Assembly: GCA_963169165.1 (NCBI GenBank)
Contig: CAUJFL010000372.1
Location: 1-49,863, forward strand
Direction of reading: 5' to 3'
Origin: Myxococcota bacterium
GTDB taxonomy: Bacteria; Myxococcota_A; Polyangia; Polyangiales; Polyangiaceae
Length of the DNA: 49,863 bases
The position numbers and the translations under genes are program-made. Position 1 is the first letter of the stretch, and every line of letters starts with the position of its first letter. Below the pieces are notes generated by a model. That model searched no databases. It was given only the letters and a program-made list of their open reading frames with translations, and had not been told where the DNA came from. This document shows, piece after piece, positions 1 to 49,863 of this stretch.

Positions 1-1269
1 TGCGGGCGCGGGAGGAGTCTCCGCGGCCGGTGTCGGCGCGACGGTCGCGCTCGTGGCCGCCACGCTCGTGACCACGGGTGGCGCGCTCGCCGACGGCGCC
101 GCGGCGCTCGAGGCCGACGCGGGAGGAGCGCTTCGCCCGAAGTAGACGCCCAGCGCCAGCGCGAGCGCCAGCGCGAGGAACGCCCCCGCGCCGACGACGA
201 GCCCCACGCCGCTGGTCCGATGCCGCTCCTGGCTCTCGCTCGGCGAAAGGCTCGAAGAGGGCGGCGACGATCGCGGCCCGGATGACGTCGGCGCCGGATC
301 AGCCGAGGGCTCTGCGGCCGCGCCGAGCGCCGCGCGGTCGCCGAACCCGAGCGTGCGCACCACGCGATCGACGTGCACCTGCGCGTGCGCTGGCGCGAAC
401 GGCGCGAGCGCGACCGCGAGGTGCGCGACCGTCGGGTACCGGGCGTCCTCGCGCTTCTGCAGGCAGCCGAGCACCGCGCGCTCGAGCTCGACGGGCACCT
501 CGGGGCGCACCGTCCGCAGCGGCTCGGGCGGGCTCATGAACACCCTCGAGCACAGCTCACCCAGCGTGTCGCCGCCGTAGGGCACCCGCCCCGCCAGCAG
601 CTCGTGGAGCACGACGCCGAGCGACCACACGTCCGCGCTCGCCGTGACGCGCTTGGAGGAGCGCATCTGCTCCGGCGACATGTAGTACGGAGTGCCGAGC
701 ACCGCGGTGGTCTTCGTCAGGTTGCCCTGCAGGTCCGTGGTGGCCTTCGCCATCCCAAAATCAACAAGTTTCACACATGGCGAGCCGTCGTGACGGGCCG
801 TCAAGAAGAGGTTCGCGGGCTTCACGTCGCGGTGCACGATCCCCAGCGCGTGCGCCTCGGCGAGCGCCTCGCACGTCTGCAGCGTGAACTCGATCGCCAG
901 CGGGATCGGGATCGGGCTCCGCTCCCGGATGATCCGCGCGAGGTCCTGGCCGTGCAACAGCTCCATCACCATGAACTGCGAGCCGTCCGGGAGCGTGCCG
1001 AAGTCGAGGATGCGCGCGGTGTGCTCGCTCCGAAGCCTGCTCGCCGCCTGCGCCTCCCGCTGAAACCGCGACGCCGTGTCGCCGCTCTGCGCCGCGTGGG
1101 CGAGCAGGACCTTGATCGCGACCTGCTGTCCGAGCGTGAGGTGCGTGGCCGCGACGACGACGCCGAAGCCACCCTTGCCGAGCACGTGCTCGACCCGATA
1201 CTTGCCCGCGAGCACCATGCCCGGAGAGACGGGGACCGGATCGTCGGCGCTCCGCATCGGTTCGCTCAC
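1..1269 (-). CDS. Serine/threonine protein kinase (Hanks type), C-terminal part runs off window
   Basis: Minus-strand translation gives VSEPMRSADDPVPVSPGMVLAGKYRVEHVLGKGGFGVVVAA...VAIKVLL...HRDVKPANLFL...VDFGMAK...GTPYYMSPEQ, followed by a TM-like segment and Ala/Ser/Pro-rich tail. Start is GTG 1269 or ATG 1257. Not in the ORF track because it is open at the window edge. Confidence 0.93.
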   Translation of the reverse strand, partial: MSEPMRSADDPVPVSPGMVLAGKYRVEHVLGKGGFGVVVAATHLTLGQQVAIKVLLAHAAQSGDTASRFQREAQAASRLRSEHTARILDFGTLPDGSQFMVMELLHGQDLARIIRERSPIPIPLAIEFTLQTCEALAEAHALGIVHRDVKPANLFLTARHDGSPCVKLVDFGMAKATTDLQGNLTKTTAVLGTPYYMSPEQMRSSKRVTASADVWSLGVVLHELLAGRVPYGGDTLGELCSRVFMSPPEPLRTVRPEVPVELERAVLGCLQKREDARYPTVAHLAVALAPFAPAHAQVHVDRVVRTLGFGDRAALGAAAEPSADPAPTSSGPRSSPPSSSLSPSESQERHRTSGVGLVVGAGAFLALALALALGVYFGRSAPPASASSAAAPSASAPPVVTSVAATSATVAPTPAAETPPAPA

Positions 1270-1370
1270 CGAGCTACGGCCGTGGCGCGCCGACGAAAAG
1301 CCGACCCGACGCGGGGCTCGCGTTCCCCATGCCCCCGCGCCATCATCGGCACGCGCTCACCGCTGCCCGC

Positions 1371-1967
1371 ATGGACCATCCATACAGCACGCCACCTCGG
1401 GCGTCATGGCTCCTCGCCTCCGGGCTCGCCGCGCTCTCGCTCGTCGCGGCGTGCGCGTCGCCGCCCTCTGCCCCCGCGGCGCTCCCGTCCGTCGACACGC
1501 AAGCGCTTCCAGCTTCCGCGGCGTCCACGGTCCCGTCGCCCTCGGGTGCGTCGAGCGCGCAGCCCCCGCTGCCGCGCGTGTTCTCGGCGCTCGGAGGCCC
1601 CTGTCGCGCCGAGTCTCCGCACGAGGAGCTCTGCGGCAAGGATGGCGTCGTCGCCGGCGTGATCGTCCCCGTCGACCACGCGCTCGACACCCCTCCCCCC
1701 GTCGCCGAGGTGCTGCTCGACGAGCGCGGCGGGAGCGGACCTCGCGGCACGCACACGACGGTGGGCGCGGTGGGCGAGCGGCTCTGGGTGCGCGCGATCA
1801 CCTGCGGCGGCTGCCGTCGCATCATGGGCTGGGCGTTCGTCGGCGACCTGCCGCGGCTCGACGACGCGCAGCTCCTGTCGCTCCAGCGACGGCTCCACCT
1901 CCCGGCCGAGCTCGGGCCGCTGCGCGACGTCGCGGCCTGGCGTATGCAGCTGCGCTCGAGCCGCTGA
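1371..1967 (+). CDS. Hypothetical secreted/lipoprotein-like protein
   Basis: ORF with N-terminal hydrophobic segment and lipobox-like LSLVAAC; later cysteines. ORF can start at 1329. Confidence 0.6.
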   Translation: MDHPYSTPPRASWLLASGLAALSLVAACASPPSAPAALPSVDTQALPASAASTVPSPSGASSAQPPLPRVFSALGGPCRAESPHEELCGKDGVVAGVIVPVDHALDTPPPVAEVLLDERGGSGPRGTHTTVGAVGERLWVRAITCGGCRRIMGWAFVGDLPRLDDAQLLSLQRRLHLPAELGPLRDVAAWRMQLRSSR

Positions 1968-2678
1968 TCAGCTCGGCGCGGACGCGCGCGGGTGAGCCCT
2001 CGCCGGCGTGATGCGCAGCTCTCGCCGCGCCTCTTCGAGCGGCCGGTCGAAGCGCTCTTCCCACCGCACGGGCGGGAGGAACTCGGCCGCCTTGCCGCGC
2101 CGGTAGGCGTCCAGCGTCATCGCGATGACCTCGGGGCGTGAAGGCGCCCAGCGCAGCGTCCCGAGCGCGGCGATCAGCGCCGCGCTCGGCGCGCCCAGCT
2201 GCGCGTAGGTGAACCCCTGCAGCGCGACCTCGCCCGGCACGTCGGGCAGATAGCCGGTGAGCACGTGCCAGAGATCGTGCGTCTGCCGTAGTCGCTGCGC
2301 GAGGTAGCGGACCAGCTCGGGCAGCCCCGGCGGCGGCTGGAAGAGATCCGCGTCGAGCCCGTTGTCGTCGAGGTAGCGCGCGTACGCGCCGCCGAGCGTG
2401 TCAGCGGGCAGGCCGCGCAGCCGCGCGACCGTGGCGCCGTCGATGGCCGGGCGCTCCATCAGCAGCCGCGCGCCGTCGTCCGTCGCGGCGAACCGCGCGA
2501 ACAACCGCGGGAACGCCCGCCCGTTGGCCGCGATCCCGAGCAAGAACACCTGCCGCGTGTCGTCGGGGTCGCGCAGCAGCGCGGCGAGCGCGCGCGCCGC
2601 GATCCGCGCGCGCTCGCGGGGGGTGCCGGAGAGCGCCGCGCGCGCCGCGTCGGCCTCCGAGGTGGGGATCGTCTGCAT
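1968..2678 (-). CDS. Coq4 family protein (ubiquinone biosynthesis COQ4-like)
   Basis: HDLWHVLTGY motif (HDxxHxxxGY) typical of Coq4; divergent from a TetR gene. Confidence 0.8.
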   Translation of the reverse strand: MQTIPTSEADAARAALSGTPRERARIAARALAALLRDPDDTRQVFLLGIAANGRAFPRLFARFAATDDGARLLMERPAIDGATVARLRGLPADTLGGAYARYLDDNGLDADLFQPPPGLPELVRYLAQRLRQTHDLWHVLTGYLPDVPGEVALQGFTYAQLGAPSAALIAALGTLRWAPSRPEVIAMTLDAYRRGKAAEFLPPVRWEERFDRPLEEARRELRITPARAHPRASAPS

Positions 2679-2703
2679 GGCTCGTGTCTCCTGTTGGTGA
2701 GAG

Positions 2704-2743
2704 TGACAATAGAGGTCGTCGGCATATTGTCAAGTGTGACAAT
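2704..2743. promoter_or_regulatory. TetR-type operator array overlapping predicted coq4-like promoter
   Basis: TGACAAT (2704-2710), ATTGTCA (2726-2732), TGACAAT (2737-2743); the last two form ATTGTCA-AGTG-TGACAAT. On minus strand TTGACA (2733-2728), 16 bp, TATTGT (2711-2706). Confidence 0.7.
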
Positions 2744-2803
2744 TGACTCGGAGCCGTCCTCGGGGCTCCCGCGCGGCCGCGAGGTTGGGTACACAGCCGA
2801 GGA

Positions 2804-3466
2804 ATGGCCAAGCGCCCGCCGCCGCAACGCGCCTCGACGCCCGTCGCTCGGTCCCCCCGCGCGCGCCGCTCGCCCGAGGAGGCGCGCGCGCTGATCCTCG
2901 ACGCCGCGACCGATCTGCTCGCCGCGCGCGGACCCGACGCGGTCGGTCTGAAGGCGGTGGCCGTCGAGGCGGGTGTCAGCCACGGGCTCGTGTCGCACTA
3001 CTTCGGCACGTACGAGGCGCTGGTGGAGGCGGTGTTGGCGCGGCACCAGGCGACGATGCGCGCCGAGCTGCTGGAGCGCCTCGCCGCGCGACCGGACGAG
3101 GGCCCCGAGGCGTGGATCGAGCACGCGTTCGCCGCGATGGCGCACCCGCTCTACGGCAGGCTGTCGGTGTGGGCCGTGATGTCGGGGAGGGCCGACGCCG
3201 CCGGCTTCTTCGCGCGGCGCGAGCAGGGCCTGCGGATCGTCGTCGACGCGCTCGCGGCGCGGCTCGGCGAGCGCGCTTCACGCGACAGGATCGAGCGCGT
3301 GGTGATGGTCGTGCTGACGTCGATCCTCGGCTACACGACGGGGCGCGGCGTGATGTGGGCGGCGCTCGGCAAGGAGGCGACGGCCGCGCGCGACGCGGCG
3401 TTTCGCGCCGAGCTCGTGGCGCTCGTCGCCCCGCTGGTGACCACCCGACGCGCCCGCGGGCGTTGA
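2804..3466 (+). CDS. TetR family transcriptional regulator
   Basis: N-terminal HTH: ALILDAATDLLAARGPDAVGLKAVAVEAGVSHGLVSHYFGTYEALVEAVL. Confidence 0.9.
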   Translation: MAKRPPPQRASTPVARSPRARRSPEEARALILDAATDLLAARGPDAVGLKAVAVEAGVSHGLVSHYFGTYEALVEAVLARHQATMRAELLERLAARPDEGPEAWIEHAFAAMAHPLYGRLSVWAVMSGRADAAGFFARREQGLRIVVDALAARLGERASRDRIERVVMVVLTSILGYTTGRGVMWAALGKEATAARDAAFRAELVALVAPLVTTRRARGR

Positions 3467-3565
3467 GCGAATTCGCGCGGGCGCGCGGGTGGCCGGTGGC
3501 GGGCCTTCCCGACCTCGAAACGCGGTGCTACACGCGCCGCTCCCTTCAGGAGCGAGACGAGATCC

Positions 3566-4720
3566 ATGACCCAGTCGAACGGCAACGGCGCATCCACCAC
3601 GGCGAACCTCCAGCTCACCGGAGGCGCGGCGATCGTCGCCCCGATCTCGATGTTCCCCAACGGCGTGCCGGGCAACGCGCTGGTCGTCCTGCCCGTCACC
3701 AAGCCGACCGACGAGCTCATCGCGCTGATGGAAAAGGGCCCGGCGGCGGTGACCTCCGAGCAGATGTGGCAGCTCCTCGGCTTCAACGGCCCCGCGGTGC
3801 AGGTGCAGGACGGCGAGGGCCGCCCGCTCGCCATCGGGCTCGAGGATCTCCTCGCAGGCCTCGAGAAGCACTACCTCGAGGCGCCCGACGATCTGAACCG
3901 CGCGCGCATCTACGCCCAGGAGCTCCTCAAGTACGAGCGCTTCGAGAAGGCCGAGGGCGTGCTCGCGAAGATCGTCGCGAAGGGCGGCCTCAACGGCGAC
4001 GACTGGCTCGCGCTCGGCGTCACGCAGCTCCAGCTGAAGAAGCTCGACAAGGCCGAGAGCACGCTGAAGGGCGCCCAGAACATCATGAAGGGCAACCCGT
4101 ACCCGTCGCTCAACCTCGCGAAGCTCTACAAGGAGAAGGGCGACGCCGCGGCCGAGCAGAAGGCGGCCGAGAAGGCCATCGAGATCGAGCCGAACGCGGT
4201 CGACGCGTGGGCCTACCTGTTCTCGCACGTCAAGGACAAGGACGGCGAGGAGGCCGCGATCAAGGCCGTCGAGGCGCTGCTCGCCGCCGAGCCCAACACG
4301 AAGACCGCGGCGGGCTACATCGCGATCCAGGGCTTCTTCGCGGGCGAAGAGGAGACCCGCGACAAGGCCGTCACATTCGCGAAGAAGGCGGTCGATCGCA
4401 ACGGCCGTGATCCGCTCGCGCTCATCTGCCTCTCGGCGCTGTACGGCCAGGGCGGCGAGCTCGACAAGGTCATCGAGCTGTTGCAGCCGCACGAGGCGCT
4501 GCTCGCGAAGGACGTCCGCCTCGCGCACAACTACTTCGAGGCGCTGTTCCAGAGCCGCCAGATCGACAAGGTCACCCGGCTCCTCAACGCGCTCGCCGGC
4601 TCGCAGAACCAGGAGGTCAAGCAGTTCGCGATCGAGCGCAGCCGCGCGGTCGCGCAGTTCCTCCAGCAGCAGCAGCAGCAGCTCGCGGCGGCCGCGAACA
4701 CCGCGCAGAAGCGCAGCTGA
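3566..4720 (+). CDS. Tetratricopeptide-repeat protein
   Basis: Repeated helical pairs (e.g. [45 protein letters not shown]); Gln-rich C-terminus. Confidence 0.8.
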
Positions 4721-4732
4721 CGGGCGGGTCCC

Positions 4733-6247
4733 GTGACGATCGGCGACCCGGACGTCGTCGTCATCGGCGCGGGGCCCAACGGCCTGGTCGCCGCCGCGCA
4801 CCTCGCGCGCGCTGGGCTCCGCGTCCTCGTGCTCGAGTCGAAGGACACCATCGGCGGCGCGTGCGCGTCGCGCGCGCTGACCCGGCCTGGGTTCGTTCAC
4901 GACGTCGGCGCGGGGTTCTTCCCGTTCGCCGCGGTGAGCCCGGCGCTCTCGCCGCTCTCGCTCCACCGGCACGGCCTCTCGCTCGCGCACGCGCCGATCG
5001 ACAGCGCGCACCCCGCCCTCGACGGCACCTGCGGCGTGCTCGCGCGCGACCACGCGCGAGCGTTCGCCCTGGCGGGCGACGACGCCGCCGTGTGGCGCCC
5101 GATCGTCGAGTGGATGGCCGAGCGCGCTCACGCCATCCTGCCCGCGTTGCTCGGGCCGATCGACGACGTCCGCGCCAAGCTCGGCCTCGATCTCGGATCG
5201 ATCGCCGCGCTCACCGAGGCGGGGTTGTCGAGCGCGCGACAGCTCTCGGCGAGGTTCCGCGCAGAGGCGTCTCGCCGCGTGATCCCCGCGCTCGGGCTCC
5301 ACGCCGACGTCGCGCCCGACGATCGCTGCGGCGGCGCGGTGGGGCTGATGCTGGCGGCGCTCGCGGCGACCGCGGGCTTTCCCGTCGCGGTGGGCGGCGC
5401 GCAGGCCATCCCCGACGCCCTCGCGCGCGCCCTCGCCGCGTCGTCGGGTCAGCTCCGCACGAGCGCCAGGGTGTCGAAGATCATCGTGCGCAGAGGGCGC
5501 GCGGTCGCGGTCGCGCTCGACTCGGGCGAGGAGCTCCCAGCGCGCGTCGCCGTGGTCGCCGACACCGGCGCGCCAGCGCTGTATCTCCGCATGCTGCCGG
5601 ACGGCTGCGTGCCCTCGCGGCTGATCCGGCGCATGCGGCGCTACCCGTACGGCTGGGGCACCTTCAAGGTCGACTGGGCGCTCTCGGGCCCGGTGCCGTT
5701 CGTGTCGGCGCCGTGCCGCGACGCCGCCGTCGTGCACGCGGGCGAGAGCGTCGACGATCTCGCGCGCTTCGCCCGAGAGGTGCGGGCAGGGCTCATCCCA
5801 AACAATCCATACCTCGTGCTCGGGCAGGCCTCCGTCGCCGACCCCTCGCGCGCGCCCGCGGGCTGCCACACGCTGTACGCCTACACGCACGCGCCGTCCG
5901 AGGTCGACGGCGGATGGTCGACCGCGCGCGAGCGCTTCGCCGACGCGATCGAGCGGCGCATCGAGGGCCTCGCGCCGGGCTTTCGCGCGCTCGTGCTCGC
6001 CCGCGCGATCCACGATCCCGCCGAGCTCGAGCGCTTCGACGAGAACCTCGTCGGCGGCGATCTCGGCGGAGGCACGGCCGCGATCACCAACCAGCTGGTG
6101 TTCCGCCCCGCGTTCCCGTGGTTTCGCCACGCGACGCCGGTCGCGGGCTTGTATCTCTGCTCTGCGTACACGCACCCTGGCACGGGCGTGGCCGGCGCCT
6201 GCGGATGGAACGCCGCCCGCGCCCTGCTAGATCGGGAGGCTCGATGA
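4733..6247 (+). CDS. FAD-dependent oxidoreductase, phytoene-desaturase-like
   Basis: Dinucleotide-binding motif [38 protein letters not shown]-terminal [25 protein letters not shown]. Confidence 0.87.
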
Positions 6248-6762
6248 GAGCGTCGCTCCTCGCCGTCGCCGCGCTGTCGACAGCGGTCGGCTGCAAGCGC
6301 GAGCCAGCCGAACAGACCGGCACCGCCGCGGCGATCCCGAAGCCGTCCGAGGTGCGCGCCGCCGACGGGCTGCCCGTCGAGATCCCCACCAAGCGCACGC
6401 CCGCGCCGAGCATCTTCGAGTGGGACAAGGCGCCCGCGCTCCGCGAGGGCTCGGCCGCCGCGGCCGGGTGCACGATCAAGGTGGTGCGCGAGTGGGCGCG
6501 CGTCGACTGCTCGGGTGAGCGCAAGCCCGGCGGCACCCCCAGCGACGTCGAGATCAAGTCGGGCTGCTCGAAGGACACCTACGTGTCGATGAAGTCCCAC
6601 TCCAACGCGGTGACGGCGCTGACGCCGGGCCGCCGCTGCGAGATCCTCTTCTCGTGGACGGGCACGAAGCAGACCTTCATGGCCGACTGGCCCGCCAACA
6701 AGCGCCCCACGCTCACGTTCATCGATCCGGTGTGGTCGACGACGCCGCGGCCGCGTCAGTGA
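6244..6762 (+). CDS. Hypothetical lipoprotein-like protein
   Basis: ATG overlaps the upstream TGA (ATGA, 6244-6247); signal-like [17 protein letters not shown]. Confidence 0.7.
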   Translation: MRASLLAVAALSTAVGCKREPAEQTGTAAAIPKPSEVRAADGLPVEIPTKRTPAPSIFEWDKAPALREGSAAAAGCTIKVVREWARVDCSGERKPGGTPSDVEIKSGCSKDTYVSMKSHSNAVTALTPGRRCEILFSWTGTKQTFMADWPANKRPTLTFIDPVWSTTPRPRQ

Positions 6763-6766
6763 GCGC

Positions 6767-8383
6767 TCAGGGGTGGATGTACACGACGGTGCCGTTCTTC
6801 AGCGTCATCGCGCCGTGAAAGCCCTCGGGCACCTCGGGCGTCGTCCACGCGAACAGCCAGGCCGCGTCGGTCGGGTGGAGGTTGATGCAGCCGTGCGATC
6901 TCGGGCGACCGAAGTCGTCGTGCCAGTAGGCCGCGTGCAGCGCGTAGCCCTCATGAAAGTACTGCACGTAGGGCACGTCTCGGAGATCGAACCTGTCGTC
7001 GTCCTGATCGTTGTCCATCGTCGCCGTCACGTGCTTCGTGTGGACCAGGAACGCGCCGCGCACGGTCGAGTGCGTCTCCAGCGGATCGCCGAGGCCGTCC
7101 GCGCCGGTCGACACCAGCGTCGCGTAGACCGGACGCGCGCCCTCCCACGCGACCAGCGTCTGCTTCAGGATCGACACGTCGATCCATTTCTTTCCTTCGG
7201 CCGCGAACTGCGGGAGCTCCTTCGGCGGATCGAGCCGCACGAGCCCGGCAGACTGCAGCAGGTAGCGCCCGTCGCGCGCCTCGAGGTAGGTGCTCCTGTC
7301 GATGCGCTCGCTCTTGCCGGTCAGCTCCACGCCCTCGCGGTACGACACGGGGCCGACCTCCCTCATGGCCGAGGTCGCGGGATCTCGCTGATAGAAGCGC
7401 GCGCTCTTGCTGCGAACGAACACGAGCGGAAGCCCCGCGTCTCGCAGCTCGACGCCACGAAACGTGGACGGCGTGATCGCGCGCACACGATCGAGCGGCA
7501 CGAGCTGCAGATCGGTGTTGAGCCCGAACGTGCGCCCCTCGTGCTCGAACGCGCCGAGCAGCGCGAACCCCGACTTCGGGAACGCGCGGCCCGCGTAGAG
7601 CGCGCCCGGCCCGAGCCGATTGGGCGTGAGGGACGGCACGACCTTGCCGTCGGCGAGCTCGGGCGGCACGGGCGACGTCGTCACCGTCACCGCGCCTTTC
7701 TGTCGCGAGGCCTGCGACAGGTGCTTGGTCAGCTCGCCCTCGACCGAGCGCTGCTCCGCCGCGCTCGGGAGCTTCAAGTACAGCGGCGGCGTCGGGAACC
7801 TGCTCATCACGTACGGGTACGGCAGCCCCTGCGCGCGATCCGGGCGGCGCTTCGCGAGCGCCGCGACCGCGCCCTCGGGCTGCAGCGACGCGGCCGCGCC
7901 CGCGCACACGTAGCCCGCCGGAGCGACGCGGTAGAACCCTCGCTCGCACCCGCCGAACCCCGCCGCCTTCTCGTCGCGCGACACCACGCTCCCTGCCCGC
8001 AAATAGCCTATTTTTCTCGAGCGGAACGTCGGTCGCGCGTACACCCAGACCTCCTTGTACAGCGCGAGCAGCTCGGGGCCGGGCGGCGGCGCGGGCTCGT
8101 CGGGCTTCACCTCCTCGTCGTCGACGGGGCTCGGCTCCGGCTCGAGCGACGCGCTCATCCCGGGAGGCGGCACCATCGAGACCGGCGCGATCGACACCGA
8201 GACGATCGGCACCGCGATCGAGGCCATCGCCGGCACCGCGGTCCGACGAGGCGTGGGGTGGACCGGCCGGACCGCCGACGTCGCGCGCGCGATCGTCCGC
8301 GTCACCCACGGAGAGCCGTGCGCGGCCGCGACGCCGAGCCCCGCGGTCCCACCGAGCAAGAACGCGACGACGCCTCGCTTCAT
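6767..8383 (-). CDS. L,D-transpeptidase (YkuD-type catalytic domain)
   Basis: C-terminal HAAYWHDDFGRPRSHGCINLHPTDAAWLF (SHGCxN catalytic motif); N-terminal signal/TM segment. Confidence 0.87.
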   Translation of the reverse strand: MKRGVVAFLLGGTAGLGVAAAHGSPWVTRTIARATSAVRPVHPTPRRTAVPAMASIAVPIVSVSIAPVSMVPPPGMSASLEPEPSPVDDEEVKPDEPAPPPGPELLALYKEVWVYARPTFRSRKIGYLRAGSVVSRDEKAAGFGGCERGFYRVAPAGYVCAGAAASLQPEGAVAALAKRRPDRAQGLPYPYVMSRFPTPPLYLKLPSAAEQRSVEGELTKHLSQASRQKGAVTVTTSPVPPELADGKVVPSLTPNRLGPGALYAGRAFPKSGFALLGAFEHEGRTFGLNTDLQLVPLDRVRAITPSTFRGVELRDAGLPLVFVRSKSARFYQRDPATSAMREVGPVSYREGVELTGKSERIDRSTYLEARDGRYLLQSAGLVRLDPPKELPQFAAEGKKWIDVSILKQTLVAWEGARPVYATLVSTGADGLGDPLETHSTVRGAFLVHTKHVTATMDNDQDDDRFDLRDVPYVQYFHEGYALHAAYWHDDFGRPRSHGCINLHPTDAAWLFAWTTPEVPEGFHGAMTLKNGTVVYIHP

Positions 8384-8470
8384 GTGCCCGGGGGTAGGTC
8401 AGCGCTCGCCGTGGGGCCAAGTTCGCCGCGGCTTGCCGCCGACGGGGACCGGCGCCACGTTGCGAAGCCG

Positions 8471-9022
8471 ATGCGCCCCCTCCTGTTCGCCGCGCTGCTC
8501 GCGGCAGGTTGCTCGAAGCCCGCGGCTCCGTCGGCGAGGCCAGCTCCCACGTCGAGCCACGCGTCGATCGACGTGCCCGACACCGATCTGGCCGAGGGCG
8601 CGCCCGCGCCGCAGGTCGCGATGACGCTGCAGACCGGCAAGACGCTGCGCCTCGCCGAGCTCGTCGGAAAGAACGTGGCCGTCTATTTCTACCCGAAGGA
8701 CGAGACCCCGGGCTGCACGGTCGAGGCGGCGCAGCTCCGTGACGCGTTCGAGGAGCTGAAGAAGGCCGACGTCGTCGTCATCGGCGTCTCGTCGCAGGAC
8801 GCCGAGTCGCACAAGCGGTTCATCGACAAGGAGCGCCTGCCGTTCGATCTCGCGGTCGACGCCGACGGCGCGATCGCCCGCGCGTTCGGGGTCCCGCGCA
8901 TCCTCGGTCACCACGCGCGCCAGACGTTCTTGATCGGAAAGGACGGCCGCGTGAAGAAGGCCTGGCGCAAGGTCCGCCCCGACGGTCACGCCCAGGAGAT
9001 CCTCGAAGCGGCGAAGGGGTGA
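8471..9022 (+). CDS. Thiol peroxidase / peroxiredoxin, Bcp-like, lipoprotein-type N-terminus
   Basis: YFYPKDETPGCTVEAAQLRD motif; MRPLLFAALLAAGC lipobox. Confidence 0.88.
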   Translation: MRPLLFAALLAAGCSKPAAPSARPAPTSSHASIDVPDTDLAEGAPAPQVAMTLQTGKTLRLAELVGKNVAVYFYPKDETPGCTVEAAQLRDAFEELKKADVVVIGVSSQDAESHKRFIDKERLPFDLAVDADGAIARAFGVPRILGHHARQTFLIGKDGRVKKAWRKVRPDGHAQEILEAAKG

Positions 9023-9891
9023 GCGCCGCGCTCGACGCGCTCGACGCCAGCTGCGTCCGCACGGCGCACGGCCCGATCGAGCGCCTCTCGTTCACGCCCG
9101 CCGTCGAGCCGCGCGCCGCGCAGGTATCCATATTTCGCATCGGCGACGCCGTCGTCGACACCGGCAGCACCCGCGTCGGGGGCGCCGTGCTCGCCGCGCT
9201 CCGCGACCGCCCGCCGCGCCTCGTGGTGCTCACCCACCAGCACGAGGATCATGTTGGAAATATTAGAGGGATCCTCGACGCGTTCGGGCCGATGCCGGTG
9301 CTCGCGCCGCGCGGGCTGCTCGGGGTGATCGCCGAGACCCGCTGCGTCCCCGAGTACCGCGCGACCTTCTTCGGGCACCCGCGCCCGATCTCCCTTCACG
9401 AGCTGACACCGTACGACGACGGCGACGCGATCGACGTGGGCGGCGCGACGCTGACCGCACTGTCGACGCCCGGACACACGCCCATCCACATGGCGCTCGT
9501 CGCGCGCGAGGCGGGCCGCGTGCTCGCGATGACGGGCGATCTCTATGCGCGCCCGAGGGCGACGTTCTTCGAGGCGGCGATCGACGACGCGGCGCGCTCG
9601 TACCGGGCGGTCGTCGTGCTCGGCGACGAGGTGACGATGCTGCCGACGCACGGTCGGGTCCGCGACGATGGGCGGGCGACGCTGCTCGCCGGCGCGGACG
9701 AGCTCGAGGAGCTGTCGGCGCGTGTCCGCGCCGAGGCGGCGCGGCTCGGAGACGACGACCCCGTACGCATCGCCGAGCGCGTGTTCGGCGACGATCCGAT
9801 GCGGGCGGCGTCGGGCGGCGAGATCGGCCACGCCGTCTTCGTCCGCGCCGTGCTGTCGCCGCTCCGCGCGCTGCCGGCGACGCCGGTGTGA
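9019..9891 (+). CDS. MBL-fold metallo-hydrolase
   Basis: THQHEDHVGNI (HxHxDH); TPGHTPIHMAL; GDLY. Start overlaps upstream stop (GTGA, 9019-9022). Confidence 0.88.
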   Translation: MSAALDALDASCVRTAHGPIERLSFTPAVEPRAAQVSIFRIGDAVVDTGSTRVGGAVLAALRDRPPRLVVLTHQHEDHVGNIRGILDAFGPMPVLAPRGLLGVIAETRCVPEYRATFFGHPRPISLHELTPYDDGDAIDVGGATLTALSTPGHTPIHMALVAREAGRVLAMTGDLYARPRATFFEAAIDDAARSYRAVVVLGDEVTMLPTHGRVRDDGRATLLAGADELEELSARVRAEAARLGDDDPVRIAERVFGDDPMRAASGGEIGHAVFVRAVLSPLRALPATPV

Positions 9892-9915
9892 CCCTCGACA
9901 CGGGGGGCGGCTCGG

Positions 9916-10869
9916 CTATCTGTGGGTCGGCTCCGGCTCGGGTTCGGGATCGAAGCAGCAGCGCATGCCGGTCTGACCGTCGTGGTAGAATTCGTCGTGC
10001 CCGGTCGTCGCGGGGCGGCAGCGGTTGCGCCCGGCGAGCCACCAGCCGCCCTTCAGCGCCGCGCGCCACGGCGTGCGGTGGTTCGGCCCGTCGCGCGCAG
10101 TCCACTCGTCGACGTTGCCGACCATGTTGACGACGCCGAACGGGCTCACGCACTCGGCGTGGTCGCGGCCCGCGTGGCGGTTGTCCTTCATCTTGCCCTT
10201 CACGACGAGATCGTCGCGGTCGAAGTTGCACAGGCCGACGGGGCGCTCGAAGCCCGTCGGGTACGGCAGCATGTCCTCGCCCTCGCAGGCGAAGTTCCAC
10301 TCGGCCTCTTCGCAGAGCCGCTTGCCCGCGCTCTCGCACTGCTCCTTCGCCATCTTCCACGAGAGATCGGAGAGCGGGACGTCGCCGAGATCCTTCGAAA
10401 CCTCCCACTTGTCGATGCAGAACCGCAGGTGCCGACGGTGCTCGCTCACGCAGCGGCTCGGCCGCGCGAACTCGCCGCATCGCTTGCGAGGGAAGGGAGG
10501 CGTGTCTGGATCGAGCCATTTCACGCAGTCCTGGCGCACGTCGGGGCAGTAGTCGCCGTGCACGATCACCATCCCGTTCGGGCACGCCACGTCGTCGGCG
10601 TCGTCGTGAGACGGCGCGTCCGCCTCGTCGGGCGGGGCGACCTTCGCGCTCGCGCTGGGCGTCGGCATCGAGATCAACGGGCCCGGCGTCGAGAGCGGCG
10701 GATCGTGCGTGAACAGCGGCCGCGCGCGTGACATCGGCCCTGGTCGGGGCGGCGCGAGCCCGAAAGGATCTCGAGGCCTCGTCGGAGGGCTCGGGTCACA
10801 GCCGACCGTGACCACGAGCAGAGGGGTCCACACCAGCAGCGAGCGCGCGCGCATCGACGAAGGGACCAC
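9916..10869 (-). CDS. Formylglycine-generating-enzyme (SUMF1)-like lipoprotein
   Basis: FCIDKWEVSKD, GKRLCEEAEWNFACEG, GVVNMVGNVDEWTA, GGWWLAGRNRCRPAT, GMRCCFDPEPEPEP; lipobox VTVGC. Confidence 0.82.
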   Translation of the reverse strand: MVPSSMRARSLLVWTPLLVVTVGCDPSPPTRPRDPFGLAPPRPGPMSRARPLFTHDPPLSTPGPLISMPTPSASAKVAPPDEADAPSHDDADDVACPNGMVIVHGDYCPDVRQDCVKWLDPDTPPFPRKRCGEFARPSRCVSEHRRHLRFCIDKWEVSKDLGDVPLSDLSWKMAKEQCESAGKRLCEEAEWNFACEGEDMLPYPTGFERPVGLCNFDRDDLVVKGKMKDNRHAGRDHAECVSPFGVVNMVGNVDEWTARDGPNHRTPWRAALKGGWWLAGRNRCRPATTGHDEFYHDGQTGMRCCFDPEPEPEPTHR

Positions 10870-10943
10870 CCTACGCGCCGGGCGCCGCGCTGGCCCAGAT
10901 CCCTGCGCTTGACCCGCTCCCGCTCGCGTACGATGCCTGGTCC

Positions 10944-13900
10944 GTGAGAACGCGCCTGGTGCTCGGAGCCCTCGTCGTCGCGTCGACCGTCGGCCTCTCC
11001 GCGCACGCCGAGGCGCCCGCGCCGGTCGACGCGGACGTCACGCGCTACGCCGAGCTCGCCCGGACGAAGAAGGGAGTCGGCGCGTACGCGGCGCTCCGCA
11101 GGCTGTGGAGGCGCTGGGAAGAGGCCGATCCGTCGCAGATCGAGGAGGCCCTGGCGTCGGTCGAGTCGTCCGGGTCGGCCGAGCCCGCCGTCCGCGCGTA
11201 CGCGGGCATGTTGCACGCTTACGCGCGGCGGCGACGCGGAGATCTCGACGGCGCGAAGCGGCGGCTCGCGAAGCTCGGCTACGTCGACCGGTGGCTGATC
11301 GTGGGGCCGTTCGACAACGAAGAGAAGGGCTCGCTGAACACGGCGTTCGGGCCCGAAGACGATCTCTCGCAGCCGCTCGTCCTCGGCAAGGCGTACGAGG
11401 GCAAGGAGCGCCCGGTCGCGTGGCGGAAGGTCCCGGCCGCGCTCGCGAGCTTCGGCTGGCTCGATCTCGGCAACCTCATCCGCCCCTCCGAGAAGGTGTG
11501 CGGCTACGCGACCACGTTCGTCCGCTCGCGCGCGGGCAAGACCTCGACGGCGACCCTGTGGGTGGGGACGAGCGGCGCGTTCCGCGCGTTCTTCAACGCG
11601 CAAGAGGTGCTCGCGGATCCAGGATACCGCAGCGTCGAGGCCGATCGCTGGGCCGCCAGGCTCGAGCTGCGGCCCGGCTGGAACCGCCTGACCGTGAAGG
11701 TCTGCGGCGACGAAGAGGGCCCGGTCCTCACCGCGCGGCTGGCGGGCCCGGACGGCGCCCCCTCCGACGATCTCGAGGCGTCCCACGATCTCGCGTTCGC
11801 CGAGCCAGCCTCGAAGAACACGCGCGCGCGCGCCGCGAAGGTGGAGGCTCCGAAGGGCGTGAAGGTCGTCTCGAAGGGCGATCCCTACGCGAAGGGCGCG
11901 AGCGAGAAGGCCGCCGCGGTCGCCGTCGCGCCGCAGGCGGTCGGGGGCGCGCTGATGAGGCTCGCCGCCGTCGTGGCCGACAAGAAGTCCAACGTCGATG
12001 AGGTCGAGGCGATGGCGCGCTACCTCGCGCTCACCGGCGGAGACGAGCGGGGCAAGCACCTCGCCCGCGATCTCGCGGCGCGCGCGGCCGAGCTGGCCCC
12101 GTCGACCTCGAGGCTGCTGTTCGCCGGAGAGCTCGCCGAGGATCGCAACGCGCGCGCCGACTGGATCGCGCGAGCACGCGCCGCGCTCGCGCCCGGCGAG
12201 GACGAGAAGCCGGTGCTGCTGTCCGAGGCGCTGCACGCGCGCGGCGGCGCCAATTTTCGCGACGCGACCCCCTACTTCGATCGCCTGCTCGCGAAGGATC
12301 CGTCGCACATCGCGGCGATCCTCGGCCGCGCCGAGCTCTACGCAGAGGCCGGCCTGCGGCACAGCGCGCTCGCGGCGCTCGAGGAGGGCGTCCGCCGCGC
12401 GCCCTCCGCGCTGTCGTTGCTGCGCGCGCTCGCGGCGCAGTACCGCGCCGTCGGTCGGCAGACAGACGCCGAAGAGGTCGAGCGACGGTACGCGGCGCGG
12501 CGCGCCGACGACGTCGCGTGGCTGCGCGCCCAGCTCGAGGACGCGGTCGCGAGGCGGGACAAGCCCGCGACCGTGCGCGCCGCCGAGCGCGCGATGGCGG
12601 TCGATCCCGACGCGTTCCCGACGATCGACGTCGCGGCGCGGGCGCTCCGCGCGATGGGAGAAGAGCCGCGCGCGATCGCGCTGTACGAGCGTCGCCTCGA
12701 GGTCGCGCCCGACGACGTCGACGCGATCCGCGCGCTCGCCGATCTCCACGGAGAGAGCGGCCGAAGAGAGCCGCAGCTCTCCCTCTTGCGCCGGCTGCTC
12801 GTGCTGCGCCCCCAGGCCAAGGACGTCCGCGAGTACCTCGAGCGCCAGCAACCTCCGAAGGTCCGCAAGGACGAGGCCTACGCCTGGGACGACGTCAAGC
12901 TGCGCGAGCTCGCGAAGGAGGCTCCGCCGCCGGGCGTGCCGAAGCGCACGCTGCGCGATCTGCAGGTGACCACCGTGTTCCAGAACGGCCTCGCGAGCCG
13001 CTTTCATCAGCTCGTGTTTCAGCCGCTCACCGAAGAAGCGGCCGCCGGCGCGCGGCAGTTCGCGTTCGGGTACCAGGCGGGGCGAGAGGTCGTCGATATC
13101 CGCGCCGCGCGCGTGTTCCGGGCCAACGGCAAGATCGACGAGTCCGTCGAGACCGGCGACGGCCCAGCCGACAACCCCGCCATCGCGATGTACACGTCGC
13201 AGCGCACCTTCTACGTGCAGCTGCCGCGCCTCGCCGCCGGCGACGTCGTCGAGCTCCGCTACCGCGTCGAAGAGGTCACGCCGCGCAACGAATTCGGCGA
13301 CAGCTTCTCCGAGACCGCGCCGCTCGGCGCGCTCGAGCCGCTGCGAAGCCTCGAGTACGTGCTGCTCGCCCCCCGCGAGAAGAAGCTACGATTCCGGGCT
13401 CCGGCGGGCTTCACCGTCGACGAGCGCGACGACGAGGGGTTCCACGCGTGGCGCGTGCGCGCCGAGCACCTCGCGCCGATCACGCAGGAGCCCGCGATGC
13501 CGCCGCTCGCCGAGCTCGTGCCGACGGTGAGCGTCTCGTCCTTCGCCACGTGGGACGACGTCGGCAAATGGTACTGGGGCCTCGCGAAGGACCAGCTCGA
13601 CGCCGACGACGAGGTCCGCAAGAAGGTCGCCGAGCTGACGAAGGGGCTCACGACCGACGACCAGAAGGTGCGCGCCGTCTACGCGTTCGTCGTGCAGCGC
13701 ACCCGCTACGTCGCCCTCGAGTTCGGCATCGAGGGCTTCAAGCCGCGGCGGTGCGCGCTCACGCTCTCGCGCGGCTGGGGCGACTGCAAGGACAAGGCGA
13801 CCGTGATCGTCACCATGCTGCGCGAGCTCGGCATCGACGCGCACCTCGTGCTCGTGCGCAGCGCGCTCCGCGGCGACGCGGCGACGGAGCCGCCGTCGTA

Positions 13901-14753
13901 CGCCCTGTTCGATCACGCGATCGCGTACGTACCGAAGCTCGATCTCTTTCTCGACGGCACCGCCGAGTACACCGGCTCGCGCGAGCTCCCCGCGTTCGTG
14001 CGGGGACAGCCCGCGCTGATCGTGACGGCGAGCGGCTCGAAGCTCGTGCGCATCCCCGATCCCCCGAGCGAGGCGACCGCGCGCACGCGCCACGTCGAGG
14101 TCACGGTGCCCGACGCGCAGGGCCCCGCGACGCTCGACCTCCGCGTCGAGGCGACCGGCGCGATCGCCGCGGATTTTCGCCAGCGATTCCACGCGAGGGC
14201 GACGCAGAAGGGCCGCGTGCTCGAGGATTTCGGCCCCGCGTTCGGCGGGCTCTCCGTCGTCGAGAAGGGCATCGACGTGAGCGATCTCGAGGACGTCGAG
14301 TCGCCCGTGAAAATCCGAGTGCAGGGCAAGGCGCTCGGCATCACGCGCCGCTCCGAGGGGGAGCTGTCGTTCGTGGCCGCGCCGTCGACGGGGCTCGTGG
14401 AGCGCTACGCGTCGCTCTCGACGCGCCATCATCCGGTGCGCATCCCGTTCGCGCACACGCTCGACGACACGTGGACGGTCAAGCTCCCGGCGTCGGCGCA
14501 GCTGAAGCACGCGCCGGAGTCGAAGCGCATCGAGAGCCCGTTCGGACGCCTCGAGATCACCGTCGAGCAGCAGCCCGGCAAGCTCGTCGCGCGCTCCAAG
14601 CTCCGCGTGGACAAGACCCGCATCGCGCCCTCCGAGTACGGGGCGTTCCGCAAGTTCTGCGAGGACGTCGACCGCGCGCTCGGCGAGCGCGTCGTCATCG
14701 CCCGCTTATCCGCGGCCAGCACAAAAAAACGAGCGGCCGGATCACCTGGGTGA
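10944..14753 (+). CDS. DUF3857/transglutaminase-like protein with TPR region
   Basis: Large ORF (1269 aa), signal peptide, TPR-like middle, transglutaminase-like GWGDCKDKATVIVTMLRELGIDAHLVLVRS. Confidence 0.85.
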   Translation: MRTRLVLGALVVASTVGLSAHAEAPAPVDADVTRYAELARTKKGVGAYAALRRLWRRWEEADPSQIEEALASVESSGSAEPAVRAYAGMLHAYARRRRGDLDGAKRRLAKLGYVDRWLIVGPFDNEEKGSLNTAFGPEDDLSQPLVLGKAYEGKERPVAWRKVPAALASFGWLDLGNLIRPSEKVCGYATTFVRSRAGKTSTATLWVGTSGAFRAFFNAQEVLADPGYRSVEADRWAARLELRPGWNRLTVKVCGDEEGPVLTARLAGPDGAPSDDLEASHDLAFAEPASKNTRARAAKVEAPKGVKVVSKGDPYAKGASEKAAAVAVAPQAVGGALMRLAAVVADKKSNVDEVEAMARYLALTGGDERGKHLARDLAARAAELAPSTSRLLFAGELAEDRNARADWIARARAALAPGEDEKPVLLSEALHARGGANFRDATPYFDRLLAKDPSHIAAILGRAELYAEAGLRHSALAALEEGVRRAPSALSLLRALAAQYRAVGRQTDAEEVERRYAARRADDVAWLRAQLEDAVARRDKPATVRAAERAMAVDPDAFPTIDVAARALRAMGEEPRAIALYERRLEVAPDDVDAIRALADLHGESGRREPQLSLLRRLLVLRPQAKDVREYLERQQPPKVRKDEAYAWDDVKLRELAKEAPPPGVPKRTLRDLQVTTVFQNGLASRFHQLVFQPLTEEAAAGARQFAFGYQAGREVVDIRAARVFRANGKIDESVETGDGPADNPAIAMYTSQRTFYVQLPRLAAGDVVELRYRVEEVTPRNEFGDSFSETAPLGALEPLRSLEYVLLAPREKKLRFRAPAGFTVDERDDEGFHAWRVRAEHLAPITQEPAMPPLAELVPTVSVSSFATWDDVGKWYWGLAKDQLDADDEVRKKVAELTKGLTTDDQKVRAVYAFVVQRTRYVALEFGIEGFKPRRCALTLSRGWGDCKDKATVIVTMLRELGIDAHLVLVRSALRGDAATEPPSYALFDHAIAYVPKLDLFLDGTAEYTGSRELPAFVRGQPALIVTASGSKLVRIPDPPSEATARTRHVEVTVPDAQGPATLDLRVEATGAIAADFRQRFHARATQKGRVLEDFGPAFGGLSVVEKGIDVSDLEDVESPVKIRVQGKALGITRRSEGELSFVAAPSTGLVERYASLSTRHHPVRIPFAHTLDDTWTVKLPASAQLKHAPESKRIESPFGRLEITVEQQPGKLVARSKLRVDKTRIAPSEYGAFRKFCEDVDRALGERVVIARLSAASTKKRAAGSPG

Positions 14754-15166
14754 TCCGACCGCGCGCTCCACGTGGTGGACGAGTCTAACTCGGACTCGTC
14801 GCCGACGTGCGGGGGAACGCCACCGAGGATGGTGGGCACGCCGGCCGGCGGCTCCTTCTTGGAGCGCCCGCCGGCCTTCTTGGGGCCAGGCTTGGCGGCC
14901 TTCTTGGCAGCCGGCTTCTTGGCGGCCTTCTTGGGGGCGGCGGCCTTCTTCGCGGGAGCGGCCTTCTTGGCGGCCGGCTTCTTGGCGGCCGGCTTCTTGG
15001 CGGCCGGCTTCTTGGCGGCCTTCTTGGGGGCAGCGGCCTTCTTCGCGGGAGCAGCCTTCTTCGCCGGGGCGGCCTTCTTCGCCGTCTTCGGAGCGGCCTT
15101 CTTCGCCGCGGGCTTCGCCGTCTTGGTCTTCGCGGGGGTCTTGGTCGCAGTCTTCTTCGCAGCCAT
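14429..15166 (-). CDS. Histone H1-like lysine/alanine-rich DNA-binding protein (AKKPAAKK repeats); true 3' end uncertain
   Basis: ATG 15166 preceded by AGGAGG; MAAKKTATKTPAKTKTAKPAAKKAAPKTAKKAAPAKK... In-frame ORF continues past the terminator to 14429; the plausible functional end is near 14760-14785. Confidence 0.75.
   Translation of the reverse strand: MAAKKTATKTPAKTKTAKPAAKKAAPKTAKKAAPAKKAAPAKKAAAPKKAAKKPAAKKPAAKKPAAKKAAPAKKAAAPKKAAKKPAAKKAAKPGPKKAGGRSKKEPPAGVPTILGGVPPHVGDESELDSSTTWSARSDHPGDPAARFFVLAADKRAMTTRSPSARSTSSQNLRNAPYSEGAMRVLSTRSLERATSLPGCCSTVISRRPNGLSMRFDSGACFSCADAGSLTVHVSSSVCANGMRTG
14723..14762 (-). terminator. Strong intrinsic terminator (minus strand)
   Basis: CGGATCACC/GGTGATCCG stem (14738-14746 with 14749-14757), extended by GCGG/CCGC, followed on minus strand by TTTTTTT (14729-14723). 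The stop codon of the convergent plus-strand gene (14751-14753) lies within it. Confidence 0.8.
14870..15160 (-). repeat. Internal coding tandem repeats (PAAKK / KKAAPAKKAAPKKAA)
   Basis: Repeated gcggccggcttcttg units on the plus strand encoding AAKKPAAKKPAAKK. Confidence 0.85.
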
Positions 15167-15222
15167 TTGGAAATTCCTCCTGTCCGGCCGGGCGACAATG
15201 CCCGGCAACAGATGTTGCAACA

Positions 15223-15251
15223 GATGTATGGCCACGCATTGTCTCTGTCAA
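15223..15251 (-). promoter_or_regulatory. Predicted sigma70-like promoter of histone-like gene
   Basis: Minus strand TTGACA (15251-15246), 17 bp, TACATC (15228-15223). Confidence 0.55.
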
Positions 15252-15359
15252 ACAAAAAAATCGCGCACCTGTCGTTTTGTTCTTGACGGGTTTTTTCCTG
15301 CTCTCAGCGCGTTGACGTGCGTTCGGCGCCCCGAGTAGGTTCCGCGGCCGGAGACCGCC

Positions 15360-16163
15360 ATGAACGCACGTCACGTCGCCCTCACCGTCCTCGCCCTCAC
15401 CCTCCCGTCCGTCGTTGGATGCGGCCACAGCGAGGAGGAGTGGCAGTCGAAATTGAAGGAGATCGAAGGCCTCAACTCGAAGCTCGGCAAGGTCCACGGC
15501 GAGAAGAAGAAGTGCGACGACGACCTCGCGAAGGCGCAGGACGACATCACCGGCCTCAAGACCGAGCTCGACGTCGCGCGCGGCAAGGCGGGTGATCTGT
15601 CGAAGCTGTCCGCCGATCAGCGCACGATGATCGAGCGCCTTCGCAAGGAGAAGGAGCAGCTCGACGCCATCAAGAAGCGCTTCAACGAGCTGAAGACCAA
15701 GCTCGACGCGCTCACCAAGCTCGGCCTCAACGTCACCGTCCGCAACAACCAGATGGTGATCCAGCTCCCGGGCGACGTCCTCTTCGCGTCGGGCAAGACG
15801 GATCTCCAGCCGAAGGGCAAGGAGATGCTCCACCAGGTCGCCGACGTCATCTCGAAGGACGCCGGGCTCGCGTCGCGCCACTACCAGGTCGCCGGGCACA
15901 CCGACTCCAAGGCCTACGCCGGCCCGCTCAAGGACAACTGGGGCCTCAGCCTGATGCGCGCCCGCGAGGTGCTCATGTTCCTCATCTCGACCAAGGATGG
16001 CGGCGGGCTCGATCCCAAGAAGTGGGCGGCGACCGGCTACGGCGACACCGATCCCGCGGTGCCGAACGACTCTCCCGAGAACATGGCGAAGAACCGCCGC
16101 GTCGAGCTCGTCGTGCTGCCCAACGTCGAGGAGATGCTCGACATCTCGAAGATGAGCAAGTGA
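15360..16163 (+). CDS. OmpA-family lipoprotein with coiled-coil region
   Basis: Lipobox-like SVVGC; coiled coil; OmpA-like GDVLFASGKTDLQPKGKEML...VAGHTDSK...NRRVELVVLP. Confidence 0.88.
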   Translation: MNARHVALTVLALTLPSVVGCGHSEEEWQSKLKEIEGLNSKLGKVHGEKKKCDDDLAKAQDDITGLKTELDVARGKAGDLSKLSADQRTMIERLRKEKEQLDAIKKRFNELKTKLDALTKLGLNVTVRNNQMVIQLPGDVLFASGKTDLQPKGKEMLHQVADVISKDAGLASRHYQVAGHTDSKAYAGPLKDNWGLSLMRAREVLMFLISTKDGGGLDPKKWAATGYGDTDPAVPNDSPENMAKNRRVELVVLPNVEEMLDISKMSK

Positions 16164-17092
16164 GCCGCTTCGCCGCGATCGACATCGGGACCAACTCGGT
16201 CCTGTTGCTGGTCGCGGAGCGGTCGGGGGGCGCGCTCACGCCTGTCGTCGAGCGCGCCACGATCACCCGGCTGGGCGAGGGCGTCGATCGTCACGGCGAG
16301 CTGGCCCCCGCGGCGCGCGCGCGCACGCTCGAGTGCCTGTCGCGTTACGTCGAAGAGGCCCGCTCGCTCGGCGTCGCCGCGCTCGCCGCGGTCGGCACGA
16401 GCGCGATGCGAGACGCGCGCGGTGGGCCCGATTTCGCGGGCGAGGTGGCGCGCCTCCTCGGGGTCGCGCCGCGCATCATCAGCGGCGATGAAGAGGCGCG
16501 GCTCACGTTTCGCGGCGCGCTGTCCGGCCTGACGGTCGGGGGCGAGTCCCTCGTGTTCGACGTCGGGGGTGGTAGCACCGAGCTGGTGGTCGGCGAGGGC
16601 GGCGCGCCGCGCGCCAAGATCAGCCTCGACGTCGGCGCCGTCAGGCTGACCGAGCGCCACGTCGCGCACGACCCTCCGCTGCCGAGCGAGCTCGCGGCGG
16701 CGCGTGGAGACGTGCGCGCGGCGCTCGCGGCCGCGCCTCGACCCGCTGGCGCCGCGACGATGGTCGGGGTGGCGGGCACGGTGACCACGCTCGCCGCGAT
16801 CGCGCTCGAGGTGGTGCCCTACGACGGCGCGCGCGTACACGGCGCGGTCCTGAGCGCGGGGGCAGTGTCCGAGGTGTGCGCGAGGCTCGCGGGCATGACC
16901 CTCGCCAGGAGACTCGAGGTCCCTGGGCTCGACGCGAAGCGCGCAGACGTCATCCCGTGTGGCGCGATCATCGTCGAAGAAATCCTCACATCCCTCGGCG
17001 CGCGCGAGCTGGTCGTCTCCGACCGCGGGGTCCGCTGGGGCCTGGCCGAGGAGCTCACGGATCCGGTTGACACGACGCCCGCCGAGCACTAG
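16160..17092 (+). CDS. Ppx/GppA family phosphatase
   Basis: RFAAIDIGTNSVLLLVAE..., VFDVGGGSTELVVGEG, GVAGTVTTLAAI; GTG start overlaps upstream stop (16160-16163). Confidence 0.9.
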   Translation: MSRFAAIDIGTNSVLLLVAERSGGALTPVVERATITRLGEGVDRHGELAPAARARTLECLSRYVEEARSLGVAALAAVGTSAMRDARGGPDFAGEVARLLGVAPRIISGDEEARLTFRGALSGLTVGGESLVFDVGGGSTELVVGEGGAPRAKISLDVGAVRLTERHVAHDPPLPSELAAARGDVRAALAAAPRPAGAATMVGVAGTVTTLAAIALEVVPYDGARVHGAVLSAGAVSEVCARLAGMTLARRLEVPGLDAKRADVIPCGAIIVEEILTSLGARELVVSDRGVRWGLAEELTDPVDTTPAEH

Positions 17093-17329
17093 GGTTCGCG
17101 CCACTGGCGATCAGCCTGCGTTCCCTCGCAGGACGGGCACCAGCCCTCTTTGGACCCCTGCTTTCCGCACCTTTCCGCTCCTCTTCACATGACCGAGGCA
17201 GCCCGAGTCTGACGTAGTCGATCCACGGTATCCACGTCGAGCGGCGTCGTGGCCATGGGTCGTAGGGCGAGCGAAACGACGGCAAAGGATCGATAACGCA
17301 GGAATAGCGGGTCCAGGATGATGGTTCCT

Positions 17330-17371
17330 CACGTCGCTTCGACGTGGGCCAGCGCCCCGTCAACGGGGGCG
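17330..17371 (+). other. Two adjacent hairpins in the leader directly upstream of the cdnL-like start
   Basis: CACGTC-gcttc-GACGTG (17330-17346) and CGCCCC-(7 nt)-GGGGCG (17353-17371), just before the Shine-Dalgarno aaggag. Confidence 0.5.
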
Positions 17372-17390
17372 AGAGCGACGGTAAGGAGAC

Positions 17391-17900
<510 letters not shown>

Positions 17901-17951
17901 CCGCTCGGCTCACGACTCGCGGTCGCTCTCCGTGCCGAGAGCGGCCGCGTG

Positions 17952-18413
17952 TCATTTTTGTGGCTCGACCTGCCGACGTTCGATCGGGGGCAGCGTCGAG
18001 AGCACGAGATCGATGCGCCAGCCCCCGTCCTCGAACACGCACGGGATGCCCGCGCGCTCGGTGGCGGGATCGAGCCCGACCACGTCGACGGTCGCGCGCG
18101 CGCCGACCGTTCGCGTCGACCACTCCTGCGGTCGAAACCGAGGGAAATAGTGCGAAGGCGCGATCATTTGCTCGGGGGCGAGGCGCTTGCCGGTCGCGGC
18201 GCTCGCGCGGCGCGCGCGGTCGGAGAGGCTCCGCTGGGCGCTCTTCGACAGCAGCTCGAAGACGGCGCGCGCGGCCTTGGGATCTCCGTGTACGGCCTCG
18301 AGCCGCTCGAGCAGCTCCCGCACCGCGCCCTCGGGGGTGGCGTCGGGGGGCTTGCGCCCGCACGCGACGAGCAGCGGCACGATGAGGAGCAGGCGGCGCA
18401 CTGGATCCTTCAC
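17952..18413 (-). CDS. Hypothetical lipoprotein
   Basis: VKDPVRRLLLIVPLLVACGRKPP lipobox; ORF may start at 18470, which would overlap the divergent MTase. Confidence 0.65.
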   Translation of the reverse strand: MKDPVRRLLLIVPLLVACGRKPPDATPEGAVRELLERLEAVHGDPKAARAVFELLSKSAQRSLSDRARRASAATGKRLAPEQMIAPSHYFPRFRPQEWSTRTVGARATVDVVGLDPATERAGIPCVFEDGGWRIDLVLSTLPPIERRQVEPQK

Positions 18414-18450
18414 TGCCACGCTTCGCGGCGGCCTGGTAGAGACCTCGACG

Positions 18451-19392
18451 ATGACCAGGGTGTCGCTCACATGGCCGGGCCGCGCTCGGCGCCGGCCCGC
18501 GCCGGCGTCGCTGTCGTCCTACTCCGAGGAGGCGCCCGTGTCGCTCGTGCGCGGAGACGGCGCGGCCGTGCTCGGAGCGCTCGCGTCGCTCGGGGCGCAG
18601 GCGACGCTCGTCTACGTCGATCCGCCGTTCTTCACGGGGCGGGTTCATCGCACCAACGCGCGGTCGCGACGCGAGTCGGGTGAGCGTGAGGCGTTCTCCG
18701 ATCAATGGTCCGATCTCGGCGAGTACCTCGAGCACGTGGAGGCGCTGCTCGTCGCCGCGCGGGAGGTGCTCGCGCCCGAGGGCTCGCTCGTGCTGCACAC
18801 CGATCCGCGCGTCGGCCACTATCTCCGCGTGCTCGGCGACGAGGTGTTCGGAGACGGCGCGTTCGTCAGCGAGATCGTCTGGCGGTACCGGCGGTGGCCC
18901 GCCAAGACGCGCAACTTTCAGCGCGTCCACGATCTGTTGCTGCGCTTCGTCCGGGATCCGTCGGCGACGCCGCGCTTTCACCAGCGACACGAGCCGCTCG
19001 CGGCGAGCACCGCGAAGACGTGGGGCGAGGGGCGGCAGCGCGCGCTGATCGTCGACGGCCGCCGCACCCGCTCGACGACGACCGACGAGCCCAGCCCCGG
19101 CGCGCCGCTCGGAGACGTGTGGGAGATCTCGATCGTCGCGCCGAGCGGCCACGAGCGCACCGGCTTCCCCACGCAGAAGCCGCTCGCGCTGCTCGAGCGC
19201 CTCGTCGACACGCTCACCGATCCGGGCGATCTCGTCGTCGATCCGACGATGGGCAGCGGCACGTCGCTGCTCGCCGCGTGGCGGCTCGGGCGTCGCGCGG
19301 TCGGCGTCGATCTCGGCGACGTGGCGCACGAGCTCACGGCGCGCCGCCTCGAGCGCGCGGGGGTGCCCTTCACGAGGGTCGAGTCGACGTGA
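18451..19392 (+). CDS. Site-specific DNA methyltransferase (N6-adenine/N4-cytosine, motif order IV...I)
   Basis: Motif IV LVYVDPPFFTGR; motif I region LVVDPTMGSGTSLLAAWRLGRRAVGVDL; TGFPTQKPLALLERL. Confidence 0.88.
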   Translation: MTRVSLTWPGRARRRPAPASLSSYSEEAPVSLVRGDGAAVLGALASLGAQATLVYVDPPFFTGRVHRTNARSRRESGEREAFSDQWSDLGEYLEHVEALLVAAREVLAPEGSLVLHTDPRVGHYLRVLGDEVFGDGAFVSEIVWRYRRWPAKTRNFQRVHDLLLRFVRDPSATPRFHQRHEPLAASTAKTWGEGRQRALIVDGRRTRSTTTDEPSPGAPLGDVWEISIVAPSGHERTGFPTQKPLALLERLVDTLTDPGDLVVDPTMGSGTSLLAAWRLGRRAVGVDLGDVAHELTARRLERAGVPFTRVEST

Positions 19393-20620
19393 CGCTCAGG
19401 CTGCCGTTCTCGCTGCAGCTACCGTCGGGCAAGCGCGCGCGCGTGCTCGCGGTGCCCCCGCGCACGGTCCGCTCGCTCGCCGAGTCGTTCGCCGCGCTCG
19501 TCGACGCGGTCGAGGTCGACGGCGGCGCGGCAGCCCTCCCGCTCGCCGACGCCAACGTGCTCCGCGTCGCGCTCGCGCAGGCCGGGATCGTCGACGAGCC
19601 CCCCGCTCGCGTGACATGTGAAAATTGTGATGAATCATTCGAGGTGCGCCCCTCGCTGGCGGTCGAGCTCGGGCCGTACCTCGACGGTGAGCTCGGAGAC
19701 GACGAGCTCGACGAGCTCGACCACGAGGCTGACGATCCGATCCCGAGGATCTCGACCCCCGGCGGCGACGTGAGCACGGCGCGGCTGCGCGCCGTGACGG
19801 TGGCGGAGCTCGGGCCGCTCCACGCCGCGCTCGAGGCGCCAGCGCTCGAGATCACCGAGGGCGTCGCGCGCGCGCTCGGGGTGGTGGCGCTCGGCGACGA
19901 GCGTGACCCGAGCGTGATCGCGCGTGCGCTCGAGGGCGCCAGCGACGACGCGCTGGGCGAGGTGATCGAGCTGTTCAGCGAGGGGGCGTATCCCGCGCGG
20001 CTCACCGCGCTCGTGAGGTGCCCGTCATGCGACGCGAAGACTCCGGTCGACGCGCCCGCGCTGCGCGAGTTCCCCGCCGAGATCGTGCCGCTGTCCGAGC
20101 TGCCGGTCGCCGAGGGGTATCCTGATCTCGAGGCGTTCGAGGCGCACGCGCGCGCGAGGTTCAAGGAGGTGACGCGGGAGCGCGGACTATACGGCGTCGT
20201 GCTGCTCGTGGAGCACGGCGTCCCGGACTGCGACGCGGGCGGCAACCCGCTGCTCGGCTCGTACGAGCCCGAGGTGCCTGAAGAGGACGGGCTGCCTGGC
20301 TGTCCTCCCACGGTGCGGGTGTTCTCCCGCGCGTTTCGCCGCGCGTTCGCCGATCAGCCCGACGTCGTGCTCGACGAGCTCGACGAGACGGTCGAGCACG
20401 AGCTGGATCATCACCAGGCGTTCCTGGCGGGCGACGACCCCGAGCACGAGCGCGAGCAGGCGACGCTCGTCGACGAGGAGCGCCGTCGGATCGGCGAGCG
20501 AGAGGGGCTGCGTCGCGCCTCCGCGCGGGCGCGCGCGTCGCTCGTCGATCTCCTCGCGCGGGTCTGGCCGTTCCTCGTGATCGTCGCCGCGGTGCTCGCG
20601 TGGCGGCAGTGCAGCCAGTT
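19389..20620 (+). CDS. Uncharacterised membrane protein with two CxxC pairs and an HExxH zincin-like motif; 3' end unresolved (ORF open to 22088)
   Basis: GTG overlaps MTase stop (GTGA, 19389-19392); VTCENCDESFEV, VRCPSCDAKTPV, ETVEHELDHHQAFLAGDD, C-terminal TM VWPFLVIVAAVLAW. No in-frame stop at the junction with rsmG. Confidence 0.6.
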
Positions 20621-21245
20621 AGCGCGCGCGGACGTAGCGCAGGGTTCGCCGCTGCGCGCCGGTGAGCGGCAGCGCGTAGCTCCAGTCGCCTTCGACGCGC
20701 TCGCCCGGCGCGTCGGGGGGCTCGCCTTGCGCCAGCATCACGAACACCGCGCCGTCGGGCGCGAGGCGACGGCCGACCGCGAGCCACTCGGCAGGCGGGA
20801 GCGTCGCGCGCGAGATCGCCGACGCGAAGGTGCTCGTCGGCTCCAGCGCCTCGGCGCGCGCGCGCATCACGGTGACGTTGGGGAGCCGCAGCGCGCCGAC
20901 CACGGTCCGCAACAGCGCGACTCGCTTCGCCAGCGGCTCCACGAGCGTGACCCGCACGTCGGGCCGGAGCACGGCGACGCCGAGGCCTGGCGCGCCCGCG
21001 CCCGCGCCGACGTCGACCAGCGGGTCCGTGACGTGAGGCGCGACGATGGTCGCGTCCGCGACGAGCAGATCGACCAGCTCGTCGCCCGAGCGCGCGGCGG
21101 TGAGATCGACGCGCTCGTTCCATCTCGCGACCGTCACAGCCCAGTCGGCGAGCGGCTCGGTCGCGCCCGACGCCGTGTGACCGAGCGCGTCGAGCGTCGC
21201 GCGGACTCGCTTGCGCGTGGCGGAGAGATCGGTCGGGAGGCTCAC
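20619..21245 (-). CDS. rsmG: 16S rRNA (guanine(527)-N7)-methyltransferase RsmG
   Basis: RWNERVDLTAAR, LVDVGAGAGAPGLGVAVLRPDVRVTLVEPLAKRVALLR. Confidence 0.88.
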   Translation of the reverse strand: MSLPTDLSATRKRVRATLDALGHTASGATEPLADWAVTVARWNERVDLTAARSGDELVDLLVADATIVAPHVTDPLVDVGAGAGAPGLGVAVLRPDVRVTLVEPLAKRVALLRTVVGALRLPNVTVMRARAEALEPTSTFASAISRATLPPAEWLAVGRRLAPDGAVFVMLAQGEPPDAPGERVEGDWSYALPLTGAQRRTLRYVRAR

Positions 21246-21269
21246 GCGCGGACCGGGGCTCGGCTCAGC

Positions 21270-21551
21270 TCAATGCCAGGCGGCCGTGGTCTTCACGGGC
21301 TTGCCGGTGCGGTCGTGCTCCGCGAGCAGCGCCCGCGTCCGGGTCTCGCAGCCGACGCACGACGCGAACTGGCTCCCGTGGTCGCACGACACGATCTTCG
21401 CCGTCACAGGCTCCTCGAACTCGCCGGGATCGAGGTGGCGACCGCAGGCGACGCAGTGGATGTGCGGGGCGTGGTCGTGCTCGTGAGGCTGCTCGCCGCC
21501 CGCCGCGGCCTTTCGCTCGCGCTTCGTCAGGCGCTTCTCTCGCTTCATCAC
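21270..21551 (-). CDS. Small cysteine/histidine-rich putative zinc-ribbon protein
   Basis: HIHCVACGRHLDPGEF...SCDHGSQFASCVGCETR. Confidence 0.65.
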   Translation of the reverse strand: MMKREKRLTKRERKAAAGGEQPHEHDHAPHIHCVACGRHLDPGEFEEPVTAKIVSCDHGSQFASCVGCETRTRALLAEHDRTGKPVKTTAAWH

Positions 21552-21636
21552 GCCTTCCTACCCCGACCGTCGTGGTCTTTCACGCGGGTGCGCCGAGGGC
21601 GGAAGGTTGCGGTGACGATGCACGGGTCACGCCCGT

Positions 21637-22461
21637 TTGTTGACATCCCGCGGCCGCGAGGAAACCATCCGCCCAACTTCCGTGCTCCGAGGATCGAAGC
21701 TACGCGTCGAGGTCGCCGGCGAGACGAACGTCGGCAAGAAGCGCGCACACAACGAGGACAATTTCGGCATCCTGTCCGACCACGGCGTCTACGTGGTCGC
21801 CGACGGGATGGGCGGACATGCGTCGGGCGAGGTCGCGTCGCAGCTCGCGATCGACACCGTCAAGGAGTTCTTCGAGGCGACCCACGACGATCCCGAGAAG
21901 ACCTGGCCCTACAAGATGGACCGGTCGAAGGGCTACGAGGAGAACCGCCTCATCACCGCGATCAAGCTCGCGAACCTGCGCATCTTCGAGAAGGCGCAGC
22001 GCGAGTCGAAGTCGCGCGGCATGGGCACGACGCTCGTGTCGATCTTCGCCGTCGAGGACGGCGTGTACACGGCGCACGTCGGCGATAGCCGCTGCTACCG
22101 CGTGCGCGCGGGCAAGATCGAGCAGCTGACCGAGGACCACTCGCTGCTCAACGACTACATCAAGATGAAGCACCTCACGCCCGAGGAGATCGCGAACTTT
22201 CCGCACAAGAACGTGATCGTGCGCGCGCTCGGGATGAAGGAGACCGTCAAGGTCGACACGCGGTTCGAGAGCCCGCAGGCGGGCGACACGTTCCTGCTGT
22301 GCTCCGACGGGCTGTGCGGGCCGGTGACCGACGAGCAGATCCTCGAGGCCGTCGTCGGAGCGCCCGATCTTCAGGCGGCGTCGCGGCGCCTCATCGAGAG
22401 GGCCAACGAGAACGGCGGGCCCGACAACATCACCGCCGTGCTCGCTCGATGGGTCGCGTAG
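21637..22461 (+). CDS. PP2C-family Ser/Thr protein phosphatase (Stp1/PrpC-like)
   Basis: RAHNEDNFGILSDHGVYVVADGMGGHASGEVAS; RGMGTTLVSIF; HVGDSRCYRVRAG; LLCSDGLCG; GGPDNITAVLA. Confidence 0.93.
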   Translation: MLTSRGREETIRPTSVLRGSKLRVEVAGETNVGKKRAHNEDNFGILSDHGVYVVADGMGGHASGEVASQLAIDTVKEFFEATHDDPEKTWPYKMDRSKGYEENRLITAIKLANLRIFEKAQRESKSRGMGTTLVSIFAVEDGVYTAHVGDSRCYRVRAGKIEQLTEDHSLLNDYIKMKHLTPEEIANFPHKNVIVRALGMKETVKVDTRFESPQAGDTFLLCSDGLCGPVTDEQILEAVVGAPDLQAASRRLIERANENGGPDNITAVLARWVA

Positions 22462-23129
22462 TCGTCGCGCTCGCGCTCACCACGCTCGCGCTCGCGAGCG
22501 CGTGTGGCGCGAGGAGCGGAACCCCGGACGACGAGCCCGCGCCGACGCTGCTGTCGCCCGCGGTGGCGGCTGGAGGAGGCGCGGCGGCGAAGGCGGGCGC
22601 CGGGGGGAGCACGTCCGCTGCAGGGACGGCGGGCGGTCCAGCGAAGGCAGGCGGAAGCGGGAGCGCGGGGAGCAAGACCTCTCACCCGTGCGGCGACTGC
22701 GTCGCGAGCTTCGGCTCGACCGGGTGCGTGAGCCAGCTCGCGCTGTGCCAGCAGACCCCCGCGTGCCTCGCGCTCCACGCCTGCATGGTGAACAACGGCT
22801 GCCTCGACGCGCCCGAGCCGCTCGCGTGCGCGGCGGCGCTTTGTCCGTCGTTCATCACGGCCAGCTCCGCCTGGACGCCGTACGCGCTGTGTGGCGCGTG
22901 CTTGCCCGCGTGCATCAAGGAGTGCGCGGGCGGCGGGGTCGCGTGCGCGAAATCGGTGTGCGCGCACGACCTGTGTCAAACGGGCGCGTCGCTCGACGCC
23001 TCGTGTGATCCTTGCGTGCTCGACACGTGCAAGCTGCGACCACAGTGCTGCGATCCCGCCTCCAGCGTCGGCTGGGACCTCACCTGCACGCAGATCGCGC
23101 ACAAGCTCTGCGGCGCGTGCCTCGAGTGA
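22449..23129 (+). CDS. Cysteine-rich lipoprotein (Gly/Ala-rich linker plus Cys-rich module)
   Basis: MGRVVVALALTTLALASACG lipobox; many Cys in HPCGDCVASFG...QCCDPASSVGWDLTCTQIAHKLCGACLE; overlaps PP2C 3' end. Confidence 0.8.
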   Translation: MGRVVVALALTTLALASACGARSGTPDDEPAPTLLSPAVAAGGGAAAKAGAGGSTSAAGTAGGPAKAGGSGSAGSKTSHPCGDCVASFGSTGCVSQLALCQQTPACLALHACMVNNGCLDAPEPLACAAALCPSFITASSAWTPYALCGACLPACIKECAGGGVACAKSVCAHDLCQTGASLDASCDPCVLDTCKLRPQCCDPASSVGWDLTCTQIAHKLCGACLE

Positions 23130-23132
23130 GCT

Positions 23133-23819
23133 CTACGCGCGGCGGAACGCGCGCTCCACGCGGGCGACGAGCGCGGCGCAGACGTCGGTGACGACGCCGA
23201 CGTCGGACACGCGGAACTCGCGGTCGTTGCGCCCGAGCTCGACCGTCGCGATCAGCCTGCCGTCCCAGCGGACGGGCGCCATCAGCACCCCGCGCGCGGA
23301 GCCTCCGCCGACGCGCGCGGCGACCACCCGGTGCGCGACGGACGCGCCGGGCGCGCCGATCAACGTGCGGCCGCGGTGCGCGTAGACCAGCGACGGATCC
23401 CGCCGACTCAAGCACAAACCGAGCGTCGCCTCCGCCGGGAGCCCTCGCGTCGCCGAGGCCATGAAACCGACGTACGGCTCGCGGTCGCGGTACAGCACCG
23501 CCGCGTCGGCGTGGGTCCATCGCGCCGCGAGATCGAGCGCGAACAGGCACGCCTCACCGAAGTCGCTCGCGTCATCGATCGCCTCGAGCGACGGGCGCGA
23601 CGTCTCGCGCAGCGCGGCCGTCTCTCGGAGCTGCTCGATCGGGCGCCAGTCGCGCCACCCGGGCTGCGCGACGTACGTGCCCGCCGGGATCTTCTCGTGA
23701 GCGAGCCCGCGGAGCAGCTGGTCCGTCGAGACGGGCCCGACCACGAGCCTGCCGCTCGCGAGGAGCCAGGCGGGTGGGGCCTTCGGGCTGGGACGCGGGA
23801 CGACGTTCGTTCGGATCAT
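23133..23819 (-). CDS. GYF_2-like plus GAF-like domain protein
   Basis: N-terminal WLLASGRLVVGPVSTDQLLRGLAHEKIPAGTYVAQPGWRDWRPI (GYF_2-like) followed by GAF-like region. Confidence 0.65.
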   Translation of the reverse strand: MIRTNVVPRPSPKAPPAWLLASGRLVVGPVSTDQLLRGLAHEKIPAGTYVAQPGWRDWRPIEQLRETAALRETSRPSLEAIDDASDFGEACLFALDLAARWTHADAAVLYRDREPYVGFMASATRGLPAEATLGLCLSRRDPSLVYAHRGRTLIGAPGASVAHRVVAARVGGGSARGVLMAPVRWDGRLIATVELGRNDREFRVSDVGVVTDVCAALVARVERAFRRA

Positions 23820-23916
23820 CTCTGCACCTCTCGCCGAATCGTCGCGTGCGCGCGCTCGGTCGGGCAATTTTCGGGGTGTGATCACGGGTTGACCCGGCAG
23901 AGACAAACCTGGGATC

Positions 23917-24813
23917 GTGGCGGTGATGATCCGTGAGGTCAGCGCGTCCCGCGACGCAGACGAGCCGCTGCTCGAGGTGGCGTACCTCGCCGAATTCTCG
24001 TCAACGCCAGTCGACAAGGACGCGGTGCTCGAGGTCGAGGGCGTGCGCCGACGCGCGGGCGACCTGCGCGCGCTCGCGATCCACGATCTGGCGACGCGCG
24101 TCACCGAGCACAAGCTGCTGCGCCGCGCCGATGACACCGCCAGGCTCGCCGCGCTCAGGTTCGTCGAGCGGCGGCTGGTCGAGGGCGACAAGATCGCGCA
24201 GTACGGTCGAGAGGGCGCGTTCGTGGGGTTCTTGAAGCGGGTGCTTCACAACCTGCTGCTCGATTGGCTGCGATCGCCGACCGCGCGCGCAGAGCTGCGC
24301 CGCGCAGAGCACGATCCCTCGCACGCGCTGCCCGACGAGATCGACGAGATGCCCCTGCCCGGCGAGCTCGCCGAGCGCGCGCGCCTGATGATGAAGAACC
24401 ACGCGCTGGCGATCCGGGCGCTGCGCGAGCTGCCGCCGGGGCGCGGCGTCCCGCTGCGTCTGTCCTTGTGGCCGGCGTACGAGCACGACGACGAGGACGT
24501 GACGGCGTTCGGCGATTTCGCGCGGTGCCACGAGACCGCCGGCAGCCAGACCGACGCGCGCGCGTGCGACTCGGGCCGGCGCTGCGATCTGCCGGACGCC
24601 GCCTGGCGCGAGGCTCACGCCGCCGAGCTCGACGCCCAGAAGCGCGCGGAGCCCTCGGGGCTCTCCCGCCGCGTCATCGCCGAGCTGCTCCGCGTCGGCG
24701 TCGGCAAGGCGATCGACAAGCGCGAGGGCGCGATCTGCGAGAGGATCAGCAAAGGTCGGCTGATGTTGCTCGACGCGCTCCGTCGTACCGGCGTGGAGGA
24801 CGTCGCATCATGA
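23917..24813 (+). CDS. Divergent sigma-factor-like protein
   Basis: GAFVGFLKRVLHNLLLDWLRSPTARAELRR resembles ECF sigma region 2; C-terminal SRRVIAELLRVGVGKAIDKREGAICERISKGRLMLLDAL resembles an HTH. Start is GTG 23917 or ATG 23926. Confidence 0.5.
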   Translation: MAVMIREVSASRDADEPLLEVAYLAEFSSTPVDKDAVLEVEGVRRRAGDLRALAIHDLATRVTEHKLLRRADDTARLAALRFVERRLVEGDKIAQYGREGAFVGFLKRVLHNLLLDWLRSPTARAELRRAEHDPSHALPDEIDEMPLPGELAERARLMMKNHALAIRALRELPPGRGVPLRLSLWPAYEHDDEDVTAFGDFARCHETAGSQTDARACDSGRRCDLPDAAWREAHAAELDAQKRAEPSGLSRRVIAELLRVGVGKAIDKREGAICERISKGRLMLLDALRRTGVEDVAS

Positions 24814-25781
24814 ACCGAAAGGCCGAGATCGTGGCGCGGGCGCGCGCCATCGCGAAGACGACGGACACCCTGTCACCCGCCGACGTGTGGGCGCTGGGCC
24901 GCCTGCTGCGGGTCGCCGAGGGCGACGCCGAGACCGACGAAGAGGCCGCGCTCGCAGAAGAAGCCTCCGCGCTCGCGACGACGCTGCTCGCGCGTGGACG
25001 AGCGGCGCTCGAGTGGCCTCACGGCGAGGCGCTGCTCTCGCACCTCTCCGATCCTCGAGGCGCGTTCGAGCCTGCGGCCGACGAGGTCGATCGCCTCGGC
25101 GCGTGGTCCGCGGTGACGCTGCGCGCGGAGCCCTCGTCCGACGCGGCGGCGCGGGCGCGTGACACCGGGCGCGAGCTCGCGGTCGCGGTCGCGTCCACGC
25201 CGTTCGAGGCGGCGCTGGTGCCGCTCGCCGAGGCCGTGTCTCGGCGGATCGCCGCCGAGGGCGTCGTGGTCGACGCAGAGCCCGTCTCGCTCGCGCTCAC
25301 CGAGCTCCTCGGCGAGGCGCTGACGCGCGCGCTCGGCGGTGAGCCGCTGTTCGCGCCGCGCGCTCGGCTCGACGAGGCCGACGTCGCGGCGCTCGCGTCG
25401 ATCCTCGCGCGCGCGCTCGGCAAGGTGTCATTCGCGGTCCCCGCCGAGCTGTTCGACGTCGCGATCCCTGCGGCCCGTCGCGAATCGGCCCTGACGCTCC
25501 ACGAGGCGGCGCCGCGCGCGCCCGAGCAGACGGTCGTCGTCTTCGGTAGCGTCGAGGTCACCGTCGGCGCGACGGAGCTTCGGGTGGTCGTTCCGCAGGG
25601 CGGCCCGCGAGAGGCGCCGGCCCTCGTCTGCATCGAGCGCGGTCAGCCCGGCGAGCCGTGTTCGTCGAGGGGCGGCGCGACGTCGCGCGAGACCGTGTTC
25701 ACGCTGCCCGCGCGTCGCCGAGAGCTCGACGGCTTCGCGCTGGTGATCGGCGAGCGGTTCGCGTTCTTGCGGAGGGCGTGA
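24810..25781 (+). CDS. Hypothetical protein translationally coupled to sigma-like gene
   Basis: ATGA overlap (24810-24813); no recognised domain. Confidence 0.7.
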   Translation: MNRKAEIVARARAIAKTTDTLSPADVWALGRLLRVAEGDAETDEEAALAEEASALATTLLARGRAALEWPHGEALLSHLSDPRGAFEPAADEVDRLGAWSAVTLRAEPSSDAAARARDTGRELAVAVASTPFEAALVPLAEAVSRRIAAEGVVVDAEPVSLALTELLGEALTRALGGEPLFAPRARLDEADVAALASILARALGKVSFAVPAELFDVAIPAARRESALTLHEAAPRAPEQTVVVFGSVEVTVGATELRVVVPQGGPREAPALVCIERGQPGEPCSSRGGATSRETVFTLPARRRELDGFALVIGERFAFLRRA

Positions 25782-25787
25782 GCCGCG

Positions 25788-26458
25788 TCACTCGACGCGC
25801 GCAGACTTCACGGCGTCGAGCATCGGAAAATCCCGCTCGAGGTACGCGTTGCCCTCGGCCTGGATGCGCCCCTGCGACGGACCGCCGCCCCTCGGCGCGC
25901 CCTCGCCGTAGCCCTTGTAGAGCTTGTCGACGACGTCCATCCCCTCGGTGACCTCGGCGAACGGCGAGAAGCCCATGGCGTCGAGGCGCGAGTTGTCGAC
26001 GAAGTTGATGAAGATTTGCGTCGTGCGAGAGCGAGGTCCTGCCATCGCGAACGACACGAAGCCGCGCTTGTTGGACTGCTTCGGCGGATCGTCGGCGATG
26101 CTCGCGCGCGCCCACTTCGAAGCGATCTCGGGACTGCCGTGCACGCCGAACTGCGCCATGAACCCGTCGACGACGCGGAAGAACTTGACCCCGTCGTAGA
26201 AGCCCGACGACACGAGGTTGAAGAAGCGATCGGCGCCGAGCGGCGACCACTCGCGGCGCACCTGCATCACGAAATCGCCCTTGGTCGTCGCGAAGCGGAC
26301 CTTGAACGCGTCGGGCGCCTTCTGGGTGAGCGACGCGGGGTCCGACATCGACGGCTTGCCCGCCTCCTTCGCACCGGACGGCGCGCCGCCGACGTCACCC
26401 GAGCCTCGACACGCACAGAGCGAGGCCGCGACCAGCACGAACGCGAGGTGGGCGCGCA

Positions 26459-26459
<1 letters not shown>
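25788..26459 (-). CDS. Cyclophilin-type peptidyl-prolyl cis-trans isomerase, lipoprotein
   Basis: GDFVMQVRREWSPLGADRFFNLVSSGFYDGVKFFRVVDGFMAQFGVHG; lipobox ASLCAC. Confidence 0.9.
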
Positions 26460-29669
<3,210 letters not shown>

Positions 29670-29681
29670 GGCCCGCGCGGG

Positions 29682-31112
29682 TCAAGGCGCGGCGCCGTGC
29701 GTGCGCAGCACCGCGACGATCTGCCCGTCGCGGCGCAAGGTCGCGCGCGTCCGACCGAGCGAGAGCGAGCCGTCGTCGATGGAGATGCGCGCGCGCGGGA
29801 GGCTCCCGACCGCGTGCACGCGGGTGCGCAGCCTGCCGAACCTGCGGTACGCCTCCCATGACTCGGCGGGGATGGTCGGCGCGAACACCGCTGCGTCGCC
29901 GAGGCCGAGCGCGTCGATCGCGCCGAGCAGCCCGCCGCTCTCCGTCCCGTCGGAGAAGGGCACGATCGCCCCTCGCTTCGCGCGCGCCGCGCCGCCCATC
30001 AGCGCCGGGAAGCACGCCGACAGCGACGCGGGCGGAGCGACGAACGGCGCGAGGGCGAGCGCGCACGTGAGCGCGAGCGGCGGCCAGGTCGCGCCGAGCC
30101 AGCGAGACGCCGCGCGTCCGAGGAGCACGGCGCCCCACGTCGCCGCCACCGCGACGAACGGCAAGGCGAGCGCGTAGCGTCCGGGGAACCTCCCGAGCAT
30201 GGGGGGAACGATCAGCGGGTGCCCGATCAGGACGACGATCGCGATGAGCGACGACGTGAGCGCGCGCCGCTTGATGCGCGTCGCCGACAGCGCCCCGACG
30301 ATCGCGAGCACCGACGTCGCCGACGGCAGCGCGAGCAGCAGCGACGCCGCCGCGTGCCCGCGCGGGATCGTGTCGGGCATCGGCGCCTCGCCTCGCCAGA
30401 CACCCCTCGCGATCTCGGGGGCGCCTGCGGCGACGAGCAGCTCGCGCGCGCGGTCGAACGGGTGCGCCCACAGCGCGCGGTCGAGCGCGACGTAGACCAC
30501 CACGCCCACGACCGGCGCGAGCGCGACCGACGCCGGCAGCGACGCGCGGCCGCTCGAGAGCTGTCGCCGCGCGTCGGCCCACGTCGTCATCAGGTGCTCG
30601 AGCGCCATCACCGGCAGCGCCCACAGCGCGACGAGCGACCACGACGCCGCGGCGCCGACCGCCGCCGCCGCGAGCGCCCCGAGCCACGGGCTCGCCCCGG
30701 GTCGTGACGCGAGGTGCAGCGTCATGGCGACCGCGAGCCACGCGGCGACCGGGCCGTCCCCGCCTCGCGCCACCAGCTCGATCGTCGCGCGTGGCGCGAG
30801 GATCGCCAGCGCCGCGCCCAACGCGGCGATCGGTCGGGAGAAATCGCTCCGCAGCAGCGCGTACGCGGCGACCGGCAAGAGCGCGCTCGTCGCGACCACC
30901 GGCAGGCGCGCGTCGGTCAGGCGATCGGCGACGTGGAGCCTGGCGCCCGGCGTCGCCAGCCACCGCGAGACGGCGACCGCCTCGCCCTCGAGCAGCCCGA
31001 GCGCGCGCGCGGCGCGGAGCAAGAGCGCGAACGCGCCCACCCACAGCGCGAGCGCCACGCCGACGTCGATGAGCGGCGCGTCCCGTGGTGCGACGTCGCC
31101 GTCGGCGCTCAC
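29682..31112 (-). CDS. Multi-TM glycosyltransferase-like (GT-C/GT39-like) membrane protein
   Basis: Many TM segments; GTG start (31112) overlaps upstream TGA (GTGA). Confidence 0.6.
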   Translation of the reverse strand: MSADGDVAPRDAPLIDVGVALALWVGAFALLLRAARALGLLEGEAVAVSRWLATPGARLHVADRLTDARLPVVATSALLPVAAYALLRSDFSRPIAALGAALAILAPRATIELVARGGDGPVAAWLAVAMTLHLASRPGASPWLGALAAAAVGAAASWSLVALWALPVMALEHLMTTWADARRQLSSGRASLPASVALAPVVGVVVYVALDRALWAHPFDRARELLVAAGAPEIARGVWRGEAPMPDTIPRGHAAASLLLALPSATSVLAIVGALSATRIKRRALTSSLIAIVVLIGHPLIVPPMLGRFPGRYALALPFVAVAATWGAVLLGRAASRWLGATWPPLALTCALALAPFVAPPASLSACFPALMGGAARAKRGAIVPFSDGTESGGLLGAIDALGLGDAAVFAPTIPAESWEAYRRFGRLRTRVHAVGSLPRARISIDDGSLSLGRTRATLRRDGQIVAVLRTHGAAP

Positions 31113-32446
31113 GACGGGAAGGACAGCTCGCGCAGCAGGACACCTGGCACGCGCGCGCCGCCCAGCGAACGAAAGTCGTACGTCGAGGTCGCGGGCACGA
31201 GCGACGCGCGCGCGTCGAGCGCCTCGAGCGACGCGCCGAACACGCGGAAGATCGTGTCGTCGAAGCGGAGGTTCTCGATCGGTGCGATCTGCTCGCCGCC
31301 CCGCACCAGCGTCGTCGCGTAGCGGGTCATCCCGGTGATGCGGCCGCCGGGCTGATCGCTCCAGTTGAGGTACCAGAGGTTCGGCACGTACAGGCCGTCG
31401 CCGAGCGTTCGCAGGATCTGGTCGGGCTCGAGCGCGCCGGGGGCGATCGACGGCGCGCGCATGGCCTCCCCCTGCTGGGCGCCGTTGGCGGGGACGCCGT
31501 ACTCTCGCGCCGTCCGGGCGCTGACGAGCGAGCCCTCGAGCTCGCCGCGCGTGACGATGGGGACCACCTCGGGCGCGAGGTCGCCCTCGTCGGTGAACGC
31601 CGGGACGTCGCCGCGCGTGAAATCTTCGGAGAGCGAGAAGAGCGGCGAGAAGCGGAGGTGCTGCTCGCGCGCGCGGAGCAGCGGGCTGTCGCCCTGGCGG
31701 ATGGCCGCCTCGCCGACACCGCCCCACGACAGCATCTCGACGAGCTCGGCGACGGCCATCGGACCGAGGTAGACGCGGTGCGCACCCGGCCCGACCCTCG
31801 CGGGAGGACGCGTTAGAATCGGTAGATTTGCGCGCGCGTCGTCGAGCAGCCGCGACCACGCGGCGAGCTCGAGCGACGCCCCCGCGAGCTGCAGCTTGAT
31901 CGCCTTGCCGTTGTCGGCGACGACGGACGCGTCGACGACCGCGCGTGGCGTCTCGAACCAGTGCTCGGTCCCCGCGGAGCAGAGCACCGCGCGCGCGATC
32001 GTGCCCTCCGCGGTGAGACCCGACAGATCGAGCCCGTGCGCCGCGTCGAGCAGCTCGCCCGTGTTGACGCGAGCGGGCGCGTCGACGAGCGCTCTGCGGG
32101 AGGTGCCCCTCGCGCGCGCGAGCTCGGAGAACGGGCTCTCGGGGAGCCGGCTCACCTGGACGGAGAGCTCGTCGAGCGCCCGCCGCGCCCGCGCGGTGTC
32201 CGCGGAGCGTTCGCCCGTCAACGTGAGCGCGCTCGAGGACTCGAACAGCGCGCCGTCGCGGCGCTCCACGAGCCGCAACGACAGCTCGGCCTCGTCGACG
32301 TGACCCGCCTGACGCACGCGCGTCCGCGCGATCCGGACGAAATCGCTCGACTCGGCCTTCAGCTCGACGGTGAGCGTCCGGTGGGCGGGCAGCCCCGCGA
32401 AGAGCGTGCCCGCGAGCGCCTTCACCCGCGCCTCGAGGCCGCTCAC
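31109..32446 (-). CDS. tldE: TldD/PmbA family protein, TldE/PmbA-like subunit
   Basis: DGLYVPNLWYLNWSDQPGGRITGMTRYATTLVRGGEQIAPIENLRFDDTIFRVFG; GTGA overlap with tldD. Confidence 0.82.
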   Translation of the reverse strand: MSGLEARVKALAGTLFAGLPAHRTLTVELKAESSDFVRIARTRVRQAGHVDEAELSLRLVERRDGALFESSSALTLTGERSADTARARRALDELSVQVSRLPESPFSELARARGTSRRALVDAPARVNTGELLDAAHGLDLSGLTAEGTIARAVLCSAGTEHWFETPRAVVDASVVADNGKAIKLQLAGASLELAAWSRLLDDARANLPILTRPPARVGPGAHRVYLGPMAVAELVEMLSWGGVGEAAIRQGDSPLLRAREQHLRFSPLFSLSEDFTRGDVPAFTDEGDLAPEVVPIVTRGELEGSLVSARTAREYGVPANGAQQGEAMRAPSIAPGALEPDQILRTLGDGLYVPNLWYLNWSDQPGGRITGMTRYATTLVRGGEQIAPIENLRFDDTIFRVFGASLEALDARASLVPATSTYDFRSLGGARVPGVLLRELSFPS

Positions 32447-33876
32447 GACGCTCCTCCGAACACGCTCACCCGCTCGAAGCGGCAGACCGGCGACGCGTGG
32501 CCGACGCGGATGACCTGGTTGGGCTCGCCCTTGCCGCAGTACGGCGTGCCGAAGACGCCGAACGTCTCGCGGTCGCCGACGCCGGAGAGGTTGCGCCAGA
32601 ACTCGAGGGCGCGGCCTCGATAGTTGGGATCTCGCACGATCGGGCCGAGCTCGCCGTCGACGATCAGGCGGCCGAGCTCGCAGCCGAACTGAAAATTTTC
32701 GCGGCGATCGTCGATCGACCACGAGCGGTTGGCTTCCATGTACACGCCGCGCTCGACGCCCGCTATGAGCTCGCGCTCGGTCGACGTGCCCGGCTCGACG
32801 TTGAGGTTCGCCATGCGGTCGATCGCGGCGCGGTTCCACGAGCTCGCGCGCTGCGACGCGACGCCCGGAGCGCCCGAGCGCGCCTGGCTCTCGACGCCGC
32901 CGAGCAGGCGCACGAGGCGCCCGCGATCGATCACGAGCTCGCGCGTGGCCGCGCCGCCGACGTCGTCGAACGCGTAGCTCGCGTGCTCGACGGCCACCGT
33001 GGGATCGAACGTGACGGTCAGGAGCTCGGAGCCGTACTGGAGCACGCCGACGTCGGAGAGCTGGACGAAGCTGGTGCCCGCGTAGTTGCGCTCGTCGCCG
33101 AGGATTCGGTCGATCTCGAGCGGGTGCCCGATGCTCTCGTGGATCTGCAGCATCATCTGATCGGGCGCGAGCAAGAGCGTGCGCACGTCAGAGGGGCACG
33201 GGTCCGCGTCGAGCAGCGCCAGCGCCTCTTCGCCGACGCGCGCCGCGCGCGCCTCGAACGCGGGATCGTCGAGCGCCTCGGCGCCGAGCTGGTGGCTGCG
33301 CCCGAGCGGCCCGGCGTCAGAGCGCTTCTGGACGAGGCCGTCGCGCGCCGCGGTCGCGGACAGATCGGTCGAGAGGTGAAAGGTCTCCTGCGTGACGTCG
33401 GCGCCGCTGGTCGACACGAGGCGGCTCGTCACGTCGACCGCGCGAACGCCCGCCGTCGTGCGCAGGATGGCCGGGCCCGCCTTCAGCCGTCGAGAGAGCG
33501 CGACGAGCCACGAGAACACCGACGCGTCGACGTCACGGCGCGCGACGCCTGGCGAGCGATACGAGCCGCGCGCCGGTGGGCGAGCGCGCTCGTCGAAGCG
33601 GTGCACCGCGTGGGGCGCGGAGGCGCGCGCGTGGGCCGCAGCCCGCTCCATCGCCGCGCGACGTCCGGCGTCGTCACGCGCCGCCGTCGCCGCGTAGCCG
33701 AACGCGCCGTCGATCAACACCTCGCAGAGCACGCCGCACGAGTCGCGCGTCGACGACAGCTCGGGGCGCCCGTCGCGCACGAACGCCGAGCGCGTGACCT
33801 CGCGCACCTCTCTCAAGCCCGCCCACGTGACCCCTCGCGGAGCGACGCGCGCGAGCTGCGACGACAGCTCGGTCAC
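32443..33876 (-). CDS. tldD: TldD family metallopeptidase subunit
   Basis: MLQIHESIGHPLEIDRILGDE (HExxxH); C-terminal GTPYCGKGEPNQVIRVGHASPVCRF. Confidence 0.88.
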   Translation of the reverse strand: MTELSSQLARVAPRGVTWAGLREVREVTRSAFVRDGRPELSSTRDSCGVLCEVLIDGAFGYAATAARDDAGRRAAMERAAAHARASAPHAVHRFDERARPPARGSYRSPGVARRDVDASVFSWLVALSRRLKAGPAILRTTAGVRAVDVTSRLVSTSGADVTQETFHLSTDLSATAARDGLVQKRSDAGPLGRSHQLGAEALDDPAFEARAARVGEEALALLDADPCPSDVRTLLLAPDQMMLQIHESIGHPLEIDRILGDERNYAGTSFVQLSDVGVLQYGSELLTVTFDPTVAVEHASYAFDDVGGAATRELVIDRGRLVRLLGGVESQARSGAPGVASQRASSWNRAAIDRMANLNVEPGTSTERELIAGVERGVYMEANRSWSIDDRRENFQFGCELGRLIVDGELGPIVRDPNYRGRALEFWRNLSGVGDRETFGVFGTPYCGKGEPNQVIRVGHASPVCRFERVSVFGGAS

Positions 33877-34661
33877 TGGCGCACCTCCTGGTTCGGAGAG
33901 AGGGCGTCGCGGTAGCGTTCGTCGAGGACGATGCAGGACGCCTCGTCCTCACGGTCGGTGGGGTTGAGCCCGCAGTAGGTGACGTCGGCGAGGTGTCGCC
34001 ACCGCCCGGCGCGCGCGCCCTCGTCGGGCCGCACCGGCGTGGTGCAGGGGAAGCAGCCGATCGTCGGGAAGCCCATCGCGTGCAGCGGGTTGATGACGAC
34101 GTCGTGCGCGGCGATGTAGGCGTCGAGCTCGTCGTCGGAGGTGTGCGCGAGCGGGTGGACGCGCAGCGCCCCCAGCTCGGGATCGAGGTCGAACGTCGTG
34201 ACGGCGCCGCGGCGCCCGCCCTCGCTCCTGCGCAGCGCGCCGATCAGCGCGTCGTAGCGCCCCCTGGTCGCGAGCAGCGGCGCGCTCTTTCGGAGCTCGC
34301 AGCACCGCTCCTGACCCGCCTTCGAGAGGTACAGCGGGCCGTGCTCCGCGAGCTGCTCGGCCATCGTCTGTCGGGGCGAGAGCGTGAGCACGCGCAGCCG
34401 CGGGTGCGTCGCGGCCAGCCTGTCGCGGGTCGCGCGCGTCTCTTCGTGCAAGACGCCCGTGTCGACGAAGAGCACGTCGAGCGCGAGCCCGGCTCGGTCG
34501 GCCATGTGCGCGAGCGCGCACCCGGCGCGCTGCATGCTAGACAGCAGCGCGGCGCGCTCGCCGAACGTCTCCGCCGTGAAGCGGAGGACCTCGAGCGGCG
34601 GCGCGCCGAAGAAGCGCTGGTTCAGCCCGGCGAGCGACGCGCGCGTGATCGGCAGCGGCAT
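33873..34661 (-). CDS. APS/PAPS reductase-like (CysH family) protein
   Basis: DVLFVDTGVLHEET; ERCCELRKSAPL and GCFPCTTPV (CC...CxxC, Fe-S APS-reductase type); VTYCGLN. Confidence 0.82.
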   Translation of the reverse strand: MPLPITRASLAGLNQRFFGAPPLEVLRFTAETFGERAALLSSMQRAGCALAHMADRAGLALDVLFVDTGVLHEETRATRDRLAATHPRLRVLTLSPRQTMAEQLAEHGPLYLSKAGQERCCELRKSAPLLATRGRYDALIGALRRSEGGRRGAVTTFDLDPELGALRVHPLAHTSDDELDAYIAAHDVVINPLHAMGFPTIGCFPCTTPVRPDEGARAGRWRHLADVTYCGLNPTDREDEASCIVLDERYRDALSPNQEVRQ

Positions 34662-34692
34662 GCACGCCGCCTTACCACACGCGCGCTCGAGC

Positions 34693-35274
34693 TCACTTCT
34701 TGAGGTTCGCGAGGGCGAAGTCCCAGTTGACCAGGTGGGTCAGGTACGTCTCGATGTACTTCGGTCGCAGGTTGCGAAAATCGATGTAGTAGGCGTGCTC
34801 CCAGACGTCGATCGTCAGCAGCGCCTTCTGGCCGTGCTTCATCGGCAGGTCGGCGTTGCCGGTCTTGGTCACCTTGAGCTTGCCGCCCTCCTCGACGAGC
34901 CACGCCCAGCCTGAGCCGAACTGCGTGGCGGCCGCCTGGCTGAACTCTTCCTTGAACTTGTCGAGCGAGCCGAAATCGCGGTCGATCGCGGCCGCGAGGT
35001 CGCCGGTGGGGGCGCCGCCTCCGCCGGGCTTCATCGAGCTCCAGTAGAACGTGTGGTTCCAGATCTGCGCGGCGTTGTTGAACACGCCTCCGTCGCTCCC
35101 GAGGATGACCTCTTCGAGGGACTTGGACGCCTCTGGCTTGCCGTCGAGCAGCTTGTTGAGGTTCACCACGTAGGCGTTGTGGTGCTTGCCGTGGTGGTAC
35201 TCGAGGGTCTCGGCCGTGAGGTGGGGCGCGAGGGCGTTCTTGTCGTACGGCAGGGCGGGGAGCTCGAAGGGCAT
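34693..35274 (-). CDS. sodB: Superoxide dismutase (Fe/Mn family)
   Basis: FELPALPYDKNALAPHLTAETLEYHHGKHHNAYVVNLN; NHTFYWSSMKP; DVWEHAYYIDFRN. Confidence 0.95.
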   Translation of the reverse strand: MPFELPALPYDKNALAPHLTAETLEYHHGKHHNAYVVNLNKLLDGKPEASKSLEEVILGSDGGVFNNAAQIWNHTFYWSSMKPGGGGAPTGDLAAAIDRDFGSLDKFKEEFSQAAATQFGSGWAWLVEEGGKLKVTKTGNADLPMKHGQKALLTIDVWEHAYYIDFRNLRPKYIETYLTHLVNWDFALANLKK

Positions 35275-35376
35275 GGCTTTCCTCTCTTGGGGCGTGCGGC
35301 GTGGCCCGCGCGAAAAAAAACGGGTCCAGCACGTTACCCACGAAATCGCGGTCCGCAATGATCTAATCTCCCCCGC

Positions 35377-35892
35377 ATGAAGAGATCATGGTCCACGTGG
35401 TTCGCGGGTGTCGCGGCGCTGTCTGCAGCCGCGCTGGTGGCGTGCGGCGGCGACGACTCGAGCGGAGGCACGACCCCCGGCGGGTCGAGCGGGCGCACAT
35501 GCACGACGGTCGAGCCGACGCTCGCGAGCCTCAACGCCAACATTTTCTCGTCGACGAAGAGCTGCGGCGGCACCAACTGCCACGGCGTCAACCGCGACGC
35601 GCTCAACACGCTCCACCTCGAGGGGCAGAGCGACGCCGACGTCCTGAAGGAGCTCACCGCCCAGACCGATCGCGGCGACGGCTCGATGCGGATCGTCCCG
35701 GGTGATCCGTCCAAGAGCTTCTTGCTCGCGAAGGTGAAGGGAGACTTCACGGGGTTCCCTTGCAAGGCCGTCGCCGATCCCAAGGCCGTGGGCTACTGCG
35801 GGGATCGCATGCCCGGGCCGCCGAACCCGGCGCTCTGCGCCAACGAGATCGCCGCGATCGAGAAGTGGATCGCCGCCGGAGCGATGCCGTGA
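35377..35892 (+). CDS. Lipoprotein with CX4CH cytochrome-like motif
   Basis: Lipobox AALVAC; SCGGTNCHG; GDPSKSFLLAKVKG; MPGPPNPALCANEIAAIEKWIAAGA. Confidence 0.75.
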   Translation: MKRSWSTWFAGVAALSAAALVACGGDDSSGGTTPGGSSGRTCTTVEPTLASLNANIFSSTKSCGGTNCHGVNRDALNTLHLEGQSDADVLKELTAQTDRGDGSMRIVPGDPSKSFLLAKVKGDFTGFPCKAVADPKAVGYCGDRMPGPPNPALCANEIAAIEKWIAAGAMP

Positions 35893-36407
35893 AGGCGGGG
35901 GTCGCCGCCCTCGCGTTGCTCACGCTGGCCGCCTGCGGCGGAGGCGACGACAGCGGCGCGCCCCCGCCCGCGCAGAAGGTCTATGGCTCGACGCTGACCG
36001 AGATCCGCAGAGAGATCTTGAAGCCGTCGTGCGTGTTCATGCCGTGCCACAGCGACATGGGCAAGGCGACCGCGGGGGGGATGTCGTTCGAGGAGAACTA
36101 CACCAACGAGCAGATCCGCGCGGTGCTGCTGTCTCCCGCGCGGGCGATCCCGAACGACGTCGTCATGCGCGTCGTCCCGGGCAAGCCCGAGGAGAGCTTC
36201 TTGCTGCAGAAGCTCGAGGCCTACTCGGACGGCTTCAAGGGCCGGTCGTGCAACTCGCTGCCGCAGGTCACCGGCGAGCTGTGCCCCGACAAGAAGGGGC
36301 CGTGCTCCGCGTGCCTCTCGCCGATGCCGCGCGCCGACGTCGAGCTGGAGCAGGCCGCGCGCGACGCGATCCGCGCCTGGATCGAGAAGGGCGCGCTGGT
36401 CGATTGA
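35889..36407 (+). CDS. Second lipoprotein with CX4CH cytochrome-like motif
   Basis: GTGA overlap (35889-35892); lipobox TLAAC; SCVFMPCHS; PGKPEESFLLQKLE; CLSPMPRAD. Confidence 0.75.
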   Translation: MKAGVAALALLTLAACGGGDDSGAPPPAQKVYGSTLTEIRREILKPSCVFMPCHSDMGKATAGGMSFEENYTNEQIRAVLLSPARAIPNDVVMRVVPGKPEESFLLQKLEAYSDGFKGRSCNSLPQVTGELCPDKKGPCSACLSPMPRADVELEQAARDAIRAWIEKGALVD

Positions 36408-37051
36408 TCGGGCGGCTGGTCGGCCTCATCGCCGAAGAGGAGGCGGACGGCGCGCTCGTGCTCGTCGTCTCCGGGGTCGGCTACGAGGTCGCTGCGCCGC
36501 TCGGCACGACCGGGCGACTGCGCGCGCTGTCGCCGACGGGGCCGCACACGCTGTTCATCCACACCAACGTCCGCGAGGACGCGCTCGAGCTGTTCGGCTT
36601 CGCGACGCGGCACGATCGGGACGTGTTCCGCGCGGTCATCGCCGTCTCGGGCGTGGGGCCGCGCACGGCGCTCTCGGTGCTCTCGGCGCTGCCGGGGGGT
36701 GAGCTCGCGCGGGTCATCGCGCGCAAGGAGATCGCGCGCCTCGTCGCGATCAGCGGCATCGGAAAGAAGACCGCGGAGCGCTTGCTGCTCGAGCTTCGCG
36801 ACAAGCTCCCCGCGCCGACCGGCGCCGCCGCGCCGCCGGCGGAGGGGCCGAGATCGGCCGCCGCGTCGGCCACCGCGCCGGACACGCGCGAGCTGCTCGT
36901 CTCGGCGCTGACGCGAATGGGCTACAAGCCGGCCGAGGCCGAGCGCGCGGCTGGAGAGCTCGACGACAAGCTCGGCGACCTGTCGCTGTCGGACGCCGTC
37001 CGCGAGGCGCTGCGCGTGCTCGCGAAGGGCTTACACACCGCTATTTGTTGA
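36404..37051 (+). CDS. ruvA: Holliday junction branch migration protein RuvA
   Basis: LIGRLVGLIAEEE...VSGVGYEV...HTNVREDALELFGF...VSGVGPRTALSVLSAL...ISGIGKKTAERLLLELRDKL. TTG start overlaps upstream stop (TTGA). Confidence 0.92.
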   Translation: MIGRLVGLIAEEEADGALVLVVSGVGYEVAAPLGTTGRLRALSPTGPHTLFIHTNVREDALELFGFATRHDRDVFRAVIAVSGVGPRTALSVLSALPGGELARVIARKEIARLVAISGIGKKTAERLLLELRDKLPAPTGAAAPPAEGPRSAAASATAPDTRELLVSALTRMGYKPAEAERAAGELDDKLGDLSLSDAVREALRVLAKGLHTAIC

Positions 37052-38516
37052 GCATCCCGCCGGCGCGATCGGCGCACCCGCGATCGCCCTGGTGGCGGCA
37101 GATCGCGCGGAGCATCTTGATCTCCTCGGGGGTGCCCCTGCCGCTGAAGACCTTGCCCTCGAGCTGCCGTCGGAGCGCCGCAGCGCCGTCGGCCGTCGTG
37201 GGGTCGGGGGTCCCGGCCGCTGGCGTGGGCTCCTTCTTGTCCTTGTCGCCCTTCTTCTTGGCCGCGGCGGTGGGCTCGGGCGTCGCGGGCTCGGCGGTGG
37301 TCGACGCGGGCGGGGGCGCGGCGGCCGCCTTCGCGCTGGCCTCGGGCGCCGCGGGCTTCGGGTCCTTCGCGCTCGGCAGCGCGTCGACCGTGGTGCCGCC
37401 GCTGGTCAGCTTCGCCAGCTCGTCGGCGGCGCGGCTGCGGCGCGCGGCGTCGACGCTCGGGTTCTGCGCGACCTTGGTGAGGAGCTCCTTGCGGGTGAGA
37501 GGATCGATGTCCTCGGCGGCGGCGCGCTTGAGCAAGGCGTCGGCCCAGAGGCCGTGGATCCTCGCGAACTCGGGATCGTTGCGCGCCGGATCGCCAGCCG
37601 GGAGCTCGGCGAGCTTGACGACCGCGGCGTCGTAGTCGCCGGCGTGCGCGGCCTTGACCGCGTCGGCGAGGGTGCGCCTGCCGGGATCGTCGGCGCGCGT
37701 CGCCGCGCCGCCCGAGTCGGCGTCCCCGCCGCGCGTGGCGAACACGGCGACGAGCCCGACCAAGACGAGCAGCGCCGCGCCCACGCCGACGTACACGCCC
37801 GTCTTCGACTTCTTCATCCCGGGCGGGAGCGACGCAGCGCGCGCGGCGGTGACCGCGATCTGCTGCGAGATGTCGGCGCCGAGGCGGACGACCTGGCCCT
37901 TCTCGAGGAAGCGCAGCTTGACGTCTCCGAGCTCGATGAGGTCGCCGCCCTCGAGCAGCGCGCGGCGCAGCTCGACGCCGTTGACGCGGACGCCGTTGGA
38001 GCTGCCGCGATCGAGCATCTCGAAGCGGCCCGCGCCGAGCGCGCGGATCTCGGCGTGGACGCGGCTGACCGACGGGTGGTTGACCGAGACGGCGCAGTCG
38101 GCCTCGCGGCCGATGGTGTAGATCTCGGCGCCGACCAGCGGAAATTCGCGCCCCGGCTCGGGCGCGCTGAGCAGGAGGATGCGGTCGCAGCGCTCGCTCG
38201 CGACCGGCGCCGCCGTCGAGTCGGCCGCGTCGTCGGTGACGAAGAAGCGATAGTCGCCGATCTGCACGACGTCGGCGTTGGCGAGATCGGCCTCGCCGGC
38301 GACGCGCTGGCCGTTGACGTACGAGCCGTTGTAGCTCGCGTGATCCTCGATGGACCAGCGCGCGCCGTCCTTGCGGAGGGTCGCGTGGCGGCGCGAGATG
38401 TTGCGCTCCGTGAGGCGGATGGTGTTGCCCTCGTCGCGCCCCAGTGAGTACTCCTCGCGCACGAGCGGCAGGAGGGTCTGCTTGCCCTCGTCATCCTCGA
38501 TGGTGAGCTTCCACAT
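37041..38516 (-). CDS. Membrane protein with two FHA domains
   Basis: YSLGRDEGNTIRLTERNISRRHATLRKDGARWSIEDHASYNGSYVNG and YTIGREADCAVSVNHPSVSRVHAEI...DRGSSNGVRVNG; one TM; Ala/Pro-rich tail. Confidence 0.92.
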   Translation of the reverse strand: MWKLTIEDDEGKQTLLPLVREEYSLGRDEGNTIRLTERNISRRHATLRKDGARWSIEDHASYNGSYVNGQRVAGEADLANADVVQIGDYRFFVTDDAADSTAAPVASERCDRILLLSAPEPGREFPLVGAEIYTIGREADCAVSVNHPSVSRVHAEIRALGAGRFEMLDRGSSNGVRVNGVELRRALLEGGDLIELGDVKLRFLEKGQVVRLGADISQQIAVTAARAASLPPGMKKSKTGVYVGVGAALLVLVGLVAVFATRGGDADSGGAATRADDPGRRTLADAVKAAHAGDYDAAVVKLAELPAGDPARNDPEFARIHGLWADALLKRAAAEDIDPLTRKELLTKVAQNPSVDAARRSRAADELAKLTSGGTTVDALPSAKDPKPAAPEASAKAAAAPPPASTTAEPATPEPTAAAKKKGDKDKKEPTPAAGTPDPTTADGAAALRRQLEGKVFSGRGTPEEIKMLRAICRHQGDRGCADRAGGMLNK

Positions 38517-38618
38517 GGTCGGCCGACTGGCGGCCCCAAAGTCTAGCCAAAATATGGTCCGCGCTGCAATGGATAGGGGCGCCGCGCGCTCGACCGGGCG
38601 CGTGCTAGGCGAGCCGGC

Positions 38619-39515
38619 ATGATCAAAATCTTCGACGACCTCGACCGCGAGCTCGTGCTCGGTCGGTCACCATCGAGGGTCGTGTCGCTGGTCCCGAGCG
38701 AGACGTTCAACGTGGTCGCGCTCGGCGCCGGTGACCGCCTCGTGGGGCGCACGGACTACTGCGTGCACCCCGCGGGACTCGCCATGCCCGCGCTCGGCGG
38801 CCCCAAGAACCCCCGCGTCGACGAGCTCCTCGCGCTCGAGCCCGACCTCGTGCTCGCCAACAAGGAGGAGAACACGAAGGGAGATCTCGAGCGGATCGTC
38901 GCCGCGGGCGTGAAGGTGTTCGTGTCGTTTCCGCGGCGGGTCGCCGATGGGCTCGCCCACCTCGGACGGCTGACACGCGTGCTCGGGACGGGTGAGCGCC
39001 CCGGCGTGAAGGCGCGGCTGCGCGACGGTTACCACGCGCTCCGCGACGCCGAGGCCGCGCGCGCGACGCTGACGCCGCTCGGGGTGTTCGTGCCGATCTG
39101 GATGGAGCCGCTGATGACGATCCACGGCGACACGTTCATGTCCGACCTCCTCGATTTGGTAGGATTGCAGAACGTGTTCGCCGACCGCGAGCGGAGGTAC
39201 CCGCTCGCGGCCGACCTCGGCCGGGCGCCGCCGCTGTCGCCCGAGGAGGTGGGCGGGCGCGACACCCGCTATCCGCGCGTGACGCTCGACGAGGTCACGG
39301 CGCGCGCGCCCGAGCACGTGCTGTTGCCCGACGAGCCGCACCCGGTCTCCGACGCTGACGCCGCGGTCTTTCGGGCGCTCGACGTGCCGGCGGCGCGCCG
39401 CGGGCTGGTGCTCGCGTGCGAGGGGCGTGATCTCTGCTGGCCGGGCGCGCAGGCGCTCGACGCGCTGCCGCGGCTCCGCGAGGCGGCCGCGGGGTGGCGC
39501 GAGGCGTCGCGATGA
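38619..39515 (+). CDS. Helical-backbone metal/cobalamin receptor-like (BtuF/PBP class III-like) protein without signal peptide
   Basis: RVVSLVPSETFNVVALGAGDRLVGRTDYCVHPAG...ALEPDLVLANKEEN. Confidence 0.8.
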   Translation: MIKIFDDLDRELVLGRSPSRVVSLVPSETFNVVALGAGDRLVGRTDYCVHPAGLAMPALGGPKNPRVDELLALEPDLVLANKEENTKGDLERIVAAGVKVFVSFPRRVADGLAHLGRLTRVLGTGERPGVKARLRDGYHALRDAEAARATLTPLGVFVPIWMEPLMTIHGDTFMSDLLDLVGLQNVFADRERRYPLAADLGRAPPLSPEEVGGRDTRYPRVTLDEVTARAPEHVLLPDEPHPVSDADAAVFRALDVPAARRGLVLACEGRDLCWPGAQALDALPRLREAAAGWREASR

Positions 39516-40636
39516 TCCGGCTCGCGGTGTTCGTCGGCTTGATCACCGCGATCGTCGCGCTGTCGCACCTCTACCTGTACCGGCGGCTCGTGGTGCAGCC
39601 GGGCCTCCCGCCGCGCGCGAGACGCGTCGTCGCCGCGGGCCTCGCGCTGCTGGCCGTCTCGACGCCGACGTCGCTGCTGCTCGGGCGCGCGCTCGCGCCG
39701 TCTGCGCGCGCCCTCTTCTTCGTCGGATATGGATGGATCGGGGTCGCGTTCCTGCTGATGCTCGCGCTCGCGGTGAGCGATCTCGTCCGGCTCGGCGCGC
39801 GCGTGTGGGAGGGCGCGCCGTCGCCCGAGCGGCGCCGATTCTTCGGGCGAGTCTCCGCGCTCACCGCGTCCGGCGTCGCGGGGACGCTCGGCGCGTGGGG
39901 CGTCGTCGAGGCGCTGACGCCCGTCGTGCGTCGCGTGCAGGTCTCCTTGAAGCGCCTGTCGCCCGCGATGAGCGGCACGCGCGTCGTGCAGCTGACGGAC
40001 ATCCACGTGGGGCCCTTGATCCAGGCGGGCTTCGTCGAGCGGATCGTCGCGGCGACCAACGCGCTCGAGCCCGATCTCGTCGTGATCACCGGCGATCTCG
40101 TCGACGGATCGGTCGCGCGGCTCGCGCCCGAGCTGGCGGCGCTCGGGCGGTTGCGCGCGCGCCACGGCGTGTACTTCGTCACCGGCAACCACGAATATTT
40201 CAGCGGCGTCGACGCGTGGGTCGAGCACCTGCGCGGCCTAGGGATCGTCGTGCTGCGCAACGAGCGCGTCCGCGTCGGCGGCGAGGACGGCTTCGAGCTC
40301 GCGGGGGTGGACGACTATCGATCGCGCACGCACGACGTCGCCGCCGCGCTGCGGGGCCGCGAGCCGGACCGCGAGGTCGTGCTGCTCGCGCACCAGCCAA
40401 AGAGCGTCCACGAGGCGGCGCGCCACGGCGTGGGCCTGCAGATCTCGGGGCACACCCACGGCGGGCAGATCTTCCCCTGGGGGCTCCTGGTCGCGCTCGA
40501 TCAGCCGGTCGTGCAGGGTCTCGCGCGCTTCGGCGAGACGCAGGTGTGGGTGTCGCGCGGCACCGGGACCTGGGGCCCGCCGATGCGCGTCGGCGCGCCG
40601 CCAGAGATCTCCGAGATCACGCTCGTCGCCGGCTGA
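39512..40636 (+). CDS. Membrane-anchored metallophosphoesterase (YkuE-like)
   Basis: QLTDIHVGPL, ITGDLVDG, TGNHEYFSG, GHTHGGQIFPWG; N-terminal TM segments; ATGA overlap with upstream gene. Confidence 0.9.
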   Translation: MIRLAVFVGLITAIVALSHLYLYRRLVVQPGLPPRARRVVAAGLALLAVSTPTSLLLGRALAPSARALFFVGYGWIGVAFLLMLALAVSDLVRLGARVWEGAPSPERRRFFGRVSALTASGVAGTLGAWGVVEALTPVVRRVQVSLKRLSPAMSGTRVVQLTDIHVGPLIQAGFVERIVAATNALEPDLVVITGDLVDGSVARLAPELAALGRLRARHGVYFVTGNHEYFSGVDAWVEHLRGLGIVVLRNERVRVGGEDGFELAGVDDYRSRTHDVAAALRGREPDREVVLLAHQPKSVHEAARHGVGLQISGHTHGGQIFPWGLLVALDQPVVQGLARFGETQVWVSRGTGTWGPPMRVGAPPEISEITLVAG

Positions 40637-40650
40637 GGTATGCGGGGCTC

Positions 40651-42408
40651 GTGCGCTTCACCCAGGCCCTCATCCGCACCTCGAAAGAGGCCCCCGCCGA
40701 CGCCTCGGGCGTCAGCCACGTCCTGCTGACCCGCGCGGGGATGATCCGAAAGGTCGGCGCGGGCATCTACGACTATCTCCCGCTCGGGCTGCGCGTGCTT
40801 CGCAAGATCGAGGCGATCGTCCGCGCCGAGATGAACGCGGCCGGCGCGCTCGAGGTGCTGTTGCCGGCGATGCTCCCGGCCGAGTATTTTCAGGAGACGG
40901 GGCGCTGGTCGGGCTTCGGCGACACCTTGCTGCGCTTCAAGGATCGCAAGGGCGCCGACTACCACCTCGGCCCGACCCACGAGGAGATCATCACCGATCT
41001 CGCGCGCCGCGAGGTCAAGAGCTACCGCGAGCTGCCGCTCAACCTCTACCAGGTGCAGACCAAGTTCAGGGACGAGGCGCGGCCGCGCGCGGGGCTCTTG
41101 CGCTGCCGTGAATTCTTGATGAAGGACGCCTACTCGTTCGACGTCGACGAGGCGGGCGCGAAGGCCAGCTACGAGAAGATGCGCGTCGCCTACAACCGCA
41201 TCTTCACGCGGCTCGGGCTCGACTACCGCATGGTGAGCGCCGACAGCGGCGCGATGGGCGGCTCGACCAGCGCCGAGTTTCAGGTGCTCACCCAGAGCGG
41301 CGAGGACGCGATCGCCGTCAGCGACGGCTCTGACTACGCGGCCAACCTCGAGGTCGCGTCGGCCGCCGATCCCGCCCTGTCGCCGCCCGCGCGCGAGGCG
41401 CCGCTGCCGGTCGAGAAGGTCCACACGCCTGGGCACGGCACGATCGCGGACGTCGCCGCGTTCCTGCAGGCGCCGACCTCGCGCTTCCTGAAATCGCTCG
41501 TGTACCTCGCGACGCGCGGCGCGGCCTCTGGGCGCGCAGACGAGCAGCTCGGCGGCGTCGAGACGGTGCTGGTCGTCGTGCGCGGCGATCACGAGGTCAA
41601 CGAGATCAAGCTCGCCCGCGCGCTCGGCGCCTCGGAGGTCTTCCTCGCCAACGAGAAGGCGGTGGAGGACGCGACCGGCGCGCGCGTGGGGTTCGCGGGG
41701 CCCGTCGGCTTCGTGGGCAAGATCATCGTCGATCGCGACGCGGCGATCGTCGCGCGCGGGATCGCCGGGGCGAACGAGACAGATTATCACACAATCAACA
41801 TCGAACACGGGCGCGACTACCAGGGCGAGGTCGCGGACGTGCGCAGCGTCGTCGACGGCGACGCGTCGCCCGATGGCCCCGGCAGGCTCAAGGTGTACCG
41901 CGGCATCGAGGCGGGCCACATCTTCATCCTCGGCACGCACTACAGCGCGAAGATGGGCGCGACGTACCTCGGCGAGGACGGCGTCGCGCACCCGATGGTG
42001 ATGGGCTGCTACGGCATCGGAGTGTCGCGGCTGGTCGCGACCGCGGTCGAGCAGCACCACGACGACGACGGCATCTCGTGGCCGACGCCGATCGCGCCGT
42101 ACCACGTCCACCTCGTCTCGCTCGGCACCGACGAGGCCGTCATGAGCGCCGGCAAGACGCTCGAGGCCGAGCTCGTCGCGAAGGGCATCGAGGTGCTGTG
42201 GGACGATCGCGACGAGCGCCCCGGCGTCAAGTTCAAGGACGCCGATCTCATCGGGGTGCCGCTGCGCGTGACGATCGGCGGCAAGGGCCTCGCGTCGGGG
42301 ATCGTCGAGCTGAAGCGCCGCGGTGACCGGAGCAAGGCGTTCGACGCGCTGCCGGTCGCGACCGCCGCCGACGAGATCACGCGCCGCGTGCGAGAGGCGC
42401 TCGGGTGA
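40651..42408 (+). CDS. proS: Prolyl-tRNA synthetase
   Basis: GMIRKVGAGIYDYLPLGLRVLRKIEAIVRAEM; LGPTHEEIITDLAR; FRDEARPRAGLLRCREFLMKDAYSFD; CYGIGVSRLVATAVEQ. GTG start. Confidence 0.95.
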   Translation: MRFTQALIRTSKEAPADASGVSHVLLTRAGMIRKVGAGIYDYLPLGLRVLRKIEAIVRAEMNAAGALEVLLPAMLPAEYFQETGRWSGFGDTLLRFKDRKGADYHLGPTHEEIITDLARREVKSYRELPLNLYQVQTKFRDEARPRAGLLRCREFLMKDAYSFDVDEAGAKASYEKMRVAYNRIFTRLGLDYRMVSADSGAMGGSTSAEFQVLTQSGEDAIAVSDGSDYAANLEVASAADPALSPPAREAPLPVEKVHTPGHGTIADVAAFLQAPTSRFLKSLVYLATRGAASGRADEQLGGVETVLVVVRGDHEVNEIKLARALGASEVFLANEKAVEDATGARVGFAGPVGFVGKIIVDRDAAIVARGIAGANETDYHTINIEHGRDYQGEVADVRSVVDGDASPDGPGRLKVYRGIEAGHIFILGTHYSAKMGATYLGEDGVAHPMVMGCYGIGVSRLVATAVEQHHDDDGISWPTPIAPYHVHLVSLGTDEAVMSAGKTLEAELVAKGIEVLWDDRDERPGVKFKDADLIGVPLRVTIGGKGLASGIVELKRRGDRSKAFDALPVATAADEITRRVREALG

Positions 42409-42668
42409 ACCCGCCGCTGTCACGCGAGGCCTCGTCGCTGTTGCGCGCGCTCGCGCGGTTCAAGGGGCGCGCGGTGACGGGCGAGTCGCTGATGGAGCGG
42501 CTGTTCGCGATGACGACCGAGCTGCCGCTCGAGCCCGCGCGCCTGTCCGCCGCGGTGGTCGAGCTCGAGGCGCGCGGGCTCGCGAGGCTCACACCCGGAG
42601 GCGACGCCGAGTTCTCGTTCGGGACGGTGGCGTTGACGCCCGAGGGCCTCGCGCTGGCCGGCGTCTGA
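42405..42668 (+). CDS. Small hypothetical protein, possible winged-helix
   Basis: GTGA overlap with proS stop; 87-aa helical sequence. Confidence 0.65.
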   Translation: MNPPLSREASSLLRALARFKGRAVTGESLMERLFAMTTELPLEPARLSAAVVELEARGLARLTPGGDAEFSFGTVALTPEGLALAGV

Positions 42669-42670
42669 GC

Positions 42671-43240
42671 ATGGCGAGGCCGTCGCTCTCGACGACGCTG
42701 CCGACGCGCAGGCTCCTGCTGCGTCCGCCGCGCACGAGCGACGTGCCGACGCTGCGCCGCGTGCTCCGCGAAAACGCGGAGCACCTGCGCCCGTGGAGCC
42801 CGGCGTCGACCGAGGAGGGCGGCCCGTCGCTGGTGTCGCTGACGCAGCTCGTGACGTCCCAGCGACGCGCCTGGCGCGACGATCGCAGCTACGTGCTGCT
42901 CGTGACCGACGTGACGACCGGCGACATCGTGGGTCGCGTGGCGCTGAGCGAGCTCGTGCGCGGCGTGTTTCAGAGCGCGTACCTCGGCTACTGGATCGAT
43001 CACCGCGTCGCCGGGCGTGGGCTGATGACCGAGGCCGTGTCGGCCGCGCTCGGGTTCGCGCTCGGCCCGCTCGGGCTACACCGCGTGCAGGCCGCGATCA
43101 TCCCGGAGAACGCGCCGTCCCTGCGCGTCGCGGCGAAGACAGGGCTGCGCGAGGAGGGGCTCGCGGTGCGCTACCTGAAGATCGCGGGGCGCTGGCAGGA
43201 CCACCGCATCTTCGCGATCACCGCCGAGGAGCTCACGTGA
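42671..43240 (+). CDS. GNAT family N-acetyltransferase (RimJ/RimL-like)
   Basis: RRLLLRPPRTSDVPTLRRVL; LGYWIDHRVAGRGLMTEAVSAAL; GLHRVQAAIIPENAPSLRVAAKTGLREEG. Confidence 0.88.
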   Translation: MARPSLSTTLPTRRLLLRPPRTSDVPTLRRVLRENAEHLRPWSPASTEEGGPSLVSLTQLVTSQRRAWRDDRSYVLLVTDVTTGDIVGRVALSELVRGVFQSAYLGYWIDHRVAGRGLMTEAVSAALGFALGPLGLHRVQAAIIPENAPSLRVAAKTGLREEGLAVRYLKIAGRWQDHRIFAITAEELT

Positions 43241-44537
43241 CGAAGCCGTCGGGGACGCGCGGGTGCGCGCGCGTCACGTGCTCGAGCTGCCGCCGGATGA
43301 CCGCTGTCGAGGTGTGGGCCGCGGCGGCGAGCCGCTCGAGCTCGTCGGGCTCGCTGAAATCCTCGGGGCGCAGGCGGATCATGTACGTGCGCGCGATGAG
43401 GTAGCGGTGGCTCGTGACGTCGACCACGCGGAGCTTCATTCGCCGCGTCGCCGGGTCGATCATCTCCGAGAACGGGATCGCCGTCACCCGCCCGCGCTGC
43501 AGCGACACCGTCGCGCCGCCGCCCCCCTCGGTGAGCAGCTTGACCGCGCCGTAGCCGAGGTCGCGGGTCAGCTCCATGTCGAACGGCACCGGATCGACGC
43601 AGCGCAGCTCGTAGCCGAAGGTCTTCGCGACGATAGGCGTCGTGACGCCGAAGCTCGCGAGGCGCTCCTCGACCCGGCGCTTCAACAGCTCGCCGAGCGG
43701 CACCTCGCCGAGGTGGACGCGCCCGTACGCGTCGCGGGACACCGCGCCGAGCCGCGCGAGCTCTTCCGGATCGAGCAGCGTGACCAGGCCCTCGGCGAGC
43801 ACGGCGATCCCGTCGCGTCGACCGTGCGCAAGGCGCTTCAGCACCGCGCCCGCGAGCACGTCGACCAGCAGGTTCATCGTCACGCGCGTGCCGGCGAACT
43901 CCTCGGGGACGAGCGTCAGCGTCGCGCCGACCGACTTTCCGATCCCGAGCGCGAGGTGCCCGGCCTTTCGCCCCATCGTCACCGCGAAGAACCACCGCGA
44001 CGTGGTCTTCGCGTCGACCATCAGCGAGCGCGCGATCTCGACGCCGTGGTGTCGCGCGGTCTGGTAGCCGAACGTCGGCGCCTCGTCGGGGAGATCGAGA
44101 TCGTTGTCGATGGTCTTCGGGACGTGGAGCGTGCGCACCGCGCCGGCGGCGCGCGCGTGGATCGCCGCCGCGGCCGAGCCCGTGCCGTCACCGCCGATGA
44201 CCACGAGCTTGTCGACGCCGATCTCGCGGAGGCCCGCGATGATGCGATCGACCTTGGCGAGATCGTTGCCGGGTCCGTCACGCGAGATGCCGATGTGGCT
44301 GCCCCCGCGGAAGTGGATGCGCCCGGTCTCGGCGATGCCGAGCGGCGCCCACTGGGTCGTGTCGCCGCGGAGCAGGTGATGGAAGCCGTCGGTCAGGCCG
44401 ACGACGTCGAAGCCCGACAGGCGCGCGCGGATCGTCGCGGCGCCCAGCACGCTGTTGATGCCGGGCGCGGGGCCGCCGCCGACGAGCAGCCCGACCTTGC
44501 CGGGCCGGACCGCCGCGGTGCGCGAGGGCTCGTCGAT
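43233..44537 (-). CDS. 6-phosphofructokinase family protein; non-canonical start proposed (ATC 44537) or readthrough product
   Basis: VGLLVGGGPAPGINSV, VVIGGDGTGSAAA, PKTIDNDLDLP, MGRKAGHLAL. The GTG at 44450 used by the ORF track lies after the conserved N-terminal glycine-rich motif. Confidence 0.82.
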   Translation of the reverse strand: MDEPSRTAAVRPGKVGLLVGGGPAPGINSVLGAATIRARLSGFDVVGLTDGFHHLLRGDTTQWAPLGIAETGRIHFRGGSHIGISRDGPGNDLAKVDRIIAGLREIGVDKLVVIGGDGTGSAAAAIHARAAGAVRTLHVPKTIDNDLDLPDEAPTFGYQTARHHGVEIARSLMVDAKTTSRWFFAVTMGRKAGHLALGIGKSVGATLTLVPEEFAGTRVTMNLLVDVLAGAVLKRLAHGRRDGIAVLAEGLVTLLDPEELARLGAVSRDAYGRVHLGEVPLGELLKRRVEERLASFGVTTPIVAKTFGYELRCVDPVPFDMELTRDLGYGAVKLLTEGGGGATVSLQRGRVTAIPFSEMIDPATRRMKLRVVDVTSHRYLIARTYMIRLRPEDFSEPDELERLAAAAHTSTAVIRRQLEHVTRAHPRVPDGFVT

Positions 44538-44540
44538 GGG

Positions 44541-45395
44541 TCAGCCCTCTTTGGTGAGCCGAGCGATCTCTTCCTTGATCAGCGTCTCGGCGAGCACGGG
44601 CACGACCTCCCACACGATCCGCTCGACGACGTCTCGCGACAGCGCGAGCACCGCGTCGGCCTGCGCGGGCGTCAAGCCGAGGCCGGAGAGCTTGTCGCCC
44701 ATCGCTCCGTTGACCGCGGCCGCGATCGGCGCGGCGACGACGGGGGCGGCGACAGGAGCGGACGGCGCGGCAGGCTTCGGCGCGACCGGGGGCGGCGCGG
44801 GCGAGGCGGCGGGCTTCGCGATGACCGGCGCGGCGGGCGGCCGCGGCGCGGCGGGCGCGGCGGGGCGCTGCACGGCGGGCGCGGAGGCGACGGCGGGACG
44901 CGGCGCGGGCGCGGCGGGCGCGATACCTGGCGCCTGCGTGCCGGGGATCGTCCCACCAGGGCCGGAGGGCATCGGCGGGCGCGGCGGCGCGGCGACCGGC
45001 GGAGGAGGCGCGGCCGTGTCGGGCATCGCCGCCTTCGCGGTCGACACCTTCTTCACGCGGTCGATCATCGCCTGCGTGTCGAACGGCTTGTCCGCGTGAT
45101 CGTCGGCGCCGCACCCGGTGCCCTTGGCCGCGTCGTACGGCGTCTGCTTCGACGACAGGAGCACCACCAGGATGCCGGGGACCTCGGATTTCAGGCTGCG
45201 ACACAGCGCGTAGCCGTCGGTCCCGGGGAGGCTCAAGTCGACGAGCGCGATCTGAGGTTTGTCAGATTTAGCCTTGGCGAGCGCGGCGTCGGCGCCGTCG
45301 GCCGAGATGACGCGAAAATCTTCGCCCGCGAAGGTTATCTCGAACACTTTGCGCATCGAGACGCTGTCGTCGACGGCAAGCAGGGTCGTGGTCAC
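44541..45395 (-). CDS. Receiver-domain response regulator with Ala/Pro-rich linker and conserved helical C-terminus
   Basis: TTLLAVDDSVSMRKVFEITF...ALVDLSLPGTDGYALCRSLK...DKPFDTQAMIDRVKK; C-terminal SRDVVERIVWEVVPVLAETLIKEEIARLTKEG; GTG start at 45395. Confidence 0.87.
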   Translation of the reverse strand: MTTTLLAVDDSVSMRKVFEITFAGEDFRVISADGADAALAKAKSDKPQIALVDLSLPGTDGYALCRSLKSEVPGILVVLLSSKQTPYDAAKGTGCGADDHADKPFDTQAMIDRVKKVSTAKAAMPDTAAPPPPVAAPPRPPMPSGPGGTIPGTQAPGIAPAAPAPRPAVASAPAVQRPAAPAAPRPPAAPVIAKPAASPAPPPVAPKPAAPSAPVAAPVVAAPIAAAVNGAMGDKLSGLGLTPAQADAVLALSRDVVERIVWEVVPVLAETLIKEEIARLTKEG

Positions 45396-45451
45396 CGGGA
45401 AGCCTCCAGAGTGCAGAGACGCCGGAATGCCCAGCGAAACGCGGCGGCGAT

Positions 45452-45467
45452 GTTCGCGCGCGCGAAC
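45452..45467. promoter_or_regulatory. 16-bp perfect palindrome GTTCGCGCGCGCGAAC between divergent genes
   Basis: Direct reading of 45451-45468 in the intergenic region between receiver protein and membrane protein genes. Confidence 0.4.
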
Positions 45468-45539
45468 GCAGGCTGTCAACCTTTTGGGCGGGCGGGCTTG
45501 CCCGCGCGCGCGGTTCCGTGCGAGGCCAGCCTCGCCCGC

Positions 45540-47606
45540 GTGACCGACTCGACCCAGCCGCGCCCCGCCGAGAAGCCGGACGATCGCCTCGCGCGGTGGC
45601 TGCCGTTCGTGCCCGTCGTGCTCGCGACCGCGTGGCTCGCGCGGGTGACGACGCGCAACGTGCTCGCGAAGGCCGGCGAGCCCGCCGTGCCGCTCGACGA
45701 CGCGTACATCCATTTTCAGTACGCGCGCTCGCTCGCCGAGGGGCGGTTCTTCGCGTTCCAGGCGGGCGAGGGCTACACGTCGGGGGCGACGAGCCTCCTG
45801 TGGCCCGCGATGCTCGCGCCGTTCTACGCGGTCGGCCTCCGCGACACCGCGATCATCTGGGCGGCGTGGGGCCTCGGGTTCTTGTTCCTCGGGCTGCTCG
45901 CGTGGGAGACGACGGCGCTCGCGCGCAAGCTCGCGGGCGACGCGTGCGGCTACGCGGCGGGCGCGGCCACGCTCGGCTTCGGCGGGTACACGTGGTTCGC
46001 CGCGAGCGGGATGGAGGTGACGCTGCTCGCGTACCTGCTCGCGAGGACGGCACGCGGCTGCGCCGAGTGGGCCGAGGGCTCGGCGCACGAGCGGACGCGG
46101 GGGCGGGCGCGGACGCTGCTCGCGCTGTCGCTGCTGGGGCCGCTCGCCCGCCCCGAGGGCACGCTCGCGTCGGCCATGGTGCTGCTGACGCTCGCGGCGT
46201 TCCCGCTCGAGCTCGGCAAGAGGCTCCCCGGCCGCGCGCTCGCGGCGCTCGCCCTCCTCGGTCCGCTCGTGCCGCCGCTCATCAACCGCGTGTTGACTGG
46301 GCACTTCTCGACGACGACCACGCAGGTGAAATGGCTGGTCGGCAACCCGTACTACGCGGGGCCCGCCCTCTGGGGTGCCATCCGCGCCAACCTCGACATC
46401 TTCTATCGGACGCTGATGGACGGCCGCGAGTGGAGCGCGATCTTCCTCCCACAGGGCTCGCAGCCGGTGATGCTGGCGTCCCTCGTGGCGATTCCGGTCG
46501 CGGGCGCGCGCGCCGGGAAGCGGTACCGAGCCTTGTTGGTTTTGTTGATAGCGCTGGCGATGCTGACGCCGACGACGTACCTGTCATTCTTGTGGAATCG
46601 CCTGCGCTATCTGTGGCCGTTCGCGTTCGCGTGGTGTGTGGGGATAGGCTGCCTCGGGCGCCTGATCGGCGACCTGCTGGCCACGTTTCGCCCGCGCTAC
46701 GCGCTCGGCGGACCGGTGGTGGCGGGCGGGCTGGCGGGGATGCTCGCGCACCACCTGTCGTGGACGATCGACGACGTGTCGCAGAGCTCGTACGCCATCC
46801 ACAATCAACAAGTGAAGCTCGGTCGGTGGGCGCGCGAGTGGCTGCCAGCCGACGCTCGCGTCGGGCTCAACGACACCGGCGCCATCGCCTATTTCAGCGG
46901 GCGCCGGACGTTCGATGTGGTCGGGCTGACGACCCCGGAGGAGGCGCGCTACTGGGTGGCGGGGGCCGGATCACGCTTCGAGCACTACGAGCGGCTGCAC
47001 CGGGAGAGCCCGGCGCGCCTCCCCACCCACTTCATCGTCTATCCTCACTGGATGGCGGTCGAGCCGGTGCTCGGCAAGGAGCTCACCCGCGCCACGGTGC
47101 GCGAGCAGTCGATCCTCGGCGGGCCGACCATGATCGCGTACGAGGCGCGCTGGGACCGGCTGCACACTGGCGAGCTGCCGCTCGAGCCCATCGTCGGAGA
47201 GGTGGTCGACGCGCTCGACGTGGCCGATCTCGAGAGCGAGGCCGCGCATGGATACGACGTCGCGGTCGGCGGCGGCACGGACGCTGCCTGCCGCGTGTCG
47301 ACCCACACGGATCCCGACGAGCGCGTGCGGGCCGACGGCGGGCGGGGCGGGCGCGTCCGGGATCGGTTCCGCCTGACGTTTCCCGCAAGCAAGCCCGCGA
47401 CGCTGGTCGCGCGCTGGTCGAGCGAGGAGGGGGCGACGGTGACGGTCGACGTCGACGGGACCAGGCTCGAGCGAGTGTCCATCCCGCCCGGCGCGTGGAC
47501 CGAGCGTCGCGTCGACGTGCCCCCGCAGCGCGGCCCCGCGGAGGTCGAGGTGGCGTCCGTCGATGGGGCGTTTGGGAGCTTGCATTACTGGGTGATCGCC
47601 GAGTGA
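45540..47606 (+). CDS. Multi-TM membrane protein, GT-C glycosyltransferase-like
   Basis: PLDDAYIHFQYARSLAEGRFFAFQAGEGYTSGATSLLW (DDAYI-type motif near first TM); many TM segments; soluble C-terminal domain. Confidence 0.75.
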   Translation: MTDSTQPRPAEKPDDRLARWLPFVPVVLATAWLARVTTRNVLAKAGEPAVPLDDAYIHFQYARSLAEGRFFAFQAGEGYTSGATSLLWPAMLAPFYAVGLRDTAIIWAAWGLGFLFLGLLAWETTALARKLAGDACGYAAGAATLGFGGYTWFAASGMEVTLLAYLLARTARGCAEWAEGSAHERTRGRARTLLALSLLGPLARPEGTLASAMVLLTLAAFPLELGKRLPGRALAALALLGPLVPPLINRVLTGHFSTTTTQVKWLVGNPYYAGPALWGAIRANLDIFYRTLMDGREWSAIFLPQGSQPVMLASLVAIPVAGARAGKRYRALLVLLIALAMLTPTTYLSFLWNRLRYLWPFAFAWCVGIGCLGRLIGDLLATFRPRYALGGPVVAGGLAGMLAHHLSWTIDDVSQSSYAIHNQQVKLGRWAREWLPADARVGLNDTGAIAYFSGRRTFDVVGLTTPEEARYWVAGAGSRFEHYERLHRESPARLPTHFIVYPHWMAVEPVLGKELTRATVREQSILGGPTMIAYEARWDRLHTGELPLEPIVGEVVDALDVADLESEAAHGYDVAVGGGTDAACRVSTHTDPDERVRADGGRGGRVRDRFRLTFPASKPATLVARWSSEEGATVTVDVDGTRLERVSIPPGAWTERRVDVPPQRGPAEVEVASVDGAFGSLHYWVIAE

Positions 47607-47652
47607 GGCGAGGCCGCTCCGGGGCCCGAGCCGGGCGTGCTATGAGCCGCGG

Positions 47653-49263
47653 GTGAACGAGCTCCCCGCCGCGCCGCGCCCCCTCGAAGCGCTGTCGTTC
47701 GACGCGCGGTTCGTCACGTCGCTGCCCGGCGATCCCGCGTCGACCAACCAGTGTCGCCAGGTCCACCGCGCGTGCTACTCGCTGGTGACCCCGACGCCCG
47801 CCAGCGCGCCGCGGCTGCGGGCGCTGGTGCCAGAGGTCGCGGCGCTGCTCGAGCTCTCGACGACCGAGACGCCGACGCTCGTGCGGGCGCTGGCGGGCAA
47901 CCTCGTCGTCGACGGGATGCGGCCGTACGCCGCTTGCGATGGCGGCCATCAGTTCGGAAACTGGGCCGGGCAGCTCGGAGACGGCCGCGCGATCACGCTG
48001 TGCGAGGTCGTGACGTCGCGCGGCGAGCGCCTGGAGATGCAACTGAAGGGCGCCGGCGTGACGCCGTACTCACGACGCGCCGACGGGCGCGCGGTGCTCC
48101 GCTCGTCGCTCCGCGAGCTGGTGTGCAGCGAGGCGATGCACCACCTCGGAGTGCCGACCACGCGGGCCCTGTCGCTCGTGACTACCGGCGACGACGTGAT
48201 GCGCGACATCCTCTATGACGGTCACCCGGCCCTCGAGCCCGGCGCCGTCGTCTGCCGCGTGGCGCCGACGTTCATCAGGTTCGGCAACTTCGAGATCCAC
48301 GCGGCCCGCGGCGACGTCGACACCCTGCGGGCGCTCGTCCACTTCACCCTTCGCGAGCACTTTCCCTGGCTGCTCGTCGGAGGCGAGCCCGACCTGCCCG
48401 GGTTCCTGGCAGAGGTCGCGCGCCGCACCGCTCGCATGGTCGTCGGGTGGATGCGCGTGGGGTTCGTGCACGGGGTGATGAACACGGACAACATGTCGAT
48501 CCTCGGGCTCACGATCGACTATGGCCCCTACGGCTGGCTCGAGGGCTTCGATCCCGACTGGACACCCAACACGACCGACGCCGGCGGGAGGCGCTATCGC
48601 TTTGGCAACCAGCCGCGCGTCGCGCAGTGGAACCTCACACGCTTCGCCGAGGCCCTGGCGGTGCTCGTCGACGACACCTCGCCGCTCGCCGCGGCGCTCG
48701 GCGCCTACACTGACGAGCTGCGCGTGCTCGAGCCGCAGATGATGGCTGACAAGCTGGGCTTGACCGCGAGCCCGGAGCGCGCCGAGGAGGACGACGGCCT
48801 CGCGACGGCGCTGTTCTCCGCGCTCGCCGCGACCGAGACCGACATGACGCTCTTCTTTCGGCGGCTCGCCGACGTCGACGTGGCGAGTGGAGTGTCGACG
48901 GAGGCCCGGATGGCCCCGCTGCTCGTGGCGCTCTACGACGAGCACGCGCCCCGCTCGGGCGACGTCGAGCCGCTGGCGCGGTGGCTCGAGCGCTACGCGT
49001 CGCGCGCGCGGGACGATGCCGCGTCACCGGCCGAGCGGCGGGCCCGGATGAACCTCGCAAATCCGATCTATGTGCCCCGCAACTACCTGGTCCACGAGGT
49101 GATCGAGGCGGTCACGCGCGGCGACGACGCGCCGCTCGCCAGGTTGATGGATGTGCTGCGGGCGCCGTACGTCGAGCGCCCTGGGCAGGAGGCGTACGCG
49201 GCCAAGCGCCCCGACTGGGCCCGCCACGTGCCTGGCTGTTCGATGCTGAGCTGCAGCTCATGA
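47653..49263 (+). CDS. selO: Protein adenylyltransferase SelO (YdiU family), Cys form
   Basis: YAACDGGHQFGNWAGQLGDGRAITL; LQLKGAGVTPYSRRADGRAVLRSSLRE-type motif; GFVHGVMNTDNMSILGLTIDYGPYGWLEGFDPDWTPNTTD; C-terminal GCSMLSCSS. Confidence 0.95.
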   Translation: MNELPAAPRPLEALSFDARFVTSLPGDPASTNQCRQVHRACYSLVTPTPASAPRLRALVPEVAALLELSTTETPTLVRALAGNLVVDGMRPYAACDGGHQFGNWAGQLGDGRAITLCEVVTSRGERLEMQLKGAGVTPYSRRADGRAVLRSSLRELVCSEAMHHLGVPTTRALSLVTTGDDVMRDILYDGHPALEPGAVVCRVAPTFIRFGNFEIHAARGDVDTLRALVHFTLREHFPWLLVGGEPDLPGFLAEVARRTARMVVGWMRVGFVHGVMNTDNMSILGLTIDYGPYGWLEGFDPDWTPNTTDAGGRRYRFGNQPRVAQWNLTRFAEALAVLVDDTSPLAAALGAYTDELRVLEPQMMADKLGLTASPERAEEDDGLATALFSALAATETDMTLFFRRLADVDVASGVSTEARMAPLLVALYDEHAPRSGDVEPLARWLERYASRARDDAASPAERRARMNLANPIYVPRNYLVHEVIEAVTRGDDAPLARLMDVLRAPYVERPGQEAYAAKRPDWARHVPGCSMLSCSS

Positions 49264-49266
49264 CTG

Positions 49267-49735
49267 TCAGCGGCGATCGGCCGCCCACGCCGCGGCGGTC
49301 GCGACGGCGACGGGGCGAAGATCGAGCGGGAGGCGCCCGAAGAACGTGTTGGTGACGAGCCCCACGGAGAGCTGACGCTCGGGGTCCGCCCACGCGCCCG
49401 AGCCTCCGAACCCAAAGTGACCGAATGACTGTGGGCTCGGGACCCCCAGATCGAACCCGCGACCAAGGACTGGCACGCGCAGCCCGAGCGAGATCGCGCG
49501 GTGGTAGCCGAGCTTCATCCGCAGCGGGAACGCGATGACCCGATCCAGCGCGAAGTAGGGCGTCTGATCGCGCCGCGCCTCGTCGATCGTCGCCCTCGAC
49601 ACGAGGCGCGCGCCGTCGATCGAGCCGTCGCCCGCGAGCGCCGCGTACAGCTTCGCCAGCGAGGTCGCGTCGAAGTGTCCGTTGACCGCCGGCATGTTGG
49701 CGCGGCGGAGCTCGGGAGAGTTGGGGCCTGGGCAA
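49267..49735 (-). pseudogene. Serine hydrolase / beta-lactamase-family C-terminal remnant, 5'-truncated by insertion element
   Basis: NMPAVNGHFDATSLAKLYAALAGDGSIDGARLVSRATIDEAR...GFDLGVPSPQSFGHFGFGGSGAWADPERQLSVGLVTNTF; no N-terminal SxxK/YxN part in the window; ORF 5' end runs into IS-like sequence. Confidence 0.75.
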
Positions 49736-49757
49736 CAATTACGGAAATCATGTGATC

Positions 49758-49863
49758 TCACTGACGTGGCCTGAAAGTGTAGTTCCACTCACCGTGAAAT
49801 GCGTTGGGGGTCATGGCGAGCGAGTCGAGCTCAGCGTTGGAGACCTTGATGCCGGGCTGGTAG
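49758..49863 (-). mobile_element. C-terminus of ISAzo13-like (Rhodopirellula-type DDE) transposase, partial at window edge
   Basis: Minus-strand translation YQPGIKVSNAELDSLAMTPNAFHGEWNYTFRPRQ*; the AFHGEWNYT ending is recalled as typical of this transposase family. Confidence 0.72.

Follow-up and report, generated by a model that had tools for sequence, protein, structure and literature searches.

A phosphofructokinase gene lacking a canonical start codon behind a receiver gene in a Myxococcota genome: possible coupled initiation at ATC

On the minus strand of a 49,863-nt stretch of DNA from an uncultured Polyangiaceae-type myxobacterium (Myxococcota; hereafter the window, meaning the whole stretch that was analysed), a phosphofructokinase (PFK) gene lies immediately behind a response-regulator receiver gene and lacks a canonical start codon. 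For the sequence as given this absence is real, and it is rare for a PFK gene. The likeliest reading, to which we assign a probability of roughly 55%, is coupled initiation at an ATC codon (44537) after a recent gene relocation. The source assembly is a draft of 5.8 Mb in 479 contigs and is 84.6% complete.

All features of the junction are encoded on the minus strand. The receiver gene (44541..45395) starts with GTG at 45395, preceded by the Shine-Dalgarno (SD) sequence GGAGG, and encodes a 284-aa protein that matches PF00072 (E 3e-19 in a Pfam profile search) and ends LTKEG-TGA. Its TGA stop (44541..44543), which is in frame with PFK only in the window and not in the sister species described below, is separated by CCC (3 nt) from ATC (44535..44537), the proposed PFK start codon, in the order ACC AAA GAG GGC TGA CCC ATC GAC GAG CCC TCG CGC ACC GCG GCG GTC CGG CCC GGC AAG GTC GGG CTG CTC GTC GGC GGC GGC CCC. 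An SD-like GAGGG (44545..44549) is located within the final codons of the receiver gene, with 7 nt between it and ATC. The first-pass annotation had reported this stop, the ATC in the same frame and the GAGGG 7 nt upstream, and re-reading of the minus strand found each of them exact to the base.

Counted from ATC, the PFK gene (43233..44537) comprises 434 codons and a stop. Positions 44460..44498 encode KVGLLVGGGPAPG, which forms the first strand of the enzyme and its glycine-rich loop, both conserved, and position 1 of the Pfam profile is the Lys at 44498, 13 codons after ATC. No ATG, GTG or TTG is found in frame on the minus strand of the window between the receiver TGA and the GTG at 44448..44450, so that the interval from the upstream in-frame stop to the conserved domain holds no canonical start; the sole AUN-type codon between the receiver stop and the PFK domain is ATC 44537. 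The GTG at 44450, the first in-frame canonical codon, is too far downstream for a start. The Pfam match begins at Lys 44498, in agreement with the earlier claim that a start at GTG 44450 would cost the enzyme its conserved KVGLLVGGGPAPG loop.

The window PFK matches PF00365 over profile positions 1-277 of 277, with an E-value of 1.6e-44 and 152.8 bits against a cut-off of 30.9. Its nearest curated model is PFKA_PPi_Ttgales. Like the Thermotogales-type PPi-PFK (PF00365/NF041103), it has a full-length domain, but its NF041103 score of 543.3 bits falls just under the curated cut-off of 550, suggesting a relative that, as a near miss on score, is not filed as a member. The protein (43233-44537) reads GGDGT together with PKTIDND, which we take to be a mixed signature with regard to the phosphate donor. 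The reading frame is open across all 435 codons in the window, and dN/dS between the window and the sister species is 0.20; these sequence measures indicate an intact PFK gene that evolves under purifying selection.

To see how PFK genes ordinarily start, orthologs were collected at the family, order and class level, together with genome contigs, and the nearest in-frame ATG or GTG was measured relative to the conserved Lys. Such a codon (75 ATG, 17 GTG) is present at −18 to −2 codons from the Lys in 92 of 94 distinct orthologs, and in 74 of those 92 it is at −6 to −3. The canonical start is missing in 2 of the 94 only, namely the window PFK and a contig-edge copy in genome G104. ATC 44537, at −13 from the Lys, lies further upstream than the −6 to −3 interval in which most orthologs start. 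None of the orthologs compared starts at the position of GTG 44450, and a PFK start at this codon was dropped from consideration, as it would delete a loop present in all of them. In the G104 copy (L057/L087, G104:C177, bases about 1-60), ATC stands where the close relative G099 has ATG; the copy begins ~30 nt from the contig end, and its ATC may be an end error.

The sole same-genus genome that we found is that of Polyangiaceae bacterium SJ398 (JADLFU010000043, G001), a MAG, which we refer to as the sister. Identity between window and sister is 87% for PFK and 92% for the receiver domain. The sister junction reads AAGGAAGGC TGA CCCC ATC GAC GAG CCC AGG GCG CGG GTG GTG CCA GGG AGG CTC GCG CTG CTC GTC GGC. 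Specifically, the sister has GTG GTG at −4/−3, the usual start position in the PFK family, where the window has GTC CGG; at codon −4 (44508..44510) the window thus differs from the ordinary arrangement by one base, GTC versus GTG, and this GTC is a candidate either for an alternative non-canonical start or for a base error. The missing canonical start is not conserved in this one same-genus genome. With GTG GTG at the sister's normal start position, the absence is private to the window genome, and a base error could account for it. The same two codons argue against ATC, as they would make it unneeded in the sister.

The first-pass annotation had held that an ordinary start in relatives would overturn its reading, and the sister bears this out by half: it has GTG GTG at −4/−3, but ATC GAC GAG CCC is identical there too. 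The conserved stretch, ATCGACGAGCCC (12 nt, starting at ATC), argues only weakly for ATC, because the two genomes also agree at ~87% of the noncoding bases that immediately precede the receiver gene (counted on the alignment), and we do not treat it as proof of an ATC start. Furthermore, two indels separate the junctions. The spacer from stop to ATC is CCC in the window and CCCC in the sister, a 1-nt indel that does not keep the frame and leaves the sister PFK out of frame with its receiver, while a second indel, 6 nt long and located between ATC and the domain, preserves it.

Paired with a 16S tail taken as ACCUCCUUA, an assumed sequence rather than one read from the window's genome, GAGGG yields −6.3 kcal/mol at 7 nt from the window ATC and GGAAGG yields −7.5 kcal/mol at 7-8 nt from the sister ATC; the values for the competing codons are −3.6 kcal/mol (first GTG of the sister) and −2.2 kcal/mol at 14-17 nt (GTC 44510 of the window). 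ATC 44537 thus has an SD at working distance, and the predicted pairing energies favour ATC over the alternatives in both genomes. The GAGGG overlaps the receiver coding sequence, and the match may be incidental because its bases are also receiver-tail codons.

Most relatives contain a single good match to the receiver gene. The receiver was found next to PFK only in the two genomes of this genus and not in the other ortholog loci examined; in relative G021 the two genes are > 2 Mb apart. The adjacency appears to be confined to the genus, as represented by its two genomes, in keeping with the rebuilding of a start region once the gene had moved. In several relatives the open frame 3′ of the receiver is one that, by its motif, we take to be valS. 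A derivation of ATC from a remnant of the valS start was considered and set aside, as no similarity was seen at the junctions. The receiver gene, whose product carries a Pro/Ala-rich linker and, at the C-terminus, the conserved tail WEVVPVLAETLIKEEI, occurs widely across the family (L146, L147, L150-L153, L157).

We infer from these observations that ATC is used as the PFK start. In the reading that we favour, PFK came to sit directly behind the receiver in this genus, and its start region would have been rebuilt from sequence present there. Ribosomes ending the receiver gene 3 nt upstream would restart at ATC 44537 to translate PFK, or, alternatively, new ribosomes may load at the GAGGG site before ATC. 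Coupling would offset the weakness of the ATC codon, and the PFK made would be ordinary apart from a non-conserved tail of 13 residues at its N-terminus. The distance from TGA to ATC, 3 nt in the window and 4 nt in the sister, fits a coupled pair only if ATC is the start. Between the two possibilities raised at first pass, ATC initiation and a readthrough fusion, the former stands as the best single reading, with ATC as the sole AUN codon, its SD at 7 nt (−6.3 kcal/mol) and the retention of ATCGACGAGCCC in the sister.

The alternative that survives best, although we consider it unlikely, is that the draft contains an error (of consensus or base) or records a minority strain variant, in which case the true codon at 44510-44508 would be GTG and would serve as the start. 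The sister codon at the same place, one base off, is indeed GTG, and orthologs often start at −4. Against such an error, the window has no SD before 44510 beyond the −2.2 kcal/mol pairing at 14-17 nt, though that of the sister is also weak; consensus errors at single bases are uncommon where contigs are covered; and in the PFK gene, with its frame open over 435 codons, no other sign of error was seen.

It is also conceivable, though we doubt it, that the genus keeps PFK under an AUC start that is weak by design and coupled to the receiver gene, so that PFK output would track both receiver translation and the level of IF3; the sister GTG would then be internal and ATC the true start in both genomes. 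The G104 PFK, with ATC for ATG, may be set beside this possibility, though it is at a contig edge.

A further and rather improbable explanation is that the PFK gene no longer has a start and is translated weakly, if at all; the second PFK of the genome would make such a loss tolerable. A higher-scoring PF00365 phosphofructokinase is encoded elsewhere in the window's genome (G000:C149:2628-3560) and is matched by a counterpart gene in the sister genome; the receiver adjacency, moreover, is recent. With the whole frame open and dN/dS at 0.20, any such loss must be very recent.

That GTC 44510 itself is the start, GTG having changed to GTC in this lineage, has a low probability in our assessment. 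The codon is orthologous to the sister GTG, and GTC initiation is documented for Streptomyces sigR, but that GTC has been termed the first documented case, and sigR has an extensive AGGAGGTG site whereas GTC 44510 has no SD at working distance (PMC5472188). UGA readthrough to a receiver-PFK fusion, also proposed at first pass on the frame that the two genes share in the window, is rejected as very improbable, because the sister spacer is one base longer (CCCC for CCC) and puts PFK out of frame, and because nearly all other orthologs have start codons of their own, with no receiver found beside PFK in them.

Non-canonical starts have precedents in bacteria. For infC, E. coli uses ATT and Streptomyces uses ATC; Streptomyces sigR starts with GTC, and IF3 represses the two genes (PMC5472188). 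Changes of start codon to CUG or AUU are extremely rare and amount to a handful among ~69,000 ancestral starts (PMC5622118). Restart downstream of a stop codon is IF3-sensitive, to a lesser degree where an SD is present (PMC2268962). Like infC, PFK has a proposed AUC start in an otherwise ordinary gene with an SD, but the unusual codon of infC serves autoregulation, whereas PFK has no such reason for one and the codon is not evidently required in relatives. The infC-like analogy drawn at first pass does not extend to infC of these two genomes (G000, G001), which starts with ATG in both, and the idea of a genus-wide ATC habit visible in infC was dropped.

PFK resembles sigR in its proposed non-canonical start within an operon, of a kind missed by gene callers, and GTC is here found at the position of the sister GTG (PMC5472188). 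A strong RBS, GTC or GTT kept in 34 Streptomyces and experimental proof are features of sigR, and none of them holds for PFK. The window PFK is accordingly a possible further case among the known non-canonical starts, not a proven one. To our knowledge, the studied cases of stop-restart coupling restart on canonical codons, which the candidate ATC is not. As in such coupling (PMC2268962), the proposed PFK start is 3 nt after the upstream stop and its SD is inside the upstream gene.

Bacterial starts beyond ATG, GTG and TTG that are established by experiment are few, and gene callers overlook such starts. In the present instance, standard calling would lose the first strand and the nucleotide loop of a conserved PFK enzyme. 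If ATC is used, the gene would place such a start in central metabolism, outside infC and the regulators, and would exemplify a start rebuilt once a gene came to sit behind another.
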